IMG/VR virus record: IMGVR_UViG_3300042309_002885
Coordinates: 1-64,000 of that record
Direction: 5' to 3' (one strand)
DNA from: a virus
Length of the DNA stretch: 64,000 bases
In this document: piece after piece, positions 1 through 64,000 of the stretch
How positions within the stretch are numbered: position 1 is the first letter of the stretch
Layout of the letters: each line of letters begins with the position of its first letter
The notes under the pieces: model-generated
Database searches by the model: none
What the model was told of the DNA's origin: nothing
What the model saw: only the letters and a program-made list of their open reading frames with translations
Program-made: the position numbers and the translations under genes

Positions 1-435
1 CTACCAAATATATTCATAAGAATATCTAATACCTTTTGTTTGATTGTTTCTAGATGTGGTCAGGGTAGTTAGTGTGAGACATCTACAGTTGTCTGCTAAC
101 TCTATTGGTATGTTATACCACTCATTAGTATCAGGGCAGTAGACTAAAAACATATCTATTTCTTCTGAACAATATTTTTTATATACAGGTTTACCTTCCT
201 GTGTTTTTCTTCCGTTTTGATGTTTTGTAAATGATATAGATATTCTATCGTTGTAAGTACTAATATATTTTATCTGAACTTTCTTATACACGCCATCAAT
301 ACAAGCAAGGTAATCAACTCTGCTTCCTGAACTAACTGGCTTATAAACGTCTATGTCGCGCTTGATACATTCTAACTCAAATAGCTTTTCAGCTATATCA
401 CCTTTTTTCCTTGAATCTTCTGATCTCTTATCCAT
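1..435 (-). CDS. PD-(D/E)XK family endonuclease, small stand-alone
   Basis: A 144-residue protein that resembles the PDDEXK_5 group of restriction or homing-type endonucleases. Visible core: E16 in the first helix, SSGSRVDY with D41, then the QIK strand (Q54, K56), giving the D...QxK form of the catalytic triad. Expected role is a metal-dependent DNA nuclease, either a free-standing mobile endonuclease or a junction or host-DNA nuclease; the sequence does not decide which. The start at 435 is preceded by GACTAAATA on the same strand, so it belongs to the late-type expression class. The stop lies at the window edge and the ORF is complete. It sits beside two tRNA genes, a common place for mobile endonucleases in phages. 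Confidence 0.65.
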   Translation of the reverse strand: MDKRSEDSRKKGDIAEKLFELECIKRDIDVYKPVSSGSRVDYLACIDGVYKKVQIKYISTYNDRISISFTKHQNGRKTQEGKPVYKKYCSEEIDMFLVYCPDTNEWYNIPIELADNCRCLTLTTLTTSRNNQTKGIRYSYEYIW

Positions 436-440
436 AATAG

Positions 441-449
441 TATTTAGTC
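441..449 (-). promoter_or_regulatory. Late-type promoter element GACTAAATA
   Basis: On the minus strand GACTAAATA begins 14 nt before the nuclease ATG at 435, with no Shine-Dalgarno sequence between. It resembles the T4 late -10 TATAAATA. Confidence 0.6.
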
Positions 450-452
450 CAT

Positions 453-467
453 CCGATACGGTATCGG
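453..467. terminator. Short palindrome CCGATACGGTATCGG
   Basis: A near-perfect 15-nt palindrome between the nuclease gene and the tRNA genes, followed on the plus strand by a T- and A-rich stretch. It could be a weak terminator for incoming plus-strand transcription or a protein-binding site. Confidence 0.3.
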
Positions 468-499
468 GCGGTCTTTTATAAAAAATTGATTTTTTAAAA

Positions 500-522
500 G
501 GAACTAATATATACTATAAATA
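500..522 (+). promoter_or_regulatory. Candidate promoter of the tRNA pair
   Basis: GGAAC at 500-504 is followed by TATAAATA at 515-522, which ends only three bases before the first tRNA acceptor stem. Both halves match elements used elsewhere in the window, but the spacing between them differs from the 18-bp early element. Confidence 0.4.
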
Positions 523-525
523 TAA

Positions 526-604
526 CCGCGAGTGGCTGAGATGAACAAAGCACCTTCTTTATAAGGGGGAATATGTGTGGGTTTGAATCCCACCTCGCGG
601 ACCA
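526..604 (+). tRNA. tRNA of uncertain isotype, anticodon apparently UAU
   Basis: The acceptor stem CCGCGAG pairs perfectly with CTCGCGG and is followed by an encoded ACCA. The T arm GTGGG-TTTGAAT-CCCAC is intact. The D arm is unusual: a three-base stem GCT/AGC and a loop without the conserved GG. The anticodon stem CCTTC/GGGGG (two G-U pairs) gives loop TTTATAA, so anticodon UAU (AUA isoleucine). A shifted pairing would instead give UUA. The variable region is about seven bases, longer than class I. The gene is clear but the isotype is not. Confidence 0.7.
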
Positions 605-607
605 AAT

Positions 608-684
608 GGGAGTGTAGCTCAGCTGGATAGAGCAACAGATTTCTAATCTGTGGGCCGGGGATTCGAATTCCTCCACTCTCACCA
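608..684 (+). tRNA. tRNA-Arg (anticodon UCU)
   Basis: Full cloverleaf: acceptor GGGAGTG/CACTCTC, D stem GCTC/GAGC, anticodon stem ACAGA/TCTGT with loop TTTCTAA (anticodon UCU, reads AGA), T loop TTCGAAT, and encoded CCA. It follows the first tRNA by three bases, so the two are probably one transcript. AGA is frequent in the AT-rich phage genes here, which fits codon supplementation. Confidence 0.9.
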
Positions 685-730
685 TTCTTTCTCTTTAACA
701 TCTGTTACATATATAAATAATGTAACGGTT

Positions 731-1150
731 ATGGCAGATAAAGATCCTTATATATACAGAATACGTACAGTTAATAAAATTGTAGATGGCGACACAATAG
801 ATGCAGATATTGATCTCGGTTTTGATATCTCATTAGCAAAGAGAATAAGATTAGGTAGCGTTGATACTCCCGAGAGTAGAACAACTGATCTAAAAGAAAA
901 GGCTCTTGGCCTAGAGTCAAAGGAGTGGTTAAAGAAGAAGCTTGAAGGCGCTAAGAATGTCCTTATTAAGACCGAGCTTCCTGACTCAACAGAGAAGTAC
1001 GGTAGAATTATCGGACACTTGTTCATTAACGAACAAACAACATCCCTCAATAATCAGATGATCAATGAGGGATATGCTTGGAGATACGATGGTGGTACGA
1101 AAAAGAAAGACTATGCTGAGCTAGAAGCTAAGCGTAATAAGCAGTCTTAA
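731..1150 (+). CDS. Staphylococcal nuclease-like (SNase/TNase) protein
   Basis: A 139-residue single SNase (OB-fold) domain with no signal peptide. Equivalents of the known catalytic residues are visible: VDGDT (D21), IRLGSVDTPE (R40, D45, E48) and KYGR (R92). The family cleaves DNA and RNA with Ca2+; inside an infected cell this could help degrade host nucleic acid. The ATG at 731 is chosen because the domain begins right after it; the longer reading frame from 650 runs through the tRNA-Arg gene. The stop overlaps, tail to tail, the stop of the convergent PEP-CTERM gene. Confidence 0.85.
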   Translation: MADKDPYIYRIRTVNKIVDGDTIDADIDLGFDISLAKRIRLGSVDTPESRTTDLKEKALGLESKEWLKKKLEGAKNVLIKTELPDSTEKYGRIIGHLFINEQTTSLNNQMINEGYAWRYDGGTKKKDYAELEAKRNKQS

Positions 1151-1833
1151 TTTCTGCGTCTTATAATTAACAGAGCAGCTAATCCTAGAGGTAAAAGCAT
1201 TGAGGTGCTTATTTCTGGTATAGCAGGTTGTCCTATAATAACACCTTCAACATTAGGAGCTGATTCGTTAATGTAGAATGCATCCATTCCAAAGCAGAAT
1301 GCTCCTTCACCGTATATACGGAATAGATCTACATTATCAAACTCATTATTTAAAATGATATTTGACACCTCACTAATGCCCCAGTCTTCGATTGGTAGTA
1401 GGTATGAAGCTGTTACTGCAGATCCATTACGGTATCCTTGAACATAGATATGCTCGTCACCAGTAGCATGTCCACCACCGTGTGCTGTGTTAGAGGTAAT
1501 GATGAAGTAGTTAAGATCAAACGTAGTGCCGTCTACGCTGCTTATATCAATTGATGTTAATCCACTCGTCCAGTGACCGTGAATAACATCATTGGATGAT
1601 CCATAATAGTTGCCGATAGTCTGTGGAAAGTAGCTACCAGATGATACTACATAGTTCAATTGAAACCCGCTCTCAACATAAGAAGCTATGTTATAGAAGG
1701 TATCTGTTTCAGAAGTAACATGTGGAATGTTATCAGCATCTATTGCAGTACCTCCTGTGAAGGTTATGACTGTTGCTTTTGCACTGAACATCATCAATGC
1801 ACCGATTAGTGTTGCTAGTATTGTTTTTTTCAT
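1147..1833 (-). CDS. Secreted PEP-CTERM-anchored protein
   Basis: A 228-residue protein with an N-terminal Sec signal (MKKTILATLIGALMMFSAKA) and a C-terminal tripartite signal: PEIS, a hydrophobic helix MLLPLGLAALLII, and the basic tail RRRN. This is the PEP-CTERM architecture recognised by exosortases in some Gram-negative bacteria; phage genes of this kind are rare as far as I know. The middle is rich in G, S, T and N, with no family recognised, and looks like an extracellular beta-rich domain. It is the last gene of a minus-strand operon; its ATG overlaps the upstream TGA (ATGA). A host-acquired moron altering the cell surface is a reasonable inference. Confidence 0.75.
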   Translation of the reverse strand: MKKTILATLIGALMMFSAKATVITFTGGTAIDADNIPHVTSETDTFYNIASYVESGFQLNYVVSSGSYFPQTIGNYYGSSNDVIHGHWTSGLTSIDISSVDGTTFDLNYFIITSNTAHGGGHATGDEHIYVQGYRNGSAVTASYLLPIEDWGISEVSNIILNNEFDNVDLFRIYGEGAFCFGMDAFYINESAPNVEGVIIGQPAIPEISTSMLLPLGLAALLIIRRRN

Positions 1834-2009
1834 TTTTTGAATCTCTTTCCGAGAGTGGTTAAGCCTTTGATGGCTGATTGTAAAAGTTTACCAAGCTTGC
1901 TATCCTTAGGAACAAAGCATGCTAGTGTTGAAAGTATGCCAACTATTGCTACAGATAAATCGATAGCTTGTTGCTGTACCGGTTCGAGAGCTTTTATTAT
2001 TGCATCCAT
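1830..2009 (-). CDS. Small putative membrane protein
   Basis: A 59-residue ORF, MDAIIKALEPVQQQAIDL onward, with one hydrophobic stretch (about residues 17-36, SVAIVGILSTLACF) and a strongly basic C-terminal tail (KGLTTLGKRFKK). Its stop overlaps the start of the PEP-CTERM gene and its start lies two bases after the upstream stop, so translational coupling is likely. Size and layout are holin-like, but no holin family is recognised and no endolysin gene is adjacent. Confidence 0.6.
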   Translation of the reverse strand: MDAIIKALEPVQQQAIDLSVAIVGILSTLACFVPKDSKLGKLLQSAIKGLTTLGKRFKK

Positions 2010-2011
2010 GT

Positions 2012-2635
2012 TTATTCGGGTAATGGGTTTGTATTGGTTGTATCAGGTGGCACTATCGGTGCTTCAAACGGACTAGGTTCAGAATTATTATCAGGTGTAG
2101 GCGTATTGTTGCTTTCTGTCTCGTTTTGAGATTGACTTGAAGACGGGTCACCTACTATAAAGTTTTTAATTGTTGTTAGGATAGGAAATTCCTTTTCTAG
2201 CACTGCATAGACCACAGCTCCGTTTTTATAGACGACCTGGCTTTGAGCATATGCAGCTGTACTCATAGCTATAATACCGGCTAAGCCAATTACTTTTAAT
2301 TGATTGCGTAGGTACTCTCTATAAGATTTCTTACCCTGTCTGGTGTTCTGGAGCTTTTGAAACTTCTCATCGCTTATAACAGGCTCTTCTTTCTCTTCTT
2401 GAGGTACTTCTTCTTTAGACTCTTCTTCTTTTGTCTCGTCTTTAGCTTCCTCTTTAGACTCTTCCTCTTTAGGTTTTTCTTCTTTACAGGGACAGGGAGG
2501 ATTTCTACATTCTTCTAACTGCTTGAGTAGCAACAAAGCAGCATCACGAGCTTTTGTTTCAAGCTCTGTTCTTGTGCAGTATTCTCTAATAAACTGCTCA
2601 GTTATTTCTAAATTTTGCTTATTTTTATCGTTCAT
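2012..2635 (-). CDS. Acidic membrane protein with KEE-rich region
   Basis: 207 residues in three parts: an N-terminal segment with the cluster NPPCPCK (about 46-52), an extremely acidic Lys-Glu region (about 53-92), a hydrophobic segment VIGLAGIIAMSTAAYAQS (about 115-132) after a basic stretch, then a Ser/Pro/Asn-rich tail. This suggests a cytoplasmic charged domain and an exported tail. No family recognised. First gene of the operon with the 59-residue protein and the PEP-CTERM protein; its likely promoter is in the inverted repeat at 2660-2697. Confidence 0.6.
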   Translation of the reverse strand: MNDKNKQNLEITEQFIREYCTRTELETKARDAALLLLKQLEECRNPPCPCKEEKPKEEESKEEAKDETKEEESKEEVPQEEKEEPVISDEKFQKLQNTRQGKKSYREYLRNQLKVIGLAGIIAMSTAAYAQSQVVYKNGAVVYAVLEKEFPILTTIKNFIVGDPSSSQSQNETESNNTPTPDNNSEPSPFEAPIVPPDTTNTNPLPE

Positions 2636-2659
2636 TTTGAATAATAACCCTGGTACATT

Positions 2660-2697
2660 ATTATTTATGAAAAAACAGTTGATTTTTCATAAATAAT
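2660..2697. promoter_or_regulatory. Perfect inverted repeat carrying two divergent CATAAATAAT boxes
   Basis: Arms 2660-2674 and 2683-2697 are 15-bp perfect inverted copies (ATTATTTATGAAAAA) around an 8-nt spacer. Each arm contains CATAAATAAT, close to the T4 late -10, pointing outward. The minus-strand copy lies upstream of the gene starting at 2635. It may instead act as a bidirectional terminator or operator. Confidence 0.5.
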
Positions 2698-2726
2698 GCC
2701 TATATAGGCTTCTGTTTGCTCTCAAA

Positions 2727-2744
2727 GGAACTCTAATATAATTA
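2727..2744 (+). promoter_or_regulatory. Early-type element GGAACTCTAATATAATTA
   Basis: Starts 21 nt before the ATG at 2748. First clear copy in the window of the repeated GGAAC-N5-TATAAT element. Confidence 0.7.
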
Positions 2745-2747
2745 GGT

Positions 2748-2957
2748 ATGCCTAGAAATAACTCCTATATTCTGCTCGTTGATTGGAGCAATGGATCAAC
2801 AGAATACATTGAAAGTCGAACGAAAGACATACATACTAAACGTCTCAATGCATTGCGTCAAACTGCTGATGTTGAATACATTCGTGTCTTAGAGAATCCT
2901 AAGCAATCATACATGTGGAGTAATCCTAATTGCTCCCCTGAAGAGAGCTGGATTTAA
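2748..2957 (+). CDS. Small hypothetical protein
   Basis: 69 residues, no family recognised. The N-terminal half (SYILLVDWSNGSTEYIES) looks like a small alpha/beta fold similar in style to other one-domain proteins of the early cassette. Start fixed by the early element and by the downstream gene's own promoter. Confidence 0.6.
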   Translation: MPRNNSYILLVDWSNGSTEYIESRTKDIHTKRLNALRQTADVEYIRVLENPKQSYMWSNPNCSPEESWI

Positions 2958-2959
2958 TA

Positions 2960-2977
2960 GGAACTACTCTATAATAA
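2960..2977 (+). promoter_or_regulatory. Early-type element GGAACTACTCTATAATAA
   Basis: Starts 22 nt before the ATG at 2982, just after the stop of the preceding gene. Confidence 0.6.
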
Positions 2978-2981
2978 CTAT

Positions 2982-3152
2982 ATGACAGTCCAATTAATTA
3001 TTAATTATCTTTTTTACTCCGCTCTCTGCCTAACGTTGCCGTATGTATGCGTGAAAGCGTATTTTTCTGCAAAGAACCGAAGAGTGAAAGTAGCTGCTGT
3101 TACAGCTTTTCTTTCCTTTCTATACCTCGGACTTTACTGCATGACCTATTAA
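2982..3152 (+). CDS. Small membrane protein (two hydrophobic segments)
   Basis: A 56-residue ORF with hydrophobic stretches at about 4-27 and 38-54 separated by a short basic loop (AKNRRVK), the shape of a two-helix inner-membrane hairpin. No family recognised. Confidence 0.5.
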   Translation: MTVQLIINYLFYSALCLTLPYVCVKAYFSAKNRRVKVAAVTAFLSFLYLGLYCMTY

Positions 3153-3156
3153 ATTT

Positions 3157-3315
3157 ATGGAACCAAAAGATACATCAAAAAGACATTTTTACATCTCGCT
3201 AGTTAAATCGCTTTTTAGGATTGCTGCAGGTACTGCACTAATCTTCGGATGCGTAATTGGTGCAGGAGCACTTCTAGTAATTGCTGAAGTTCTCGGTATT
3301 GCAGAAGAACTATAA
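3157..3315 (+). CDS. Small single-pass membrane protein
   Basis: A 52-residue ORF: charged start (MEPKDTSKRH) then a long Gly/Ala-rich hydrophobic segment (IAAGTALIFGCVIGAGALLV). It begins four bases after the previous stop, so probably co-expressed with the two-helix protein upstream. Confidence 0.5.
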   Translation: MEPKDTSKRHFYISLVKSLFRIAAGTALIFGCVIGAGALLVIAEVLGIAEEL

Positions 3316-3331
3316 CAAAGTTAATAGATTT

Positions 3332-3391
3332 ATGAAAAAGACACTAACGCTAATTGCTGCATGTCTTTTCGTCGAGCTGCTTAAATATTAA
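3332..3391 (+). pseudogene. Possible remnant of a lipoprotein gene
   Basis: A 19-residue ORF starting MKKTLTLIAACLF, which has the form of a lipoprotein signal peptide with a lipobox-like cysteine, and then stops. It lies directly before the large glycosyltransferase block and may be the 5' end of a gene cut by that block's acquisition. It could also be a leader peptide or chance. Confidence 0.3.
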
Positions 3392-3425
3392 TAATATTGT
3401 GGAAGCTTCTAAACATAAAATATAC

Positions 3426-5087
3426 ATGTCTTTTTGGACTGGTGCTAATCAGGGTGATGGTGCTTTTTCTGATAAATATAATAATACTTACAGAAATAAA
3501 ATTGCAGCCGAACTTACTTTAAAGTCTATTGAATCTATTAAAGCAGCTTACGGTGAGATAAATTTAATAACAGATAACAAGGGTGCTGAGATTTTTGGAT
3601 GTTATGATTGGACGACAATAGATACATCACTCGAGCAACTACCGAAAGAATACGGCGAGGTTTGGAGCTTAGGAAAGCTTAAAGCGTTTAATATTATTGC
3701 AAATAAAGGCGAACCGTTTTTTCATTTTGATCATGATGTATTTATAAACAAACGATTACCGCCTGAGATTGAATCAGCAGGTGTAGTTTTTCAGTCTCCA
3801 GAATATATTTATTCTAAATATCATTACGACTTACCGCTGTTTATTCGTGGTGGTGTATGCCCGCATAGATTAATACCTGATAATTTTACATCAGTAAATG
3901 ATACTGGAGATATAACTCGTGATATTGTTGCATTTAACTGTGGTGTGGTAGGTGGTTTAGATGTAGATTTTTTTAAATTTTATTCTCACACAGCTCTCGA
4001 AATGGTGCTACACCCAGCAAATGCAAAATTGTGGCTAACGCCGAATAGTGTTTGGATGGCGGAGAGACCTAAGACATTCATGTCATGGACAAAAGCGGTG
4101 TTAGCTGAGCAATATCATGCTGCGGTTACCTGCAATTATCTTAATATTACTCCTACGTTCGTCGTTCCCCAGCCATATGATCAAACTAAAATGATTCGTG
4201 ATTGGGAGACAGGCATCGAGCGCTTTAATTATGTACATTTATTTGGAGGGTTTAAGTCTCGCCTTAATATAGATCGCATTTTAAACCCAAACTCCATAGT
4301 ACGTAACTACCCAATTATGCACCATTGTGGTACCCCCAATACAATCTGTGCAGTGTTAATAGATTATCCAGAGAGTGAATCATTTTTAAAAAATAATATT
4401 AAACAACTTGAAGGTAAGACTTTTAATATTGACACTATTAAAAGTAAAAATGATATATCTTTTGCTGCAACATTTATACAATCACTAAAGATTTTTTTTA
4501 ACAGTTCTCGAGATACGCTTTTTTTAGTAGATGGTGGTGTAGTTATTGATGATTGGGATGCTCTTGTTTGTAGGGGAGAGTTTTATAGAACTGCTTATGC
4601 GTATGGTATATTCTCGGTTACGACTGAGTGTGAAATTCGCGCAGGCTTTAATATTACGAATCAGGTCAATGCTCTAAACGAGAGAAATAACAACATTGAG
4701 GTTGCAACTGCTGCGCAGCCCCGTTGCACGTTTTTTTCGTATCATGTGCTTAGATTGTTTGCAGATTTGTATGATTTAGAAGCTAACCCTATAGAGGATA
4801 TGTATAGTGTATTGATTACACTATGCGCTATATCTTTATATCTTGAACTGCCAATTATTATTGATAAAACGCAGGTAAAGCTACCACACCGTGTTGATAG
4901 CTTTATTGGTGATTTAGGACAATGCACTTATACGCCAATAATTGCGGATCAGAAAATTACACGAATAGCGCAATTAATACACGATACACGCACTACAAAA
5001 AGCGATACAGCTATTGATGCTGCTAAAAAGCATGAGAAGCGTGTTGAAATAGTTTCTAAATTGTGTAGAGCGTCTGGTATTTTGTAG
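3426..5087 (+). CDS. Large glycosyltransferase-like protein (DUF6734-like N-terminus)
   Basis: About 553 residues from the ATG at 3426 (IYMSFWTGANQGDG); a longer frame from 3354 is open but its first residues look non-coding. The N-terminal 300 residues look like a GT-A fold transferase of the DUF6734 type: SFWTG start, ITDNKGAEIF, and an FHFDHDVF metal-binding DxD-like motif. The C-terminal part (about 300-553) is a second alpha/beta region with LVDGGVVIDDWD. It probably transfers sugar onto a phage or host surface component. The gene is AT-rich and followed at 33 bp by a still larger glycosyltransferase, suggesting import as one block. Confidence 0.6.
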   Translation: MSFWTGANQGDGAFSDKYNNTYRNKIAAELTLKSIESIKAAYGEINLITDNKGAEIFGCYDWTTIDTSLEQLPKEYGEVWSLGKLKAFNIIANKGEPFFHFDHDVFINKRLPPEIESAGVVFQSPEYIYSKYHYDLPLFIRGGVCPHRLIPDNFTSVNDTGDITRDIVAFNCGVVGGLDVDFFKFYSHTALEMVLHPANAKLWLTPNSVWMAERPKTFMSWTKAVLAEQYHAAVTCNYLNITPTFVVPQPYDQTKMIRDWETGIERFNYVHLFGGFKSRLNIDRILNPNSIVRNYPIMHHCGTPNTICAVLIDYPESESFLKNNIKQLEGKTFNIDTIKSKNDISFAATFIQSLKIFFNSSRDTLFLVDGGVVIDDWDALVCRGEFYRTAYAYGIFSVTTECEIRAGFNITNQVNALNERNNNIEVATAAQPRCTFFSYHVLRLFADLYDLEANPIEDMYSVLITLCAISLYLELPIIIDKTQVKLPHRVDSFIGDLGQCTYTPIIADQKITRIAQLIHDTRTTKSDTAIDAAKKHEKRVEIVSKLCRASGIL

Positions 5088-5119
5088 ATTTTCTTTTATT
5101 GTTGTTTATAATTATTGCA

Positions 5120-8100
5120 ATGAAAAACAGTATACCTGTCTATTGCATTAATCTTAAACGCGCTACAGAAAGGAGAGAATATATACAGAGCGAGTGGATT
5201 GAAAAGCGTAACATAAATGTTGTGTTTTTTGAAGGTTATGATATGCAATATGCTGATAAGGATACTCTGCCAGAGCCTTATCGCAGCAACCTTAAAAACG
5301 TTGGCCATTCTTTGACAGAGGCTATACGTGGAGGTTATACAGAGGGTAGATGGCCGCAACAAAACATGAAGTTGGGACCTATTTGCTGCACTATTTCCCA
5401 TTGTCAGTTATTAGAGCGGTTAATAGCTGATAATATAGAAGAAGCTGTAATATTAGAGGATGATGCTATACCTTTATTTGAGACACGGGAAGAGTTTTTT
5501 AATGCTCTTGAGATGTGCAAAAAGGAGATGGTTAACGTCGAGGTATTACTGTTACACAAATATAGCACATCTTCTTGTAGGGAGTTAAAAGTAAAGGAAG
5601 AAAAAAATAACTATAAGGTACTCAGTGAGGGTATAACATGTACACAGGCTATATATTACACACGACAGGGTATGTTAGATGCTTTAAAAGATGCGTCTAA
5701 GTTTATTGCACCTATGGATTGGACTTGGGATATTAGTATATGCAGAAGGGGAGCTCTAGCTCTAATTAATAAACCGCTTACAAAACACTCATCTGGCGGT
5801 ACAACTTATTTGTGTCAATCAGGACCACGTATGTTTATAAGCGGGAGCAAAAAAGATAGTTTAATGAAGCTATTTGAAAAATATCAAGCTCCTCATATAA
5901 GCGTTTACCCATTTTATAACACGCAGGGACTTACACTTGATCAGCACTTTTTAAGATTTTATAAAAAAAATATTGAACGATTTGATAAGCTAAAATATGT
6001 TTTCATACCTGTGTGCTGGACGGATCTATACTGTAAAGCAAACTACCTGGAATTGTATGAAGAACTTCAAACGCTGATAACTAAGACGCTAATACACGAC
6101 GAGCTTAATAATGTTCAGTATTTTACCTTAACGCAACACGACGACGGTATTAAGCAACAATTACCACTAGGTACGGTTATATTCGGTGCTGGTAGCTGTG
6201 GTGTAAATACCGTGCATATTCCTCTTATATGTAATAAAACAATAACTGATAGTCTTGTTTTTAAATCCCTCGAACGAGAGTATAAAAAAGATATCTTTTG
6301 TAGTTTTGTAGGTAGTATAACTCACCCTATTCGCGAGACCATTTTTAAAAGATATGAGAGTAACGAGGCTTATAAATTTCATACCAAGACTTGGAGTCAG
6401 CAATGCCCTTTAGAGAAGCAAAAAGAATTTATTAGTATTACGCGTAGGAGTAAATTTACACTATGCCCGCGAGGCTATGGTGTAACAAGCTTTAGATTAT
6501 ATGAAGCAATGCAACTAGGTTCAGTTCCTGTTTATATTTACGATACACCACACCTGCCTTTTTCAGATCTAATAGACTGGAAAAAAATATGCGTTCTTAT
6601 TCATACTAGCCAGGTCGACGAACTCGATAATATTTTAAGATCCATTTCAGATAGCGATTACAATAATATGTTGAGCGCTATTAACGATACATGTATTAAG
6701 TACTTTAATATAGAATACACTTTTGAGTATATGTTAAAGTATCTTGAAGAGTCAAACAAAGTTATACCTGTAGAAGCTGACTATAATGATACAAATATAT
6801 CCTTGACTATTATTACAGCGCTACATCACAAAGATAAAAATATAGGTATAACAGCAAGATCGATTATACCATATCTTAATAATAATTTTAAATGGATAAT
6901 AAAATTTTCAAAAAATGAACTAAGCGAGGAATTAATCGAGCTTGCTAATATAGAACATATTACCGTTATGGGTAACGAGGACAAGTCATTATATGATGGG
7001 CTGAATCAAGCTTTAGCTGTGACCACAACACCGTATTTTCTTGTTCTAGGATCAGGCGATACGATTTGCACTGATGTTTTACAGCAATTAAAAACTAGTG
7101 TAAAACAAAAACCGCAAGCAAATAGTTTTTATTTTGCTGTTAGACATCGCGTAAGTGGTGAAGTTATATTGCCGAATATGTTCGATCAAATTAAAAAGGT
7201 ACAACCGTGCTGTCACCAGGGCGCCATTATGGAGACGCAAAAAGCCCTTATATTAGAGGGATTTGATACTAGATATGAAATTGCAAGCGATTTGGATCTA
7301 ATAATTAAGTATACAGGGAAATATAAAACATTTTTTACAACGGATACAATTATAGCAGAATTTTATGGCGAAGGTGTTTCGGAGCGAAACTTAATTGAAA
7401 GCCTTTTAGAGAATCAGCTCATTAGACATAGATTATTACGTGGTAGTAGTGTAGCAGATATTAATGAGATAGATCTCATTATTAACAAATTCGTTTCTCT
7501 AAAAACTTTTGTTGAGAGTAAGCAAGATAGACCCCTTAAAGGACTTGATCTTACCGAACCAACAAAAATATATACCGTAAGCTCACCAACACACGATACG
7601 TTCTTACCTTGGTTATATACGATAAAAGATGTCTACCCTAATATAGTTATAGATGTATTATATATTGATCAATTATCAGAAAGCGGCGCTTTTTATAAAA
7701 ATGGTTGGTATGAAGCAACATTAGCTAAACTAGAAGCAATTACAAAAATATTGAATAACACTGATAACAGTCTTTTTATTTTTTCGGACACTGATGTGCA
7801 GTTTTTTAAACCGTTTCATAGTATTATTAATAACTTACTACTTACTAACGATATTGTGTTTCAGAACGACTACGACTCATTACAATGCACTGGATTTTTC
7901 GCATGCAGGCAAACACCTTTAATTAAAGACCTTTTCAATAAAGCATTATGGTTACTTAAAAAAAGAAAAAACAACATTTCTGACGATCAGGTCGCAATGC
8001 ATGAAGCGCTAAAGCGATTCCCTCAAATAAAACATGCTATGTTACCAAGGGAGTTTTTCACATATGGGTCTTTTCGTAAAAAAGAAATATGGTCAGGTAT

Positions 8101-8242
8101 ACAGCAAGAATTTGATATTCCGGAAAATATAATAATGCATCATGCAAATTGGACTGTGGGGATACAGAACAAATTAGATATGCTGCAATATGTTCGTGAA
8201 CAATATAATAATATGCAAGAGCATAAGGGAACTATATTATAA
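5120..8242 (+). CDS. Four-domain fused glycosyltransferase
   Basis: About 1040 residues from ATG 5120. Apparent order: GT25 (LOS-type) domain at about 1-230 (VYCINLKRATERREY, ILEDDAIP); exostosin/GT47-like domain at about 290-560 (FVGSITHPIRE, TLCPRGYGVTSFRLYEAM, GSVPVYIYD); GT2-like domain at about 565-760 (LTIITALHHKD, LGSGDTI, EIASDLDL); and a nucleotide-diphospho-sugar transferase-like domain at about 780-1030 (VSSPTHDTF, FSDTDVQFF, SDDQVAMHEAL). Four active-site regions in one chain suggest stepwise assembly of an oligosaccharide. Acceptor unknown. Domain names are from motif recognition; the boundaries are approximate. Confidence 0.75.
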   Translation: MKNSIPVYCINLKRATERREYIQSEWIEKRNINVVFFEGYDMQYADKDTLPEPYRSNLKNVGHSLTEAIRGGYTEGRWPQQNMKLGPICCTISHCQLLERLIADNIEEAVILEDDAIPLFETREEFFNALEMCKKEMVNVEVLLLHKYSTSSCRELKVKEEKNNYKVLSEGITCTQAIYYTRQGMLDALKDASKFIAPMDWTWDISICRRGALALINKPLTKHSSGGTTYLCQSGPRMFISGSKKDSLMKLFEKYQAPHISVYPFYNTQGLTLDQHFLRFYKKNIERFDKLKYVFIPVCWTDLYCKANYLELYEELQTLITKTLIHDELNNVQYFTLTQHDDGIKQQLPLGTVIFGAGSCGVNTVHIPLICNKTITDSLVFKSLEREYKKDIFCSFVGSITHPIRETIFKRYESNEAYKFHTKTWSQQCPLEKQKEFISITRRSKFTLCPRGYGVTSFRLYEAMQLGSVPVYIYDTPHLPFSDLIDWKKICVLIHTSQVDELDNILRSISDSDYNNMLSAINDTCIKYFNIEYTFEYMLKYLEESNKVIPVEADYNDTNISLTIITALHHKDKNIGITARSIIPYLNNNFKWIIKFSKNELSEELIELANIEHITVMGNEDKSLYDGLNQALAVTTTPYFLVLGSGDTICTDVLQQLKTSVKQKPQANSFYFAVRHRVSGEVILPNMFDQIKKVQPCCHQGAIMETQKALILEGFDTRYEIASDLDLIIKYTGKYKTFFTTDTIIAEFYGEGVSERNLIESLLENQLIRHRLLRGSSVADINEIDLIINKFVSLKTFVESKQDRPLKGLDLTEPTKIYTVSSPTHDTFLPWLYTIKDVYPNIVIDVLYIDQLSESGAFYKNGWYEATLAKLEAITKILNNTDNSLFIFSDTDVQFFKPFHSIINNLLLTNDIVFQNDYDSLQCTGFFACRQTPLIKDLFNKALWLLKKRKNNISDDQVAMHEALKRFPQIKHAMLPREFFTYGSFRKKEIWSGIQQEFDIPENIIMHHANWTVGIQNKLDMLQYVREQYNNMQEHKGTIL

Positions 8243-8245
8243 TAA
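8228..8245 (+). promoter_or_regulatory. Early-type element GGAACTATATTATAATAA with a longer leader
   Basis: Overlaps the 3' end of the giant glycosyltransferase gene. The next start codon is at 8307, so unlike most copies it would give a leader of about 55 nt. A second -10-like AGAATACAATAA just before 8307 lacks the GGAAC box. Confidence 0.45.
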
Positions 8246-8306
8246 GGCGAAGAGAAAATAAAAAAAGTCTCTTGAAAACAGAAAACAATAGAATACAATA
8301 AGACAT

Positions 8307-8534
8307 ATGAAGAAGACATACGAAACCTGGAGCGAGTACCTCGCAAATCGCAATGCAACTAAGAACCCAAAGACCTTCAACGTCACCTTCCGTCGTACCA
8401 CGACTGGTGAGTTTGAGATCGTTGGTCATCAAGCATTCATGGAAGCCAATCAAGGCCGCACTTCCGAGTGGGTCCGCGTTGACTCCCGCGACCTTGCTCG
8501 TGCCCTCCGTAACAATGGTATCATTGTTAAGTAA
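8307..8534 (+). CDS. Small hypothetical protein
   Basis: 75 residues, basic (MKKTYETWSEYLANRNATK...). Higher GC and cytosine-rich wobble positions compared with the glycosyltransferases just upstream. It is followed by a strong terminator, so it forms a transcription unit of its own. No family recognised. Confidence 0.65.
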   Translation: MKKTYETWSEYLANRNATKNPKTFNVTFRRTTTGEFEIVGHQAFMEANQGRTSEWVRVDSRDLARALRNNGIIVK

Positions 8535-8554
8535 TACATAATAACCATAACTAA

Positions 8555-8587
8555 AACCTCCGAGGGCAACCTCGGAGGTTCTTTATT
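8555..8587 (+). terminator. Rho-independent terminator
   Basis: Perfect 11-bp stem AACCTCCGAGG/CCTCGGAGGTT with a GCAA tetraloop, then CTTTATT. It ends the unit of the gene at 8307. Confidence 0.85.
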
Positions 8588-8593
8588 GTAAAG

Positions 8594-8611
8594 GGAACTA
8601 TCTTATAATTA
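8594..8611 (+). promoter_or_regulatory. Early-type element GGAACTATCTTATAATTA
   Basis: Directly after the terminator; 22 nt from motif start to ATG 8616. Confidence 0.65.
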
Positions 8612-8615
8612 TCAT

Positions 8616-8831
8616 ATGAAACCGAAATACGAAACTGCATTCATTGCTCTCATCGAAGAGCTAAACGACATTACCAAATACAACGAACAAACAATTCAAG
8701 AGGTTCTGCCTGATCAACGCTTTATCGAAGCACTTCATTATCAGATTGAGAACTCTGCTATTGAGAAGGTGATTGATCTTATTGAAGATACTCTCAAGGA
8801 GCTTGCTGAAGAACAACAATCCAAACAATAA
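8616..8831 (+). CDS. Small acidic helical protein
   Basis: 71 residues, rich in E, I and L with heptad-like spacing (KVIDLIEDTLKELAEEQQ), probably an alpha-helical hairpin. No family recognised. Probably co-transcribed with the gene at 8833. Confidence 0.6.
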   Translation: MKPKYETAFIALIEELNDITKYNEQTIQEVLPDQRFIEALHYQIENSAIEKVIDLIEDTLKELAEEQQSKQ

Positions 8832-8832
8832 T

Positions 8833-9051
8833 ATGCAAATTAAATTTCTAAACGACGAGGCATTTAAAACAGGCTACACTCTCCTACACGGTCATAACTT
8901 CATCTTTGATACATACAAATCAGAACGCACAATGAAGTTCTTTTATTTGGAGATGCTAGAGAAGGCAGTGAGTATGCTCACATCACGCAATCTACAAGAA
9001 GGCTCTGATTATACTATTGAAGAGAGTGAGCGATTATGCGCTTTGGTTTAG
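8833..9051 (+). CDS. Small hypothetical protein
   Basis: 72 residues from ATG 8833 (MQIKFLNDEAFKTGYTLLHG); start chosen because it lies one base after the previous stop. An upstream frame from 8773 would overlap the preceding gene. No family recognised. Confidence 0.6.
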   Translation: MQIKFLNDEAFKTGYTLLHGHNFIFDTYKSERTMKFFYLEMLEKAVSMLTSRNLQEGSDYTIEESERLCALV

Positions 9052-9056
9052 TCGCT

Positions 9057-9065
9057 GACTAAATA
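9057..9065 (+). promoter_or_regulatory. Late-type element GACTAAATA
   Basis: 15 nt from motif start to ATG 9072. First of the elements serving the MRY family. Confidence 0.6.
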
Positions 9066-9071
9066 TAAAGG

Positions 9072-9479
9072 ATGAGGTATTATACGTTCACATACTTTCC
9101 TAAAAGCATCTCTAACAATACTATATTCTCTCTGTCGCGTACTACTAATCGAATCTATCATTCTTATGGAGAAATAAAAAAGGATATGGATCAAGATCCT
9201 TACACTCACTACTATTCCTATTCTGATTGGTTTAATAATGAAGACTTAGAAAATCAAAGTATCAATTCTGTCCCTCTTATATCAGCTGAAACAGGTAAAG
9301 TTTATAATTATAAAATTGTTATAAGAGAAGATCACCCTGCATTTAACTTTGAAGAGTTTGTGTTTTATTTTAAGAGCTTGAAAGGTTCTACTTTTACTAC
9401 AGATAGAAAATTAGATTTAACTGCTAAATTAAAAGATAATGTTCTCAAAAGATTGCTTTTAGAAGTTGATGTTGTGTAG
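9072..9479 (+). CDS. MRY/PExHPLFN family protein, member 1
   Basis: 135 residues: MRYYTFTYFPKS start, signature REDHPAFNFEEF in the C-terminal half and a helical tail rich in L, K and D. Near-duplicate of the next gene; both share DWxNNEDLENQSINS and the C-terminal LLLEVDVV, so this pair is a recent tandem duplication that included the promoter. Function unknown. Confidence 0.75.
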   Translation: MRYYTFTYFPKSISNNTIFSLSRTTNRIYHSYGEIKKDMDQDPYTHYYSYSDWFNNEDLENQSINSVPLISAETGKVYNYKIVIREDHPAFNFEEFVFYFKSLKGSTFTTDRKLDLTAKLKDNVLKRLLLEVDVV

Positions 9480-9481
9480 TA

Positions 9482-9490
9482 GACTAAATA
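9482..9490 (+). promoter_or_regulatory. Late-type element GACTAAATA
   Basis: 15 nt from motif start to ATG 9497; duplicated together with the flanking gene. Confidence 0.6.
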
Positions 9491-9496
9491 TAAAGG

Positions 9497-9919
9497 ATGA
9501 GGTATTATACGTTCACATATCGTCCAAAAAGTATCTCTAATAGAACTATATTTTCTTTGTGGTATGATGAAAAGGTGTATCGTTCTTACGATGAAATAAA
9601 AGTAGATATGAATACAGATCTTGAAGAAGGACACTATAGTATCCCAGACCGTCTCTACTTTTCTGATTGGCTGAATAATGAAGACTTAGAAAATCAAAGT
9701 ATCAATTCTGCTGCTCTTAAATCATCAGAAAATAATAATATACTATCGTATAAAATTGTTATAAGAGAAGATCACCCTGCATTTAACTTTGAAGAGTTTG
9801 TGCTAAATTTTAAAAGCTTGAGAGATTCTAGTTTAACAGCAGATAGAGGATTAGAACTAGCTGGTGAGCTAAAAGATAATGTTCTCGAGCGATTGCTTTT
9901 AGAAGTTGATGTTGTGTAA
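9497..9919 (+). CDS. MRY/PExHPLFN family protein, member 2
   Basis: 140 residues, closest relative of member 1. The two differ mainly in the central third (residues about 20-60), while the start and the REDHPAFNFEEF block are nearly identical. The variable middle between conserved ends is typical of the whole family. Confidence 0.75.
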   Translation: MRYYTFTYRPKSISNRTIFSLWYDEKVYRSYDEIKVDMNTDLEEGHYSIPDRLYFSDWLNNEDLENQSINSAALKSSENNNILSYKIVIREDHPAFNFEEFVLNFKSLRDSSLTADRGLELAGELKDNVLERLLLEVDVV

Positions 9920-9921
9920 TA

Positions 9922-9930
9922 GACTAAATA
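9922..9930 (+). promoter_or_regulatory. Late-type element GACTAAATA
   Basis: 15 nt from motif start to ATG 9937. Confidence 0.6.
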
Positions 9931-9936
9931 TAGTAT

Positions 9937-10284
9937 ATGCGATATAGGGCAGTAGAAATAAAAAGATATCCTGACAGGTATGAGTATGGAGATATTACCG
10001 ATGATAATACTGCTTTAGATAGTATAGAGGAGTGGGATAACGATTATTGGCATTGGGAAAATTCTAAAGACCCTAATGTAAGATATTACGATGAAGAGCC
10101 TGGTGAATCATATGATGATGAGGATGAGGATGATAAATATGATATGAGAACTACGGCAATGATTCTAGAAACTAGTCCTATATTTAATTTGTTCCCTTTC
10201 GCTGAATGGCAATTACAATTTCCACCTGGATCAAAGACCTTTGAGTTAAGAGAGTTAATGCTTAAAAAAATAAAGGTAATATGA
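9937..10284 (+). CDS. MRY family protein, divergent member 3
   Basis: 115 residues: MRYRAVEIKRY start, a very acidic middle (YDDEDEDDKYD), and LETSPIFNLFPF in place of PExHPLFN, so the histidine is lost. Included because of start, signature position and promoter. Confidence 0.6.
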   Translation: MRYRAVEIKRYPDRYEYGDITDDNTALDSIEEWDNDYWHWENSKDPNVRYYDEEPGESYDDEDEDDKYDMRTTAMILETSPIFNLFPFAEWQLQFPPGSKTFELRELMLKKIKVI

Positions 10285-10286
10285 TA

Positions 10287-10304
10287 GGAACTCTGTTATA
10301 ATCA
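10287..10304 (+). promoter_or_regulatory. Early-type element GGAACTCTGTTATAATCA
   Basis: 22 nt from motif start to ATG 10309. Confidence 0.65.
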
Positions 10305-10308
10305 GAGT

Positions 10309-10482
10309 ATGAACAAAACGAACCAAGGTTGGGAGGCACCACAAGCTAAGACAATTAAATCTGTTGATGTCTCTAGGGTTGTATACAAACTAGAGACAAA
10401 GAAAAATCCTTATCTTAGACCTCCTAGCTATCGCAAACAAAAGTCTGTCTCTCTTTTCGGAACTAACTCAGAATGTTACTAG
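10309..10482 (+). CDS. Small basic hypothetical protein
   Basis: A 57-residue ORF (MNKTNQGWEAPQAKTIKSVD...), net basic, no family recognised. Supported by the early element in front of it and by the next ORF beginning one base after its stop. Confidence 0.5.
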   Translation: MNKTNQGWEAPQAKTIKSVDVSRVVYKLETKKNPYLRPPSYRKQKSVSLFGTNSECY

Positions 10483-10483
10483 T

Positions 10484-10630
10484 ATGCCAACACTTCTTAC
10501 AAAATTATTTAATAACCGTAAAGCTAAAAAACCAATCTACGGGTGGTCTATATTTGCAATGGATGACAAGATTCAACTGACTAGGCGAGTAGCAGAAGAA
10601 CAAAGAAAGCAAGCATTACAGTTGCACTAA
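10484..10630 (+). CDS. Small basic hypothetical protein
   Basis: A 48-residue ORF (MPTLLTKLFNNRKAKKPIYG...) with a basic centre and a helical, charged C-terminus. Second gene of the unit starting at 10309. Confidence 0.45.
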   Translation: MPTLLTKLFNNRKAKKPIYGWSIFAMDDKIQLTRRVAEEQRKQALQLH

Positions 10631-10654
10631 TACTAACACAAAATAATTATTTAA

Positions 10655-10951
10655 ATGGATACAACAATCACAATCTTCAAGGCCATCGCAGCTTTCTCGG
10701 TAATCTTCTCAGTGCTCTTCGTTGCGGTAAGGACATATGCTTGTTACATCCGTAAGTCAAAAAGATGCTCAGAGGGATGTGCATGCAAGGCTGTTAACGA
10801 TCAGATCACCGATAGCGTGACCGTTGAGAAGCCAAAGCGTAAGCAAGTGAAGAAGAGAGTAAAGGCTATCGAGGACGGTAAGCTAGTGTTCGAGAAGGTT
10901 AGTGAGCTTCCTGCTAAGAAGAAGCCAGGTCGTAAGAGGAAGGAACTCTGA
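10655..10951 (+). CDS. Membrane-anchored protein with basic tail
   Basis: 98 residues: an N-terminal transmembrane segment (about 5-29), a cysteine group (CSEGCACK), then a long Lys/Arg-rich cytoplasmic tail ending KKPGRKRKEL. The AT-hook-like PGRKRK suggests nucleic-acid contact at the membrane; this is inference. The final codons KEL-stop are formed by the next early element. Confidence 0.55.
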   Translation: MDTTITIFKAIAAFSVIFSVLFVAVRTYACYIRKSKRCSEGCACKAVNDQITDSVTVEKPKRKQVKKRVKAIEDGKLVFEKVSELPAKKKPGRKRKEL

Positions 10952-10959
10952 TATAATCA
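10942..10959 (+). promoter_or_regulatory. Early-type element GGAACTCTGATATAATCA
   Basis: Overlaps the last codons and stop of the preceding gene; 22 nt to ATG 10964. Confidence 0.7.
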
Positions 10960-10963
10960 TAGT

Positions 10964-11281
10964 ATGAATAGAATAGACTCTCTTAGAGAGATCATCGACC
11001 AACGCATGGCCGAGCTCATGCAAGAGATCGAGACTTTGCAAAAAGAAAATCAACGACTGCGTGAAGGCTTTCAAGGAGCGTGTTATGCATGCGAACCCGT
11101 AGCAGAACTCAATATAAAGCTCGTTGAAAGAGGACATGCACTCTATCGAGCACTTGCATACTTTACGGATAGTTTCTCTTCCTTTATGGATGAAGACGGC
11201 TTTTCACAGGAGAAGAAAGCAGTAGAAGATTGGAAGGAACTCTTTGATAATAATATACCCGAACAGAACTATGAAGATTAG
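10964..11281 (+). CDS. Hypothetical coiled-coil protein
   Basis: 105 residues; the first 45 form a likely coiled coil (LMQEIETLQKENQRLRE), then a region with CYAC and aromatic residues. No family recognised. Its last 11 bases overlap the next gene. Confidence 0.65.
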   Translation: MNRIDSLREIIDQRMAELMQEIETLQKENQRLREGFQGACYACEPVAELNIKLVERGHALYRALAYFTDSFSSFMDEDGFSQEKKAVEDWKELFDNNIPEQNYED

Positions 11282-11660
11282 AATTGACAACATCGGAGCA
11301 AAGAGCCCTGTTTATATCGGTAAGCCTCCTGCTAATGCGCACCATATACTCGATATAGTACAATACTATCCGTGTAAGTATTATGGTAAGCTAGAAGAGT
11401 ATCTCAATGATGGCTGGGAAGATTGTGGTAATGGCGTCATAAGAAAGGATAACTATACTATAGGCAAATCTTGTTTTTCTAATGAAGAGGTATGCAATTC
11501 AATTGCTCAAATAGAATGGAATCCTAAAGAGGATTGTACTGAGCTCTCAACCATTGGCGAACGAGTGCTCAATCTCTCTAAGCGAGATCGCGATACTTTC
11601 TTTGAGGTTTATGAAATTGCAGCTAGGAAACTAGCTGAGACTTATAGTGATGAGGACTAA
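11271..11660 (+). CDS. Hypothetical protein
   Basis: 129 residues from ATG 11271 (MKIRIDNIGAKSPVYIG). Contains four cysteines in the middle (YPCKYYG, EDCGNG, KSCFS, EVCN) that could bind metal. A weaker GGAACTCTTTGATAATAA at 11236-11253 lies inside the upstream gene. No family recognised. Confidence 0.65.
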   Translation: MKIRIDNIGAKSPVYIGKPPANAHHILDIVQYYPCKYYGKLEEYLNDGWEDCGNGVIRKDNYTIGKSCFSNEEVCNSIAQIEWNPKEDCTELSTIGERVLNLSKRDRDTFFEVYEIAARKLAETYSDED

Positions 11661-11664
11661 AATT

Positions 11665-11925
11665 ATGGCAACGTATCGAATAATTAAAAGGAGGTTAGGA
11701 GTTGATAGCAAAGAGATCTATCATGTAGAGAGAAAGGTTCTCTGCTTCTGGTTTGACATACTTAATAACTCCTTTATATTTGGCATTGACGATGTTGCTA
11801 ATTATAAAAGTTGGTTTAATTCTAAAGAAGAAGCTTTGGCAATCATCGATAAGTTGATGCAGCCTAAGAAAAAGAGAAAAGAAGTTGTTTGGACAAACGA
11901 CCCTCAACCAAAAATGAACTATTAA
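11665..11925 (+). CDS. Small basic hypothetical protein
   Basis: 86 residues from ATG 11665 (MATYRIIKRRLG); the in-frame upstream codons overlap the previous gene and look non-coding. Rich in Lys and aromatic residues; FNSKEEALAIIDKL is a typical helix of small phage alpha/beta proteins. Confidence 0.55.
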   Translation: MATYRIIKRRLGVDSKEIYHVERKVLCFWFDILNNSFIFGIDDVANYKSWFNSKEEALAIIDKLMQPKKKRKEVVWTNDPQPKMNY

Positions 11926-11928
11926 ATT

Positions 11929-12042
11929 ATGAGTACAGCTATAATCATTATGTGGATAGCAATAATAGTTTTAGCATCTCTGGCAACATTTGCAGTATGT
12001 TATATCATTTATAAAGCTAGTGATGAAGATTTTTGGTATTAA
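11929..12042 (+). CDS. Tiny single-pass membrane protein
   Basis: A 37-residue ORF that is almost all transmembrane helix (IIIMWIAIIVLASLATFAVC) with a short acidic tail (SDEDFWY). It starts three bases after the previous stop and ends at the next early element. Confidence 0.5.
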   Translation: MSTAIIIMWIAIIVLASLATFAVCYIIYKASDEDFWY

Positions 12043-12060
12043 GGAACTCTAATATAATAG
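12043..12060 (+). promoter_or_regulatory. Early-type element GGAACTCTAATATAATAG
   Basis: Directly abuts the previous stop; 21 nt to ATG 12064. Confidence 0.7.
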
Positions 12061-12063
12061 GGT

Positions 12064-12252
12064 ATGACGAAAGTTAAAAACAACCGGGTTGTAAAGTATA
12101 TTGTGACTTGGACTTTTGAGTCAACCCGAAAAGAAGAAGAGTTTGAAGAACAAGATCTCGCTGAATCTTGGTACGAAACAAAACTAGAAACAGGTAAGAA
12201 TCCATCTCTGTATGTGACAGAACTTGTGGAAAGTACAAGGCAGCTGAAGTAA
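12064..12252 (+). CDS. Small hypothetical protein, paralogue of the gene at 18092
   Basis: 62 residues. Pattern V.WxFES..KEEEFEEQDLAESWYE..., then PSLYVTELVESTRQLK. The protein at 18092 has the same plan (VTWKS..., DAEEFY, PALYITEKITSTRLLK), so these are dispersed paralogues, probably with a small beta-beta-alpha-beta fold. Confidence 0.65.
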   Translation: MTKVKNNRVVKYIVTWTFESTRKEEEFEEQDLAESWYETKLETGKNPSLYVTELVESTRQLK

Positions 12253-12270
12253 GGAACTCTAATATAATAA
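12253..12270 (+). promoter_or_regulatory. Early-type element GGAACTCTAATATAATAA
   Basis: 22 nt to ATG 12275. Confidence 0.7.
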
Positions 12271-12274
12271 ACGT

Positions 12275-12754
12275 ATGGGACTTGACATGTATATATTTAA
12301 AGTTAAGAAGACTGCTCACTCCATTAAAGAGCTGAGCGATCTTAATCGCAATCCGCAACCTGGACAGCCAGAAGTTGCGGAGTTTGAACCATTGCAGCGC
12401 CCGTATGAAGATACGTGTCCTGATTATTACTCAATCTTCCAAGAGGTTGCATACTGGCGTAAGTTTAATGCACTGCATCAGTGGTTTGTTACAACTGTTC
12501 AGCTAGGTATTGATAAATGCGATCTTTATGAACTAGATAAAGATATTCTTTTTGAACTGTTAGAGATTCTTGAGGATGTTTACCATCTTAAGAATCCTAG
12601 TAAGCTGCCTCCCACACAAGGATTCTTTTGGGGATCAACTGAAGTAGACGACTACTATTGGGATAAAGTAGAGCGCAGTATTCAAACTATTTCTAAACTT
12701 ATCGACAACACTGATTGGAATAAAGAACGTCTCTTCTATCAATCATCTTGGTAA
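12275..12754 (+). CDS. Conserved phage protein of the MGLDMY type
   Basis: 159 residues. MGLDMYIFK at the start, EVAYWRKFNALHQWFV in the middle and GFFWGSTEVDDYYWD near the end match a protein seen in many phages and some bacteria, with no assigned function. Rich in aromatic and acidic residues; likely a soluble alpha-helical protein. Confidence 0.75.
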   Translation: MGLDMYIFKVKKTAHSIKELSDLNRNPQPGQPEVAEFEPLQRPYEDTCPDYYSIFQEVAYWRKFNALHQWFVTTVQLGIDKCDLYELDKDILFELLEILEDVYHLKNPSKLPPTQGFFWGSTEVDDYYWDKVERSIQTISKLIDNTDWNKERLFYQSSW

Positions 12755-12755
12755 T

Positions 12756-13055
12756 ATGAAACTAACACTAGAACAACTAACAAAGCTCCTTGAAGAATAT
12801 AAAGAGCTTAGCGATGCATGCGATGCAGCTAGAGCAGCTGGGTGTCTTGAAATTGAAGGGCGACTGCAAAATGCTATTTGGTCCTCAATAGAGACAGTCA
12901 TTAGCTTCTTTGATCCAGAAGGATGGATCATGTGGCACATTTTAGAGAATGAATATGGCGCTAAGGAGTATGAAGCTGGCTACGGTAGCAATATGAAGAA
13001 GATCAAAACTCCAGAAGATCTTCTCTGGCTTATGAATGTTCACACACAAGACTAA
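12756..13055 (+). CDS. Hypothetical helical protein
   Basis: 99 residues, amphipathic N-terminal helices (LEQLTKLLEEYKELSDACDAA...). Starts one base after the previous stop, so part of the same unit. No family recognised. Confidence 0.6.
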   Translation: MKLTLEQLTKLLEEYKELSDACDAARAAGCLEIEGRLQNAIWSSIETVISFFDPEGWIMWHILENEYGAKEYEAGYGSNMKKIKTPEDLLWLMNVHTQD

Positions 13056-13068
13056 ACAACACAAAAAT

Positions 13069-13314
13069 ATGGAAGTAAAATTTGATCGCGTAGAAGACGG
13101 TATGGTTCAATACAAATGTACCGATACAGATGGAAGGGTATATGGCGTAGCTGATACAATTCAGGAGGGAATGATTATGGAGACACTAGTCATTGATATG
13201 GATACATATGATGAGGTAGAAGATAGCGAGCTATTCAAACGCATTGTGACAGCGCGAGCGCTTTATCTTGCTGATAGCTATGAGGTTCTCGAAGCTATGA
13301 AGGAACTCTATTAA
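13069..13314 (+). CDS. Small acidic hypothetical protein
   Basis: 81 residues from ATG 13069 (MEVKFDRVEDGMVQYKC); the upstream in-frame start overlaps the previous gene. Beta-rich first half, helical second half, ending KELY in the next early element. Confidence 0.6.
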   Translation: MEVKFDRVEDGMVQYKCTDTDGRVYGVADTIQEGMIMETLVIDMDTYDEVEDSELFKRIVTARALYLADSYEVLEAMKELY

Positions 13315-13319
13315 AATAA
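13302..13319 (+). promoter_or_regulatory. Early-type element GGAACTCTATTAAAATAA
   Basis: Overlaps the end of the preceding gene; 22 nt to ATG 13324. The -10 box is weaker (TAAAAT). Confidence 0.55.
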
Positions 13320-13323
13320 AGCA

Positions 13324-13521
13324 ATGCTATATAACGTTATTGTTGTTATCTTACTAATCGTTCATACTGCTCTGTGTCTACTAGTTGGATTTTACAGCGG
13401 TGAAAAGCATACGCATCGCGAAGCATATGAGAATGGTCTTATGACTATCGAGCGTGTTGAAGACAAACGAAACTATCGCTGGATTGAGACACATAAACTT
13501 GGCTACGACTATGACGAATAA
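13324..13521 (+). CDS. Single-pass membrane protein
   Basis: 65 residues: N-terminal transmembrane helix (about 3-23, NVIVVILLIVHTALCLLVGF), then a soluble charged tail. Short N-terminus suggests signal-anchor topology. No family recognised. Confidence 0.6.
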   Translation: MLYNVIVVILLIVHTALCLLVGFYSGEKHTHREAYENGLMTIERVEDKRNYRWIETHKLGYDYDE

Positions 13522-13522
13522 T

Positions 13523-13678
13523 ATGACACCATATGAGCGACGAGTAAGAGAATTGGAAGAGGAGGGCCTCACTACATCTGATGCACAATCAGTTGCTGAT
13601 GTGGAGTTTGAATTGCTTCCAGCATACGACGACTATCATAAAATTGTTGAACGAACTCTACCTCGTTGTGATTATTAG
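13523..13678 (+). CDS. Small conserved phage protein of the MTPYERRV type
   Basis: 51 residues from ATG 13523, one base after the upstream stop. MTPYERRVRELEEEGLTTSD then DAQSVADVEFE is a pattern I recognise from small uncharacterised phage proteins. The stop overlaps the convergent gene. Confidence 0.55.
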   Translation: MTPYERRVRELEEEGLTTSDAQSVADVEFELLPAYDDYHKIVERTLPRCDY

Positions 13679-14073
13679 TAATCACTCTGATCTGGTTCTA
13701 GATATCTGAAGAGAGTAGGCACGTCTGTTATAATTTCAGAAGAATATTCTACAAGATCATGAGCTTGCTGTAGGTCCGCTGGTTGATTATAGAGCCAATT
13801 TTTAGCTGCTTTTTTATCTTCTGATACTATAGCACCTTTGAACTGGTTGTCTGCAAAGTTAACCAGAGCTGTATATTTATTATTTGTATATACAGTAAAC
13901 CCATTGCGATTAAACTGCCAGCTGTCTACTAACTTATAACCTCCGTTACTTAATTTTATATCAAGTTGATTGCCTATTCTATTTTGATTGAAGGTTTCAC
14001 TGTTTTTAGTTGGTTGTTGAACAGTTTCATAAGCTTCAGCTATTAAATTCTGATCTTTCTTAGGTAGTCTCAT
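13675..14073 (-). CDS. Hypothetical protein under a late-type promoter
   Basis: 132 residues from ATG 14073 (MRLPKKDQNLIAEAYETVQ); the longer frame to 14136 overlaps the divergent gene. The EAYE-containing N-terminal helix resembles that of other T4-like virion or late proteins. The C-terminus contains a folded region with aromatic residues. Only minus-strand gene in the 8-30 kb cassette. Confidence 0.6.
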   Translation of the reverse strand: MRLPKKDQNLIAEAYETVQQPTKNSETFNQNRIGNQLDIKLSNGGYKLVDSWQFNRNGFTVYTNNKYTALVNFADNQFKGAIVSEDKKAAKNWLYNQPADLQQAHDLVEYSSEIITDVPTLFRYLEPDQSDY

Positions 14074-14078
14074 ATGTT

Positions 14079-14087
14079 TATTTATTC
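14079..14087 (-). promoter_or_regulatory. Late-type element GAATAAATA
   Basis: 14 nt from motif start to ATG 14073 on the minus strand; adjacent to a divergent early element. Confidence 0.5.
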
Positions 14088-14105
14088 TCCAGCACATAAA
14101 AAGAT

Positions 14106-14123
14106 GGAACTTTAATACAATAA
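14106..14123 (+). promoter_or_regulatory. Early-type element GGAACTTTAATACAATAA
   Basis: 21 nt to ATG 14127; divergent from the late-type element at 14079. Confidence 0.6.
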
Positions 14124-14126
14124 GAT

Positions 14127-14549
14127 ATGTCAGCAATACTAGAAGAAGTCTTGGACGATATGCACGATATCGAATACAAGAAGCTCTGCAATCTCACAGA
14201 TGAGCTCATTGAGAGCGATAAGAAGCTTGTTGAGTTCTCTATCTTCAGAGATGTCAGCAGTAATATCGATAACTGGATTATCTCTGCACCAGATATTACC
14301 TCGACAAACCCAATCATTAACGGCGAGGTTGTGTTCTTTAGTGATTACTGGCGCCTGACCGACCATCTCAAACCACACAGTAGAGAGATTGTATCGCGCG
14401 TCTATACTAATCCAACCTGGAAAGATATTATCAACGCAGCAAACGAGATGGTTGAGAGTACTTGTCAGTGCTCGCTATTCCTTGAAGGTCTAGCACCGCG
14501 GGGTGTTGCTAACGGTATTAAGCGCATTGAGATTGAATTCGGTTCATAA
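14127..14549 (+). CDS. Hypothetical protein
   Basis: 140 residues, acidic; no family recognised. Helical N-terminus (ILEEVLDDMHDIEYKKL), a central beta-rich part, two Cys near residue 115 (STCQCS). GC content above the flanking MRY genes, matching the early cassette rather than the late one. Confidence 0.6.
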   Translation: MSAILEEVLDDMHDIEYKKLCNLTDELIESDKKLVEFSIFRDVSSNIDNWIISAPDITSTNPIINGEVVFFSDYWRLTDHLKPHSREIVSRVYTNPTWKDIINAANEMVESTCQCSLFLEGLAPRGVANGIKRIEIEFGS

Positions 14550-14550
14550 T

Positions 14551-14559
14551 GACTAAATA
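14551..14559 (+). promoter_or_regulatory. Late-type element GACTAAATA
   Basis: 15 nt to the GTG at 14566; this spacing decides between the two adjacent GTG codons at 14563 and 14566. Confidence 0.6.
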
Positions 14560-14565
14560 TATGTG

Positions 14566-15000
14566 GTGAGACGAAATAAAAAACATACTAAAATAAGATA
14601 TACCGGCTTATTTTTAGGTAACGATCACGAGGTTCAGAACATCTGGTCTCACGAGGAGCTAGATTATTATTCTAAAAACATCAACCCTCTAACTGAGGAA
14701 GATTTAGTAAGTGTTAGTGATGAAGGTCTTAGAGCATATAAGAATGTAAACAATTATAGTATAATGTATGTAAATGGTAAGAGAGAGCTTGGTCCTATTA
14801 TAACTATACCTGAACCGCATCCATTGTTTAATTGTCATTACATTTACAGCGAGGAAGAATTTGACTTTGGAAGAATGCAGGGCGTTACCAAAGATCACCC
14901 AATAAATGATGCTATTGAAGTAATTATGGATCAAGTTGGTCCGTTTTTTGATAGTATTGAATATGTAGATGTAACCAATAGATACACTGAAGAGCAATGA
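14566..15000 (+). CDS. MRY/PExHPLFN family protein, member 4
   Basis: 144 residues from GTG 14566. The MRY start is replaced by MRRNKK, with IRYTGLF ten residues later. DEGLRAYKN precedes IPEPHPLFNCHYIYS. The last four bases (ATGA) are the start of member 5, so the two are translationally coupled. Confidence 0.7.
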   Translation: MRRNKKHTKIRYTGLFLGNDHEVQNIWSHEELDYYSKNINPLTEEDLVSVSDEGLRAYKNVNNYSIMYVNGKRELGPIITIPEPHPLFNCHYIYSEEEFDFGRMQGVTKDHPINDAIEVIMDQVGPFFDSIEYVDVTNRYTEEQ

Positions 15001-15314
15001 GATACGCGCTAATAGATTTAAGAGGTACATCTATCGTTAATTGTTACAATCACAACGTTACAGTTGAGCATTTGACTAAGTGGGGAGGTAAAAAAATAAC
15101 GCTAGGCAACCGAACTGTAAGACCTATAAAACATGAGGACGGGGTAATAGAATATAAGTTCTCTGAAGCATCATACTCTTTCTTTTTGCCCGAAGCTCAT
15201 CCACTATATAACAGCGCAGTACTTTTTAACTCCTTTAATTTTCCTATAAACGGACAATCGCAACTAAAAGCTAAAAATGCTGTTGGCGATCATTTAAGAC
15301 AACTAAGACACTAG
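14997..15314 (+). CDS. MRY/PExHPLFN family protein, member 5
   Basis: 105 residues, MRYALIDLRG start, EDGVIEYKF then LPEAHPLYNSAVLFN. Coupled to member 4 by an ATGA overlap. Confidence 0.75.
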   Translation: MRYALIDLRGTSIVNCYNHNVTVEHLTKWGGKKITLGNRTVRPIKHEDGVIEYKFSEASYSFFLPEAHPLYNSAVLFNSFNFPINGQSQLKAKNAVGDHLRQLRH

Positions 15315-15348
15315 TTCTAGCGCTGAAGCTATATTATTTAAGTCGCAA

Positions 15349-15357
15349 GACTAAATA
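15349..15357 (+). promoter_or_regulatory. Late-type element GACTAAATA
   Basis: 14 nt to GTG 15363; begins the five-gene coupled run 15363-16948. Confidence 0.6.
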
Positions 15358-15362
15358 TGTAA

Positions 15363-15635
15363 GTGAGATACAGGTTGCTTGATAAGTTTAATGAGTCTAT
15401 ATCCGCTAACAACGATATATACCCTGATGATTTTGTTGATGCTGCGGCAGAATTAAACGAATATAAAACATCTAGGGACTTGGTGAGGTTTATGAAGAGT
15501 GATACCATCACCTTTTATTTTGTACCAGAAACTCATCCGCTGTTTAATTATGGTTTAGACTTTGATATGAGTGATGAAGCACACGAACAACTTCAAAGGG
15601 TTATTGATAAACAACTAAAATTAATATCTAAATGA
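15363..15635 (+). CDS. MRY/PExHPLFN family protein, member 6 (shortest)
   Basis: 90 residues with GTG start; MRYRLLDKFN, then FYFVPETHPLFNYGLDFD. The minimal version of the domain: an N-terminal strand, a short linker, the signature and a C-terminal helix. Confidence 0.75.
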   Translation: MRYRLLDKFNESISANNDIYPDDFVDAAAELNEYKTSRDLVRFMKSDTITFYFVPETHPLFNYGLDFDMSDEAHEQLQRVIDKQLKLISK

Positions 15636-15952
15636 GATACACAAGTTTAGAAAAAATTAGTGGTACTACTGTAGCTAATAAGCAGCTGGTTACCTCGGAG
15701 TATTTCAAGAAAAAAGCCACAAAAGACAAGCACCCAACTCCAGCAGCTGATGGTATTATATACTATATGCCATATACTGATCTCGCTACTATTTACGTAC
15801 CTGAAACTCACCCTCTCTTCAATTATCCTATGCTGGTGTTTTCAGACGGGTATGCAAAGATTCACAGAGACAGAGTATATAAGGGTGGTACTACTCTAGG
15901 TAACGATATGATGGTTATGCTAAATAAATTTGGTGATAGTTTAACTGTATGA
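15632..15952 (+). CDS. MRY/PExHPLFN family protein, member 7
   Basis: 106 residues; MRYTSLEKIS, ADGIIYYMP, then YVPETHPLFNYPMLVF. ATGA overlap with the genes on both sides. Confidence 0.75.
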   Translation: MRYTSLEKISGTTVANKQLVTSEYFKKKATKDKHPTPAADGIIYYMPYTDLATIYVPETHPLFNYPMLVFSDGYAKIHRDRVYKGGTTLGNDMMVMLNKFGDSLTV

Positions 15953-16296
15953 GATATTCCGCTTTATATATAATTCCCGGTCGTGATGAGCGTAATGAGG
16001 ATAGATACGTTATTCACGATAGTGGAGGAATTTTACATAGAGCGGAAGATCTCACAAAAGGCTATGGCGCTGTAGTGAATAAGTTTATAGAGGATGATGA
16101 GGGGTTGAGGTTGTTTTATAGCACGAGGAATAACAGAAAATCAATCATCGTACCTGAACACCATCCATTGTTCAACTTAGGTCCATTAACACAGGATGGT
16201 TTTGAGGTCATTGGGGATTATATAAGGGATGATATAGATGAAATGCTGAGGATATATGTAGATAGGCTATTAGAGAAATTAAATAACATGGTATGA
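15949..16296 (+). CDS. MRY/PExHPLFN family protein, member 8
   Basis: 115 residues; MRYSALYIIP, DEGLRLFYS, VPEHHPLFNLGPL. The C-terminal helix is amphipathic (DIDEMLRIYVDRLLEKL). Coupled by ATGA on both sides. Confidence 0.75.
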   Translation: MRYSALYIIPGRDERNEDRYVIHDSGGILHRAEDLTKGYGAVVNKFIEDDEGLRLFYSTRNNRKSIIVPEHHPLFNLGPLTQDGFEVIGDYIRDDIDEMLRIYVDRLLEKLNNMV

Positions 16297-16649
16297 GGTA
16301 CTCTTATATACAAATAACTGGCACTTTGTATCAGCCATACTTCTATGTAAACGATGCGACTAATTCTGTTGTTGAATATATAAAAAGAGAATTTAAGAGT
16401 GTAGGTGTGGTAGAAGGTATTGAAATGTATCTTGAGAAAGAGTTTTCTAGAGCTGCTCTCGTTCCAGAGACACATCCGTTGTTTAATTGTAATGTAATAT
16501 ATAGTGTAAGCAAGTCATCTGATTTCTCGACAGAGGGTGTGGGCACGACAGAGCAATACAGCAATATGAATAGGATGATCGAGAGTGTGTATATATACAA
16601 GCTTGTAGATTTAGTAGAAACAGACCGCTCAAAGAATAAAAAGCCATGA
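16293..16649 (+). CDS. MRY/PExHPLFN family protein, member 9
   Basis: 118 residues; MRYSYIQITG, VEGIEMYLE, VPETHPLFNCNVIYS. ATGA overlap with the next gene. Confidence 0.75.
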   Translation: MRYSYIQITGTLYQPYFYVNDATNSVVEYIKREFKSVGVVEGIEMYLEKEFSRAALVPETHPLFNCNVIYSVSKSSDFSTEGVGTTEQYSNMNRMIESVYIYKLVDLVETDRSKNKKP

Positions 16650-16948
16650 GACAATCCGCAATACTAACATCATTTGCTATAAGCTCTGGCACTATAAGAG
16701 CTATGTCTAGTACAGAGTATAGAGAGAAAGATATACGGCTAGATATGAATAAAAGTAACTACAAGGGTAAGTTTGAGGATGGTACAGAGTTATATGCAGG
16801 TATAAATAGCTATTATTATATAGTACCTGAGTCAAGCCCTCTCTTTAATTTTTACTTAGTTCCTGAAAATTTGCAAAGTATAGAGAGAAAAAATTATCTT
16901 AATTTTCATAAGGACATTAGACAAATGGTAGTTGACATGACTACATAA
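16646..16948 (+). CDS. MRY/PExHPLFN family protein, member 10
   Basis: 100 residues; start MRQSAILTS (Y to Q), EDGTELYAG, VPESSPLFNFYLV with histidine replaced by serine. Last of the coupled run. Confidence 0.7.
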   Translation: MRQSAILTSFAISSGTIRAMSSTEYREKDIRLDMNKSNYKGKFEDGTELYAGINSYYYIVPESSPLFNFYLVPENLQSIERKNYLNFHKDIRQMVVDMTT

Positions 16949-16988
16949 TAGTTTGTTGATGAAATAGTTTTTGTATCGCTCTAGTAAG

Positions 16989-17006
16989 GGAACTCTCATA
17001 CAATAA
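16989..17006 (+). promoter_or_regulatory. Early-type element GGAACTCTCATACAATAA
   Basis: 22 nt to ATG 17011; restarts the early-type cassette after the MRY run. Confidence 0.7.
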
Positions 17007-17010
17007 GCGT

Positions 17011-17265
17011 ATGAAAGAAAGAAAGCCTACTAAGAGAGATATTGCTAAGATTCTAGGTCGTCGCGTTGGTGGGTGGAATGACAAGCGCACCGATCATAAT
17101 CGTATTAAGCTTACTGATCAACTCTCGCACAATACTATGATGCGTCTAGATAGTGAACTACACTGCATGTTCGAAGACTATAACTTCTGTATAGGGGATG
17201 TTATCTGGAAGTCTCACTTTGGTGGTAAGCGAGTTGTTACCGCAATCAGATATTGGAAGAAGTAA
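17011..17265 (+). CDS. Small basic hypothetical protein
   Basis: 84 residues, strongly basic (MKERKPTKRDIAKILGRR). The beginning resembles a DNA-binding helix region; no family recognised. Confidence 0.6.
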   Translation: MKERKPTKRDIAKILGRRVGGWNDKRTDHNRIKLTDQLSHNTMMRLDSELHCMFEDYNFCIGDVIWKSHFGGKRVVTAIRYWKK

Positions 17266-17266
17266 A

Positions 17267-17284
17267 GGAACACAGATAGAATAA
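17267..17284 (+). promoter_or_regulatory. Early-type element GGAACACAGATAGAATAA
   Basis: 27 nt to ATG 17294, the longest spacing among copies that directly precede a gene. Confidence 0.55.
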
Positions 17285-17293
17285 ATAACAAAA

Positions 17294-17566
17294 ATGAAAG
17301 CACAACCGATCAACGCAGACTACATCTTCTTCCTAGACGATCTTGAACTCTATCAACTCGATCCATACAAGCTTATAGGAGGTGCTGAGATGATCTCCAA
17401 GCTAAATGTAAAGACATGGACAAGAGTTAATGTCGCTACAGGAGAGGATGTCAATGAGCTTGTTAAGGCTAATGTTCCTGTTATGCAGAAAGGTAATTGG
17501 TTTGCAGTAGGAGGAAGCTTCCCTAAAGATCATGCCTATCCAGCTATCATTGGAACTAAGGTATAA
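17294..17566 (+). CDS. Hypothetical protein
   Basis: 90 residues; aromatic, acidic N-terminus (YIFFLDDLELYQLDPYKL), Gly-rich end. No family recognised. Followed seven bases later by a small basic ORF. Confidence 0.6.
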   Translation: MKAQPINADYIFFLDDLELYQLDPYKLIGGAEMISKLNVKTWTRVNVATGEDVNELVKANVPVMQKGNWFAVGGSFPKDHAYPAIIGTKV

Positions 17567-17572
17567 TGAGGC

Positions 17573-17719
17573 ATGAAGAAGATCAAACAACGAACCTTCG
17601 ATTACTCTCCGATTGCTCTTAGAGCTCTAACACGCCACAAGCTTGCTCCTCCTACGAAGTTCTTTACAGATAGGAAGAAGCAACAGTCTAAGGCCGCATG
17701 CAGACATAAGGAACACTGA
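17573..17719 (+). CDS. Small basic hypothetical protein ending in KEH
   Basis: A 48-residue ORF (MKKIKQRTFDYSPIALRALT...), very basic. The last codons AAG-GAA-CAC-TGA are the early element of the next gene, so the ORF reads into a promoter. Confidence 0.5.
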   Translation: MKKIKQRTFDYSPIALRALTRHKLAPPTKFFTDRKKQQSKAACRHKEH

Positions 17720-17727
17720 TATAATAA
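17710..17727 (+). promoter_or_regulatory. Early-type element GGAACACTGATATAATAA
   Basis: 22 nt to ATG 17732; the stop of the preceding ORF is the TGA inside the element. Confidence 0.7.
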
Positions 17728-17731
17728 ACAT

Positions 17732-17908
17732 ATGGAAATCGACACCGTTGAACAAACTATTGAGAAGCTGATGACAACTATCAACAAGCTTACTGCAGTG
17801 ACGCATACAGCTATCGATCATATCGATTGCGATACAAAGAGCAAAGAGCGTATGGAGCTCCGTGACCAACTCCTCGATATTCTCAAGTATCATCACGCAC
17901 AGTACTAA
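17732..17908 (+). CDS. Small coiled-coil protein, paralogue of 19446 and 23027
   Basis: A 58-residue ORF: MEIDTVEQTIEKLMTTINKL, and near the end ELRDQLLDIL. The gene at 19446 shares nearly identical ends (GTVEQTIEKL, ELRDQLLDILK), and the one at 23027 shares the middle. Probably a short helical hairpin. Confidence 0.6.
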   Translation: MEIDTVEQTIEKLMTTINKLTAVTHTAIDHIDCDTKSKERMELRDQLLDILKYHHAQY

Positions 17909-17914
17909 ACTAAA

Positions 17915-17932
17915 GGAACATCAATACAATTA
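17915..17932 (+). promoter_or_regulatory. Early-type element GGAACATCAATACAATTA
   Basis: 21 nt to ATG 17936. Confidence 0.65.
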
Positions 17933-17935
17933 GGT

Positions 17936-18079
17936 ATGAAAGAGATGTTCATAGTGATTGTCGGAGAGGGAGATGAGAAGTTCAGCGTGTATTACGATGA
18001 CTATGGTAATGCCGCAGAGTGTGCTCTAAGTTATAGAGAGCAGGGACAAAAGGTAAGGGTTGAGACAAAGGAACACTGA
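17936..18079 (+). CDS. Small alpha/beta hypothetical protein ending in KEH
   Basis: A 47-residue ORF: MFIVIVGEGDEKFSVYYD, then a helix with AAECALSYREQG and a strand KVRVE. Same compact beta-beta-alpha-beta style as the genes at 12064 and 24204. Its C-terminus is made by the next element. Confidence 0.5.
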   Translation: MKEMFIVIVGEGDEKFSVYYDDYGNAAECALSYREQGQKVRVETKEH

Positions 18080-18087
18080 TACAATAA
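18070..18087 (+). promoter_or_regulatory. Early-type element GGAACACTGATACAATAA
   Basis: 22 nt to ATG 18092; contains the upstream TGA. Confidence 0.7.
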
Positions 18088-18091
18088 GAGT

Positions 18092-18277
18092 ATGAAACAG
18101 GACATCGACACTACATTTACTGTTACCTGGAAGTCGGTAACGAAAAGAGACCGGAAGACAGTTATGTTCAGCAAGCAGAGTGATGCAGAGGAATTCTACA
18201 AATTGAAGAAAGATAAAGACAGATTTCCTGCTCTCTACATTACTGAAAAGATCACCTCTACACGCCTACTGAAATAA
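18092..18277 (+). CDS. Small hypothetical protein, paralogue of the gene at 12064
   Basis: 61 residues; shares VTWKS, an acidic helix DAEEFYKLK, and the ending PALYITEKITSTRLLK with the 12064 product. Confidence 0.65.
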   Translation: MKQDIDTTFTVTWKSVTKRDRKTVMFSKQSDAEEFYKLKKDKDRFPALYITEKITSTRLLK

Positions 18278-18279
18278 AA

Positions 18280-18297
18280 GGAACACCAATATAATTA
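18280..18297 (+). promoter_or_regulatory. Early-type element GGAACACCAATATAATTA
   Basis: 21 nt to ATG 18301, which opens a 14-codon ORF rather than the main gene. Confidence 0.65.
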
Positions 18298-18300
18298 GGT

Positions 18301-18345
18301 ATGGATACCGAAAAAAGGACTCGAACGAACTATGAATCAATGTAA
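18301..18345 (+). CDS. 14-residue upstream ORF, candidate leader peptide
   Basis: MDTEKRTRTNYESM then TAA. It occupies the exact start position set by the early element and overlaps, in another frame, the start of the 89-residue gene at 18332. Translation of that gene could depend on reinitiation. The ORF could also be the result of a frameshift at the start of one longer gene. Confidence 0.4.
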   Translation: MDTEKRTRTNYESM

Positions 18346-18601
18346 CGACCCAGACCACGGCGCAATAAATGCCGAAAGAGCTGAATCAAGAGGATTGCGT
18401 AAAGCATGGGTAGAACTTGATGATAAAAGGCAAGACTTAGAGAAGCAATTATCCGCAATCACCGAGCAACGCGACAAACTAGCAGAGGAACTCAAAGAAG
18501 CTCAGGACACAATAGGTCTGATGCTTAAGGATAGTTCATGCTGCACGATTCCGCGATATACCAAAGAAAATCTAATCATTCAAACAGGAGAGGAACTCTG
18601 A
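18332..18601 (+). CDS. Coiled-coil protein
   Basis: 89 residues; a coiled coil at about 25-65 (ELDDKRQDLEKQLSAITEQR), then a Cys pair (SSCCT). Start ATG 18332 lies 31 nt after the promoter-set start and inside the upstream 14-codon ORF. Ends EEL-stop in the next element. Confidence 0.6.
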   Translation: MNQCNDPDHGAINAERAESRGLRKAWVELDDKRQDLEKQLSAITEQRDKLAEELKEAQDTIGLMLKDSSCCTIPRYTKENLIIQTGEEL

Positions 18602-18609
18602 TATAATAA
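18592..18609 (+). promoter_or_regulatory. Early-type element GGAACTCTGATATAATAA
   Basis: 24 nt to ATG 18616; overlaps the upstream stop. Confidence 0.7.
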
Positions 18610-18615
18610 CAACAC

Positions 18616-18813
18616 ATGACCAACGAATACAATAACCTGATTGATGGGCTTAAGAAAGTGCTTGAAGCTAATGGCTACCGCAAAGGAACTAAAGCTGCTC
18701 GTACATGCGAATATAGCTTCCTTCAAGGAGCAGCTGTAGCGAATCCCGAGCTGATTAAGAAGCATCCGATGATCTATATCAGCATTGTGTCAGGACGTTC
18801 AATCCTTGACTAG
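18616..18813 (+). CDS. Small hypothetical protein
   Basis: 65 residues (MTNEYNNLIDGLKKVLEANG...), mixed helical; ends one base before the next ATG. Conserved-looking but no family recognised. Confidence 0.6.
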   Translation: MTNEYNNLIDGLKKVLEANGYRKGTKAARTCEYSFLQGAAVANPELIKKHPMIYISIVSGRSILD

Positions 18814-18814
18814 T

Positions 18815-18949
18815 ATGAGTAGTTCAGCAAAGAGTAAAGGCGGCGTCAAAACCGTTCAATGGTGGAAGCATCTACGCAAGTACTGGAGACGAGTACAGAA
18901 TAAACGTGTGCGTAAGGATGGTAAGAAGGAAATACAGAAGGAACTCTGA
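18815..18949 (+). CDS. Small very basic protein ending in KEL
   Basis: A 44-residue ORF with Trp and Arg/Lys clusters (TVQWWKHLRKYWRRVQNKRV). The charge suggests nucleic-acid or membrane binding. Starts one base after the previous stop; its stop is in the next early element. Confidence 0.5.
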   Translation: MSSSAKSKGGVKTVQWWKHLRKYWRRVQNKRVRKDGKKEIQKEL

Positions 18950-18957
18950 TAGAATAA
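18940..18957 (+). promoter_or_regulatory. Early-type element GGAACTCTGATAGAATAA
   Basis: 22 nt to ATG 18962. Confidence 0.7.
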
Positions 18958-18961
18958 GCAT

Positions 18962-19189
18962 ATGAGAAAATACAAACCATGGAACCTATCAAATCGTTAT
19001 GGTGTAAGTCATTACGAAGTTCCTGATGACTTTGTTAGAGACGATTACCTGAAACGATACGATACAGTAGATGTTGTACAGGTGAATACTGATGGAACTC
19101 GTACGTCTTATCCAATGAATCATCGCGTTCTTGCAGAATGCCTAGGAAGAGATCAGTTTGAAAGTGTAGGTTGTTGGAAGGAACTCTGA
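18962..19189 (+). CDS. Hypothetical protein ending in KEL
   Basis: 75 residues; aromatic and charged N-terminus (MRKYKPWNLSNRYGVSHYEV). No family recognised. Confidence 0.6.
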   Translation: MRKYKPWNLSNRYGVSHYEVPDDFVRDDYLKRYDTVDVVQVNTDGTRTSYPMNHRVLAECLGRDQFESVGCWKEL

Positions 19190-19197
19190 TAGAATAA
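19180..19197 (+). promoter_or_regulatory. Early-type element GGAACTCTGATAGAATAA
   Basis: Identical to the copy at 18940; 22 nt to ATG 19202. Confidence 0.7.
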
Positions 19198-19201
19198 GAG
19201 T

Positions 19202-19423
19202 ATGACCGAAGAATACATTCGCACCACCCTGCAGGTTCATCTTGAGAATGGTGATTCATTTACCACAGGTTTCAACTTGACGCCTGAGATGTTCAAGGGC
19301 AAGACAGTTCAAGAGATCGTTGATAGCTACTATGTCAATAGGAACTATTACACTCACGACGAAATCGCACACCGCATCACTCATGTTGATATACTTGGTG
19401 TAGCGGATGTGATTACTGCATAA
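19202..19423 (+). CDS. Hypothetical protein
   Basis: 73 residues; beta-rich start (IRTTLQVHLENGDSFTTGF) then helix. No family recognised. Confidence 0.6.
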   Translation: MTEEYIRTTLQVHLENGDSFTTGFNLTPEMFKGKTVQEIVDSYYVNRNYYTHDEIAHRITHVDILGVADVITA

Positions 19424-19441
19424 GGAACACCGATATAATAA
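19424..19441 (+). promoter_or_regulatory. Early-type element GGAACACCGATATAATAA
   Basis: 22 nt to ATG 19446, directly after the upstream stop. Confidence 0.7.
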
Positions 19442-19445
19442 ACAT

Positions 19446-19655
19446 ATGGAAGTCGGCACCGTTGAACAAACTATTGAGAAGCTGAACGCTCTGATGAATA
19501 GAGTTAACCAGCTCGATGATCTTTTTGAGACTGCTAAAGCAGAAGACGATCGCTGTACTGCGAACATGTGTCAGCTTGAGATCGATGAGATCACCGCAAC
19601 ACTCGATAAGCTAAATAAGGAACTCCGTGACCAACTCCTCGATATTCTCAAGTAA
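19446..19655 (+). CDS. Small coiled-coil protein, paralogue of 17732 and 23027
   Basis: 69 residues. The first and last ten residues match the 17732 product; the middle (LNALMNRVNQLDDLFETAKA) matches the 23027 product. It therefore links the three-member family, as expected from recombination between copies. Confidence 0.65.
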   Translation: MEVGTVEQTIEKLNALMNRVNQLDDLFETAKAEDDRCTANMCQLEIDEITATLDKLNKELRDQLLDILK

Positions 19656-19679
19656 CATCACGCACAGTATTAAACTAAA

Positions 19680-19697
19680 GGAACTCTAATATAATAG
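19680..19697 (+). promoter_or_regulatory. Early-type element GGAACTCTAATATAATAG
   Basis: 24 nt to ATG 19704. Confidence 0.7.
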
Positions 19698-19703
19698 GGC
19701 ATC

Positions 19704-19895
19704 ATGAAAGTATATACACTGACAGGCTTTGGCCAAGAAGAAGGTGAGATAGTATTGGGTGTTTATTCAAGCGAAGCGAAAGCAGATCTGCAGAAAGAAA
19801 AGTATATCGATAAGAAAGTTAAAAGCTACAAATTCGATTACTATACCATTCAAGAGAGGGCTCTTGACGCAGAAGCAGATGATGATCATCTTTGA
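19704..19895 (+). CDS. Small alpha/beta hypothetical protein
   Basis: 63 residues: MKVYTLTGFGQEEGEIVLGV, then a helix and a strand, with a very acidic C-terminus (DAEADDDHL). Similar in style to other small regulatory-sized proteins here; no family recognised. Confidence 0.6.
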   Translation: MKVYTLTGFGQEEGEIVLGVYSSEAKADLQKEKYIDKKVKSYKFDYYTIQERALDAEADDDHL

Positions 19896-19904
19896 TCACA
19901 ATAA

Positions 19905-19922
19905 GGAACATCAATATAAAAA
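19905..19922 (+). promoter_or_regulatory. Early-type element GGAACATCAATATAAAAA
   Basis: 22 nt to ATG 19927; the -10 is degraded (TATAAA). Confidence 0.55.
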
Positions 19923-19926
19923 GAGT

Positions 19927-20100
19927 ATGAACACATCCACGAAGATCGAAACACTCCAAGAGGTCAAAGAGAGACAATCAATGTGGCTTCCATGGATGGA
20001 AGAGAGTATAAAAGGATTGACACTAACCTCTCTGGTAGAGACAACTACTAAGGTACTGCCGTTCGGTAGATATCTGCTATCGATTACACCGGTAGACTAA
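19927..20100 (+). CDS. Small hypothetical protein
   Basis: 57 residues (MNTSTKIETLQEVKERQSMW...). Start decided by the promoter; a longer frame from 19759 overlaps the previous gene out of frame. Ends inside the late-type element of the next gene. Confidence 0.5.
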   Translation: MNTSTKIETLQEVKERQSMWLPWMEESIKGLTLTSLVETTTKVLPFGRYLLSITPVD

Positions 20101-20103
20101 ATA
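20095..20103 (+). promoter_or_regulatory. Late-type element GACTAAATA
   Basis: 14 nt to GTG 20109; overlaps the stop of the preceding gene. Confidence 0.6.
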
Positions 20104-20108
20104 AGTGA

Positions 20109-20456
20109 GTGAGATACTCAGGTGTAACAGTGTATGGAGAGCTAGGACCCCTTGGCGGTTTCTATATAGTCATCGATACTAAAGATGGTACAGAGCAAGC
20201 GCTTGAGTATGAGGACTACGATGAAGCTGATTTTTATAAGGAAACAGATGAAGGTGTAAGGATATACACTATGAGTAATCATCCAGATCAGTCATACAGC
20301 GTACCACCAAGAGTATTCTTCTTACCAGAGACACACCCACTGTTCAATCTATATAGAATAGAATTAAGTAACGATCTATTTGAGTTTCTTAAACCACCTC
20401 GCGGAAAAGTTATTGATGCTAGTGTAACAGAAGAGCTATTGGCTATGATTAAATAA
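20109..20456 (+). CDS. MRY/PExHPLFN family protein, member 11
   Basis: 115 residues, GTG start; MRYSGVTVYG, DEGVRIYTM, FLPETHPLFNLYRIEL. Has an acidic segment (YEDYDEADFY) in the variable middle. Confidence 0.75.
   Translation: MRYSGVTVYGELGPLGGFYIVIDTKDGTEQALEYEDYDEADFYKETDEGVRIYTMSNHPDQSYSVPPRVFFLPETHPLFNLYRIELSNDLFEFLKPPRGKVIDASVTEELLAMIK
20447..20455 (+). promoter_or_regulatory. Late-type element GATTAAATA
   Basis: 15 nt to ATG 20462, overlapping the end of member 11. Confidence 0.5.
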
Positions 20457-20461
20457 GAGAG

Positions 20462-20764
20462 ATGAGACGAATCCTTATTGAGACATCTATTAACTTCAAG
20501 CATATAGCTCCTGTCGGTGCTCGTTCACCGCTTGACGATATGTCGCAACATACAGCAACATCGCTTGTTAAAAGATATGATAACGGCATAGAGTTATATA
20601 GAGCTCCTTTCGATCGCTTTTTAATTACTATACCTGAACCACATCCACTGTTCGGACTTTACGCGCTATCCTATAATCGCAATGACTATATAGGAGATAT
20701 CTTTTCTAAAGAGAAACAGGAAGCTATTAAAGGAGTGGTGCGAGATGTTTTAACAACTAAATAA
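20462..20764 (+). CDS. MRY/PExHPLFN family protein, member 12
   Basis: 100 residues; start MRRILIETS, DNGIELYRA, IPEPHPLFGLYAL (N replaced by G). Confidence 0.7.
   Translation: MRRILIETSINFKHIAPVGARSPLDDMSQHTATSLVKRYDNGIELYRAPFDRFLITIPEPHPLFGLYALSYNRNDYIGDIFSKEKQEAIKGVVRDVLTTK
20755..20763 (+). promoter_or_regulatory. Late-type element AACTAAATA
   Basis: 15 nt to ATG 20770, overlapping the stop of member 12. Confidence 0.55.
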
Positions 20765-20769
20765 GAGAT

Positions 20770-21093
20770 ATGAGATACTCTGCTTACTTATTGAATATGT
20801 TTTATGACTCTGATTTAGAAGCTATCTATTCAGGTTTAGGTACTATTGAAAAATATAAGAAGCGTTGGTTTAAGGTTACATCAGAAAAGGATGGTATGAT
20901 ACTCATGACAGGAAGTGCTAAGCATGGCTATCGTAAAGCTGTTCTTGTACCAGAGACACACCCTATGTTTAATGGAGGAATGTTTGATGAAGGTAGTAGT
21001 TACCTTAAAGGCAACACTATTAAGGTTAAGATCAAAAATAAATTAAATGACTTAATGTCAAAAGAAGTAATAAATGCGTTCTTTAGCTCCTAA
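20770..21093 (+). CDS. MRY/PExHPLFN family protein, member 13
   Basis: 107 residues; MRYSAYLLNM, KDGMILMTG, VPETHPMFNGGMF. Confidence 0.75.
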   Translation: MRYSAYLLNMFYDSDLEAIYSGLGTIEKYKKRWFKVTSEKDGMILMTGSAKHGYRKAVLVPETHPMFNGGMFDEGSSYLKGNTIKVKIKNKLNDLMSKEVINAFFSS

Positions 21094-21096
21094 ATA
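21088..21096 (+). promoter_or_regulatory. Late-type element TCCTAAATA
   Basis: 15 nt to ATG 21103, overlapping the stop of member 13. Confidence 0.5.
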
Positions 21097-21102
21097 AGTG
21101 AG

Positions 21103-21438
21103 ATGAGATACTCTGCTATAACCATATACAATGCATCTACAATTGCAGTATTTGCAATAGGAGTAACTTTTAGATCCCTTGTTTCGAAGACAATGAATAA
21201 AGTAGGTAGTGCAAATGGTATAGATTTTTATAACAAGAAAGATCATAATCTGTTAGCGTTTATACCCGAAACTCACCCTCTGTACAATATAAGCGTCATA
21301 AAAGAAGCACATACTAAAAGTAATAAAGGCTATGTTACTAGTGATTTGATAGGTACTTACCAGCAATATAACAATATAATGTACATGGTAAAGGATATAT
21401 ATCTCAAGGATATTGATATGTTAATCAACAAGTATTGA
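21103..21438 (+). CDS. MRY/PExHPLFN family protein, member 14
   Basis: 111 residues; MRYSAITIYN, ANGIDFYNK, IPETHPLYNISVI. Last of this sub-array; a non-coding stretch of about 140-200 bp follows. Confidence 0.75.
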   Translation: MRYSAITIYNASTIAVFAIGVTFRSLVSKTMNKVGSANGIDFYNKKDHNLLAFIPETHPLYNISVIKEAHTKSNKGYVTSDLIGTYQQYNNIMYMVKDIYLKDIDMLINKY

Positions 21439-21578
21439 GACAAAAACACACTGAAAAAATAAGAAAAACATTGTATTTTTCTGAAATAACATAGTAATAG
21501 TATCACCGTGACGAAATAGTTTCCCCGATGCTATAGTAAGGGTAATCCTACATAGATAAAGGAGTTCCTTAAGAACAA

Positions 21579-21671
21579 TGAGGAAATACAAAAGAACAGA
21601 GATAGTAGGAAATACAGAAATCAAAGGAACTTTGGTAAAATATAGGTATGCTAAGCATGACCATCACTGAA
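21579..21671 (+). CDS. Possible 30-residue ORF
   Basis: MRKYKRTEIVGNTEIKG onward, preceded by AAGGAG at 13 nt. It overlaps an early element and the next ORF in another frame. Only weak support; the rest of 21439-21647 shows no other gene. Confidence 0.2.
21626..21643 (+). promoter_or_regulatory. Early-type element GGAACTTTGGTAAAATAT
   Basis: 22 nt to ATG 21648; -10 degenerate (TAAAAT). Confidence 0.5.
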
Positions 21672-21900
21672 ATAGTCGGAAAGAAAGTAATGCACGGTTC
21701 TCCAGGTTACGAAAACCAAGAGACAATCAAACAAATCACTATTAAATAAGGATACAGTAGAGATTGAGTTCGAGTCGCAGGCATACACACAGATGGCACC
21801 AGCAGAGTTCGAGTATATGCTCCGTTACGCCGGGCGGGAACTCAATTACAAAGAGAAGACGCACGGTGGCATGAGCCGCATCAGCTTCTGCGAGCAGTGA
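21648..21900 (+). pseudogene. Small gene apparently split by a +1 frameshift
   Basis: An ORF from ATG 21648 (MLSMTITEIVGKKVMHG) stops after 33 residues at TAA 21747-21749. Skipping the T at 21747 opens the +1 frame through KDTVEIEFESQAY to TGA 21900 for about 50 more residues. Both parts have protein-like composition, and the second lacks its own promoter; its first ATG is at 21792. This could be a disrupted gene, a sequencing error or programmed +1 frameshifting at AAA-TAA-G. Confidence 0.5.
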
Positions 21901-21910
21901 GAAAATAAAA

Positions 21911-21928
21911 GGAACACCAATATAATAA
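21911..21928 (+). promoter_or_regulatory. Early-type element GGAACACCAATATAATAA
   Basis: 23 nt to ATG 21934. Confidence 0.7.
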
Positions 21929-21933
21929 CAACG

Positions 21934-22188
21934 ATGAGCAACTACCCCAATATGTCCTACTGCATGTTCGAGAACACTCTGCATGCTATGAATCAAGTCT
22001 TTCGTGATCTGCAAGATGCTCTTGATGACGGAACTTCGCCTGCTGATTACCGCAAGGCTCTGAGTTCCCGTCAAGAAGCTGAAGCCTTCGATCGCATTAA
22101 AGAGATGTGCGAAGATATCGTTAGTGTCATCAACGACTTAAACTACAATGATCCAGACTATGTCGAGATCGACGAGGACGACGAGTAA
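21934..22188 (+). CDS. Hypothetical acidic protein
   Basis: 84 residues; helical (ENTLHAMNQVFRDLQDALDD) with a very acidic end (DYVEIDEDDE). No family recognised. Confidence 0.6.
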   Translation: MSNYPNMSYCMFENTLHAMNQVFRDLQDALDDGTSPADYRKALSSRQEAEAFDRIKEMCEDIVSVINDLNYNDPDYVEIDEDDE

Positions 22189-22206
22189 GGAACACTGATA
22201 CAATAA
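22189..22206 (+). promoter_or_regulatory. Early-type element GGAACACTGATACAATAA
   Basis: 22 nt to ATG 22211. Confidence 0.7.
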
Positions 22207-22210
22207 GTGT

Positions 22211-22390
22211 ATGCAAGATAAGATAGAGCTCGTAGCGCACAACGAACACATCTCAGATGATGTTGATGCAGTGTTTGAGAACGACAATCTCAGCGATAGC
22301 GTTAAAACGAAGATAGTTGAGATGATCGAAACATACATCGCTACTAGCATCGAGACAGTTGTAGAGAATCCAGAGTGGTTCAATGAGTAA
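22211..22390 (+). CDS. Small acidic helical protein
   Basis: A 59-residue ORF (MQDKIELVAHNEHISDDVDA...). Similar in mood to the 8616 product, a short acidic helical protein, but alignable identity is not evident. Confidence 0.55.
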   Translation: MQDKIELVAHNEHISDDVDAVFENDNLSDSVKTKIVEMIETYIATSIETVVENPEWFNE

Positions 22391-22408
22391 GGAACTTCAT
22401 TACAATAA
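22391..22408 (+). promoter_or_regulatory. Early-type element GGAACTTCATTACAATAA
   Basis: 22 nt to ATG 22413; this spacing favours 22413 over the in-frame ATG at 22383. Confidence 0.6.
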
Positions 22409-22412
22409 CGAC

Positions 22413-22667
22413 ATGACCAACCGATTCGATAAGCTAGAATGGCTAAAAGAGAACTGCACTGAGAAGCACATGAAGGAAATGTTCCTTACTGAGCTGGTAG
22501 GCTGGTTAAGTGAATATGACTTCAATGAGTTCTACGAGCATCATTGCAGACTGTGGAACATCGAGACCCCGTTCGATAAGGACGAGGATGACTGTCCAAA
22601 CGAGTTTATCGTCAATGATGATGAAATGGTTCCGGTGTCTACGCAATCGGAATGGAAGGAACTCTGA
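22413..22667 (+). CDS. Hypothetical acidic protein ending in KEL
   Basis: 84 residues from ATG 22413 (MTNRFDKLEWLKENC); aromatic, acidic, with cysteines at spaced positions. The upstream in-frame start would translate the promoter itself. No family recognised. Confidence 0.6.
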   Translation: MTNRFDKLEWLKENCTEKHMKEMFLTELVGWLSEYDFNEFYEHHCRLWNIETPFDKDEDDCPNEFIVNDDEMVPVSTQSEWKEL

Positions 22668-22675
22668 TATACTAA
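22658..22675 (+). promoter_or_regulatory. Early-type element GGAACTCTGATATACTAA
   Basis: 22 nt to ATG 22680; -10 variant TATACT. Confidence 0.65.
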
Positions 22676-22679
22676 CGAC

Positions 22680-22880
22680 ATGACTGCTAAAGAGATAGAC
22701 AGTATGACACCAGAAGAGCTTGAGCAGGTAGCTTACATGCTCACTCCTGAAGAGAATGAACTCTGGGCCTTTTGGGGCTATGATGGACGTACCTATGAGC
22801 TTATCATGGTTGGGCGTCAATCAAAAGCGAATATAGCTGAGAGTTACAGAAAGGAATTAGAAGGAACTCTGATATACTAA
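22680..22880 (+). CDS. Hypothetical protein
   Basis: 66 residues; MTAKEIDSMTPEELEQVAYM then a beta-rich Trp-containing segment. No family recognised. It ends in the next element. Confidence 0.6.
   Translation: MTAKEIDSMTPEELEQVAYMLTPEENELWAFWGYDGRTYELIMVGRQSKANIAESYRKELEGTLIY
22863..22880 (+). promoter_or_regulatory. Early-type element GGAACTCTGATATACTAA
   Basis: 22 nt to ATG 22885; identical to the copy at 22658. Confidence 0.65.
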
Positions 22881-22884
22881 CGAC

Positions 22885-23004
22885 ATGCACCACGAAGACG
22901 ATATGTTACCGATACTGGCCTTGATCCTGATGTTCTGGTCTGTCTGTTTATTCATGACTGTCTTCACCACTGTTAAAGCCATCACTGAGTACTTCCTCGG
23001 TTAA
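22885..23004 (+). CDS. Tiny single-pass membrane protein
   Basis: A 39-residue ORF, mostly one hydrophobic helix (ILALILMFWSVCLFMTVF) after an acidic start (MHHEDDMLP). Confidence 0.5.
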   Translation: MHHEDDMLPILALILMFWSVCLFMTVFTTVKAITEYFLG

Positions 23005-23022
23005 GGAACTCCATTACAATAA
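23005..23022 (+). promoter_or_regulatory. Early-type element GGAACTCCATTACAATAA
   Basis: 22 nt to ATG 23027, directly after the upstream stop. Confidence 0.65.
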
Positions 23023-23026
23023 CGAC

Positions 23027-23194
23027 ATGATCAACACCGCCGATAAGCTGAATGCTCTGATGAAGCGAGTCTACGATCTCGAGGACCTCTTCGAGACTGC
23101 TAAAGCAGAAGACGATCGCTGGACCGCTAACATGTGCTTGCTCGAGCTCGATGAGATCAACGCAACGCTAGATAAACTCGAAAGGGAACACTGA
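23027..23194 (+). CDS. Small coiled-coil protein, paralogue of 17732 and 19446
   Basis: A 55-residue ORF; DKLNALMKRVYDLEDLFETA and KAEDDRWTANM closely match the middle of the 19446 product. Its C-terminus REH-stop is formed by the next element. Confidence 0.6.
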   Translation: MINTADKLNALMKRVYDLEDLFETAKAEDDRWTANMCLLELDEINATLDKLEREH

Positions 23195-23202
23195 TATACT
23201 AA
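23185..23202 (+). promoter_or_regulatory. Early-type element GGAACACTGATATACTAA
   Basis: 22 nt to ATG 23207. Confidence 0.65.
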
Positions 23203-23206
23203 CGGT

Positions 23207-23452
23207 ATGCAAGACGATCCGCAAGATAAACTACTCGACATTCTGCAAACTGAAGGCGTCATTGACCTTGATATCTTTGACAATCTAGTAGATGAGATGC
23301 TCATTAAGCATCATGACTATACTATAGACGATGTTGAGAATATGACGAATGAAGATGTACTTGAGATAGTTCAAGAGATTTTCGGTATGAAGTTGAGTGA
23401 AGAAGACAATAAAGTCTACTTGCTTGAGTATAGTAACGCATTCACAGCTTAA
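23207..23452 (+). CDS. Acidic hypothetical protein
   Basis: 81 residues, rich in D and E (MQDDPQDKLLDILQTEGVID...), predicted helical. Acidic composition is compatible with a DNA-mimic type inhibitor, but nothing specific supports this. Confidence 0.6.
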   Translation: MQDDPQDKLLDILQTEGVIDLDIFDNLVDEMLIKHHDYTIDDVENMTNEDVLEIVQEIFGMKLSEEDNKVYLLEYSNAFTA

Positions 23453-23453
23453 G

Positions 23454-23471
23454 GGAACTCTTTTATACTAG
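23454..23471 (+). promoter_or_regulatory. Early-type element GGAACTCTTTTATACTAG
   Basis: 22 nt to ATG 23476. Confidence 0.6.
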
Positions 23472-23475
23472 CGAC

Positions 23476-23673
23476 ATGAAGAAACTATATTCGATTGTAT
23501 TTCACAATGATGAATGCTATACGGAAGCAATGGCATTAAGCGACATTCACACCTATAACGATGCCGATGCTGCAGAGATTGAGCTTTTCTGGAACAGCAA
23601 ACGTAAACGTGACAACGCGGTTCGTCTTCTTAAGCAGAATGACATTACTGTAGACACCTATGACTTCAATTAA
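23476..23673 (+). CDS. Small hypothetical protein, paralogue of the gene at 24621
   Basis: 65 residues; I-F-H/N start, DADAAEIELFWNSKRKRDNA, and ending ITVDTYDFN. The 24621 product has GGLEMLWNQEWYRNQA and ending IEVDTYELD, so these are paralogues. Confidence 0.65.
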   Translation: MKKLYSIVFHNDECYTEAMALSDIHTYNDADAAEIELFWNSKRKRDNAVRLLKQNDITVDTYDFN

Positions 23674-23674
23674 A

Positions 23675-23692
23675 GGAACACTGATACAATAA
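23675..23692 (+). promoter_or_regulatory. Early-type element GGAACACTGATACAATAA without a gene
   Basis: An intact copy, but no start codon follows at the usual distance. The 48 bp up to the next element contain a small hairpin (ATCGC-AAGAA-GCGAT). Confidence 0.6.
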
Positions 23693-23740
23693 GGCATCGC
23701 AAGAAGCGATAACAAACAACAAAACAAACAATCCACCAAA

Positions 23741-23758
23741 GGAACACCAATAGAATAA
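23741..23758 (+). promoter_or_regulatory. Early-type element GGAACACCAATAGAATAA
   Basis: 22 nt to ATG 23763; second of a tandem pair. Confidence 0.65.
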
Positions 23759-23762
23759 GACA

Positions 23763-24140
23763 ATGACCAAATACACATTCAAGACCATCGTTGCCCCAGA
23801 AGCAGTCCGCGCTGAATTCACCGCTCTTCGCGATCAGCTCAACTCATCAGATAAGGAACTTATGCAAGCGTTCTGGAACATCGCCATTGATCGTCTCGAT
23901 GACATCAAGAAGGAAGTAGAGATGCTTCAAGCCTCTACTGCTCAAGCGCGCGCTGAGAAGCAAGAGATCAAAGCTGCTGCTAAGCTGAAGAAGGCTCCTA
24001 AAGCTAAGAAAGAGAAGAAGGTCACTAAGGTAGCCGCCAAGAAGGCTCCAAAGAAGAAAGCTGAGAAAGCTAGTAAGGTTACTAAGGTTGTCGATGATGA
24101 TGGCGATATTGAGACAGTAGTGGTGGACTGCTCTCGATGA
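23763..24140 (+). CDS. Lys/Ala-rich histone H1-like protein
   Basis: 125 residues. Residues 1-65 form a helical domain (FTALRDQLNSSDKELMQAFW). Residues about 66-105 are a Lys/Ala/Pro tail (KKAPKAKKEKKV, AAKKAPKKKAEKA) like the C-terminus of histone H1 and bacterial histone-like proteins. The end is acidic. Expected to bind DNA or RNA non-specifically, possibly reshaping the host nucleoid. Expressed from tandem early elements, so possibly abundant. Function inferred from composition only. Confidence 0.6.
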   Translation: MTKYTFKTIVAPEAVRAEFTALRDQLNSSDKELMQAFWNIAIDRLDDIKKEVEMLQASTAQARAEKQEIKAAAKLKKAPKAKKEKKVTKVAAKKAPKKKAEKASKVTKVVDDDGDIETVVVDCSR

Positions 24141-24182
24141 GTGAAGGAGCTGAGCATCTCTCAAAACTGCTCGTCCCTTTTA

Positions 24183-24200
24183 GGAACTCAAATACAATAA
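24183..24200 (+). promoter_or_regulatory. Early-type element GGAACTCAAATACAATAA
   Basis: 21 nt to ATG 24204. Confidence 0.65.
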
Positions 24201-24203
24201 GGT

Positions 24204-24359
24204 ATGCACAAAGTAACCGTTTACTCTAACTGGGAGAAGACCTCAGTGCATGAGTTTGAAACACTAGAGGAAGCTGAGCTGTTCGCTGAGAACATGAAGC
24301 ACAACCAATACTCTGTACTCATCGATGAGATCGATGAAGAGACTGATGAGGAACTCTGA
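24204..24359 (+). CDS. Small acidic alpha/beta protein ending in EEL
   Basis: A 51-residue ORF: MHKVTVYSNWEKTSVHEFET, helix EEAELFAENMK, strand YSVLIDEI, acidic end. Same beta-beta-alpha-beta plan as 12064 and 17936. Confidence 0.55.
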   Translation: MHKVTVYSNWEKTSVHEFETLEEAELFAENMKHNQYSVLIDEIDEETDEEL

Positions 24360-24367
24360 TACAATAA
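24350..24367 (+). promoter_or_regulatory. Early-type element GGAACTCTGATACAATAA
   Basis: 24 nt to ATG 24374; holds the upstream stop. Confidence 0.7.
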
Positions 24368-24373
24368 GACATC

Positions 24374-24598
24374 ATGAAACTACTGCCCATCACATTCATC
24401 GCCCTGACCGTTGTACTCACTGCCATCTCAGTCTTCTGGGCTGATTGGATCATCAGAGAGCTCTACGATAAAGACATCAACAACTGGTTGATCCTCGCTG
24501 GTGTGATCGTTACCTCGCTCTGCATCCCAAGAGCACTGAGCGGTATCCTTACACTCGCGATGGTTGTAGCTTCATTCTACATCCTATTCATCCGCTAA
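24374..24598 (+). CDS. Small membrane protein
   Basis: 74 residues with three hydrophobic segments (about 4-24, 35-52, 55-72) and few charges; an inner-membrane protein, no family recognised. Confidence 0.6.
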   Translation: MKLLPITFIALTVVLTAISVFWADWIIRELYDKDINNWLILAGVIVTSLCIPRALSGILTLAMVVASFYILFIR

Positions 24599-24599
24599 A

Positions 24600-24617
24600 G
24601 GAACACCAATACAATAA
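24600..24617 (+). promoter_or_regulatory. Early-type element GGAACACCAATACAATAA
   Basis: 21 nt to ATG 24621. Confidence 0.7.
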
Positions 24618-24620
24618 GGT

Positions 24621-24821
24621 ATGACCGAAATGGAATACTTCATCACCTTCAACAGCGAAGAAGACTTTATCAAAGCTAGTGAGATGACATCCATTCTTCT
24701 TCCAGACGACTTCAACAAAGGAGGTCTTGAAATGCTTTGGAATCAAGAATGGTATCGCAACCAAGCCGTTCACGAGCTAAGTAAGATCGGTATCGAGGTT
24801 GATACCTATGAGCTGGATTAA
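24621..24821 (+). CDS. Small hypothetical protein, paralogue of the gene at 23476
   Basis: 66 residues, acidic; see the shared W-N and VDTY features at 23476. One gene lies between two others of unrelated sequence, so the duplication is not tandem. Confidence 0.65.
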   Translation: MTEMEYFITFNSEEDFIKASEMTSILLPDDFNKGGLEMLWNQEWYRNQAVHELSKIGIEVDTYELD

Positions 24822-24839
24822 GGAACACCAATACAATAA
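24822..24839 (+). promoter_or_regulatory. Early-type element GGAACACCAATACAATAA
   Basis: 24 nt to ATG 24846; last copy in the window. Confidence 0.7.
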
Positions 24840-24845
24840 GACATC

Positions 24846-25037
24846 ATGCACGTCCAACCAACCAACAACAACTACCTCGCAGGCTATCTCGAACAATCCT
24901 TCAAGACCTTCCATCATGTACTCGAACGAGAGGCTATCATCAAGTGGAACAGTCCAGAGTATAAGAAGGTAATGGACTTGATCGCTAAAGAGCTTAAAAG
25001 AGCTCATGAAGCTGAACGAGAGTTTTCAAATCGGTAG
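24846..25037 (+). CDS. Small hypothetical protein
   Basis: 63 residues, helical and basic at the end (LIAKELKRAHEAEREF). No family recognised. Last gene of the early-type cassette. Confidence 0.55.
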   Translation: MHVQPTNNNYLAGYLEQSFKTFHHVLEREAIIKWNSPEYKKVMDLIAKELKRAHEAEREFSNR

Positions 25038-25282
25038 TGGTGTCATGAGAGAGATCCGGGCAATAGGAGAGCGTGGGGGCTCCCTAGAGAGCCCGGGTCT
25101 CTGAGACAACGCCGCGTCTAGAGACACCCAGCGCTCCTAAATGCCTCCTATGGAGAGAGGTTTAGAAACAAAAGAGTAGCCATGTCTCCAAAAATTTTTT
25201 GCTATATCCTCTGAGACTCCAATAAGCGCAGTTCCTCGGAAATTTTTTTTGCGCGGATTCTAAGACTTCTATATAGGGGTCT
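25038..25282 (+). other. Non-coding, hairpin-rich region between early and late cassettes
   Basis: About 245 bp with no gene, locally GC-rich. Hairpins: GGGCTC/GAGCCC at 25077-25094; GTCTCTGAGAC pairing with GTCTAGAGAC at about 25098-25125; CCTC/GAGG around 25144-25160. Then two similar A/T blocks, CAAAAATTTTTTGC and GGAAATTTTTTTTGC, each followed by a CTNWGACTYC-like sequence. Could be a structured RNA, a replication or recombination site, or a terminator complex. Confidence 0.45.
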
Positions 25283-25291
25283 GACTAAATA
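25283..25291 (+). promoter_or_regulatory. Late-type element GACTAAATA
   Basis: 15 nt to GTG 25298. Confidence 0.6.
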
Positions 25292-25297
25292 AGATGA

Positions 25298-25642
25298 GTG
25301 AGATATAAGAAATATAATGTAGATTTAGGAGACATTACTAAGTCTAATGTTCTTCCTGATCTTTCAAGCATTCATAATAATCTTTTAGAAGATAACGAGT
25401 ACCTTAGAAAAGAAACAATGCTTGATGGTATAGTCTTATACAGAGCTAGAAATCCGTTTAGTAAACTTATTAGTATGAACTTACCAGAAAATCATCCTGC
25501 GTTTAATTTTGATATTAGTGTATCGTCTTGCTTTAAGCGTTATTTTCAGCCATCTACAAGAGATATAGAGAGACACGGAGATATAAGAGATCTTTTATTT
25601 AGATACATAGTACATCCTTTATTCAATAGCCTTAAAAAATGA
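25298..25642 (+). CDS. MRY/PExHPLFN family protein, member 15
   Basis: 114 residues, GTG start; MRYKKYNVDL, LDGIVLYRA, LPENHPAFNFDISV. Starts the second sub-family, in which MRYK is usual. Confidence 0.75.
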   Translation: MRYKKYNVDLGDITKSNVLPDLSSIHNNLLEDNEYLRKETMLDGIVLYRARNPFSKLISMNLPENHPAFNFDISVSSCFKRYFQPSTRDIERHGDIRDLLFRYIVHPLFNSLKK

Positions 25643-25658
25643 GGCATCCATATAAGGC

Positions 25659-25667
25659 GACTAAATA
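25659..25667 (+). promoter_or_regulatory. Late-type element GACTAAATA
   Basis: 17 nt to GTG 25676, slightly longer than the usual 14-15. Confidence 0.55.
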
Positions 25668-25675
25668 TAGAGGTA

Positions 25676-26140
25676 GTGAGGTATAAACAAACACATATAG
25701 ACTTTAACAAAAAAACCATAGCACCTGCAATCTTAGTAAGACGTTCTATAAATGACAGGTCGGGAGTTATGGTAGTTGGTGAGGATGGTAGGGTTATTCT
25801 TCCTAGAGATACTAGTAATATGGTTAATACTAGGCCATACTGCTTAACTAGAATGCCACAAAGTACTGATAAGCCTATAGAAACAGAATATAGGTATTTA
25901 AACCATAAACACTATGCTACTAGTTTTAAGATAGAAGACGGTTTATACTTCGATTATCTAGAAGGAATGTTTGAAGAAGAAAATGATGGTTATCTTTATG
26001 CAGCTGAATATCATCCTCTCTTTAATGTAGATGTGTTGGAGGAGCTTCATAGCAGCGAAGGTTTAGAAGTATATCCTTCTGTACGTCGTCTGATAAATAA
26101 GATAGATAAGATCAAAAGTAGTATAGACAATGAGATATAA
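25676..26140 (+). CDS. MRY/PExHPLFN family protein, member 16 (long)
   Basis: 154 residues, GTG start; MRYKQTHIDF, a 50-residue insertion with PYCLTRMP, EDGLYFDYL, AAEYHPLFNVDVL. Shares the PYCL insertion with member 17. Its end overlaps the start of member 17 by 11 bases. Confidence 0.7.
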   Translation: MRYKQTHIDFNKKTIAPAILVRRSINDRSGVMVVGEDGRVILPRDTSNMVNTRPYCLTRMPQSTDKPIETEYRYLNHKHYATSFKIEDGLYFDYLEGMFEEENDGYLYAAEYHPLFNVDVLEELHSSEGLEVYPSVRRLINKIDKIKSSIDNEI

Positions 26141-26603
26141 AGCTTATATAATTGGAGAAGATTTCGGTCCAGATTGGTTAGTATATTATGAGACTGAGAT
26201 TGCTGTTCCAAGCCGTGGTGGTGGTATATATACAGTAGATGGTAGCGGTCATGTAATAAATTATAGAGATGATGGTTTTAGGCCTTATCCTTATTGTCTG
26301 GATAATATGTTCAAGAGAAAGTATCCAGATAAAATAAGAGCTAGAAATGGTTATGGAATGAAGGTTGATTGTTATAGATTAGATGATGGTATATTTTTCG
26401 ATAATAATAATGAAGAGTTTAATGACTATACCGTCTATATACCAGAGACGCATCCTCTCTTTAATTTATCGTTCTTCGATCTTCCACACACAATTGATAA
26501 CTTAGTACCTGATTATACAACAGCTAAGATAGCCGGTGAGTTGTGGCATAGTGTATCTGATCCTATTACGAATAAGATAGGTGACGCAGTACAACCTTCT
26601 TAA
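26130..26603 (+). CDS. MRY/PExHPLFN family protein, member 17 (long)
   Basis: 157 residues; MRYKAYIIGE, PYPYCLDNMF insertion, DDGIFFDNN, IPETHPLFNLSFF. Paired with member 16 as a long-form subgroup. Confidence 0.75.
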   Translation: MRYKAYIIGEDFGPDWLVYYETEIAVPSRGGGIYTVDGSGHVINYRDDGFRPYPYCLDNMFKRKYPDKIRARNGYGMKVDCYRLDDGIFFDNNNEEFNDYTVYIPETHPLFNLSFFDLPHTIDNLVPDYTTAKIAGELWHSVSDPITNKIGDAVQPS

Positions 26604-26612
26604 TCTAAGACT

Positions 26613-27278
26613 ATGATTAACACTCTTGTAATATCTGATATTCACTTAGGATCATCGGTATGTGATAGAGATAAGGTTCTTCAGATATTATCAACTCCCT
26701 TTAAGACTCTAATTATAAACGGAGATCTCTTTGACAATCACTCATTTAAGAGATACAATAAGAAGGATTGGAAGATCTTATCTAAGATACGTAAGCTATC
26801 AAAGACACACAGTGTGATATTAGTTAAGGGTAATCACGATGGATGTGCTGATTTCTTAGCAGCTATCACTGGTATGGAGTTCGTATCAGAGTATTCTTTT
26901 ACTATCGATAATATGAAGTATCACTGCGAGCACGGTGACGCTTACGATCACTGGATCAAATATAAACCAATCTCCACATTTATCTTTACAGGCATCTATT
27001 ACTGGATACAGAAATTCGATAAGAGACATATTATTACACGGAGGTTAAAAGCATGGTCTAAGTCATGGGTAAAGGCTAAAGATCTAGTATCTCGAAGATT
27101 CCTAGACAAGAGAGGCGGTTCGTACGATGTGCTCATAGCTGGACACACCCACTACCCAGAGACTATTTATTCACGAGCGGCATGCTGCTATTATGTGAAT
27201 ACCGGATCGTTCTGCGATGAGCGGTGCTCTTATGTAGTAATAAGTGATGATGGCTCTTTTGATTTGAAATATATCTGA
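26613..27278 (+). CDS. Metallophosphoesterase, LpxH-like
   Basis: 221 residues with all calcineurin-type motifs: SDIHLG (D9, H11), GDLFD (37-41), GNHD (73-76), EHGD near 110, and GHTH near 176. The region between 120 and 165 is basic and helical, like the membrane-contacting part of UDP-2,3-diacylglucosamine hydrolases. It may act on a lipid A precursor or other phosphodiester at the membrane. It sits inside the MRY array, the only member of a recognised enzyme family between 8.2 and 30 kb. No own promoter is obvious. Confidence 0.75.
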   Translation: MINTLVISDIHLGSSVCDRDKVLQILSTPFKTLIINGDLFDNHSFKRYNKKDWKILSKIRKLSKTHSVILVKGNHDGCADFLAAITGMEFVSEYSFTIDNMKYHCEHGDAYDHWIKYKPISTFIFTGIYYWIQKFDKRHIITRRLKAWSKSWVKAKDLVSRRFLDKRGGSYDVLIAGHTHYPETIYSRAACCYYVNTGSFCDERCSYVVISDDGSFDLKYI

Positions 27279-27285
27279 CTAAATA
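27277..27285 (+). promoter_or_regulatory. Late-type element GACTAAATA
   Basis: 15 nt to GTG 27292; overlaps the stop of the phosphoesterase gene. Confidence 0.6.
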
Positions 27286-27291
27286 TAGAAA

Positions 27292-27666
27292 GTGAGATAT
27301 AAATTATATTCATATCATCAGTCTGCTCCTAGGAGCAGACTTTATCCGAATTCAGGTTCGGTTAAGAGTAAAGATGAAATAGACGGCTTTGGTATAGAGG
27401 ATGATATATTTGTAAACACAATAGTATATGAAGGTAAAGTTGTTCCTGATACGCTTCGTATTAGTATGCCCGAGAATCATCCTTTGTTTAATATAAATAT
27501 AGCTTATACAATACCTAAACATACAAGAGGTGAAGTTAATGTTCAATTTCAACAATTTCAAAAAGATGTGAGTCATATGATAACGCCGTTCACTAATATG
27601 CTAGACAAAGTAATAAAAGACAAACAACATCATATTAGAGCATTAGATATAACAAATGAGATATAA
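27292..27666 (+). CDS. MRY/PExHPLFN family protein, member 18
   Basis: 124 residues, GTG start; MRYKLYSYHQ, EDDIFVNTI, GKVVPDTLRI, MPENHPLFNINIAY. With members 19 and 20 it forms a subgroup with GxxVxxD before the signature. Confidence 0.75.
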   Translation: MRYKLYSYHQSAPRSRLYPNSGSVKSKDEIDGFGIEDDIFVNTIVYEGKVVPDTLRISMPENHPLFNINIAYTIPKHTRGEVNVQFQQFQKDVSHMITPFTNMLDKVIKDKQHHIRALDITNEI

Positions 27667-28015
27667 ATTATATTCTGGTTTTTTAAGACATACGGATGCT
27701 GGGCCTAAACTCTTTGCGTATATTAATAATATTAAGAAAAAGCGCAATGTATCAGGTATACACGTTATAGATGGAGTATTTGCTATTAGTGATATGTCTC
27801 GAGGAGGGAGAATAGTGCCTACTGATCTTAAAGTTTATGTACCTGAAAGTCATCCCTTATTTAATTTTAATCTTACCTTTGAAGTATACCGCACAAGCAA
27901 AGTACCTGCTCCTGATTTTAGAAAATATGAGATAAAAATACGTCAAGTTGTAGATCCGCTTTTCAATAAACTTTTAGAAATAACAAAAAACGGTACCGAG
28001 CGTATAGGTCGTTAA
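27656..28015 (+). CDS. MRY/PExHPLFN family protein, member 19
   Basis: 119 residues; MRYKLYSGFL, IDGVFAISD, GRIVPTDLKV, VPESHPLFNFNLTF. Start overlaps the end of member 18 by 11 bases. Confidence 0.75.
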   Translation: MRYKLYSGFLRHTDAGPKLFAYINNIKKKRNVSGIHVIDGVFAISDMSRGGRIVPTDLKVYVPESHPLFNFNLTFEVYRTSKVPAPDFRKYEIKIRQVVDPLFNKLLEITKNGTERIGR

Positions 28016-28024
28016 GACTAAATA
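28016..28024 (+). promoter_or_regulatory. Late-type element GACTAAATA
   Basis: 15 nt to GTG 28031. Confidence 0.6.
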
Positions 28025-28030
28025 TAGAAA

Positions 28031-28393
28031 GTGAGATATTCGGTGTATGTATATTATCCAATGATGAGTAGCGGCAGGAGTCTTTATGTAAAGAATCCAA
28101 CTAATAATATGCGGAATGAAGAAAAAATAACAGGTATACGTACATCGGAGGGTATATATTTTAACTCATCGACATATGGTGGAAAGGTTCAAGCGGATTC
28201 CTACTATGTTTATATTCCTGAAAATCACCCGCTGTTTAATTACGATTTAGCCTTTCGAGCACAAACAGATACCAAGCCAAGATATACACCTGAATCACGG
28301 GCGTTTCAAAAAGTTATGGAGCGGTCAGTGGAGTCGCTTCTCGATGAGATAGATAAAGAGATAGAACAAAGGCGTAATAAGCCTAAAGCCTGA
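28031..28393 (+). CDS. MRY/PExHPLFN family protein, member 20
   Basis: 120 residues, GTG start; MRYSVYVYYP, SEGIYFNSS, GKVQADSYYV, IPENHPLFNYDLAF; basic C-terminus. Confidence 0.75.
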   Translation: MRYSVYVYYPMMSSGRSLYVKNPTNNMRNEEKITGIRTSEGIYFNSSTYGGKVQADSYYVYIPENHPLFNYDLAFRAQTDTKPRYTPESRAFQKVMERSVESLLDEIDKEIEQRRNKPKA

Positions 28394-28402
28394 GACTAAA
28401 TA
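28394..28402 (+). promoter_or_regulatory. Late-type element GACTAAATA
   Basis: 15 nt to GTG 28409. Confidence 0.6.
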
Positions 28403-28408
28403 TAGAAA

Positions 28409-29176
28409 GTGAGAGATTATAATCTTAGAAAGATTTATGAAGGTACTACAGGTGATGAAAAGACCTATGTAGGTAATCTCACTATTGGTAAATATAAGCT
28501 TGTTAAGGATAAAGAGATTAAAGAATGTGATTACGAAAGTAATAAAAATAATAAGAAAATCATATCATCTGCTACAAAAAATAATATAGAGAAACTTAAA
28601 GAGGCTTTTAAATCTGATATAACAATTGATAAAATTTATAGAGCTGTAATTGCTACAACAAGATCAGTCTACTCAACATATATATCTGGTACTCTGAAAG
28701 GTGAGTCATTTATATGGGCTAGAATAGAAACGAATAGCGCTGGTGCTGGACAAACAAAACTATACTTTGAGGATGGATTTACAAATGCTGTTAAATTTAT
28801 AAGTTATGTATTTACACCTACAACATTAGAAAAGACATCTGAAGGTACATACCGGATACACAACCGGGTTGAAAGAATTATTACTTATTCTACTGAATAT
28901 GAGGAAGAGCAGATTGGTCCTAAACGCTTTGATATAGTTAATTATGGTCCATCAGGAGACTATCATAGGATATCTTTACCGGCTCGTTTATCTTATGCAC
29001 CTACCTCATATAATGCTCAATTTTACGAGAACGGCTGGATACGGTTTACAATATATAGCTATTTGGGAATGCATATGACTATTTCGTTTCCAGATCCTGA
29101 TTGGGGATATATAGCTAAGGACGATGGCTCAGATTATAGTTTTGATAAAATGTTTAGAGAGGATTTAAGTAAATGA
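28409..29176 (+). CDS. 255-residue late protein embedded in the MRY array
   Basis: GTG start; MRDYNLRKIYEG resembles the family N-terminus and the promoter is identical, but no PExHPLFN signature is present. The nearest match is SFPDPDWGYI at about 225. Beta-rich. It may be a diverged, enlarged family member or an unrelated gene captured behind a family promoter. ATGA overlap with the next gene. Confidence 0.6.
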   Translation: MRDYNLRKIYEGTTGDEKTYVGNLTIGKYKLVKDKEIKECDYESNKNNKKIISSATKNNIEKLKEAFKSDITIDKIYRAVIATTRSVYSTYISGTLKGESFIWARIETNSAGAGQTKLYFEDGFTNAVKFISYVFTPTTLEKTSEGTYRIHNRVERIITYSTEYEEEQIGPKRFDIVNYGPSGDYHRISLPARLSYAPTSYNAQFYENGWIRFTIYSYLGMHMTISFPDPDWGYIAKDDGSDYSFDKMFREDLSK

Positions 29177-29574
29177 GATACAAAATATACGGTCATGATA
29201 TATTTGCTTATGAGCCACCTTTTGTTAGATCTTTAGATATAACAGATGAGATGGATGAGTATGATATTATCAATTATATAAATAAGTTTTGGAAAGTACG
29301 TCATTACTACGATACAGCAAAAGGTGAGGGAAAAAAACCTAAGCTTATTGTTGGTGGTGATAAGGATGGCTGTTTAACTCTCTTCTTAAAAACTGATGCA
29401 TCTTTAAAAAGGTTAGGAATATTATTACCTGAGACGCACCCTCTCTTCAACCACTACACTCTATGGAGTGCAAGATTTAAATTTGACGTGTCAAGACGAC
29501 GTAATTTATTTACTGATTCTCCGATAAAATATTTTACTGATCAAATACAACAATTCATATATGATAACATTTAA
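29173..29574 (+). CDS. MRY/PExHPLFN family protein, member 21
   Basis: 133 residues; MRYKIYGHDI, DKDGCLTLF, LLPETHPLFNHYTL. Start coupled to the preceding gene; its end overlaps the next gene by 14 bases. Confidence 0.75.
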   Translation: MRYKIYGHDIFAYEPPFVRSLDITDEMDEYDIINYINKFWKVRHYYDTAKGEGKKPKLIVGGDKDGCLTLFLKTDASLKRLGILLPETHPLFNHYTLWSARFKFDVSRRRNLFTDSPIKYFTDQIQQFIYDNI

Positions 29575-30049
29575 GCAATATACACTATTAAAGGAGAGTC
29601 TTATAACTATGGCTCAAGGTAAGTTTATACCCGCAAAAGATCTGCTGTTAAATAACAATTTAAATGAACTTCCTGAAATTAAGCCTTATGGTTTTTGGAC
29701 GGATAGATCAGGTAATTTTAAAGAAGTTTACATGACAGGACCAAAAAACAATGGTGGACATGGTGGTGTAGCAAGAGAGATTATCGAGGCAGCTATAAAC
29801 TATAAAGATGATCACGGAGGAATGACTCCTGAAGAAGAGGATAAACTTGTAAGTGCACTAGCTCCTGGAAAATTCGGAGGAGTTTATAATGTGCTACTTA
29901 GCTCAGGCTTTATGCATGTAGTATTGGCTGGTAATACATATTACTATAAAACAAATTCAGGTGCTCCCACGCCAGGTCAAAAGAAGTTCCTAAACACTCT
30001 AACTGAACAATACGCAACGCCAATCGAATACGCTTCAGAGATATTTTAA
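29561..30049 (+). CDS. Possible internal head protein with capsid-targeting N-terminus
   Basis: 162 residues. The N-terminus MITFKQYTLLKES resembles the capsid-targeting sequence of T4 internal proteins (M-K-T-Y-Q-E-F-type), with an LKE that fits the gp21 protease consensus (hydrophobic-x-E). The rest is Gly-rich with an ITMAQGKF start-like segment at about 16 that could be an internal start. No known effector domain recognised. Followed by two hairpins. Confidence 0.5.
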   Translation: MITFKQYTLLKESLITMAQGKFIPAKDLLLNNNLNELPEIKPYGFWTDRSGNFKEVYMTGPKNNGGHGGVAREIIEAAINYKDDHGGMTPEEEDKLVSALAPGKFGGVYNVLLSSGFMHVVLAGNTYYYKTNSGAPTPGQKKFLNTLTEQYATPIEYASEIF

Positions 30050-30075
30050 AGTCCCTCCGCTCTTTAGCGGGGACT
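30050..30075 (+). terminator. Hairpin after the MRY array
   Basis: AGTCCC-t-CCGC / GCGG-GGACT with a six-base loop; no T-run directly after. First of two hairpins. Confidence 0.5.
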
Positions 30076-30091
30076 ACCTTAGGACAAACTA

Positions 30092-30131
30092 AACGTGCTA
30101 GTGAGAGTCGTGCCTCCTAGCACGTTTTTTT
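30092..30131 (+). terminator. Rho-independent terminator
   Basis: AACGTGCTAG pairs with CTAGCACGTT, followed by a T run up to 30131. It closes the long plus-strand array and overlaps the end of a convergent gene. Confidence 0.8.
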
Positions 30132-30315
30132 ATTCAGTCTTAAGTTTAGCTTCTTCTAACTCCGCTTTAGTAACATGTAACTTACACTTACCGTATTGAA
30201 AGAATACTTTATCTCCTTCTTTACGTGTAATAGTAATATAGTCCTCTCCAAGCCCGCAATTTAAATTTGCTAGCTCCGCCCTAAATTCTGCTTTAATATA
30301 AACCTTCTCGTTCAT
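30130..30315 (-). CDS. Small hypothetical protein
   Basis: 61 residues from ATG 30315 (MNEKVYIKAEFRAELANL); the longer frame to 30444 overlaps the divergent gene. Beta-rich; the end KCKLHVTKAELEEAKL resembles IIVTKQELEMM of the 31227 product. No family recognised. Confidence 0.55.
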   Translation of the reverse strand: MNEKVYIKAEFRAELANLNCGLGEDYITITRKEGDKVFFQYGKCKLHVTKAELEEAKLKTE

Positions 30316-30397
30316 TGTCGTGGTATTATATATACTATTTAACCACTTTGCACTATTATAATATTGATTTTTCTTAAAAAAATAATAATATTTTTTT

Positions 30398-30520
30398 ATG
30401 AAGATTCCTAAAACAGTAGTTAAGGCTATTAAAAGACCCGGCATTCACGCTAAATCTAAGACCTCACATCTCAAGCAATCAAAGAACTATAAAAAGCGCT
30501 ACAGAGGTCAAGGCAAGTAA
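30398..30520 (+). CDS. Small basic conserved phage protein
   Basis: A 40-residue ORF: MKIPKTVVKAIKRPGIHAKS then KTSHLKQSKNYKKRYRGQGK. Very basic, with the SKNYKKxYRGQG ending that I recognise from short proteins of T4-like phages. Probably nucleic-acid binding. It ends one base before thyX. Confidence 0.6.
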   Translation: MKIPKTVVKAIKRPGIHAKSKTSHLKQSKNYKKRYRGQGK

Positions 30521-30521
30521 T

Positions 30522-31172
30522 ATGACAGTAAAGTTTATCGATAAGATGGGCTCAGACCTATCTGTAGTTAACGCTGCAAGAGTTTCTTTCGATAAGGTAT
30601 CTGAGCTTAATACAGATGGATCTCTTAAATCGAGTGATGAAAGACTTATTGCATTTCTAGCTAGAGAGAATCACTGGACTCCTTTTGGGCATGCGTCACT
30701 ATCATTTCATATTAAAGCTCCTATATTTGTAGCAAGACAGCTAGTTAAGCATACGGTTGGGCTTGTCTGGAACGAAGTAAGTAGGAGATATGTAGATTCA
30801 ACTCCTGAATTCTACGTTCCTAATAAGTGGCGTAGACGTAATGAGGATAAGAAGCAAGGATCTCATGAAGATCAGTTTGTTGATCTTAGTTATTCGGAAG
30901 AGCTTACTATTAATGGTATTATGGATAATGCTCTTAATATGTATCAAGGCTTGCTTGATATTGGTGTTTGCGCTGAACAAGCTAGAATGATTCTTCCGCA
31001 AAATACTATGACAGAGTGGTATTGGTCTGGTTCACTTCACGCTTTTGCTAGAGTGTGTAATCTTAGATGTAAGAAAGATACTCAGAAAGAAACGCGCAAC
31101 ATAGCGGATCAAATTGACAATATAGCGCGTGAACATTTCCCTGTTAGTTGGAAGTATCTTAGATCTCATTAA
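30522..31172 (+). CDS. thyX: Flavin-dependent thymidylate synthase
   Basis: 216 residues. ThyX uses FAD, NADPH and methylene-tetrahydrofolate to convert dUMP to dTMP. The ThyX motif appears as KHTVGLVWNEVSRRY (position of the canonical RHRxxSxNExSxR), followed by PNKWR. LVKHT and the ILPQNTMTEW helix are typical. K and T replacing the two leading arginines is a variant I associate with phage ThyX proteins. It supplies dTMP together with nrdA and nrdB downstream. Confidence 0.9.
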   Translation: MTVKFIDKMGSDLSVVNAARVSFDKVSELNTDGSLKSSDERLIAFLARENHWTPFGHASLSFHIKAPIFVARQLVKHTVGLVWNEVSRRYVDSTPEFYVPNKWRRRNEDKKQGSHEDQFVDLSYSEELTINGIMDNALNMYQGLLDIGVCAEQARMILPQNTMTEWYWSGSLHAFARVCNLRCKKDTQKETRNIADQIDNIAREHFPVSWKYLRSH

Positions 31173-31226
31173 GTTATTTAATATTTTTTATATTTAAAAA
31201 AAAGTTTTATTCAATAAATAAAAGAT

Positions 31227-31433
31227 ATGAAAAGGTTATCTGAAGAGCAGGTTGTTTTATGCGGTAAAGGAAGATGCAAGTGCCCGGTAGTTACAAAGCT
31301 CGAAAATGGTACATATGAAGTGCTTGATGATTATGGTAATAAGATTATTGTGACAAAGCAAGAATTGGAAATGATGTCTGACGCGGTAACAGCCTTAGAC
31401 AAGCCAATTAACGAGCAACTTTTATGTGGATAA
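31227..31433 (+). CDS. Small conserved phage protein with Cys cluster
   Basis: 68 residues: VVLCGKGRCKCP gives CxxxxCxC, then VLDDYGNKIIVTKQELEMM. A small protein of this pattern (LCGxGRC..., DDxGN, TKxE) recurs in T4-like marine phages without a function. Possibly metal-binding. Confidence 0.6.
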   Translation: MKRLSEEQVVLCGKGRCKCPVVTKLENGTYEVLDDYGNKIIVTKQELEMMSDAVTALDKPINEQLLCG

Positions 31434-31462
31434 ATAAGCATTTGTAATATAATATACGTATT

Positions 31463-31771
31463 ATGATAGAATTAATACTGTATACTGGATCCTGTATTGG
31501 TTTGTGCTTTATATTAAAATATGGATCAATACTATCGTTTTTTAGGAACAAATTAACGAAATACAAATACTTTAAAGAGCTCTTTTCTTGCTCACTATGC
31601 CTAGGGTTCTGGTCAGGGTTAATAATTGGCTGGCAGAGTCCTTTTAATACTATTATATTTACTACATACGGTGCAGCAGTCTGCTGGTACGCGGATTATA
31701 TTTTGGATATAATTATAAATAAAGGACAGGCGAAAGAGAAGGATCAAGTAATAAGCTTTAATCGACGATAG
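31463..31771 (+). CDS. DUF1360-like membrane protein
   Basis: 102 residues with three to four hydrophobic segments. ELFSCSLCLGFWSGLIIGW contains the CxxCxGFW motif of the DUF1360 family, seen in phage and spore proteins. Function unknown. Confidence 0.6.
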   Translation: MIELILYTGSCIGLCFILKYGSILSFFRNKLTKYKYFKELFSCSLCLGFWSGLIIGWQSPFNTIIFTTYGAAVCWYADYILDIIINKGQAKEKDQVISFNRR

Positions 31772-31772
31772 T

Positions 31773-32087
31773 TTATTTATAGTTGCGGATAAATGATAAT
31801 ATATCGTGTATCTCCTTGTTAACTACCATATCATTTTTCTCTATTAGCTTATTTATATAAGCTAATAGAGCTTTTTTTTCTATACTTCCATTCTCCTCTT
31901 CCTCATTACACTCTACCGGAACACCTATAGAGGAAGCGCCGCTCGAACCAGGTGTATTGCCTGGTAATTGGCCGCGATGGTAGGTATGATTATCATCTGT
32001 TGTTTTATAATTCTGTTGTGGGAATTCTACCGATTGAGCACTTCTGTAATCCTCATATAAAGACTGCAACTCACGAAAACTATTCAT
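31773..32087 (-). CDS. Late protein with possible capsid-targeting N-terminus
   Basis: 104 residues; MNSFRELQSLYEDYRSAQSV resembles the first 15-20 residues of capsid-targeted T4 proteins, and the promoter is of the late type. The middle is Gly/Ser-rich and disordered, with a helical end. Either a small internal protein or another virion component. Confidence 0.5.
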   Translation of the reverse strand: MNSFRELQSLYEDYRSAQSVEFPQQNYKTTDDNHTYHRGQLPGNTPGSSGASSIGVPVECNEEEENGSIEKKALLAYINKLIEKNDMVVNKEIHDILSFIRNYK

Positions 32088-32093
32088 CGTGTA

Positions 32094-32102
32094 TATTTAG
32101 TT
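32094..32102 (-). promoter_or_regulatory. Late-type element AACTAAATA
   Basis: 15 nt to ATG 32087 on the minus strand. Confidence 0.6.
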
Positions 32103-32138
32103 GAAAATTTGAAAAATACCGCTATAATATTACAAATA

Positions 32139-32492
32139 ATGTCGAGGTCTCTTACATGTAAAATATCTGGTAAGTCATATACATTTTCGCAAGAGTATTA
32201 CGCGAAAAAAATAGATGAGTACGGCGGTCAAGATAATATAATAAACTTTTTTGTAACAAAAAAAGTTAAATCGCTTATTAAGCGAGGATATGATCCGCAA
32301 GAGATACGTAACATATTGCACGTAGATGATGTTGATCTTGTTGATGTATTATCCCCTGAAATTAAAGGCGTAATAAATTTTCATTCTGGTGATAAAATTG
32401 ATATTAAAAAAGCAGCTTCTATAAGTAGTGTGGCATATAAAACTGATATAGACGTAGCTGCGTTTATAAATAATATTAGAAATGAACAATAA
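32139..32492 (+). CDS. Conserved T4-like phage protein of unknown function
   Basis: 117 residues from ATG 32139 (MSRSLTCKISGKSYTFSQEY). The segment FVTKKVKSLIKRGYDPQEIR and the C/SGKSYTF start are familiar from marine T4-like phages. Helical and basic, it may bind nucleic acid. The upstream part of the longer frame (from 32109) covers a TATAAT box and is unlikely to be coding. Confidence 0.6.
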   Translation: MSRSLTCKISGKSYTFSQEYYAKKIDEYGGQDNIINFFVTKKVKSLIKRGYDPQEIRNILHVDDVDLVDVLSPEIKGVINFHSGDKIDIKKAASISSVAYKTDIDVAAFINNIRNEQ

Positions 32493-32715
32493 AGTAAACT
32501 TTATCGCGCAACAGAGCGGTCCGAGAACGGTGAAAGTATTTAACACAGCAACAGGACAGCTTTATAAGATTATTGATGTAGGTGGTATAATTGCTACACC
32601 TCCAGTCTGCACGCCTACAGAACTATCTGTAGGTGTTTATATTAGTGATAAAAAACAAGCGCTTAAGATATATACTGTACCTGGATTTAGCTTGAAAAAG
32701 ACAGTATCCATATGA
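32482..32715 (+). CDS. Small beta-rich hypothetical protein
   Basis: 77 residues (MNNKVNFIAQQSGPRTVKVF...). Alternating strands with IIDVGG and TVPGF look like blades of a repeated beta sheet. Its start overlaps the previous gene by 11 bases. No family recognised. Confidence 0.55.
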   Translation: MNNKVNFIAQQSGPRTVKVFNTATGQLYKIIDVGGIIATPPVCTPTELSVGVYISDKKQALKIYTVPGFSLKKTVSI

Positions 32716-32781
32716 CTTTCTTTATCGTTTAGAAAGGTAGAAATAATATCCTATTTAATTAGATTAATAGGAAAGTTATAC

Positions 32782-32789
32782 TATAAATA
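32782..32789 (+). promoter_or_regulatory. TATAAATA box before nrdB
   Basis: Perfect T4-late-type octamer, 19 nt before ATG 32801. The extra distance leaves a leader of about five bases. Confidence 0.45.
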
Positions 32790-32800
32790 CCATTAATATT

Positions 32801-33784
32801 ATGAGCGTTGTATGTATTTTCGATGAGCAGATTAGCCGTAAGCCTAACCAGTACCCGTGGACAGAGAAGTTCATAGAAGCAATGCATAACGGGTTTTGGA
32901 CTGATAAAGAATTCAGCTTTAAATCTGATATACAACAATTTAAAGTTGAGCTTACAGATCAGGAGCGTGAAATTATCGTACGTACACTCTCCGCGATTGG
33001 CCAGATCGAAGTTGCTGTAAAAACATTTTGGGCTAAGCTTGGTGAAAATTTACCTCATCCATCTCTACAAGATCTTGGCTATGTTATGGCTAACGTAGAA
33101 GTTATTCATAATAGTGCTTATGAAAGATTGTTAAGTGTTTTGGATTTAGAAGATATTTTCGAAGAGAACTTAAAGCTCGAGTGGATTCAAGGTAGAGTAA
33201 AATATTTACGTAAGTATACTCATAAGTTCTATAAAGATTCGAAGAAGCAATATCTTTATGCATTAATATTGTTTACTCTCTTTGTTGAGAACGTTTCCCT
33301 GTTTTCGCAATTCTACGTTATTAACTGGTTCGCTAGATTTAAGAACGTACTTAAAGATACAGACCAACAGGTAAAATATACACGCAATGAAGAGAATATT
33401 CACGCTCTAGTAGGTATCCAAATTATTAACACTATTCGTGAAGAGCTTCCTGAATTGTTTGATGATGAGCTTGAAGAACGTATAGCACACGAGGCGGAGG
33501 AGGCTTATAAATCAGAAGCTAAGATTGTTGATTGGATGGTTAACGGTATCAATGAACCGGGTCTTTCTGCGCCTATCCTTAAAGAGTTTATTAAGAATAG
33601 AATTAACGAATCACTTCAACAAATTAAATTCAAGCCAGTTTTCGAAGTAGATAAAGAGGTATTAGAGTCTACCATATGGTTCGAGGAAGAGCTACTCGGT
33701 AATAATATGGCAGATTTCTTCCATACAAGACCAACTGAGTACGCTAAGAAGAATCAATCATTTGACGAAGACGATCTTTTTTAA
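32801..33784 (+). CDS. nrdB: Ribonucleotide reductase, beta (radical) subunit
   Basis: 327 residues. Ferritin-like fold with the di-iron ligands in EVIHNSAY (E, H and the radical tyrosine in the E. coli Y122 position) and in NEENIHALVG. It generates the tyrosyl radical used by the alpha subunit to reduce ribonucleotides. The C-terminal SFDEDDLF is the acidic tail that docks on the alpha subunit. Four bases separate its stop from nrdA. Confidence 0.9.
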   Translation: MSVVCIFDEQISRKPNQYPWTEKFIEAMHNGFWTDKEFSFKSDIQQFKVELTDQEREIIVRTLSAIGQIEVAVKTFWAKLGENLPHPSLQDLGYVMANVEVIHNSAYERLLSVLDLEDIFEENLKLEWIQGRVKYLRKYTHKFYKDSKKQYLYALILFTLFVENVSLFSQFYVINWFARFKNVLKDTDQQVKYTRNEENIHALVGIQIINTIREELPELFDDELEERIAHEAEEAYKSEAKIVDWMVNGINEPGLSAPILKEFIKNRINESLQQIKFKPVFEVDKEVLESTIWFEEELLGNNMADFFHTRPTEYAKKNQSFDEDDLF

Positions 33785-33788
33785 TTTT

Positions 33789-35435
33789 ATGCGAGAATAT
33801 AAATGGCTTAACAAGGACTCAAGAAAGTTCCTCGAAAGAGGATATTTAGAGGAAAATGAAACACCAGAACAAAGAATACAAGATATAGCTGATAGAGCAC
33901 AGCAGCTATTAGGTATTGATAGCTTCTCTGATAAGTTTCATGATTACATGGCGAGGGGATTCTATTCTTTAGCGTCTCCTATTTGGTCAAACTTTGGTCG
34001 TAAAAGAGGCTTACCTATTTCTTGCTTTGGTAGTTTCATTCCTGATGACATGGAGCAGATTCTGTATAAGATGGGTGAGATTGGAACTATGTCAAAAGTA
34101 GGTGGGGGTACTTCAGCTTACTTTGGAGCTGTGAGAGGTCGTGGAGCTCCTATTTCTTCAGGTGGTAATGCAACAGGTGTACATCATCAACTGACTGTAT
34201 TTGATTCTCTTATCAACTACGTATCACAAGGGAATGTACGTAGAGGTTCATTTGCTGCTTATCTACCTATTGATCATCCAGACATTGAAGAGTTTCTTAA
34301 GATTAGATCAGAAGGCAATTCAATTCAAGATCTCTCTATTGGCGTTTGCGTTTCGGATGAATGGATGAAGTCCATGGTTGATGGAGATAGGGATAAGCGT
34401 AAGCTTTGGGGTGCAGTAATTAAGAAGCGATTCGAGTCTGGGTATCCATATATCTTTTTCTCTGATAACGCTAACAACCAAGCACCACAGATGTATAAAG
34501 ATAAAGGATTAAAGATTAACGCTTCTAATCTTTGTACTGAGATCTTTCTCTCTACTAGCGATGATGAATCGTTTGTATGTGATCTTTCATCTCTCAATCT
34601 TGAAAAATGGGATGAGATTGCTGAAACAGATGCTGTAGAAACTCTCGTTTACTTTCTTGATGCTGTCATGTCTGAGTTTATTGAAAAGACAGATGGTGTT
34701 AAGTTTATGGAAGCTCCACGTAAGTTCGCTATTAATCAGCGCGCGTTAGGTGTAGGTATTCTTGGATGGCACTCATTACTTCAATCGAAAATGGTATCGT
34801 TTGAATCAATGGAAGCTAAGATGATGAATAATGAGATCTGGCACTCTATTAGAGAGAAAGCAGATAAAGCAACAGCTGAGTTAGCTTCAAAATTTGGTGA
34901 ACCACCAATGCTTGAAGGTTATAATAGAAGAAACTCTACTACTCTAGCTGTAGCGCCTACGACATCAAGTTCGTTTATTTTAGGCCAAGTTTCACCATCC
35001 ATCGAACCTCTTAATAGTAATTACTTCGTTAAGGACCTTGCTAAGGGTAAGTTCACATATAAGAATCCTTATCTAGAGAAGCTTCTCAAAGAAAAAGGTA
35101 AGAACGATCAAGAAACATGGAAGGATATTCTCACACATGGAGGTTCGGTTCAACATCTAGATTTTCTTACTAAAGAAGAAAGAGATGTGTTTAAGACGTT
35201 CGGTGAAATCTCTCAGAAAGAAATTGTTATTCAAGCAGCACAGAGACAGAAGCATATCGATCAAGGGCAATCGCTCAATCTTATGATTCCACCTACTGCT
35301 AAGCCGAAAGAGGTAAATGAACTTCTTATCTTCGCTTGGGAGCAAGGTATTAAGTCTCTTTATTACCAGCGTTCGGCTAATCCTTCACAGGAGCTAGCTA
35401 GGTCTATTATGACTTGCTCTACCTGCGAAGCTTGA
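33789..35435 (+). CDS. nrdA: Ribonucleotide reductase, alpha (catalytic) subunit
   Basis: 548 residues from ATG 33789. Class I alpha subunit: thiyl-radical pair region CFGSFIPDD, active-site NLCTEI (N, C, E), radical-transfer region SLYYQRS (two tyrosines), and a C-terminal CSTC redox pair. The N-terminal ATP-cone is absent, so dATP feedback through that domain is not expected, and the protein is short compared with bacterial NrdA (about 750). The longer frame from 33762 overlaps nrdB. Confidence 0.9.
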   Translation: MREYKWLNKDSRKFLERGYLEENETPEQRIQDIADRAQQLLGIDSFSDKFHDYMARGFYSLASPIWSNFGRKRGLPISCFGSFIPDDMEQILYKMGEIGTMSKVGGGTSAYFGAVRGRGAPISSGGNATGVHHQLTVFDSLINYVSQGNVRRGSFAAYLPIDHPDIEEFLKIRSEGNSIQDLSIGVCVSDEWMKSMVDGDRDKRKLWGAVIKKRFESGYPYIFFSDNANNQAPQMYKDKGLKINASNLCTEIFLSTSDDESFVCDLSSLNLEKWDEIAETDAVETLVYFLDAVMSEFIEKTDGVKFMEAPRKFAINQRALGVGILGWHSLLQSKMVSFESMEAKMMNNEIWHSIREKADKATAELASKFGEPPMLEGYNRRNSTTLAVAPTTSSSFILGQVSPSIEPLNSNYFVKDLAKGKFTYKNPYLEKLLKEKGKNDQETWKDILTHGGSVQHLDFLTKEERDVFKTFGEISQKEIVIQAAQRQKHIDQGQSLNLMIPPTAKPKEVNELLIFAWEQGIKSLYYQRSANPSQELARSIMTCSTCEA

Positions 35436-35453
35436 TTAATCTCATATTCAGTA

Positions 35454-35461
35454 TATAAATA
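35454..35461 (+). promoter_or_regulatory. TATAAATA box before hsp20
   Basis: Perfect T4-late-type octamer, 16 nt from its start to ATG 35470. Confidence 0.5.
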
Positions 35462-35469
35462 TTATTGCT

Positions 35470-35895
35470 ATGAGTTATTTACTTACTAACAAAGCACTGT
35501 CGGACGTTTTCGGATTATCCGAAATCGGTAATTATACAAATAGTTTGATGAATAGTCACCCACTCTTCACATCTATTAACGAAAAAACGGGTGACACGGT
35601 TCGCTTCAACGAGACAGCGGATGGACATACGGTAGAGATCGACCTACCTGGTGTAAAAAAAGCTGACTGTAAAGTTGAGCTTTTTCAATCAGGTACTAAT
35701 GTCAAGGTGTATGTAAAAGCATCGCGAAAGATCACCCATAAGGGTGGTTCACGTGATGAGACCTTCACTCGTGAATTTTCTCTTCGAGAAGCGCGAGAAG
35801 AAAGCGTCAAAGCAGCACTAGAGGATGGAGTACTGACTATTACAGCGCCCATTGAGGTTAACAAGACACGTAGAAAGGTAATCGATCTACAATAA
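35470..35895 (+). CDS. Small heat-shock protein, Hsp20 family
   Basis: 141 residues with an alpha-crystallin domain at about 40-135: VEIDLPGVKKADCKVEL, a charged loop, and the AALEDGVLTITAP signature (A-x-x-x-G-V-L). ATP-independent holdase, known in cyanophages. May protect phage or host proteins while large amounts of capsid are made. Confidence 0.85.
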   Translation: MSYLLTNKALSDVFGLSEIGNYTNSLMNSHPLFTSINEKTGDTVRFNETADGHTVEIDLPGVKKADCKVELFQSGTNVKVYVKASRKITHKGGSRDETFTREFSLREAREESVKAALEDGVLTITAPIEVNKTRRKVIDLQ

Positions 35896-35906
35896 CAACT
35901 AACAAC

Positions 35907-35930
35907 AGCCCCGATGGAGACATCGGGGCT
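35907..35930 (+). terminator. Strong hairpin between hsp20 and clpP
   Basis: AGCCCCGATG-GAGA-CATCGGGGCT, 10-bp perfect stem with a tetraloop, no T run. It ends 12 bases before the clpP start, so it may attenuate or structure the clpP leader rather than terminate. Confidence 0.55.
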
Positions 35931-35941
35931 CCTACTATCTT

Positions 35942-36580
35942 ATGAAATGGAAATACACACTTAATGAAAACAGCAATGAAGAAAAGCAGTCACCGCAACA
36001 AATTTTTATCACGCAGAGCGGCGGTTCTTCTGGGGGACCTGGTGCCAGTATACGAGTTTCGGAAAATACAATTTTCTTTTACTCAGATGTTACAGAGCAG
36101 AGTGCGCTCGATCTTAACCAGGCACTTTACGAAGTAGATTCTAAATTAAAAAACACATCTAATTTTTTAGGTCCTAATTTCACACCACACATTAAATTAC
36201 GAATTAATTCCTATGGCGGTTCGCTATTTGCTGGTCTTGCAATTCTTGATGTAATGCGAAATCTTAAATCAGAAATACATACCTATGTAGATGGTGCAGC
36301 TGCATCAGCTGCTACTATTATTTCTATTGCAGGTGCTAAGCGATATATTGGTAAAAATTCTATGATGCTCATACATCAACTCTCTACAGGTGCGTATGGT
36401 AAGTACTCTGAGCTTGAAGATGATATGGAGAATAACAAGCGGTTAATGAAGATGATTAAAGATATTTATAAACAATATACTAAAGTACCTATGAAGAACA
36501 TTGATGAAATTTTAAAGCATGATTTGTGGTTTGATTCATCAAAGTGTTTAGAGTTTGGTCTCGTCGATCAGATTGTGTAA
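35942..36580 (+). CDS. ClpP-family serine protease
   Basis: 212 residues. Gly-rich loop INSYGGSLFAGLAI, nucleophile Ser in DGAAASAATII (S122), and His in LIHQLS (H145). In bacteria ClpP forms a tetradecameric chamber fed by Clp ATPases; no phage ATPase is seen here, so it may pair with host ClpX or ClpA. The first 35 residues are Gln/Ser/Gly-rich and not part of the fold. Convergent with the spike gene, stops two bases apart. Confidence 0.85.
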   Translation: MKWKYTLNENSNEEKQSPQQIFITQSGGSSGGPGASIRVSENTIFFYSDVTEQSALDLNQALYEVDSKLKNTSNFLGPNFTPHIKLRINSYGGSLFAGLAILDVMRNLKSEIHTYVDGAAASAATIISIAGAKRYIGKNSMMLIHQLSTGAYGKYSELEDDMENNKRLMKMIKDIYKQYTKVPMKNIDEILKHDLWFDSSKCLEFGLVDQIV

Positions 36581-36581
36581 A

Positions 36582-38345
36582 TTATTCTGTTCGCGGACCA
36601 GGATCTTTCCACGCGGTCTTACGACGATGATCCATTTTTAACGCTCTATTTGCAAACGAAGCAATATTTATTCCTTCGTTTGCAGCACGATTTCTTAGTG
36701 CTTTATTGGTCTCTGTCAATCTTAATGGTAAATTATGAAAGTGGTGAGAATGTGGGTAAAGCCTAACAGTATCGTGAACATTTGAACCGTATACTGGTAC
36801 ATATGCACCAGAGCCGTAAACATTGCGCGTATACGTAAGCGGTACATTGGTCAGTCCGTTAAAATAATATACTGTTATTGATACTCGTCCTATTACAGTG
36901 GTTGTTTTCATTTGAGCCCATCCGCATATTTTCTTAGTATCCCATGGCAGGTAACCCCAACATTCGGTATTTTCAGTTTGCTGTATTTCAAGAGGCGCGG
37001 TTACATGATGTGTAAATAATTCACCTTCAACATATAAACCTCCACCAACCGTTGCGTTATTTGTAACACCGAGAGAAGTATCAACAAGAACCTGCCGTCT
37101 AGATCTAAGGTGTATTTTTGGAGAGTATATATCAATATGACTTGCGCTTCCAAGAACTATACCATGCGAAGCATTAAGATCTACCCGGGTACATGCAGCT
37201 CTTAACGATGTACAACCTAACGTCATTGCGCCCGTTGTATTGACCTGTATACCGCCGGAGCCGACCATAACATTATATTTGTTACCGACTGTTAAGGTAT
37301 AATTTCCACAAGGAAAGTTCTCGTCGTTTGATATATCTTCTACATGCGGTACATAATCGTGATGTTTAATTAAACGTGTACCACTCACACCAACCTCTGT
37401 CGGCTGTGATCTACCATAATCGTCTATTCTCACTGAAGGGTAATTGTTTGTCATTACACCAATGCACTCCACTTTATGACGCTTTACAGATAGTATCGAG
37501 TCTCCATTTTTACCCATTCTTGCCTCGAGCGGTAGTAGTTTTTTGGGAGGTAACTCTACCAAATCTCCCGGGTCTTCAACCGGTAAATATAAGTTATTGA
37601 CAACTTCAGCGATTATTTTTACATTTTTTTGCTTGTTTAAAACCCACGAACCACCTTCTGTAGCAGAGCTTACAGACGCACCGAACTGCAATATTCCTGG
37701 TGCATTGGTGCCAAACTTACCAAACGCTTGTGATACATCGCCCACAGAAGGAACTACGCTTTGCGCTGAAGGTTGGTTTCTATTAGCAACGTTTGTATAC
37801 CGCCATACTTGATCAAGATTTGATTTTCGCAACGGCGTCGGTGTAACCTTACTTGTAGTATTTACTAGAGCCTTAGCGTTGAATTTAAGATCAGGATTTG
37901 TTGCACGTGAACCTACTTGAGGCGTCGTTATGCCATTGGGCTTAGAATACCCGCCCCTAAAAACGTCAAATTCCGAATTCCAGCTTGCAACCTGTCTATA
38001 ATCTTCTCTCCATCTATAGTGTACACCTATCTGTCTTCCTGTTAGATCAGGGTTATAGCCAATAAATTCGTAGCTATTTTCCCCTACATGTACTGTTCGC
38101 TCCTGACCAATAGAAGTATTAAGCGAATGACCTATTGTTCTGAATTCATCGTTGGCAACTTTTGTTTGCTTATTATTTGTAGCAAGCTCACTATTGACAA
38201 AGTTTGATATTGATATGTTAGAGCCGGAGTGCTGCGATATTTTTACTTGCTCGCGATTGGTAGAGTTGTTTATTACAATCGTACCTCCACGCTGATTAAG
38301 TACAAACTTGTTTTTATAATCGTAAGTAGCTGCTCGTGTTTGCAT
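36582..38345 (-). CDS. Baseplate central spike-like beta-helix protein
   Basis: 587 residues. The central part has short repeated strands around small turns (IVLGSASHIDIYSPKIHLRS), typical of the triple-stranded beta-helix of gp5/VgrG spikes. An N-terminal region rich in Asn and Gln precedes it, and the C-terminus has a histidine-rich PHSHHFHNL. It lies ten bases downstream of the gp5-like OB-fold gene. I infer that the spike and the OB domain are on separate chains here, but no lysozyme domain is visible in either. Confidence 0.55.
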   Translation of the reverse strand: MQTRAATYDYKNKFVLNQRGGTIVINNSTNREQVKISQHSGSNISISNFVNSELATNNKQTKVANDEFRTIGHSLNTSIGQERTVHVGENSYEFIGYNPDLTGRQIGVHYRWREDYRQVASWNSEFDVFRGGYSKPNGITTPQVGSRATNPDLKFNAKALVNTTSKVTPTPLRKSNLDQVWRYTNVANRNQPSAQSVVPSVGDVSQAFGKFGTNAPGILQFGASVSSATEGGSWVLNKQKNVKIIAEVVNNLYLPVEDPGDLVELPPKKLLPLEARMGKNGDSILSVKRHKVECIGVMTNNYPSVRIDDYGRSQPTEVGVSGTRLIKHHDYVPHVEDISNDENFPCGNYTLTVGNKYNVMVGSGGIQVNTTGAMTLGCTSLRAACTRVDLNASHGIVLGSASHIDIYSPKIHLRSRRQVLVDTSLGVTNNATVGGGLYVEGELFTHHVTAPLEIQQTENTECWGYLPWDTKKICGWAQMKTTTVIGRVSITVYYFNGLTNVPLTYTRNVYGSGAYVPVYGSNVHDTVRLYPHSHHFHNLPLRLTETNKALRNRAANEGINIASFANRALKMDHRRKTAWKDPGPRTE

Positions 38346-38354
38346 TGAAAAAAA

Positions 38355-39278
38355 TTATTTTAGTGTTACTTGAAGATCCTCTCCTTGAGAGTTACTGTTT
38401 TTAAATATAAATGGATGTTCATTTTCATAATACCCCGGATAATCTAGCGATGTGGGTTCTATATCTTGATCATTCATTATAAGCGCCTCCCTGTAATCAT
38501 GTCGCACACCAAAATAAACCGGTAGATTTACATCGCCGTTATAATGGAATACCCAAACTTTTGTACCAACATTAGGTACCCCAAATACACCTTTAGGCTT
38601 ATTAACATAAGTAGCAGGTCTATATTCATAAGCATACGGGTTAGCTTGCGTCTTTAGACTACCGATCGCGTTAGTAAAATGATCACACACCATGGTCTCA
38701 TATGCTTCATAAAAATAAGACGGGGAAAAGGATCCATTGGTTATACTCATAGGCTTCGATTGATCAAAACCTTCATTTATATATGGGCCGCGGTCTCCTG
38801 TATATCTTTCCCCTGGCTGCAATTCGGTTCGGTTATCATATTCACCAAAGCTCCAGACTGGATCACACTGCGGCCCGGCCTTTGGACCAACAGCATAATC
38901 ATTTAATTGCTCCCTTAGGTGTGTCGAATCAGTTATATGTGTTGATTTTGAGATAACAGATGCTGGATGATAGTAACCTGAACCGCCTTCACCCATAAGG
39001 GGGAAGCTTGCTTCCGCCCATGGTAAAAACTTTGTTATTTCCTTAAATGTAACATCATCCGTCCATGTATCAGAGGGATTGGTACGCCCAGGAAACTTTA
39101 ATTCAAATTGATGTTTGTCCTCTAGCCAATTTTTATACGGTTGATTTGATAACTCCGGTATATAAATTTTTACACGATGCATTTGAAGCGGGTCATCATT
39201 ACGCACAACAATACCCTTATAGAAAGAATTATCTACCCGGCCGTATTCAATTGGCTGATCAACTCCACGTACAAACAT
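38355..39278 (-). CDS. Baseplate hub protein with gp5-like OB domain
   Basis: 307 residues. N-terminal FYKGIVVRNDDPLQMHRVKI and C-terminal VPNVGTKVWVFHYNGDVNLP plus YFGVRHDYRE match the OB-fold (Phage_base_V / gp5 N-terminal) domain that sits on the gp27 hub. A long Tyr/Pro-rich insertion is in between. It would anchor the spike encoded just downstream. Confidence 0.7.
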   Translation of the reverse strand: MFVRGVDQPIEYGRVDNSFYKGIVVRNDDPLQMHRVKIYIPELSNQPYKNWLEDKHQFELKFPGRTNPSDTWTDDVTFKEITKFLPWAEASFPLMGEGGSGYYHPASVISKSTHITDSTHLREQLNDYAVGPKAGPQCDPVWSFGEYDNRTELQPGERYTGDRGPYINEGFDQSKPMSITNGSFSPSYFYEAYETMVCDHFTNAIGSLKTQANPYAYEYRPATYVNKPKGVFGVPNVGTKVWVFHYNGDVNLPVYFGVRHDYREALIMNDQDIEPTSLDYPGYYENEHPFIFKNSNSQGEDLQVTLK

Positions 39279-39285
39279 CTTTTAA

Positions 39286-39294
39286 TATTTAATC
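39286..39294 (-). promoter_or_regulatory. Late-type element GATTAAATA
   Basis: 16 nt to ATG 39278 on the minus strand. Confidence 0.5.
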
Positions 39295-39329
39295 GTTGAA
39301 CTTATTTATATATACACTATAATAAATCT

Positions 39330-40133
39330 ATGCTTATATCGCACGAAACTCCTATTAGCTTTTTATCAAAGTCACACGAATATAATGATTACGACTACGC
39401 GTTAGTGCATTTATTTGAAACGCAACCAGAATATTATTCATTCTTTAAGTCGTGTGTCCTTCAAGGTCGTGAAGTTTTACTCGATAACTCAATCTTTGAA
39501 CTTAAAGAAGCATTCGACCATGTAAAGTATGCAAAATATATTGATGAGCTCAAACCTACATATTTTATCGTACCGGATGTTCTTGAAGACTCACGAGGTA
39601 CAATGGATTCGTATTTGAAGTTTAAGAGCGCTTACTTTAATTTACCAGGGCTGTGGATAGGTGCTGTTCAAGGAAAAACGTACCAAGATATTGTTGAGTG
39701 TTATAAATTTATGTCAAAGAATGCAGATTATATTGCAATTTCTTTTGACTATTCATGGTACCAGTTAATAGGTATTTCTAATAGCAGCGATCCTAATTTA
39801 GCTAGACTTGAACGCATGTGCTCGGGCCGTCAAAAATTAATCTCTATGCTACAAACAGATGGTATTTGGAATTATGAAAAGCCACACCACCTGCTAGGAG
39901 CGTCTCTTGCTCGTGAATTTAGCGCTTATAAACATGTTACGAGTATTAGATCTTGCGATACATCTAACCCGGTTGTAGCAGGTATTCTAGGAAAGAGATA
40001 CATACGGGGTATAGGCCTTTACGAAAAACCTAGTGTAATGCTTGCCGATCTAATTAATCACGACGTTACTGAGGAAGAAGAAATCGACATCTGGCACAAT
40101 GTTTATGAATTTAAAAGAATTTGTATGTCATGA
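39330..40133 (+). CDS. DpdA-like guanine transglycosylase (DNA 7-deazaguanine insertion)
   Basis: 267 residues resembling the TGT/DpdA fold. Candidate active-site parts: LLDNSIFELKEAF (D52), FIVPDVLEDS (D83), GAVQGKTYQDI (VQG, as in TGT base recognition) and ISFDYSWYQ (D140). The C-terminal RSCDTSNPVVAG also resembles phage DpdA proteins. DpdA swaps guanine in DNA for a 7-deazaguanine base, protecting against restriction. Its stop overlaps the next start (ATGA), and QueF is three genes downstream, which is strong context. A tRNA-type TGT is less likely because of size and neighbours. Confidence 0.65.
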   Translation: MLISHETPISFLSKSHEYNDYDYALVHLFETQPEYYSFFKSCVLQGREVLLDNSIFELKEAFDHVKYAKYIDELKPTYFIVPDVLEDSRGTMDSYLKFKSAYFNLPGLWIGAVQGKTYQDIVECYKFMSKNADYIAISFDYSWYQLIGISNSSDPNLARLERMCSGRQKLISMLQTDGIWNYEKPHHLLGASLAREFSAYKHVTSIRSCDTSNPVVAGILGKRYIRGIGLYEKPSVMLADLINHDVTEEEEIDIWHNVYEFKRICMS

Positions 40134-40693
40134 AATGGGCAGCATTATTCTCACAAACTGGTTCTGAGATTTGCAATCTTTCAGAAAAACTAGGTCATTA
40201 TCCTGATCTAGTTATTTCAGATAATACTAATGAAGCTAATATAGTAGATCCAAGAATTGAACTTAACTGTAAAAAGCTTCTTTGGAGAAAGTATAAGGGA
40301 TTAACGAAAGAAGAAAAGCTCGATTATTATAGAAAATATCTTCAAGGGTATGATATTATAACGCTCCACGGCTGGCTTAACATTGTACCTGCAGATATAT
40401 GTAATGAATTTAATATATACAACGGTCACCCTGGTCTTATTAATTACTTTCCAGAGTTAAAAGGTAAGAATCCGCAGGTACGAGCTTGGGATAATATTAG
40501 CAATTATCAATTTGTAGGTAGTGTTATTCATAAAGTTACACCAGGAGTAGATGAAGGTCCTATTATTTGTTATAGTAAGGTAAGTTCAAATTGTTGTATT
40601 GGTTTAGATTCTACTTTCGGTAGTTTAAAACAAACATCGCTTGATTCTTGGGTTGATTTCTTTAACAATAAACGATATAATATTATATGCTAA
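40130..40693 (+). CDS. Formyltransferase (GART-like), candidate DpdL
   Basis: 187 residues from ATG 40130. Formyl-transferase fold with the catalytic trio in place: NGHPG (N98, H100) and VTPGVDEGPI (D141), as in PurN and Fmt. The N-terminal Rossmann region is short. Phage formyltransferases named DpdL are reported to act on 7-aminomethyl-7-deazaguanine in DNA; the adjacency to DpdA-like and QueF genes fits formylation of preQ1. A role in purine or Met-tRNA metabolism is the alternative. Confidence 0.6.
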   Translation: MKWAALFSQTGSEICNLSEKLGHYPDLVISDNTNEANIVDPRIELNCKKLLWRKYKGLTKEEKLDYYRKYLQGYDIITLHGWLNIVPADICNEFNIYNGHPGLINYFPELKGKNPQVRAWDNISNYQFVGSVIHKVTPGVDEGPIICYSKVSSNCCIGLDSTFGSLKQTSLDSWVDFFNNKRYNIIC

Positions 40694-41292
40694 TTAGCTT
40701 TTCGGGAGCACAAAGTACGGGAAAAAGTACATTACTAAAGATGTGGCAGGAAGCTATACCTGAGTGGGATTATATTCCTGAAGTTACTAGATTGGTTAAA
40801 CGTGAATATGATTTACCAATTAACGAAGATGGTAATGATCTTACTCAGACAATGATAATGGGCGAGCATTTGCGTAATGCTTTTATAAAGAGAGAGAAAC
40901 ATGCAATTTTAGATAGATGTTCTCTTGATGGGCTTGTATATACACATTGGCTTTGTGATAATAAAAAAGTATCTGTGGGTGCGTATTCGCATGCTAGATA
41001 TGTATTTGATAATACTATCGATAAGTATGATCTTATTATATATACATCACCGGAAGATGTTCCTGTTGTAGATGATGGTGAGAGAAGTATTAATATAAAA
41101 TTTAGAGAAGAAATTATTGAATTGTTTGAACAATATCTTATTACTATTCCTGAACGAAAGCTTCTTAGGGTTAGAGGTGATGTAAGGCAGCGTATTGATC
41201 AGATAGGACTTGCATTTGAGTATATCGGCATGGGTAACTACAGTCCTCTTACCTTTAATAGATCTTTTTTTCGTCCTATCTCCTGTAATTAA
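40687..41292 (+). CDS. P-loop ATPase/kinase of the NadR-like (AAA_28) type
   Basis: 201 residues. Walker A GAQSTGKST (7-15); IPEVTRLVKREY and ILDRCSLDGLVYTHW match the NadR kinase or Ttd14-like family, which phosphorylates nucleosides or similar ligands. Its start overlaps the formyltransferase end. It could be a nucleoside or nucleotide kinase serving DNA modification, but the substrate cannot be told. Confidence 0.65.
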   Translation: MLISFSGAQSTGKSTLLKMWQEAIPEWDYIPEVTRLVKREYDLPINEDGNDLTQTMIMGEHLRNAFIKREKHAILDRCSLDGLVYTHWLCDNKKVSVGAYSHARYVFDNTIDKYDLIIYTSPEDVPVVDDGERSINIKFREEIIELFEQYLITIPERKLLRVRGDVRQRIDQIGLAFEYIGMGNYSPLTFNRSFFRPISCN

Positions 41293-41326
41293 CTTGCAGA
41301 ACAAACATATTAATATAAAATAAATT

Positions 41327-42268
41327 ATGGCATCAAAAACGAAACTAGATAATTCGAATATCAGCAAACACCTTGGTCAGACGTCACAATATAAATCGAC
41401 TTACGATCCATCGCTCTTGGTACGCGAACCAAGACAATCAAATAGAACGCACCTTAATATTCAAGATGATAATCTCCCTTTCATCGGCAACGATACCTGG
41501 AATGCGTATGAGGTGTCTGGTTTGACAGATACGGGGTTACCTGTAACAGGTGTCGCTAAAATTGTCTATCCATGTACAAGTAAGTATATTGTTGAGTCAA
41601 AGTCTATTAAGCTTTACTTTAATAGCTTCAACATGACTAAGCTAGGCGAAACATCAGATGAAGTACGTTCGGTTATTTCGCGTAGAGCTAGTGTAGATCT
41701 TTCAAGACTCCTGGAAACAGATGTACAGGTTCATGTATTTAGTAATATATCTATATTAGAAGATGCAGAGTGTGCTATTAATGAGTGGGGTCATGATGTT
41801 AGTAAGCATAAAGGAGCAACATATGTTACACTCGAAGAAGTGTATCCTGTTGAGGGTGTAGAATTTAATACATATATTGAAACGCCTAAACTTCTTAGGG
41901 TGCTAGATTCAGAAGTTGCAGAAGTATACTATCATAGTGCTTTACTTAAATCAAACTGTAGAGTTACTTCGCAGCCTGATTGGGGCGATGTGTATATTTA
42001 TATGAAAGGAGACAAAACTGTAGATCCTATTTCCCTCCTACAATATATTGTTTCGTTTAGAGATGAATGTCACTTTCATGAAGAAATTTGCGAAACTATT
42101 TATAAAAGACTATACGACGCGATTAAACCTGATGAGCTTTGTGTGAGGTGTTTATATGCAAGACGTGGTGGTATTGATATTAACCCGGAACGTGCTTCTA
42201 GTAAAAGTCTGCTTCACCCTACTTTGAGTGACGAAACAGTACCGTATATTAAAACCCCCAAGCAATAA
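41327..42268 (+). CDS. queF: QueF-type 7-cyano-7-deazaguanine reductase
   Basis: 313 residues of the two-domain (YqfB-type, E. coli-like) QueF. Landmarks: YDPSLL near 26, DNLPFIGNDTW near 48, ESKSIKLYFNSFNM (90-103), LLKSNCRVTSQPDWG with C211 and D218 at the catalytic positions, and YARRGGIDINP near the end. QueF reduces preQ0 to preQ1 with NADPH. No FolE, QueD, QueE or QueC is seen, so preQ0 would come from the host or from elsewhere in the phage. A lone queF beside DpdA-like and formyltransferase genes points to DNA rather than tRNA modification. Confidence 0.9.
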   Translation: MASKTKLDNSNISKHLGQTSQYKSTYDPSLLVREPRQSNRTHLNIQDDNLPFIGNDTWNAYEVSGLTDTGLPVTGVAKIVYPCTSKYIVESKSIKLYFNSFNMTKLGETSDEVRSVISRRASVDLSRLLETDVQVHVFSNISILEDAECAINEWGHDVSKHKGATYVTLEEVYPVEGVEFNTYIETPKLLRVLDSEVAEVYYHSALLKSNCRVTSQPDWGDVYIYMKGDKTVDPISLLQYIVSFRDECHFHEEICETIYKRLYDAIKPDELCVRCLYARRGGIDINPERASSKSLLHPTLSDETVPYIKTPKQ

Positions 42269-42292
42269 GCTACTGCTATAATAAATAATGGT

Positions 42293-42613
42293 ATGCCTAT
42301 ACCTACCACAAACAATGGTTCAACATTTTATAATATTAATGAATGTAGATCTTTCAAACAAGCTATCGGTACAAGTCTCGTAGGTCTTTCTGCTCAACCA
42401 TGCTCTGAGGTTATTATAATAAATAAGACAGGTGGAAATTTAACTATTTATGATAATAACTATTCAAGTAATAGTTTTGGGTTTCTTTTAGCGAGTAACG
42501 AGTCGTTTACTTTTAGAGGTATAACCAATACAAACATGGTATCCGCTATAGCAGCTTCAAGCGGAGATATATACTACCGTACACAGTTTTTTAGTTTACT
42601 TCCACAGCGCTAA
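42293..42613 (+). CDS. Small virion protein (probable)
   Basis: 106 residues, beta-rich, Ser/Thr/Asn-rich, few charges (IIINKTGGNLTIYDNN). Composition and place before the fibre genes suggest a structural or fibre-tip protein. A weak AATAAATAATGG lies just before the start. Confidence 0.5.
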   Translation: MPIPTTNNGSTFYNINECRSFKQAIGTSLVGLSAQPCSEVIIINKTGGNLTIYDNNYSSNSFGFLLASNESFTFRGITNTNMVSAIAASSGDIYYRTQFFSLLPQR

Positions 42614-42622
42614 GCATAAATA
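42614..42622 (+). promoter_or_regulatory. Late-type element GCATAAATA
   Basis: 15 nt to ATG 42629. Confidence 0.55.
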
Positions 42623-42628
42623 TAAACG

Positions 42629-44206
42629 ATGAGACTGTTTAGCGAAAAGGTAGTACCTACCTTTACTAGCTCAAACCTAAACATCCTAACAGTTGAAGAT
42701 TTTCAAGAGATCTTTTTCGATGTTTTTGAGTTTGAGATAAACGGGAAAAAGTTTATAGCAGAAAAAGTTTCCGAGTATAAGGGAGCCCCTGTTGTAGATA
42801 TTCCTTTAGTAATGGAAGGTAAAGAATACAATGCACTGTTTGTAGTGCATCAGGGAGCTTTTGAGGTTCTTTTTAATAAGAGTAGTGCTGTATATAAAAG
42901 AGATGTAGATATAGAGTCTACTTTACATATAAAAGAATCACACGAAGAACTAGAAGAAATTATCTTTGAGAAAAAAGAAGATATACTTACTGAAATTTCT
43001 CAAGCTAGACAGTCTGCAGAGAGATATGCTAAGAAATTAAAGCAGCAAAAAATTCATGAAGCGGATCAATATTTAAATAAAAGAAAAGAAATTTTAGATG
43101 CTGAAATTAATGAGTCTAAAAAAGATCTTTTAAATGAATTTTTATCTCTAGTTGAGAATGTTAAGGGTGAGTTCTTTGAGTTTAATGAAAAGGAAAGGGA
43201 AAAACTCTCTATCTTTATCGAGGATTCTATTTCTGAACTAGCCAATCAGCTGGTTGAGTCTATTGAAGAGAAGCAAGAAGTAGCAGAGAAGAGGTTTAAT
43301 GAGCAGTTAAATGAATTAGCTACAAATATTCTCTCTGGTGTTCTACTTAAAGAGATTAGCTCTAATAACGATAAGTGCGTTAAAGATATTAATGAGCGCT
43401 TTACGTTTATAACTAGCAATCTCAAAACATTATTAAGATCTGAAAGAGATCAAATAGATGAGAATGTAAATAATAAGCTTACTGAATTTAACGATGCTAT
43501 CGTTAGTCTAGAAAAGACCAATATAGAGTTAAATGACCTGATCAACAAGAGAGACAATAGAGCTCTCAGCAGGATCGGTAATGTTAAGTCTCAGTTAGAG
43601 GAAGCTATTGACCTTAGTACTAATACTCTAGTAGCCCGGGTGGATGAGGCTGAGAATAAAATAAGAACCTTTTACGACAATAAGATATCACTAATTGAAG
43701 AGAAAGTAGTTGACCTTACTACAGAAAATAAGCAATACTTTATAGATTTAGTAAATGAATCTAAACAATCTCTCTTAAATGAAATCTCTAATATAAAGGT
43801 TGATGTTCCAAACATTGTTATAGAAAAATCTAATGGTAAGCAGGAAGTAGATCTAAAGGGTATTAAGTCTGAGCTAGAAAAGATTATAGGTACAAGATTT
43901 TCAAATGAGCTACAATCATTAAAGAGATTAATAGAGATGTCTTCTGGTGGTGGTTCCGTTGCAAAGCAGTTTGCAGCTGGAGGTACTATGGAAGGTACAC
44001 TTAATGTAACAGGTCAATATCTTTCAGGCGGTGTAGATCTGCTTACTATTTTCGGTAGTGGTGATGATGTTGCAGTTAACACAGTAGTACGCTCTAGCAG
44101 TGCTAACTGGAATAGTACTTATAGTACGGTAAGCGCTTTAAGTGCTACATGGAGTTTAGGTCCTGATGACTCAAATACAATCATAGGTCTTTCAATCTTT
44201 TTATAA
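42629..44206 (+). CDS. Long coiled-coil virion protein (fibre-like)
   Basis: 525 residues. N-terminal 110 residues are a globular domain; residues about 110-440 are nearly continuous heptad coiled coil rich in E, K, L and N; a C-terminal Gly/Ser-rich section (GGSVAKQFAAGGTMEGTLNV) leads to a fibre-type domain. The last part has NVTGQYLSGGVDLLTIF, a pattern common in tail-fibre and fibre-adaptor proteins. It probably spans between tail and adhesin. Confidence 0.65.
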   Translation: MRLFSEKVVPTFTSSNLNILTVEDFQEIFFDVFEFEINGKKFIAEKVSEYKGAPVVDIPLVMEGKEYNALFVVHQGAFEVLFNKSSAVYKRDVDIESTLHIKESHEELEEIIFEKKEDILTEISQARQSAERYAKKLKQQKIHEADQYLNKRKEILDAEINESKKDLLNEFLSLVENVKGEFFEFNEKEREKLSIFIEDSISELANQLVESIEEKQEVAEKRFNEQLNELATNILSGVLLKEISSNNDKCVKDINERFTFITSNLKTLLRSERDQIDENVNNKLTEFNDAIVSLEKTNIELNDLINKRDNRALSRIGNVKSQLEEAIDLSTNTLVARVDEAENKIRTFYDNKISLIEEKVVDLTTENKQYFIDLVNESKQSLLNEISNIKVDVPNIVIEKSNGKQEVDLKGIKSELEKIIGTRFSNELQSLKRLIEMSSGGGSVAKQFAAGGTMEGTLNVTGQYLSGGVDLLTIFGSGDDVAVNTVVRSSSANWNSTYSTVSALSATWSLGPDDSNTIIGLSIFL

Positions 44207-44222
44207 AAAAATAAATAAAATT

Positions 44223-44588
44223 ATGGCAACATATACAAAGCAATTATTATCACAAAGCACAAATGGCAAGTCTATTGTTATAGCTGCCAGTGGTGCTAAC
44301 ACTACAACAATACACACAACACAAGCCTCATCAGATATAATGGACGAGGTATGGTTGTATGCTACAAATTCTACAGCAGCAGATATTACATTAAATGTAT
44401 TGTATGGAGGTACAAATTTTTCAACTGATATTTTATTTGAAGGTGTTATTGAGGCTTATGCTGGAAATACATTAATCTGCCCTGGTTTAATTTTACAAGG
44501 AGATGGAACTACGGGATCTTCTATATATGGAAATGCTAGTGTATTGAGTGGCATTAATGTTTTCGGCTATGTAAATAGGATAAGTTAA
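44223..44588 (+). CDS. Small beta-rich virion protein
   Basis: 121 residues; Ser/Thr/Asn/Gly-rich with few charges (SIVIAASGANTTTIH). Located between the coiled-coil and adhesin genes and starting one short AATAAATA box after the previous stop. Probably a fibre or decoration protein. Confidence 0.5.
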   Translation: MATYTKQLLSQSTNGKSIVIAASGANTTTIHTTQASSDIMDEVWLYATNSTAADITLNVLYGGTNFSTDILFEGVIEAYAGNTLICPGLILQGDGTTGSSIYGNASVLSGINVFGYVNRIS

Positions 44589-44589
44589 T

Positions 44590-47109
44590 ATGAGTATTCG
44601 TTACGGAAATAAAGTTGGACCGTTAGTCTCACGTAAGTCTTCTTTTTTTAAAAAGGATAGATTTGATCGACTGCGTATTAAACAACCATCACCTACTAGC
44701 TCAACATCAAGCACTTGGACACGTCCAGCTGATTGGCTAACAATGCCGACTATAATATCTTCAGAGCAAAAAATAGCTTTGTTGATGCCAGTGTTTCCGC
44801 AACAATCTAACTTTCTCGCTTTTACAATATCTGGAGCATATACAGTTGATTGGGGTGATGGTGTAACAGAAAATGTTGCATCTGGTGTTAAGGCTCAACA
44901 TGAATACTCTTATACCGACCCAGATTTAAATGCCACCGTTACAAGTGATGGTTATAAAATGGCAGTTGTAGTCATTACTCCTCAAGCTGGTCAAAATATA
45001 ACAAGTGTAGACTTTAACCAAAAATATGCATTAACGGGATCTACATTTCCTGATTCTTCTCCTATATTAGAAATAGTTTTATCTTGCCCAAGTTTAACAG
45101 GTTTAACTCTTGGTAGTGCAACTGTTGCTTCTGTTTTCTGTAAAAATTTAGTTAGTTTTACTGGAGTTAATATGGGATTATTAACTGACTTAACTAATTC
45201 ATTTGCAAATTTAGTTTCATTAAAAAATATATCCCTCAGCGGTACTACTAACGTTACTAATATGACAAGTGCATTTAGTGGTTGTTCTAGTCTTATAAGT
45301 GTATCATTGTCTGATACAGGAAGTGTTACTAATATGACTAGTATGTTTAATAATTGCAGGTCTCTTAATACTGTACCATTATTCAATACAGCAGCTGTTA
45401 CTAATATGAGTGGTATGTTTAGTGGTTGCTCTTCTCTTACAAGTGTTCCACTATTCAATACAGGGGCTGTTACTAGTATGAATAGTATGTTTAGTAGTTG
45501 TACTTCTCTTACAAGCGTACCACTGTTTAATACAGCAGCTGTTACTAATATGAGTTCTATGTTTAGTGGTTGCTCTTCTCTTACAAGTGTTCCACTATTC
45601 AATACAGGGGCTGTTACTAATATGAATAGTATGTTTGCCTCTTGTTCCCGTCTTCAGACTGTACCATTATTTAACACGCAAAATGTTACTACTATGGGAG
45701 GTAATATTCCACCAGAAGGAATGTTTTTTAGCTGTAGATCACTTACAAGTGTACCACTATTCAATACAGCAGCTGTTACTAGTATGGGTAGTATGTTTTT
45801 TAGTTGTACTTCTCTTACAAGTGTACCGCTTTTTAATACAATAGCTGTTACTAATATGGTTAGTATGTTTAGTAGTTGTACTTCTCTTACAACTGTACCA
45901 CTGTTTAATACAGCAGCTGTTACTAATATGGGTAGTATGTTTTTTAGTTGTACTTCTCTTACAAGTGTACCGTTATTCAATACAGGGGCTGTGCAATTCA
46001 CGAGTACTATGTTTAATAGTTGTACTTCTCTTACAACTGTACCACTGTTTAATACAGCAGCTGTTACTAGTATGAATAGTATGTTTAATAGTTGTACTTC
46101 TCTTACAACTGTACCGTTATTCAATACAGGGGCTGTTACTGATATGAATAGTATGTTTAGTGGTTGCTCTTCTCTTACAACTGTACCACTGTTTAATACA
46201 GCAGCTGTTACTAATATGGGTGGTATGTTTAGTAGTTGTACTTCTCTTACAACTGTACCACTGTTTAATACAGCAGCTGTTACTAATATGGTTAGTATGT
46301 TTAGTGGTTGCTCTTCTCTTACAAGTGTACCGTTATTCAATACAGCAGCTGTTACTAATATGAGTTCTATGTTTAGTGGTTGCTCTTCTCTTACAACTGT
46401 ACCGTTATTAATTTCAGGTGCTGGAACAAGTACAGGAAAGTTTGGTAGTATTTTTACAAGTTGTATATCACTTACAAGAGCAGCATTAAGCGGATCTGAA
46501 TATTCAATAAGTTATAGTGGTTGTAAATTATCAAAAGAAGAATTAGAATCTATATTCAATTATCTAGACACAATAGGTGCTGCTTCTCAAACAATAACAG
46601 TAACAAACAATTGGGGAGCGCCGACACCTGTAACTCTTACAGGAACTACAACAGCTGGTAGCACAACAATAACAATGGCAAACACAACTGGTATTGCTGT
46701 AGGTATGCAAATTACTGGTACTGGTTCCCCTCTTACAACAGCAAGAGCTGTTACATTTACTGATGCTGGCGATCTGGTCAACTTAGCATCACATGGTTTA
46801 AGTAATGGAGATGAAGTTTCTTTTGCAACTATAGTAACAACGACTGGTATTGTTACTAATAGAATTTATTATGTAGTCAATGCTACAGCTGGAACATTTC
46901 AAGTAGCAGCAACTCTAGGTGGTCCAGCACTAGCATTAACGATAAACGGTTCTGGAACCTTACGCTATCGTACACAGGTTGTATCAATTAACCCCAACGT
47001 AAGCGTCACAGTATCACGACAAATGGCTGCGGGGGGTGCAAATAGTTTAACATTTAGACAATTAAGAACTGGAACAGCCCTATTAAAAGGCTGGGCAGTA
47101 ACAGCATAA
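44590..47109 (+). CDS. BspA-type leucine-rich repeat tail adhesin
   Basis: 839 residues. An N-terminal domain (about 65-140, with SGAYTVDWGDGVTENV, PKD-like), then 16 repeats of 24 residues of the BspA/DUF285 kind (VTNMSSMFSGCSSLTSVPLF) at about 222-611. The C-terminal module has HGLSNGDEVSF and YYVVNATAGTFQV, common in tail fibres. One repeat carries a six-residue insert (GGNIPPEG). Near-identical repeats allow copy-number change, which may adjust receptor binding. BspA repeats occur in adhesins of bacteria and protists, but I know of few in phages. Confidence 0.8.
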   Translation: MSIRYGNKVGPLVSRKSSFFKKDRFDRLRIKQPSPTSSTSSTWTRPADWLTMPTIISSEQKIALLMPVFPQQSNFLAFTISGAYTVDWGDGVTENVASGVKAQHEYSYTDPDLNATVTSDGYKMAVVVITPQAGQNITSVDFNQKYALTGSTFPDSSPILEIVLSCPSLTGLTLGSATVASVFCKNLVSFTGVNMGLLTDLTNSFANLVSLKNISLSGTTNVTNMTSAFSGCSSLISVSLSDTGSVTNMTSMFNNCRSLNTVPLFNTAAVTNMSGMFSGCSSLTSVPLFNTGAVTSMNSMFSSCTSLTSVPLFNTAAVTNMSSMFSGCSSLTSVPLFNTGAVTNMNSMFASCSRLQTVPLFNTQNVTTMGGNIPPEGMFFSCRSLTSVPLFNTAAVTSMGSMFFSCTSLTSVPLFNTIAVTNMVSMFSSCTSLTTVPLFNTAAVTNMGSMFFSCTSLTSVPLFNTGAVQFTSTMFNSCTSLTTVPLFNTAAVTSMNSMFNSCTSLTTVPLFNTGAVTDMNSMFSGCSSLTTVPLFNTAAVTNMGGMFSSCTSLTTVPLFNTAAVTNMVSMFSGCSSLTSVPLFNTAAVTNMSSMFSGCSSLTTVPLLISGAGTSTGKFGSIFTSCISLTRAALSGSEYSISYSGCKLSKEELESIFNYLDTIGAASQTITVTNNWGAPTPVTLTGTTTAGSTTITMANTTGIAVGMQITGTGSPLTTARAVTFTDAGDLVNLASHGLSNGDEVSFATIVTTTGIVTNRIYYVVNATAGTFQVAATLGGPALALTINGSGTLRYRTQVVSINPNVSVTVSRQMAAGGANSLTFRQLRTGTALLKGWAVTA
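45253..46422 (+). repeat. Sixteen 72-bp in-frame tandem repeats
   Basis: Each unit encodes one BspA LRR of 24 residues; a single unit is 90 bp. Units differ mostly at a few codons (GTTACTAATATG core). Antisense ORFs across this block are mirror artefacts. Confidence 0.9.
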
Positions 47110-47113
47110 TTTT

Positions 47114-47281
47114 ATGACATCAGGATTTTACAAAAAAGATAATGAGGAACTTTTCTATGCTCCAAACATAGTAGAAGGAAATGGGTTTGTGTTAGTAGCG
47201 CAAGACAAAGATCAATATGAATATCCAGTAGATGGATGGTATTGGTTTGAAAGTGAAGAAGAAGCTATTACGACACTATAA
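47114..47281 (+). CDS. Small fibre-region protein
   Basis: A 55-residue ORF: MTSGFYKKDNEELFYAPNIV, acidic, with YPVDGWYWFESEEEA. Small proteins of this YxVDGWxWF type are frequent at the end of phage tail-fibre operons. It is followed at once by a terminator hairpin. Confidence 0.55.
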   Translation: MTSGFYKKDNEELFYAPNIVEGNGFVLVAQDKDQYEYPVDGWYWFESEEEAITTL

Positions 47282-47282
47282 T

Positions 47283-47316
47283 AAAAAAAGAGCCGATCTT
47301 TCGATCGGCTCTCTTA
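47283..47316. terminator. Bidirectional terminator between fibre and head modules
   Basis: GAGCCGATC-TTTC-GATCGGCTC perfect 9-bp stem at 47290-47311, with an A run on the left (a T run for the minus strand). Confidence 0.8.
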
Positions 47317-47334
47317 GTATATGAAGAAGAAGTA

Positions 47335-47730
47335 TTAACGATAACCTAGATATACTTCCTTTTGAATCTGCGGATAAGATGTATTAAATCCATTTGCTGT
47401 TAGACTCTGTGTAGCTGCTCCTGTTGCTACTGTGAAGAGCGAGGAAGAATTATCTGTGAATATAAGAGCCATTGTTTGACCGTTATATGCTTGATCTACT
47501 CTCAGTGTTGTTCCAATAGCTGCAGAGAGAGTAGTAAAAGAACCTGTTCCAGAAGCTGGTGCGGTGAGTGCGTTAAAAGCAATACCACGTACCTGACTAT
47601 TATTAGCTGTACCGGTAGATACAAGTTCGACTGTTTTAAATTCACCCGTACTAGATAACGACCAATTTAAATTAACAGGTGTAGTACCGAACGAAGAGAG
47701 AGCTTGATTGTTGAAACTAATGACTGGCAT
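47335..47730 (-). CDS. Small virion protein (head decoration-like)
   Basis: 131 residues; Ser/Thr/Ala-rich beta protein with almost no charges (FNNQALSSFGTTPVNLNW). Directly downstream of the capsid gene behind its own late-type element, so perhaps a decoration protein. Its composition is like the 44223 product. Confidence 0.5.
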   Translation of the reverse strand: MPVISFNNQALSSFGTTPVNLNWSLSSTGEFKTVELVSTGTANNSQVRGIAFNALTAPASGTGSFTTLSAAIGTTLRVDQAYNGQTMALIFTDNSSSLFTVATGAATQSLTANGFNTSYPQIQKEVYLGYR

Positions 47731-47735
47731 ATTAT

Positions 47736-47744
47736 TATTTATTC
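47736..47744 (-). promoter_or_regulatory. Late-type element GAATAAATA
   Basis: 14 nt to ATG 47730 on the minus strand. Confidence 0.5.
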
Positions 47745-47763
47745 ATCTCCATATCTTTTTATA

Positions 47764-47798
47764 TAAAAAAATGGCGAGGTCTTCGGCCCCCGCCATTT
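47764..47798 (-). terminator. Terminator after the capsid gene
   Basis: AAATGGCG/CGCCATTT stem with inner pairs, followed on the minus strand by TTTTTTTATAT. Confidence 0.75.
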
Positions 47799-47829
47799 AA
47801 AGTTTAGTTGTACCTAACGCAACTATCTA

Positions 47830-49299
47830 TCAAAAATAGACATTTTGTGCAGCCGGGCTAAATGCAGTACCTAAGCCGTTTACAATTACAACGTGGTAAT
47901 AGAGATTTGCACCAAAGATGTTATCTACAACACCATAACGTGTAAGTAGACCTACGCGTGGAGCGAAGTCATTTGGACCAATTGTTCTCTGTACCATGAT
48001 TGGAATGTAAGGGCAATAGATGATACCTGTATCGTAGAACTCTGAGCCCTTGTAACCAAGAAGCGCATATTCAATCGAAGAGGTGTAGTTATTTGAATAA
48101 CCTGCATTATATCCGTATTGTACTTCTGTACGTGTATCGCGATAAACCGTGAATCTTCCACCAACAGAGCCTACTTTCGCTACACCAACTGGCTGTGTTG
48201 ATACATCACCTTGAACTGGTACCCACTGAAATTCAGGGAGCATTTCAAGAATTGCACAAACACGTGGTGTTGCAACAATGAAGTTAGCAGCACCGCGTCT
48301 GTTACGAACAGCGATTCTGTTTGCTTCAATAATAAGCTTTTGATAGAAGTCTCTATTTCTTTCAACGAGCCATCTGCCGTCAGCAGAAGCTGGGCTCCAG
48401 AAGGAGTAACCTGCTCCTTGACCTGCGTTCAGTGCGGATTGAATCATTCTTATGATCATTTCACGGTCGATTTCTGCTTGAATCTCATACGACATAGCGT
48501 TTGTGATTTCAGCATCGATATCAATACCGTTCATGTTCTTAAGGTCTTGTTCAAGCTCAACTGACCAGCGTGCACCAAGTCTACGTGTACCTGCTTCAAC
48601 AGCGGTCTTCTCGAACTTAACTTCAACTTGCGGGATGTTACCTGTAATTTCAAACGCAGATAAGATCTGAGCAACGCCCTGATCTTGTGCGGAGAAAGTC
48701 CAAGGAGCAGCGCCAGAGAGTCTCGACGAAGATGCACCAGTGAAACGAGTATCTAAGAATTGATAGCCAAGCTCTCTGTTTTCAACAGTACCATTATACT
48801 GAGTTTGGCCTGGGTAACCAACAGGTGTACCTGGACCAGTAGTACCGGCATTGTTGTAAGCAGATGCTACACCATCAATACCATTACCGAGGTATTGTGA
48901 TTGATATGTGTAACGAAGAGCAAATGCAAGACCTACTGGACCTGACATTGGCTGTACGCCTACGATCTCGTTTGAAATAAGCTCAGGGAATGTGCGACGG
49001 ATCATCGGAATAAGGATCTTTGGAAGACGTTGATCTCCTGTAGCATAGCTATCAGAAGAATTAACTTGGCCAGCTCCTGGGTTGTAACCACCACCACCAC
49101 CGAGAATACCGGTGTTGTTAGCTTCAGTCATACACCATTGTTCTTGGTTCTCAAGAAGAATAGCGGTATTTAAGCGAGCGTGTTCGTCTTTAATTTCCTT
49201 TACCGAATCAGAAGAATAGTTAAGAACAGGTGACCACTTTTCTAGAAGTGCTTCAGCTCTGTTTTTATCTACAAATGATTGTGTCGGACGAATTTTCAT
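47830..49299 (-). CDS. gp23: Major capsid protein, T4 gp23-like
   Basis: 489 residues. IGVQPM-type motif (IVGVQPMSGPVGLAFALRYTY) and RRTFPELI match T4 gp23. The N-terminal about 60 residues are a propeptide; WCMTE-ANNTG fits cleavage by the gp21 protease (hydrophobic-x-E), before the Gly-rich GGGGGYNPG. The HK97 fold core and the VELEQDLK region follow. Unlike most genes here it has a leader of about 25 or more bases with AAAGGAA 14 nt upstream of the start. Confidence 0.95.
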   Translation of the reverse strand: MKIRPTQSFVDKNRAEALLEKWSPVLNYSSDSVKEIKDEHARLNTAILLENQEQWCMTEANNTGILGGGGGYNPGAGQVNSSDSYATGDQRLPKILIPMIRRTFPELISNEIVGVQPMSGPVGLAFALRYTYQSQYLGNGIDGVASAYNNAGTTGPGTPVGYPGQTQYNGTVENRELGYQFLDTRFTGASSSRLSGAAPWTFSAQDQGVAQILSAFEITGNIPQVEVKFEKTAVEAGTRRLGARWSVELEQDLKNMNGIDIDAEITNAMSYEIQAEIDREMIIRMIQSALNAGQGAGYSFWSPASADGRWLVERNRDFYQKLIIEANRIAVRNRRGAANFIVATPRVCAILEMLPEFQWVPVQGDVSTQPVGVAKVGSVGGRFTVYRDTRTEVQYGYNAGYSNNYTSSIEYALLGYKGSEFYDTGIIYCPYIPIMVQRTIGPNDFAPRVGLLTRYGVVDNIFGANLYYHVVIVNGLGTAFSPAAQNVYF

Positions 49300-49326
49300 A
49301 TTGCTTTGTTTCCTTTCAAAATACTC

Positions 49327-49343
49327 AGGTTATATTATAACCT
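49327..49343 (-). promoter_or_regulatory. Palindromic element AGGTTATAATATAACCT before the capsid gene
   Basis: 8-bp inverted arms (AGGTTATA/TATAACCT) around a single base, containing TATAAT on the minus strand, about 30 nt upstream of the capsid ATG. May be a promoter or operator dedicated to the capsid gene. Confidence 0.45.
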
Positions 49344-49362
49344 CAACAATTGGGAGAATTTT

Positions 49363-50214
49363 TTATTTATATTTCTGTAACTCTGAAATATAGGGATTAT
49401 TGATCACCGTTTTAGGAGCTTGTGTTTCCTTTATTACTGGTGTATCTGATTTTACTTTTCTAGTTTGAAACGCTTCTTCTTTTAGAATGTTTAATCTTTC
49501 AGTTTCTTTTTTCTCAAAAAGTCGTAGCGTATAGTTGAAATTTTCTTCTATAAATTTTGGCGCTTTGTCACCTAGAACACGCTTAATGTATTCTTTCTTT
49601 TTATCCGAAAGACCAGCGGTTTTGTTTTCAAGAATGAGGGCGGATTTTGTTTTAATGTAATTTTCTTTTATTACGGTATTTTCCTTTTCAAGACTTGTAA
49701 CTTTATTTGTTAGCTCATCGATTTGATTTTTACCATCGATTACAGCGGTCTGAACCGATTCGCTCATAAGTGCTGAGTCAATTGCTAATACACGACGTAA
49801 GTTACCAAGTACCTCTCTAGCTGTCTTATTCTTAGTTGCTTCTACAATTGCTTCAGATGGAATAGCTTCTTCGAGAAACTCTTCTAAGTAATTAGAAATA
49901 GATTCTACAAGAGTCTCTTTAAAGTTGTTAGCTTCATTTGTAAGCTCTGCTTCGTATTTTTTAATAACCTTTACAAGCTTGTTAGAGTTATTCTTATCAA
50001 TAGATTCAACTACTCTCTTTAGTTTTGCCGTGTGATCTTTATCTATAGCAGTTATTAGTTGTTGTAACTTTTTGGCATATAAATCATCCTGCTGTGCTAG
50101 TGCCGATTCTACGGTAATTTCTAGCTTTTTAGTAAAAGCCTCTTCTATAGCGTGAAGAGACTCTTCTGTTAAAACTTGCTTTGCTTCATCTGTTAGTAGT
50201 GTTGATACTTTCAT
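49363..50214 (-). CDS. gp22: Prohead scaffold (core) protein, gp22-like
   Basis: 283 residues, highly charged, mostly helical and coiled coil (LEKENTVIKENYIKTKSALI). Position between the gp67-like gene and gp23 matches T4 gp22. It forms the internal core and is degraded by gp21. Confidence 0.75.
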   Translation of the reverse strand: MKVSTLLTDEAKQVLTEESLHAIEEAFTKKLEITVESALAQQDDLYAKKLQQLITAIDKDHTAKLKRVVESIDKNNSNKLVKVIKKYEAELTNEANNFKETLVESISNYLEEFLEEAIPSEAIVEATKNKTAREVLGNLRRVLAIDSALMSESVQTAVIDGKNQIDELTNKVTSLEKENTVIKENYIKTKSALILENKTAGLSDKKKEYIKRVLGDKAPKFIEENFNYTLRLFEKKETERLNILKEEAFQTRKVKSDTPVIKETQAPKTVINNPYISELQKYK

Positions 50215-50217
50215 ATA

Positions 50218-50484
50218 TTAAAAGAGAGGTTTGTTAAGCGAAGAAGATATTCTAGATTTAATCTTGTCTTCTATTACTTGCTTTAAATATTTATGAGCAA
50301 GAGCGTATTTTTTTGTAGAAATTGATGTAATAAAGTTTTTTATATCTGGTGACTCTTTCACTATCTTTTTCTTCTTATTTTTAGTAGACTTTATAACTCT
50401 ATCCTTAGAACCCTTAAATTCATCTGATGGCGACTCAATCTTACCGTCGCGATCATAATCTTTTTTAGCTTTTTGCTTAGACAT
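50218..50484 (-). CDS. Prohead core protein, gp67/gp68-like
   Basis: 88 residues: basic, Asp/Lys-rich first half (DYDRDGKIESPSDEFKGSKD), then a helix (STKKYALAHKYLKQVIED) similar to small core proteins of T4 relatives. Sits between gp21 and gp22. Confidence 0.6.
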   Translation of the reverse strand: MSKQKAKKDYDRDGKIESPSDEFKGSKDRVIKSTKNKKKKIVKESPDIKNFITSISTKKYALAHKYLKQVIEDKIKSRISSSLNKPLF

Positions 50485-50489
50485 ACTAT

Positions 50490-50497
50490 TATTTATA
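50490..50497 (-). promoter_or_regulatory. TATAAATA late promoter box
   Basis: Exact T4 late octamer, 13 nt from its start to ATG 50484 on the minus strand. Confidence 0.6.
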
Positions 50498-51158
50498 TCG
50501 AACGTATGAATTTTAGTATGTGTTCTCTTAAAAATGCATCAACTCCTTTTTTAGGTAGTCTGTTAATAGCTTTTTCGAAATTTTCATATACTTCCTCGTA
50601 TTTACCGTTATCTGCTACTACCCACTGTTTTGATTCTAAAATACCATTCACAAAGGCCTTAGGGAATGATGGATCCGCAACACAATCAACAGCAACTAAT
50701 TTAAGATTTCTAACAACATTATGACTTGCTCCCTCTTCGAGTGTTCCGAGTGCTCTTGACGACATGCCCACCTTCACACCATCGTTAATTAATGACCGTA
50801 CAATCATACCACACGGTGTTGATAATACTTTCGATTTACCGTAGAATACGTTATTATCTTCATATAATTCTGTAACTATATGACATGCCCTCTCAAGATC
50901 TACATCTGCAGAAGTAGGGTGATTAAGCTCACCCATTGCTCTCCCTGGTAGTACCATTTCTTGGTTATAGCGCTCTACCTCTCTTCTTAATTCATCTATA
51001 GGGTACATTCGCTTATTCTTGTTAACTCCCTCCGCCATCATATAAGGCCCTTTAATGAATAATGTTGAAGGTGCATTTCTATTGGATTCTTCAACTACAT
51101 ATTCAAACTGATCGTCGAGAGCTGGTTTTTCTACTAATAGGTTAAGCTTAAGTGCCAT
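50493..51158 (-). CDS. gp21: Prohead maturation protease, gp21-like
   Basis: 221 residues from ATG 51158 (MALKLNLLVEKP); the longer frame to 51206 runs through the promoter. Assemblin-type serine protease: GELNHP (catalytic His) and VGMSSRALG (catalytic Ser). It cleaves scaffold and capsid propeptide after hydrophobic-x-E. Confidence 0.85.
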   Translation of the reverse strand: MALKLNLLVEKPALDDQFEYVVEESNRNAPSTLFIKGPYMMAEGVNKNKRMYPIDELRREVERYNQEMVLPGRAMGELNHPTSADVDLERACHIVTELYEDNNVFYGKSKVLSTPCGMIVRSLINDGVKVGMSSRALGTLEEGASHNVVRNLKLVAVDCVADPSFPKAFVNGILESKQWVVADNGKYEEVYENFEKAINRLPKKGVDAFLREHILKFIRSI

Positions 51159-51163
51159 ATTTA

Positions 51164-51172
51164 TATTTATTG
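51164..51172 (-). promoter_or_regulatory. Late-type element CAATAAATA
   Basis: 14 nt to ATG 51158 on the minus strand; helps fix the gp21 start. Confidence 0.5.
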
Positions 51173-51220
51173 TTTTTATATAATAATCTATAAAATATCG
51201 CAACAAACATGTAAAGTGGA

Positions 51221-51664
51221 CTATTTTAATTCCTTCTCTGTTATAATAATAAATTCCATGTTCTTTTTTTTACAAAATTCTCTTGCTGCCTGCCACTTTG
51301 ATTGATTTTTTAAATACATGGTTTGTTCGTATATTAAGTGTTCTTTGTTTTTATATTTTGTTTTTGGAGGTAGTAATTGTTTAGAGGGTTTTATCTCTAC
51401 AAGATATTGTTTAATTTTACTACCTTCTTTTATTACAACGAAATTATCTACATAATATCTATGGACTTTATTGTCTAAAGGCGAAATATACGGTATAACA
51501 ACGTTTTCACTACCCCATTTTATAATGTTATCATTTGTATCACAAAAACGCATAAACTTAAGCTCGAGACCAGATCGGTATATTGCCTGCGTACCAATAA
51601 ATTTTTGTTTATTTGTTGGTACAAAAATACCTTGCCTGTATTTGTTATTCTTTATTAATTTCAT
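51221..51664 (-). CDS. Head-completion nuclease, T4 gp4-like (TnsA/PD-(D/E)XK fold)
   Basis: 147 residues. RSGLELKFMRFCD (Glu), YYVDNFVV (Asp) and YLVEIKPSK (E-x-K) are the TnsA-like endonuclease motifs of T4 gp4 (also called gp50/65), which trims DNA ends at head completion. Ends a few bases before a T4-neck gene, as part of the head operon. Confidence 0.75.
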   Translation of the reverse strand: MKLIKNNKYRQGIFVPTNKQKFIGTQAIYRSGLELKFMRFCDTNDNIIKWGSENVVIPYISPLDNKVHRYYVDNFVVIKEGSKIKQYLVEIKPSKQLLPPKTKYKNKEHLIYEQTMYLKNQSKWQAAREFCKKKNMEFIIITEKELK

Positions 51665-51666
51665 AA

Positions 51667-52812
51667 TTAACCAATAAAGAAAAACGGTGGATCAGCATCA
51701 CCAAAGCCTGCAGATGCCCCAGTAAGTAGCATTTGTTCAAGCTCTTTTTTCTCCGTTAGTCCCTCAGCGAGCAAGTCGTAATTTAACGTACCACCACCTA
51801 ACAGCGAAACATTTGAAAATTTACTACGTACTCTGCCTATAACAATTTTTGTCAGTGCTGTTGCATACTCATACACCCACTGCTCTTTTACTAAGTCTCG
51901 GATCGGTCTTTCTAAGTAACACGCTAAGACACCGTAAAAAGCGCTTGAGCCGGGCTGTGGATACATTTGAAGGTATTGAGTTCTTTCATCGAACTTTAAA
52001 TCTCGCCTAACAGCGAGTATTTTCTCTCGTGTGTCAAGCCATTCTTTTAAGGCGTACCACGACACTAAATCAAAACCATAATTACCTAACGCATAACTAA
52101 AGTATGTTTGTTGTGCTAGTGTTTGTTCTAATGTAAATAGTGTATTGACACCCTGATTTGAACCTTCTTCAAACTCAACAACACTAACCACCTTTCTATA
52201 ATCCATCACATCGTAATCAAATACATTAGAATAATCCATTGCTGTAGTAATATTTGATTCGAGAGATATATTCTTTTTTTGTGATTTTTTAAAATAGCTA
52301 CTCAGTGTAATATCAAATGTGGTTATTTTATTAAATAATTGCTCGTCAAATATTTCCAATTCATCTATACCGTCTGTAAACAGACCTGATAGTTCATTGC
52401 TTTGTGAAAAAACCGATGTGGGTATTGATGATAGGGATATATAAACCTGGTTGGGTGTTTCGGCTGTAAAGTCTGACCCTGCCCATTTCGGTACATTACT
52501 TGTCTTTTCTTTATCTGTTAACCCGGCTTTAGCTATTGTATATAAATGATCCAGCCTTATACCTCTATTCTTTTCATACAGCTTTGAGCTGAAGATTAAG
52601 AATTCTTTTGTAAAACCTGCAAACTTTGAAAAATACTCTACTGCTATTTGTATGTTTTGAAACAACTGATCCTGGTGTACTTCAAGTGTAATTAACGGAT
52701 ATCCTAAAGATCTCTTAATCCTCTCTGCAACATCAGAAAAAGTCTCTAACTTATTATTTAAGTTAGTTGATTGAAAAGCTGAAACAGGCTGTACTTCACA
52801 TGCTAATGACAT
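51667..52812 (-). CDS. Neck protein, gp13-like
   Basis: 381 residues. RIKRSLGYPLITLEVHQDQL and IQIAVEYFSKF resemble the N-terminus of T4 gp13 (RRLGAPVINVELTPDQ-type). The C-terminal region VSLLGGGTLNYDLLAEGLTE and final PPFFFIG match the gp13 ending. It is about 70 residues longer than T4 gp13, with an extra central segment. It connects the portal to the tail. Confidence 0.7.
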   Translation of the reverse strand: MSLACEVQPVSAFQSTNLNNKLETFSDVAERIKRSLGYPLITLEVHQDQLFQNIQIAVEYFSKFAGFTKEFLIFSSKLYEKNRGIRLDHLYTIAKAGLTDKEKTSNVPKWAGSDFTAETPNQVYISLSSIPTSVFSQSNELSGLFTDGIDELEIFDEQLFNKITTFDITLSSYFKKSQKKNISLESNITTAMDYSNVFDYDVMDYRKVVSVVEFEEGSNQGVNTLFTLEQTLAQQTYFSYALGNYGFDLVSWYALKEWLDTREKILAVRRDLKFDERTQYLQMYPQPGSSAFYGVLACYLERPIRDLVKEQWVYEYATALTKIVIGRVRSKFSNVSLLGGGTLNYDLLAEGLTEKKELEQMLLTGASAGFGDADPPFFFIG

Positions 52813-52817
52813 GTATA

Positions 52818-52826
52818 TATTTAGTC
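52818..52826 (-). promoter_or_regulatory. Late-type element GACTAAATA
   Basis: 14 nt to ATG 52812 on the minus strand; lies in the 15-bp gap after the portal stop. Confidence 0.6.
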
Positions 52827-52827
52827 A

Positions 52828-54633
52828 TTATGCTGCTGGCGCCGGCGTTTCCGGAGGAGGAGCTTCTGCTTCTCCCGCTGGTGAAACTTCACCGGTCTCT
52901 GCTGGGCCTCCTGTAAAGTCAGGTGGCGCTCCACCGCCACCGCCACCACCAACCATAGGCGCACCGCCTGCCTCACCAGGTCCTTCTGCACCAGCAATAT
53001 CTCCTGCCACTACTTGCTCACGCCATGCGGGACCGAGAGCGGTAATCTGCTGTATCTCCCATTGCAGCTCTGCATCTTTACGTAAAAACTCTCTATTAGC
53101 AAGTATATCTTTGTCTTTCCAATTAAGATATTTCTTCTGCGCGTAAGTATTTGAAACAAATTCACTCTGACTCATGTTATTAAAGGCTTGAACCTTTTGG
53201 TCAAGTCGCTGACCTTCTCTCATTTCATAGAAATTGGTAGGTACATTAAACTCAATTTCTATATTAGGTTCCGTGAGTTCAAATTTATCCCACAACCCCT
53301 TTAGTTTTAGATGTGTAACAAATCCCCTTTTAATACCAGCTGCAAATCTCTGCTGCTGTCTTATTATAAATCTAGCAAATTTTAATTCTTCGCGTAATAT
53401 TTCAGAGCCATCTCTAAATGCATCTTCTGGATCTAGTCTCGATGTTGGTACCTTAAGAGATCTATACAGCTTTTTAATAAAGTACATTAAATCAGCTAAT
53501 TCACCTAAGTTCTGACCCCCAGCTAACTGGCTTACACTTGATCCTTCTGATCCAGACCTTTTCGGGAACCAAAACGCATCAAGCATTGATTGAGGGTTAA
53601 ACTTTTTAACGACATCTGCCTGATCAATATCAAATGTTTTTGATGACCAATAATTACTAATTAACTTTTTAAGATACGCTTCTGCCTTAGGTGCGGGCAT
53701 GTTGCCTACATCAACGTTGAATACAAGACGTTCAGGTGCTCTTACCAGCCTGTAAATAACAATAGCATCTTCAATTAGTGAAAGCTGTCTGTAGGCGCGC
53801 CGAGCATTCTCTAAAAATGGTAATACCATATTTTTTGTCTCGTTCATTATACCAGAGTTTATGTATATTACCTGATTTTCGTCTAACGGTATATATTCGA
53901 TACGCTCTTGCCTATCCGGCTTTAACGGGTCAAATATAGGCTTCCTATATATAAAACCCTTTACCATCATGTTTTGTATATTATTATATACAGGGTCGAT
54001 TAACTCACATGGTAGATTGAGTGCACCTAATACCCCTTCATTAAGGTAATCTTTATGAATAATAAGTTCAAAAAAGAGCTCACCTTCTATTAAAAATTGT
54101 CTAAAATATTGCCAGCCTTTATTTTTAAAATCAAAATATTCTATAAACTTTGAAAACTCTTCATCAATTGAATTTTTATTACTAGAGGATAAATCAGTGT
54201 TTTTGTATAATATTTTTATCTCATTACCAGCGTCATCAGTATTGATTGCTTCGTCACATATCTCGTCTAGAGCATCTGCAACATCTGAATATGCAGCCAT
54301 TACTCTATAGTCACGTAATCTAGCTGCTTTATTCTCCTGAATATTAGCATACATTACCTGCCCGAAAGAGGTATCTTTGCCCATAGAGCCTATAGGCATA
54401 TTATTGTATTCGTTCGAAATAGATACGGAGTGCTTGGCTAATGCTTCGGAACGCCTTAATCCAGTGTCTGCGAAAGCCTTATATTTTGGATTGAGATTAT
54501 TATTTTCCGTATCTATTAAATTTGAATACGGCAGACGATTTTGAATAAACGCTGCTAAATTTCTACCAAATGTTGATGCTCTACCATCGTTTGATGTGTA
54601 GTTTTTATTTTGCGATTGTGTGCTATCAGCCAT
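52828..54633 (-). CDS. gp20: Portal protein, gp20-like
   Basis: 601 residues. IYRLVRAPERLVFNVDVGNM, AEAYLKKLISNY, LDAFWFPKRSG and LAGGQNLGELADL are gp20 signatures. The last 70 residues are Gly/Pro/Ala-rich and of low complexity, with much higher GC than the rest. It forms the dodecameric DNA entrance and packaging ring. Confidence 0.9.
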   Translation of the reverse strand: MADSTQSQNKNYTSNDGRASTFGRNLAAFIQNRLPYSNLIDTENNNLNPKYKAFADTGLRRSEALAKHSVSISNEYNNMPIGSMGKDTSFGQVMYANIQENKAARLRDYRVMAAYSDVADALDEICDEAINTDDAGNEIKILYKNTDLSSSNKNSIDEEFSKFIEYFDFKNKGWQYFRQFLIEGELFFELIIHKDYLNEGVLGALNLPCELIDPVYNNIQNMMVKGFIYRKPIFDPLKPDRQERIEYIPLDENQVIYINSGIMNETKNMVLPFLENARRAYRQLSLIEDAIVIYRLVRAPERLVFNVDVGNMPAPKAEAYLKKLISNYWSSKTFDIDQADVVKKFNPQSMLDAFWFPKRSGSEGSSVSQLAGGQNLGELADLMYFIKKLYRSLKVPTSRLDPEDAFRDGSEILREELKFARFIIRQQQRFAAGIKRGFVTHLKLKGLWDKFELTEPNIEIEFNVPTNFYEMREGQRLDQKVQAFNNMSQSEFVSNTYAQKKYLNWKDKDILANREFLRKDAELQWEIQQITALGPAWREQVVAGDIAGAEGPGEAGGAPMVGGGGGGGAPPDFTGGPAETGEVSPAGEAEAPPPETPAPAA

Positions 54634-54640
54634 TTTAGTA

Positions 54641-54649
54641 TATTTAGTC
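54641..54649 (-). promoter_or_regulatory. Late-type element GACTAAATA
   Basis: 16 nt to ATG 54633 on the minus strand. Confidence 0.6.
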
Positions 54650-55771
54650 TATGGTTATAGTATATCCATGACTGGATGTACCCCAACCTGCGCTATTTGC
54701 AGTTATGAATGTAAATTGATTACCAGACCCTGATAGAGCGTTAGCGGATAGATTAATTACCGCTATATTATCATTTAATATAGAGAATTGATTTTCATTA
54801 AGCTTATAAGCGCTTATATATAAACTCTTTGATGTGCTTATTGATGTGAAGTTGCTGTGTATATTTTGCGCATAACTACTAAGATAGAATTTATTGTCGT
54901 AACTAAAACGCTTACCGTATATTAAGAACTGATTGCTTATGCTTTTTTTAATTGTAATAGGATCTTGTATTCTCCTAGGTAATTGATCAGTCATATAAAA
55001 GAGATTAGTTATCTCTGGTATAGCTGAGACAGTTACGCTATCTGTTTGTGCGGAGATGTTTGTATATAGCGCGTTAAGAGTCTCGTAATCGTCGATTGTG
55101 TGTATTTTGCTACGTAGGTTAGAGTTAGTAAAATTTGCTGTAACCTTATATATTGTTTTGAGTGTCTCTGCTGGTTTAAATAGCCAGCTCTTTATAGTAA
55201 ATGATGTATCAGCAACAGCTCTAAACTTATCTGAAAAAGTAAGGTCTGTTGGTGCGTTGTAGCTAATATTTCCATCCCATAATACTTCAGATCGAATTTC
55301 TGTAGTATTTTTTAAATTATACTCCTCTGGTAGTGTCCAAGATAAGACTATATATGGGTTTGTATACGGCACGAAATTAGATATAATTTGATCTATATCT
55401 GACATATATCTAGCAAGTATGGAAAAACTTACTTCAATGTTTATAGGTACCGGTGATAGTATTTTTGTACTTGTAGGACCGAAGGGCGACAGCTTGCCTT
55501 CTAAGTAAGAGGAATCTATTTTATTAAAAACTCTTGTATTGTCTCTCGATATAGATGTTGTATTTACTGCGATTACAGGTAGTGTTAAGTTTTGTGCTTT
55601 ATTAACAATATCATACATTACTCTCTGCTTAGGACCAAATACATACCTTACCTCAACGCTCTCCTTTGGCTCTCTATTATTATTGTAGCGCTTTATTACA
55701 ACATCGTCAAACGCAGCGATAAACTGAGTTATAATATCTTTTATTTCCCAGAAAAACGTCTCGTTATTCAT
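54644..55771 (-). CDS. Tail-completion / sheath-terminator protein, gp15-like
   Basis: 375 residues. The N-terminal 180 residues resemble T4 gp15 (FDDVVIKRYN, VRYVFGPKQRVM, INIEVSFSILARYMSDIDQI, FVPYTNPYIVL), which caps the tail tube and sheath. The C-terminal half is Ser/Thr/Asn-rich beta structure not present in T4 gp15, probably an exposed added domain. Confidence 0.6.
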   Translation of the reverse strand: MNNETFFWEIKDIITQFIAAFDDVVIKRYNNNREPKESVEVRYVFGPKQRVMYDIVNKAQNLTLPVIAVNTTSISRDNTRVFNKIDSSYLEGKLSPFGPTSTKILSPVPINIEVSFSILARYMSDIDQIISNFVPYTNPYIVLSWTLPEEYNLKNTTEIRSEVLWDGNISYNAPTDLTFSDKFRAVADTSFTIKSWLFKPAETLKTIYKVTANFTNSNLRSKIHTIDDYETLNALYTNISAQTDSVTVSAIPEITNLFYMTDQLPRRIQDPITIKKSISNQFLIYGKRFSYDNKFYLSSYAQNIHSNFTSISTSKSLYISAYKLNENQFSILNDNIAVINLSANALSGSGNQFTFITANSAGWGTSSHGYTITID

Positions 55772-55777
55772 ATTGTA

Positions 55778-55786
55778 TATTTAGTT
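55778..55786 (-). promoter_or_regulatory. Late-type element AACTAAATA
   Basis: 15 nt to ATG 55771; overlaps the stop codon of the helicase gene. Confidence 0.6.
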
Positions 55787-57432
55787 TAGACGAACCTATC
55801 TAAGAAATATTTTGGAATTTTATGCTTGTTTTTTAATATAACATCTGTTATTGCACCGTCGAGAACGTATGTAGTGCAAAAATCTCCCTTAGATCTAACG
55901 CCGCGACCGCAAGACTGAATGAAGGAAGCTAACATTTTATTAATGTACCAGTTAGAATCGCTCTTCATTAGCCTTTCAATTCTTTTATCTGCTGTAGGTA
56001 AATAGGGCGCTTTAACAATAATTTGAAATCTCGCGAGATCGCCTTTTAGATCAACACCATACGACATAGACGGTGAGGCTAATATTGTAGGTGTGTTACT
56101 CGCTTGATGTATCTTTAATAAATCTTCATTTGTTGTACCTGCTTCGCGATATAGAATTCTTTTGTTAGAAATGTGTTTTTGAAGTGTTTCGGTAATAAAG
56201 TTTGTATGTGTGTGTATAATTCCCTTGTCGTTTTTGTGTATATTACAAATTTCATCTACTTGCTTTGCTATTTTTGGAAGTGTAGATTTAAGATTTGAAA
56301 AATTAAGCTTGTATTTAGTAGATATATAAATTGGGGCTTTCTTTGAATCAAAGGTAGATTCTGCCTCTATGTATTTATAGTTAGTAATACCTAGAGTCTT
56401 GCAGAAATTCTCTGGGTCGATAATTGTTGCGGACATAAGTATAATTTTTTTTCCGCTTTCAAAAATATATTTTGAAAGTTTATCTACCTTTAGTGGTGTA
56501 AAGGTTACACCACTATCGTGTCGCTCAATTATATATTCACTATCACTCCAAGTATTTGTAAGGGTTTTAATTTTATTGTGTATGCCCTGTAATGTAGAAA
56601 GTTCATTGCTTCTTATAGTTAATTGCAGACCACTGAGTGTTTTTTTTGTGTTGGTTATGTTAGATTTTAACTCTGCAACACGATCGTCTATCTCAGCACT
56701 GATTGTTTGTACCCATCTACCAAAGCTGGTATAATTACTACTACTAGGTAGAATGGGAATTTCCACTCCTAGTTTTTTTAGAGTATTGAAATTAATAGGA
56801 CAAGTAAACATCTTGACTAGCTGATCCTCTAACTCTGACGCTTCGTCACACACAATGAATTCTTTCTGCTTTATGTGACTGGGCAGAGCGAAAAACATAT
56901 CATAATTTAGCGCTGCAAATTTTGATGTAATAGTTTTATTTCTTGCGTTATAATATAGGCAGCTGTTTTTTGACCAGCAGCTTTCCTTTAGCCCAGATAG
57001 ATACATACAAGGAGCTGTGTCAACACCAAAATTATTATCATATGTACACTGGTAGTTCGATTTACCTTTAAGTATAGAGATATCATCAAAAAGAGCTTGA
57101 TACTGATCTTGTAACGCTTTAGTTATTGTGAGAGCGAAGCACCCAAACGGCTCTTGCTGATTTTCAGTGTTTTCATATTGATATCCTCCATACTGCGTTC
57201 GTTTAAATATTTCATAGCTTTCCACCGCATCAATAAAATTTGATTCCGGCAGTGAGGATACTTCACCTAGTGTTTTTGAAATAAACGATTTACCTGAACC
57301 CGTTGGTGCACTACATACCACAAACTTATACCCTTCTTCGAACGCTCTCTCAATGCTGTTTATTAAAAGTAGCTGAGTATCATTCGGATTAAATTGTGAT
57401 GGAAATTTACTAATATAACTTAACCCCATCAC
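55786..57432 (-). CDS. Rad3/XPD/DinG-like superfamily 2 helicase with Fe-S cysteines
   Basis: 548 residues. Walker A APTGSGKS (42-49); four cysteines at 129, 142, 152 and 158, fitting a Fe-S cluster domain; DEAS box (196-199); motif III-like SATI; C-terminal motifs SYGVDLKGD and QSCGRGVRS. These features define the XPD/DinG family of 5'-3' DNA helicases. It would unwind DNA in replication, repair or recombination; classic T4 has no gene of this type. Start could be either of the two leading Met codons. Confidence 0.8.
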   Translation of the reverse strand: MMGLSYISKFPSQFNPNDTQLLLINSIERAFEEGYKFVVCSAPTGSGKSFISKTLGEVSSLPESNFIDAVESYEIFKRTQYGGYQYENTENQQEPFGCFALTITKALQDQYQALFDDISILKGKSNYQCTYDNNFGVDTAPCMYLSGLKESCWSKNSCLYYNARNKTITSKFAALNYDMFFALPSHIKQKEFIVCDEASELEDQLVKMFTCPINFNTLKKLGVEIPILPSSSNYTSFGRWVQTISAEIDDRVAELKSNITNTKKTLSGLQLTIRSNELSTLQGIHNKIKTLTNTWSDSEYIIERHDSGVTFTPLKVDKLSKYIFESGKKIILMSATIIDPENFCKTLGITNYKYIEAESTFDSKKAPIYISTKYKLNFSNLKSTLPKIAKQVDEICNIHKNDKGIIHTHTNFITETLQKHISNKRILYREAGTTNEDLLKIHQASNTPTILASPSMSYGVDLKGDLARFQIIVKAPYLPTADKRIERLMKSDSNWYINKMLASFIQSCGRGVRSKGDFCTTYVLDGAITDVILKNKHKIPKYFLDRFV

Positions 57433-57450
57433 TAATGATATCGAAGTTCC

Positions 57451-57798
57451 TTAACTCGCAACTCTCGATATGACTACTAAATTATCATACATTTTGTATG
57501 TGTTATTTGTCTTGAGCGATCGCAGCTTACTAGTTATGTTATTATTACTACCAGTTAAAACACTCAACCGATAGTTTAGCGTGCATGTTGTATCTGTGAG
57601 GTGTATTGCGTATGGATAAGGCAGTTCAAGTATTTTGTTTTCTTTTTTCGATGTTTCGATATTAAAACGTATAAAATATTGTTTTGTAGAAAACAGCTTT
57701 AAGCGCCCTGCTTTAAGAACTTTACTATCACACTTTATAGAAATGTTCATTTGTAGGAAGCGTTGAAGTGCTTTGGTATATGTTTCAATATTTGTCAT
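57451..57798 (-). CDS. Hypothetical protein
   Basis: 115 residues, beta-rich and basic with ILELPYPYAIHL in the middle. No family recognised. ATGA overlap with the upstream gene, so it belongs to the unit 59532-55786. Confidence 0.6.
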   Translation of the reverse strand: MTNIETYTKALQRFLQMNISIKCDSKVLKAGRLKLFSTKQYFIRFNIETSKKENKILELPYPYAIHLTDTTCTLNYRLSVLTGSNNNITSKLRSLKTNNTYKMYDNLVVISRVAS

Positions 57799-58172
57799 GT
57801 ATCCATATATTCTATTTTCTTATCGGGTGACATTGTATATATTTGTGTATTAAAAAAATTCCAGAATTCATCGGTTGCAGGAATCACTTTTAATACATCA
57901 ACCGAGTCCACTGACACAATTCTATAGTCCTGCATTATAATGTCCCAAACAACACACGCATTGTTTGTAGCTTCGTTAAATTGTTTACCCCTTTTAGGAG
58001 GTCTGTAGTTTAAAACTACCCTTCCATTTGTAGTGTTAAGAAGATTGAAAGATTTAGTACATAACATACGACGTGTACTAGGTCTTCCTGGTTGAGGTCT
58101 TCTTCTTACAAATCTTAAATCAATAACATTATCTAATAATAACGTTTCAAGAGTCTGTCTGGTTACTTGCAT
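57795..58172 (-). CDS. WYL_2-like Sm/SH3 beta-barrel protein
   Basis: 125 residues from ATG 58172 (MQVTRQTLETLLLDNVID). The pattern RxTRR-type STRRMLCTKSFNLL, VLNYRPPKRGKQFNE and VVWDIIMQDYRIV matches the WYL_2 (DUF2693) family known mostly from phages. Probably a nucleic-acid- or ligand-binding small barrel. The longer frame from 58196 adds residues overlapping the upstream gene. Confidence 0.6.
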   Translation of the reverse strand: MQVTRQTLETLLLDNVIDLRFVRRRPQPGRPSTRRMLCTKSFNLLNTTNGRVVLNYRPPKRGKQFNEATNNACVVWDIIMQDYRIVSVDSVDVLKVIPATDEFWNFFNTQIYTMSPDKKIEYMDT

Positions 58173-58566
58173 GTTTATTCTTACTACAAATTCCAAAAAT
58201 TCGACTCTCGTTTAAAAAGATTCCACGGTCTACTCTCCCGTAGTCCTTAATATCAATATTCGAAACAGATACTCCGTAGTTGTTTGGAAAAATAACGATA
58301 TCATCTACTTTGGTATATTTTGCTTGCGGACCTACTAATATGACTTTTGCTTTACGCCAAGCTTTAGTTAGTGTGTTAGTAGGTATATATAGACCATTTC
58401 TCATTATACCATCGCTATCTGCTAGGTCTACATATTCTACAAGCAATATATCATCAAAGACAAAATTCAATTGATATTCTTCTAGTCCAAAATCCCCACT
58501 AGAATGTGATGATAAATCTATTAAGCTTCTCTGTGGTACAAGCTTGTCAATACTTTCAGTTGCCAT
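58147..58566 (-). CDS. GroES-like cochaperonin (gp31-type)
   Basis: 139 residues. DDILLVEYVDLADSD, GLYIPTNTLTKAWRKAKVIL, VGPQAKYTKVDDIVIFPNNY follow the order of the GroES barrel, with a candidate mobile loop around GIMRNGLY. T4 gp31 and relatives replace GroES to fold the major capsid protein. The 3' end overlaps the next gene by 26 bases. Confidence 0.6.
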   Translation of the reverse strand: MATESIDKLVPQRSLIDLSSHSSGDFGLEEYQLNFVFDDILLVEYVDLADSDGIMRNGLYIPTNTLTKAWRKAKVILVGPQAKYTKVDDIVIFPNNYGVSVSNIDIKDYGRVDRGIFLNESRIFGICSKNKHASNQTDS

Positions 58567-58585
58567 TATAATATATATTAAATGT

Positions 58586-58954
58586 TTATAATAAATCCAT
58601 ATACATTTTTACCTCTCTTGATGAGATGTTGTGATTTTTTGCTAACATGATTATATTAGCTTCCAAACTATTCTCATCTTTTGACTCTTTTGTTTTTTTA
58701 ATATATTGAATTTTTTTATATGACAGCTTTGGTATCAACTCATAATACAGCTTATATAGAGAAGATTTGTTTTCATCTATCGAATGAAACCGATTTAGTG
58801 TTTCATTCGATAGAATGCATTGACGCTTATCATAAAAGGACAACCATCTCGAAATCATGTATGGTGTAAATTGCTGTATGTCGGCTTCTTCCAGTGAAGC
58901 TTCTTTTATAGGTCTCTTATAAAAAAGATGACTAATAATATCGAAGAAGGTCAT
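58586..58954 (-). CDS. Clamp-loader small subunit, gp62-like
   Basis: 122 residues. FTPYMISRWLSFYD, LYKLYYELIPKLSYKKIQYI and the end SSREVKMYMDLL match the small clamp-loader subunit of T4-like cyanophages and relatives, shorter than T4 gp62 (187). With gp44 it would load the sliding clamp; gp44 is outside the window. Confidence 0.6.
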   Translation of the reverse strand: MTFFDIISHLFYKRPIKEASLEEADIQQFTPYMISRWLSFYDKRQCILSNETLNRFHSIDENKSSLYKLYYELIPKLSYKKIQYIKKTKESKDENSLEANIIMLAKNHNISSREVKMYMDLL

Positions 58955-59532
58955 ACAATTACCTTTGTAGTAGCAAGATGAATATCTTGAACTACATCGT
59001 TAAAGAACTCAACAACATTAGACATGAACTCTTGTGCTTGTTCGTCTTGAAGACCTGTACTGTAAGCAAAACCAGGCGCCTTTTTACCAGCTTTAATATT
59101 AATACCCGTATGACCTATAGCTACACTTTCTTTTGAGTATGTAATAGATACACTTGCTTTACCCGACTCTTGTTCTTTTTTGTCAGAACCAATAAATTTA
59201 TCATGTACGATAATATCATCACCCCTCATCTCTAAAGATTTCTCAATATATCGAGACAGAAGATTAGCTATTACGGTGTTAAAGAGTCGTTGAAAAGAAA
59301 CAGCTCCTAACGGACAGAGGTTAGGAATTTCCCAGCAAAAGTTTATAGCATCATCGCTATAGATGTAATCTTTAGCCATTGAGTCTTCTAAATCAATTAA
59401 ATTATCACTCACAAACATCGGTGCGCGAAAGGCAACTACATTACCGTAGGGTGATGTTTTTTCTTTGAAGAAACGATATGCAAATCGCTTGTGGATAAAG
59501 TCTCCGTTATAAATAGGTTGTTCTATGATCAT
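58951..59532 (-). CDS. DUF366-like protein
   Basis: 193 residues. VDLED-type IDLEDSMAKDYIYSDDAINF, FQRLFNTVIANLLSRYI, GDDIIV and KASVSITYSKESVAIGHTGINI match DUF366, a family known mainly from archaea and bacteria, with a biotin/lipoate-ligase-related fold. Function not established. Overlaps the clamp-loader gene by 4 bases (ATGA). Confidence 0.6.
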   Translation of the reverse strand: MIIEQPIYNGDFIHKRFAYRFFKEKTSPYGNVVAFRAPMFVSDNLIDLEDSMAKDYIYSDDAINFCWEIPNLCPLGAVSFQRLFNTVIANLLSRYIEKSLEMRGDDIIVHDKFIGSDKKEQESGKASVSITYSKESVAIGHTGINIKAGKKAPGFAYSTGLQDEQAQEFMSNVVEFFNDVVQDIHLATTKVIV

Positions 59533-59556
59533 ATAATAAAGTATAGTAAACCAATC

Positions 59557-60240
59557 TTATTTTTCAATAAGAAAATCTTTTATTCTTTCAAAGAAAATAT
59601 CAAACATTGCATTATCACTACTACCGTCCCAATTCTCATCCGCCTCTACCCACGAAGTTGTTGTTTGAAAGTGACCGTGTAAAAGATTTGGATGCGGTGT
59701 AGATATATTTAGAGATTTAAAATCGTTAGTATTATTTGTTAATAATACACCTTTGAATTCTTTATTATACCTTGTCTGCAGGCAGGTAATAAGCTCGTGG
59801 TATTTTTTTATAATTAACTGTATATCTTGCGAGTCGTGCCATCTACTATAGTAAAATAATGTTGTAGGTGTTTCACATTCAAACAGTTGCTTTGTTCTAA
59901 TTATCTTTCGATCGTAACTATCACGATGCGCTTGTGTAGCTTCGTCATGATGAAATAGCGGCGCGTACATTGGCCAGCTATATATTGTATCCTCTTGTAA
60001 AGAGTAAAGTGTGTTTATCCATTTAGGGTATTGAATTCCCTGTTTTGGATAGTAGGTGTAATTTTTAAATTCTAGATAACTTTCATTGAGTATATCGTTA
60101 AAATTGTTTTCAATAATTTTTCTTACGATATCAATATTCACAAGAACGTTTTCAAACATATTAACAGGTCCGTCAATAATATTAAGGCGTCTTAGTTGTT
60201 TAGCGAGTAGGCACGTTTCTCCTATGATAAGCTTATTCAT
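59557..60240 (-). CDS. DUF1796-like papain-type cysteine peptidase protein
   Basis: 227 residues from ATG 60240. GETCLLAKQLRRLNI at the start resembles the DUF1796 motif (G-x-x-C-x-x-A-x-x-L-R-R). Other probable catalytic sites: HHDEA near 115 and a later H/D region. Genes of this kind often sit in surface-polysaccharide clusters. The longer frame to 60288 overlaps the upstream gene more. Confidence 0.55.
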   Translation of the reverse strand: MNKLIIGETCLLAKQLRRLNIIDGPVNMFENVLVNIDIVRKIIENNFNDILNESYLEFKNYTYYPKQGIQYPKWINTLYSLQEDTIYSWPMYAPLFHHDEATQAHRDSYDRKIIRTKQLFECETPTTLFYYSRWHDSQDIQLIIKKYHELITCLQTRYNKEFKGVLLTNNTNDFKSLNISTPHPNLLHGHFQTTTSWVEADENWDGSSDNAMFDIFFERIKDFLIEK

Positions 60241-60919
60241 ATAAGTGTTTGTTGTATAAATGTGGTCTTGTTGAACAGTCTCCACCAATATGGTAACAAG
60301 CGGTGTCCAATAAGGTTACTGCAGTATAGTTGAATTGTCTTGTATGCTTAGAGCATTGCATTTCGTCTTTAAAATTAGCTATTCCCTGAGGAAACATTTT
60401 TTTATAATCTGATTTTCTGCGCAATCCGGGATTCCAGGAGTAGCCATTCCACTCACTATTTTGAAATTCTGGATCCATTATTTGATATTGTACATTATCT
60501 ACGGTATAGATTTCAGGCAAAGCTTTATGTGGCGTGTCGTATTGGTGTCTTACATGTACTTGATGTACATGAGGGCAATTTTGTAGAATTGTCAGTGATT
60601 GAGATATGTAAGGTATACTTTTGTCAAATAACCAATCTTCTTCAATATGAAAAATGTATTCGTTTTTTACACTATTAAAAAGAGTATCTAATGATCGTGA
60701 TAACCCTCTATTTTCTGTATTACATATTACTGTTACATCAGGATACTTATGTTGAATATATTTACATATATCTATAGATCCTGAATCGTTTATTATTATA
60801 AATTCATCTATAGCATATGTATTTGTCGAATAAAAACTGCTTATAGTTTCATCAAGTAGATGTAATCTATTATACGATGTTAGTGTGATAGATATAGGTA
60901 TTATATTATTTCCGTGCAT
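60233..60919 (-). CDS. Glycosyltransferase, GT2-like
   Basis: 228 residues. ITLTSYNRLHLLDETI, FIIINDSGS, NRGLSRSLDTLF and FHIEEDWLF (metal-binding acidic motif) are the GT-A fold landmarks. Overlaps neighbours at both ends, so it belongs to a tightly packed cluster. Confidence 0.75.
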   Translation of the reverse strand: MHGNNIIPISITLTSYNRLHLLDETISSFYSTNTYAIDEFIIINDSGSIDICKYIQHKYPDVTVICNTENRGLSRSLDTLFNSVKNEYIFHIEEDWLFDKSIPYISQSLTILQNCPHVHQVHVRHQYDTPHKALPEIYTVDNVQYQIMDPEFQNSEWNGYSWNPGLRRKSDYKKMFPQGIANFKDEMQCSKHTRQFNYTAVTLLDTACYHIGGDCSTRPHLYNKHLYE

Positions 60920-61629
60920 TCCTGTAATAATTTACGAAATTCATTTAATTGATGTTCACGTGTAAAATTAAAATGTGTGCTACTTCCTATTGCAATATTT
61001 GAGCTTGACTGTCGGCAGCCAAACATAGAGTTTTTTTCAAACCTATAATCAAACGATATATTTTTATAGTGTAGCAACTTTAAGTTTTGATCTCTATATG
61101 GTTCAACTATATTATCGTTATAGTCGTAAAAATTACCACCATGACAACCTAACAATAGTTCACACCGTTTAATTTTTACCGGGCTAAATATGCACGGTTT
61201 AGAATAATTTATTTGTGAGACGCCTGTTTTAATTTCTGAGGTAATAATACCGCTTTTTGGAAAAGATACAGAAACCATATCGTAACCATACGGGAGGTAT
61301 AGAGGGTATGTTGTTTGTTCGATAAATTCTATAAGGTTAGGATGATATAATAACTCATCTACATCTACTGTAATCACATAATCGCTTTGATCACTCTTCC
61401 AGCATGTACTTTTTATATTTACAAGTTCTATATCGTCGAAACTGTTATCTGTATTAAAGGTAATGACCTCTGTTTCACACTTTGTATAATTCTTAACTAT
61501 ATTCACCGTGTTATCTGTTGAACAATTATCATACACAACAATTTTTTTCACGAATTGTGAATAATGATCTAGAAAAAATGGCATAATTTTTTCTTCATTA
61601 TATGCCACTGCGTATACGGTAATTTGCAT
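60901..61629 (-). CDS. Glycosyltransferase, Glyco_tranf_2_4-like
   Basis: 242 residues. YAVAYNEEKIMPFFLDHY, VVYDNCSTDNTV and VITVDVDELLY (DxD) are typical of the GT2_4/GT92-like group. The C-terminal part, with GCHGGNFY and KLLHYK, fits the same group. The first 19 bases of the next gene overlap its end. Confidence 0.8.
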   Translation of the reverse strand: MQITVYAVAYNEEKIMPFFLDHYSQFVKKIVVYDNCSTDNTVNIVKNYTKCETEVITFNTDNSFDDIELVNIKSTCWKSDQSDYVITVDVDELLYHPNLIEFIEQTTYPLYLPYGYDMVSVSFPKSGIITSEIKTGVSQINYSKPCIFSPVKIKRCELLLGCHGGNFYDYNDNIVEPYRDQNLKLLHYKNISFDYRFEKNSMFGCRQSSSNIAIGSSTHFNFTREHQLNEFRKLLQECTEII

Positions 61630-61630
61630 A

Positions 61631-62269
61631 TTAATTATGAATATATAATACTTTGTTAATTTTAATAGCGTCTTTTTTTAATTGTTTGAGTAGAGGTATT
61701 AGCGAGTTAACAAGATCCCAATCTGCAGCAAAATTACGTGACTTTAAACCGACCTGTTTTATTAATTCTGTTTCAGCTGCAAAGCATCCAAAGTCTATCC
61801 AACTCGATTCGAGTCTTGATTCAATATGCCCGTTATAGTCACCTTCGCCTCGATCATGGTGTGTTATAAAGTCGCAAAAAATAAACCCTACTCTCGAAGA
61901 GCCGTTTGCAATAGACTCAAAATATTCGATAAATTTAGGTACATAGTAGTTATCATACCCTGTCATAATGGTATATTTGCAATTGGATGTGTATATACCA
62001 AACTCCCTCGGTGTATGTCCCCAGTCGTTATATCTCTCATCAAGCTCATAATATGAAATATTATTACACCCGCCATACTTATTAATTTGATTAGATATAT
62101 CAGGACACGGTCCATCTGATACTATTGTAAGATGAAAATTATCACTCGTCTGCGAGAGGAAAGAATTAATCATAACCTCAAGAGGCGGCCCTCCACCAAA
62201 CACAGGTATAACTATATTAAATAGTTTATTGTTGTTTGGAGCACAATTATTTTTTAAGACACCAGTCAT
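61631..62269 (-). CDS. Glycosyltransferase, GT2-like
   Basis: 212 residues from ATG 62269, two bases after the previous stop; the longer frame overlaps the upstream gene. FNIVIPVFGGGPPLEVMINS, IVSDGPCPD, YNDWGHTPREFG and TGYDNYY (acidic motif) suit a small GT-A transferase. Confidence 0.75.
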   Translation of the reverse strand: MTGVLKNNCAPNNNKLFNIVIPVFGGGPPLEVMINSFLSQTSDNFHLTIVSDGPCPDISNQINKYGGCNNISYYELDERYNDWGHTPREFGIYTSNCKYTIMTGYDNYYVPKFIEYFESIANGSSRVGFIFCDFITHHDRGEGDYNGHIESRLESSWIDFGCFAAETELIKQVGLKSRNFAADWDLVNSLIPLLKQLKKDAIKINKVLYIHN

Positions 62270-62271
62270 AA

Positions 62272-63579
62272 TTATAAAAATATTACCCCTATACCGCAAG
62301 CATATCCATTATTGGGTGATGCTCTGTAACTAAATTCTTTTACCTGTTTATGATTGTTTTTAATCTCTTGCCATAGTTGAGCTACACCTGTATCGGTATT
62401 AGCGATGTCATGCAGAATGATAATACCATTAGTGTTTATTATCTTCATAGCATTGTCATAATCCTCTTTAACACCATCATAACTATGATCTGCATCAATA
62501 AAGATGCAGTCATATTGATTTTTATTTTCATTAAAAAAGTCGTGAGTAGAAGCATTAAAGAATTTAATATCCTTTTCGTTAAACATTGCACTTAGTTTGT
62601 CAACTTTCGCCTGTATTTTTGTTTCAGTTTGTTTTATGTGTGTATTTCTATATGCGATATTATCAACACAATGAAGAGTTCTGGCTGTTTTTTGTAAGAA
62701 TATTGAGTTAACGAAGAAGCTTCCGCCATTACCTACACCCAGTTCTAGGTACGATGTAACATTACTCGTTCTTAGTATATCGAGTAGTTCAGAGTATTCT
62801 TCTGGTATCTGCTGTAATTGTAAATTACCGGGTGTATTACATAAAAAATAATCGGGTTGCTGACTACCGGCTTTATTACGTATCCAATCTTTTAAATCAT
62901 CTTTACTTAAGTTAAGTAAATCATCACGATAGTGTGCCTGTATTAATTTGCGTATTTCCTCAATATGCTGTGGTGTATGTTTTCCGTGAAAAGCAAATGT
63001 ATCACCTACTTGCAACTGTATATCATCACATGGCTGCTCTACAGAAAATGTTGCTGCTATCTCTAATGGTGCAAACTTATACCCCTTTTCAATAAGATGT
63101 GGGTATAAGTTAGAGCATATTAGTGTATCTTCATGACCTCTTAAATTAGGTATAGTTTTTATATACTCCATTATTCGCTTACTACGTATCGATACACCAC
63201 CGTTACCGACTCTGTTGTTGTTATATAAAAAATGTGCATCTCGGCGCCATGGAGCTCCTATGAAATCATATTTAAGATAATCATCCTTCCATAAATCAGG
63301 CCGTACTACAAAACCGTCATAGTGTATAGAGAAACAGAAATCTGTAGTTATGTACTCTACGAGCTTGTATAACATGAACTCACTATATTCATCTAGACTA
63401 CCTATTCTATCAATTTGTATAAATTTAAATTTACTGTTAAAGTTTTTCGGCTTAACATCTGAAAATAATATAATTTCGTAGAAGGTAAGTTGCTCGCTTG
63501 TCTTTTCCAGAGCTTTGATGGCGAGCTCTGGTTGTATACAATCTACTGCAAATAATGTACAATTGTTTATATGATTCAT
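62272..63579 (-). CDS. DUF5672 glycosyltransferase-like / methyltransferase fusion
   Basis: 435 residues in two domains. Residues about 6-200: DUF5672, with DGFVVRPDLW, FIGAPW and GNGGVSIRSK. Residues about 260-435: a class I SAM methyltransferase of the Methyltransf_24 kind, with LELGVGNGG (278-286), FIDADHSYDG and a central HDI. It may add a sugar and then methylate it (capping). In bacteria these domains are usually separate. Confidence 0.75.
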   Translation of the reverse strand: MNHINNCTLFAVDCIQPELAIKALEKTSEQLTFYEIILFSDVKPKNFNSKFKFIQIDRIGSLDEYSEFMLYKLVEYITTDFCFSIHYDGFVVRPDLWKDDYLKYDFIGAPWRRDAHFLYNNNRVGNGGVSIRSKRIMEYIKTIPNLRGHEDTLICSNLYPHLIEKGYKFAPLEIAATFSVEQPCDDIQLQVGDTFAFHGKHTPQHIEEIRKLIQAHYRDDLLNLSKDDLKDWIRNKAGSQQPDYFLCNTPGNLQLQQIPEEYSELLDILRTSNVTSYLELGVGNGGSFFVNSIFLQKTARTLHCVDNIAYRNTHIKQTETKIQAKVDKLSAMFNEKDIKFFNASTHDFFNENKNQYDCIFIDADHSYDGVKEDYDNAMKIINTNGIIILHDIANTDTGVAQLWQEIKNNHKQVKEFSYRASPNNGYACGIGVIFL

Positions 63580-63587
63580 GAAGTGTA

Positions 63588-64000
63588 CTAATTATATAGT
63601 ATATGTTGATCGATTTCAACATATTTTATCGCAGGATTTATCATTAGAACGGAATTAGATACATTAGAAATAGTTTTTATTAAAAAATCCGACCGTGACA
63701 TTAAGTACGTCTCAATAACTACATCTTCTCCCATTTTGTATGGGTTAGATAGCCCAATAGACTGATGAACACCAATGTTATTTTTTTCCTTAGACCGTAT
63801 ACTATCGTATGTTATTAGTTTTTGTTTATATCTTTCAGAAAAGATATCTACAGTGTACTCTTCATCAGTGCACAATAAAAGTTTATCATAATTTTCTATA
63901 TGTTTATCAATATGACTAAAATACACATCGATTGGTAACAGAGGCGCATCGTTTATATGATCTGTACCACGCTTGTGAACAGCTAATACACGATCACCTG
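63588..64000 (-). CDS. Fucosyltransferase-like protein, 5' part missing
   Basis: The reading frame is open through the right window edge (VLAVHKRGTDH and upstream), so the N-terminus is outside; a GTG at 63926 is only an internal codon. About 137 residues are visible. AVHKRGTDH, KLLLCTDEEYTVDIF, GEDVVIETYLMSRSDFLI and TISNVSN follow the donor-binding domain of alpha-1,6-fucosyltransferase/O-FucT families (V-H-x-R-R-G-D, F-L-A-T-D, S-D-F-x-x-G-T). Product inferred as a GT-B sugar transferase. Confidence 0.6.
   Translation of the reverse strand, partial: GDRVLAVHKRGTDHINDAPLLPIDVYFSHIDKHIENYDKLLLCTDEEYTVDIFSERYKQKLITYDSIRSKEKNNIGVHQSIGLSNPYKMGEDVVIETYLMSRSDFLIKTISNVSNSVLMINPAIKYVEIDQHILYN

What the first reader, a model, noticed from the sequence alone, without database searches (positions are those of the whole stretch)
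39330..42268. Compact 7-deazaguanine DNA-modification cassette with a formyltransferase
Four genes in a row: a DpdA-like transglycosylase, a formyltransferase with N-x-H...D catalytic residues, a NadR-like P-loop kinase, and a clear QueF. The first three overlap by 4-7 bases. QueF makes preQ1; a DpdL-type formyltransferase would give formylated preQ1 in DNA, one of the modifications reported from phages. The kinase is an extra component I cannot place. No preQ0 synthesis genes are visible, so the substrate would be from the host or another region.
Basis: partly seen in the sequence, partly recalled or inferred. Interest (0 to 1): 0.82.

Follow-up and report, generated by a model that had tools for sequence, protein, structure and literature searches.

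The report
Phage preQ1 DNA-modification cassette with kinase
A virus of bacteria carries a complete set of genes to make a modified guanine (probably preQ1 or its formyl form) and put it in its DNA, and a kinase thought to be an odd extra is a fixed part of this gene set in hundreds of related viruses, which raises the question whether the modified base is loaded into nucleotides before the DNA is copied.

Summary
The four genes at 39330-42268 are real and correctly placed. The first product has the tRNA-guanine transglycosylase fold (AlphaFold pLDDT 95; the 50 best PDB matches listed are all TGTs) and is 41-48% identical to proteins of Flavobacterium phage immuto, annotated DpdA, and Campylobacter phage CP220. 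The second is a PurN-like formyltransferase with N98-x-H100...D141, the third a dNK/TMPK/NadR-type kinase, the fourth a bimodular QueF. Immuto has the same four genes in the same order. Two corrections. The preQ0 genes are not missing: FolE, QueD, QueE and QueC lie at 69.6-91.2 kb of the same 122-kb virus record. The kinase is not an extra: it is present at 122 of 128 loci of this DpdA type (5 of the 6 exceptions are cut by contig ends) and at 0 of 26 control loci of other DpdA types; four kinase families fill the place, including a T4-type dNMP kinase; one relative has a formyltransferase-kinase fusion. Best reading: a phage-encoded dPreQ1/formyl-dPreQ1 pathway in which a dedicated kinase handles a deoxynucleotide. 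Whether the exchange occurs on DNA or on dGMP is undecided and directly testable. The formyltransferase name DpdL is, from memory, wrong (DpdN).

The parts
39330..40133 (+). DpdA-like guanine transglycosylase (short type, ~DpdA3; 267 aa)
   Evidence: Model pLDDT 95, the 50 best PDB matches listed all TGT, best E 6e-8; D52, D83, Q114-G115, H187-L-L-G and D210 invariant in 37 homologues and placed like TGT D102, D156, Q203, the YLMG strand and D280 by motif (inference); 41-48% identical to immuto and CP220
40130..40693 (+). PurN-like formyltransferase (probable preQ1/dpreQ1 formyltransferase, DpdN-like); overlaps dpdA by 4 b
   Evidence: PF00551 over cut-off; N98-x-H100 and D141 invariant in 27 homologues; closest solved relatives are GAR transformylases, whose GTGSN loop aligns with QTGSE
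40687..41292 (+). Nucleoside/nucleotide kinase of the dNK/TMPK/NadR class; overlaps the formyltransferase gene by 7 b
   Evidence: AAA_28 over cut-off; model matches dCK, TMPK and NadR-NRK; conserved Walker A, DR(C), DDGxRS lid and TQ motif; a kinase is present at 122 of 128 loci of this DpdA type
41327..42268 (+). Bimodular QueF, NADPH-dependent preQ0 nitrile reductase (makes preQ1)
   Evidence: TIGR03138 249.8 bits (E 4e-74, under the curated 293) and both Pfam halves over cut-off; QueF motif ESKSIKLY and C211, D218, H251, E252 conserved with immuto

Best explanation
A tailed phage encodes a complete pathway that replaces guanine by preQ1, probably N-formyl-preQ1, in its DNA. Shown by homology: FolE, QueD, QueE and QueC (record 69.6-91.2 kb) make preQ0 from GTP; QueF reduces it to preQ1; a short TGT-fold enzyme exchanges guanine for it; a PurN-like formyltransferase adds formyl to the aminomethyl nitrogen. 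Inferred: the cassette's dedicated kinase phosphorylates a 5' position in the deoxynucleotide pool. I slightly favour the modified deoxynucleotide itself: DpdA would exchange the base on dGMP (or dG), the kinase would raise the product to the diphosphate, and the polymerase would build it in, which would explain near-complete replacement. The purpose would be protection from host nucleases. About 0.8 for 7-deazaguanine DNA modification, 0.65 for the formyl product, 0.4-0.45 for the nucleotide-level route.
For: TGT fold and motifs. Full preQ0 pathway in the same record plus QueF. Same four genes in the same order in immuto, next to queD, queE, folE. Formyltransferase found with QueF in 52 of 52 loci of the kinase scan, as expected if preQ1's amine is the acceptor; relatives without it keep DpdA-kinase-QueF. 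Kinase: 122 of 128 loci against 0 of 26 for other DpdA types (many loci are near-copies, 37 distinct DpdA clusters; control flanks mostly 4 kb, test flanks up to 8 kb). The 80 best kinase hits in viral contigs all lie beside QueF or DpdA. Different kinase families hold the place: AAA_28/TMPK-like, phrog_761 in Bacillus/Weizmannia phages, AAA_18 in Cellulophaga/Chryseobacterium phages, T4-type dNMP kinase phrog_139 (E 4e-36) in Aeromonas phage Ahp1. CP220 has DpdA and kinase without a neighbouring formyltransferase or QueF, so the kinase does not seem to depend on the 7-substituent. Natural formyltransferase-kinase fusion in L123. The formyltransferase keeps the position of the GAR transformylase phosphate loop.
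Against: No dGTP-removing enzyme (MazG, PRA-PH, HD) was found in this record, although immuto and phiST have one near dpdA; the record may be incomplete. From memory, Crippen et al. 2019 found no dADG phosphates in infected Campylobacter cells, and Cui et al. 2023 infer a post-replicative step for all DpdA. Protein charge does not separate this DpdA type from DNA-acting DpdA1. Rhizobium phage RHph_I1_18 has a distant relative without a recognised neighbouring kinase. No modification has been measured in this virus.
Confidence: 0.62

Rival explanations
1. Post-replicative route: DpdA exchanges guanine for preQ1 directly in the phage DNA, as inferred for DpdA1/2, the formyltransferase then acts on DNA-bound dpreQ1, and the kinase only supports the pools: recycling released guanine through (d)GMP or raising dNMPs from degraded host DNA.
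For: Deletion of dpdA in CAjan removes dPreQ0, and 9g DpdA modifies DNA in E. coli (PMC6884629). Enzyme and fold are homologous to polymer-acting TGTs. immuto has a phosphoribosyltransferase in the block. Cui et al. 2023 propose it (memory).
Against: Salvage kinases are general phage genes, yet this one is tied to this DpdA type, absent from 26 control DpdA loci, replaced by non-orthologous kinases at the same place and once fused to the formyltransferase.
Confidence: 0.4
2. The kinase phosphorylates the modified base or its substituent in DNA, as 5-hmdU DNA kinases do in thymine hypermodification, to activate it for a further group.
For: Phage DNA-base kinases exist (established knowledge); the kinase is dedicated to the cassette.
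Against: It occurs equally in CP220 (dADG from memory; no FTase/QueF nearby), in preQ1-type and in formyl-type cassettes, which share no common 7-substituent; the fold matches 5'-acting nucleoside and nucleotide kinases.
Confidence: 0.08
3. The genes modify tRNA (preQ1 or queuosine) rather than DNA.
For: TGT fold; QueF also serves tRNA queuosine.
Against: About 100 residues shorter than bacterial TGT (267 against about 360) and without a conserved cysteine cluster for the Zn site; closest relatives belong to Campylobacter phages reported to have dADG in DNA (PMC6884629); formyl-preQ1 is not a tRNA base known to me.
Confidence: 0.05

Closest known systems
Flavobacterium phage vB_FspM_immuto (NC_055915) cassette
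   Same: dpdA - formyltransferase - kinase ('thymidylate kinase') - queF in the same order; 47-49% identity for DpdA, FTase and QueF, 37% for the kinase; preQ0 genes in the genome
   Different: immuto has queD, queE and folE directly upstream and a MazG/PRA-PH gene beside dpdA; here the preQ0 genes lie 30-50 kb away and no MazG was found
Campylobacter firehammerviruses CP220/CPt10 (dADG DNA, from memory complete replacement)
   Same: DpdA 41-45% identical, kinase immediately downstream
   Different: No formyltransferase or QueF beside dpdA, a different 7-deazaguanine; an HD + P-loop protein lies upstream
DpdA1 phages 9g, CAjan, Dp-1, Rosebush (dG+, dPreQ0, dPreQ1; at most about 32% of G in PMC6884629)
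   Same: preQ0 pathway plus a TGT-like transglycosylase; Dp-1 also has QueF
   Different: DpdA not detectably related by sequence profile, no kinase nearby at the loci examined, no formyltransferase annotated beside it
Z-genome pathway (PurZ-MazZ-DatZ, PMC8342488) and T4 hydroxymethyl-dC pathway
   Same: Complete base replacement made at nucleotide level; in T4 a dNMP kinase is part of the path (established knowledge). Works-like comparison only
   Different: No homology in the base-altering enzyme; the nucleotide-level step is unproven here

Membership tests
DpdA (DNA guanine transglycosylase, TGT superfamily) | TGT (beta/alpha)8 fold | tested here: met
   Foldseek: the 50 best PDB matches listed are all TGT, best E 6e-8, TM 0.53-0.67 by query length
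DpdA (DNA guanine transglycosylase, TGT superfamily) | Catalytic aspartates and base-binding Asp/Gln | tested here: met
   D52, D83, Q114, D210 invariant in 37 homologues; the Asp positions also in seven diverse members; match to TGT D102/D156/Q203/D280 by motif, not by superposition
DpdA1 (9g type) | Sequence-profile relation to 9g DpdA | tested here: not met
   hhalign probability 0.6%, E 0.1
DpdA3 (CP220/immuto type; name from memory) | Homology to the CP220 and immuto proteins | tested here: met
   41-48% identity over 97-99% of the protein
DpdA3 (CP220/immuto type; name from memory) | Complete replacement of dG in DNA | not testable with these tools
   Needs LC-MS of virion DNA
Formyltransferase (PF00551; DpdN by memory) | N-x-H...D catalytic triad and family profile | tested here: met
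   N98, H100, D141 invariant; PF00551 30.4 bits, cut-off 26.1
PurN (GAR transformylase) | TIGR00639 equivalog cut-off 150 bits | tested here: not met
   34.3 bits: a relative, not PurN
QueF | Nitrile reductase Cys/Asp and His-Glu, QueF motif | tested here: met
   C211, D218, H251, E252, ESKSIKLY; TIGR03138 249.8 bits against cut-off 293
NadR ribosylnicotinamide kinase | TIGR01526 equivalog score | tested here: not met
   22.8 bits against 341; only AAA_28 superfamily membership is met
Deoxynucleoside/dNMP kinase (works like) | 5'-kinase activity on dN or dNMP | not testable with these tools
   Fold agrees: dCK, TMPK, NadR-NRK

The most novel reading that the evidence does not exclude
The short DpdA is not a DNA enzyme but exchanges guanine on dGMP (or deoxyguanosine), and with the dedicated kinase, in some phages a MazG-type dGTPase, and the formyltransferase acting on the nucleotide, forms a pre-replicative nucleotide pathway that yields complete guanine replacement: a TGT-fold enzyme working on monomers, in hundreds of viruses.
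Probability: 0.4. Interest if true: 0.85.

Novelty: new variant of a known kind. Interest (0 to 1): 0.62.

Why it matters
7-Deazaguanine DNA is a known phage defence, but how some phages replace every guanine is open: the working model is exchange on finished DNA. A kinase that is nearly always present with one DpdA type, absent with another, swapped between unrelated kinase families and once fused to the formyltransferase is an unused clue. It gives a two-enzyme test (DpdA plus kinase on dGMP/dG against DNA) that could split 7-deazaguanine systems into polymer-level and nucleotide-level classes, and it would offer a route to 7-deaza-dNTPs.

Tried and rejected
Net charge/pI of DpdA as a sign of DNA binding: 9g and R5C DpdA are as acidic as this family, so no use. 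MazG, PRA-PH, HD and phrog_139 dNMP kinase in this record: none found. HMMER of the DpdA profile against PDB sequences: no TGT found, only noise; the structure search succeeded. Viral-contig scans with the Bacillus-type and CC_R7 DpdA returned no relative. PF04055 missed QueE but NCBIfam QueE models matched it. A suspected DpdA-NadR fusion in Bacillus phage BSTP12 was a mislabel: that ORF is DpdA-sized and the kinase is the gene before it. Streptomyces phages with a similar kinase have no preQ0 or DpdA annotation within 10 kb, so the kinase superfamily is not exclusive at low identity. L123 at first looked like a locus without the kinase; it is a fusion. Key papers (Cui 2023, Crippen 2019) are not held.

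Full report
What is there. The four ORFs are at the stated places. The formyltransferase starts most likely at ATG 40130, as in relatives (MKWAALFSQTGSE...), giving a 4-base overlap with dpdA; the kinase overlaps it by 7 bases; QueF follows after 34 bases. The window is bases 1-64000 of a 121,925-base virus record with T4-type baseplate genes beside the cassette, ribonucleotide reductase, ThyX and a family B DNA polymerase.

Identity of the first gene. It has no significant curated family match, only phrog_19058 of unknown function. An AlphaFold model from 37 homologues has pLDDT 95, and the 50 best PDB matches listed are all tRNA-guanine transglycosylases. Invariant or nearly invariant D52-N-S, P-D83, Q114-G115, H187-L-L-G and D210 lie in the order of TGT D102, D156, Q203, the YLMG strand and D280; this residue matching is by motif, not by superposition. 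It is shorter than bacterial TGT (267 against about 360) and has no conserved cysteine cluster. It is not detectably related by sequence profile to 9g DpdA but is 41-48% identical to proteins of immuto (annotated DpdA) and of Campylobacter phage CP220, and more distantly related to proteins of Cellulophaga, Chryseobacterium, Bacillus, Weizmannia and Aeromonas phages. From memory this is the DpdA3 subfamily of Cui et al. 2023, which I could not read.

The other genes. The formyltransferase has N98-x-H100 and D141, invariant in 27 homologues; its closest solved relatives are GAR transformylases, whose substrate is a nucleotide with an aminomethyl group, and the phosphate-loop position (GTGSN in the human enzyme) aligns with QTGSE. 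QueF is bimodular with its catalytic residues. The kinase model (pLDDT 86) matches deoxycytidine kinase, thymidylate kinase and the ribosylnicotinamide kinase domain of NadR.

The pathway is complete. FolE (record 72833-73501 +), QueD (71173-71802 -), QueE (69604-70365 -) and QueC (90475-91224 +) are in the same record, outside the window.

The kinase. In viral contigs 514 candidate stretches encode a relative of this DpdA. Among 128 loci of this DpdA type examined, 122 carry a kinase nearby; five of the six others are cut by the contig end, and the sixth is Rhizobium phage RHph_I1_18. Among 26 loci of other DpdA types (9g, CAjan, Dp-1, phiSM, Hilltopfarm, R5C and 20 viral contigs) none does. 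Many loci are near-copies: the test set falls into about 37 DpdA clusters at 85% identity, and control flanks were often shorter (4 kb against up to 8 kb). Conversely, all of the 80 best kinase hits lie beside QueF (79) or DpdA (66), the rest having that side cut off or DpdA about 6 kb away. Three layouts occur: DpdA-FTase-kinase-QueF (window, immuto), DpdA-kinase-QueF without FTase, and FTase-kinase-QueF with DpdA about 6 kb upstream. The DpdA tree groups these layouts. CP220 and CPt10 have DpdA-kinase alone; CC_R7 has QueC-DpdA-kinase-DNA polymerase.

Other kinase families hold the place in other lineages: phrog_761 directly before DpdA in Bacillus BSTP12 and Weizmannia Youna2, AAA_18 directly before it in Cellulophaga phiST and Chryseobacterium MA9V-3, and a T4-type dNMP kinase (phrog_139, 4e-36) directly after it in Aeromonas Ahp1. 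In contig L123 the formyltransferase and kinase form one 362-residue protein directly after DpdA (kinase part 1.8e-44). immuto and phiST also have a MazG/PRA-PH pyrophosphohydrolase beside the block.

Interpretation. DpdA, QueF and the formyltransferase together predict dPreQ1 or formyl-dPreQ1 in DNA. A kinase shared by preQ1-, formyl-preQ1- and (by report) ADG-type phages is unlikely to depend on the 7-substituent; the shared substrate is most simply a 5' position in the nucleotide pool. A base-altering enzyme plus a dNMP kinase, with a dNTP pyrophosphohydrolase in some, is the pattern of known nucleotide-level base replacement (T4 hydroxymethyl-dC; the Z-genome with MazZ making dGMP, PMC8342488). 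The DpdA1/2 phages measured in PMC6884629 reach at most about 32% of G; those examined here lack the kinase. I therefore give the nucleotide-level reading about 0.4-0.45, against 0.4 for exchange on DNA with the kinase as pool support. Against it stand, from memory, the failure of Crippen et al. to find dADG phosphates and the post-replicative model of Cui et al., and here the absence of a dGTPase in this possibly incomplete record.

Novelty. The four-gene cassette exists in a public isolate, and formyl-preQ1 DNA has been reported from phages (memory), so this virus is in that sense a new member. What I did not find described in the papers I could read is the kinase as a near-obligate, exchangeable and sometimes fused component: the main DpdA paper held here does not contain the word kinase. 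I therefore call it a new variant; a reader with access to Cui et al. 2023 should check whether the kinase was noted there.

Noticed in passing
record G000:C1:68252-68983 (-), L006:4252-4983: A second P-loop kinase (243 aa), clustering with the cassette kinase in an all-against-all comparison, lies beside queE and queD in the same record.
   Followed up: partly
record G000:C1:69002-69604 (-), L006:5002-5604: Protein with an HNH region matching Cas9d/IscB nuclease models (E 2e-13 to 1e-8), between the second kinase and queE; probably a homing endonuclease.
   Followed up: no
record G000:C1:93053-93718 (+), L007:9053-9718: Class-II glutamine amidotransferase (GATase_6/7) 1.8 kb after queC, followed by a glycosyltransferase-like gene; could bear on an amidated 7-deazaguanine.
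   Followed up: no
L219:3030-3980 and L220:279-1262: In relatives of Cellulophaga phage phiST the small protein before the kinase (HRH motif, QueD-like look) appears fused to the kinase.
   Followed up: no
window 44590-47109: 839-aa protein of many near-identical ~25-residue repeats (SLTSVPLFNTAAVTNMxxMFxxC), with long mirror ORFs on the other strand; probable tail or adhesion protein.
   Followed up: no
window 32801-35435, 30522-31169: Phage ribonucleotide reductase pair (nrdB, nrdA) and ThyX lie 4-9 kb before the cassette; RNR is upstream of dpdA in many relatives too.
   Followed up: partly
Aeromonas phage Ahp1_CNU-2021, L216:4983-6966: DpdA-like gene, T4-type dNMP kinase and dCTP deaminase/dUTPase-like gene in a row, all annotated hypothetical.
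   Followed up: partly
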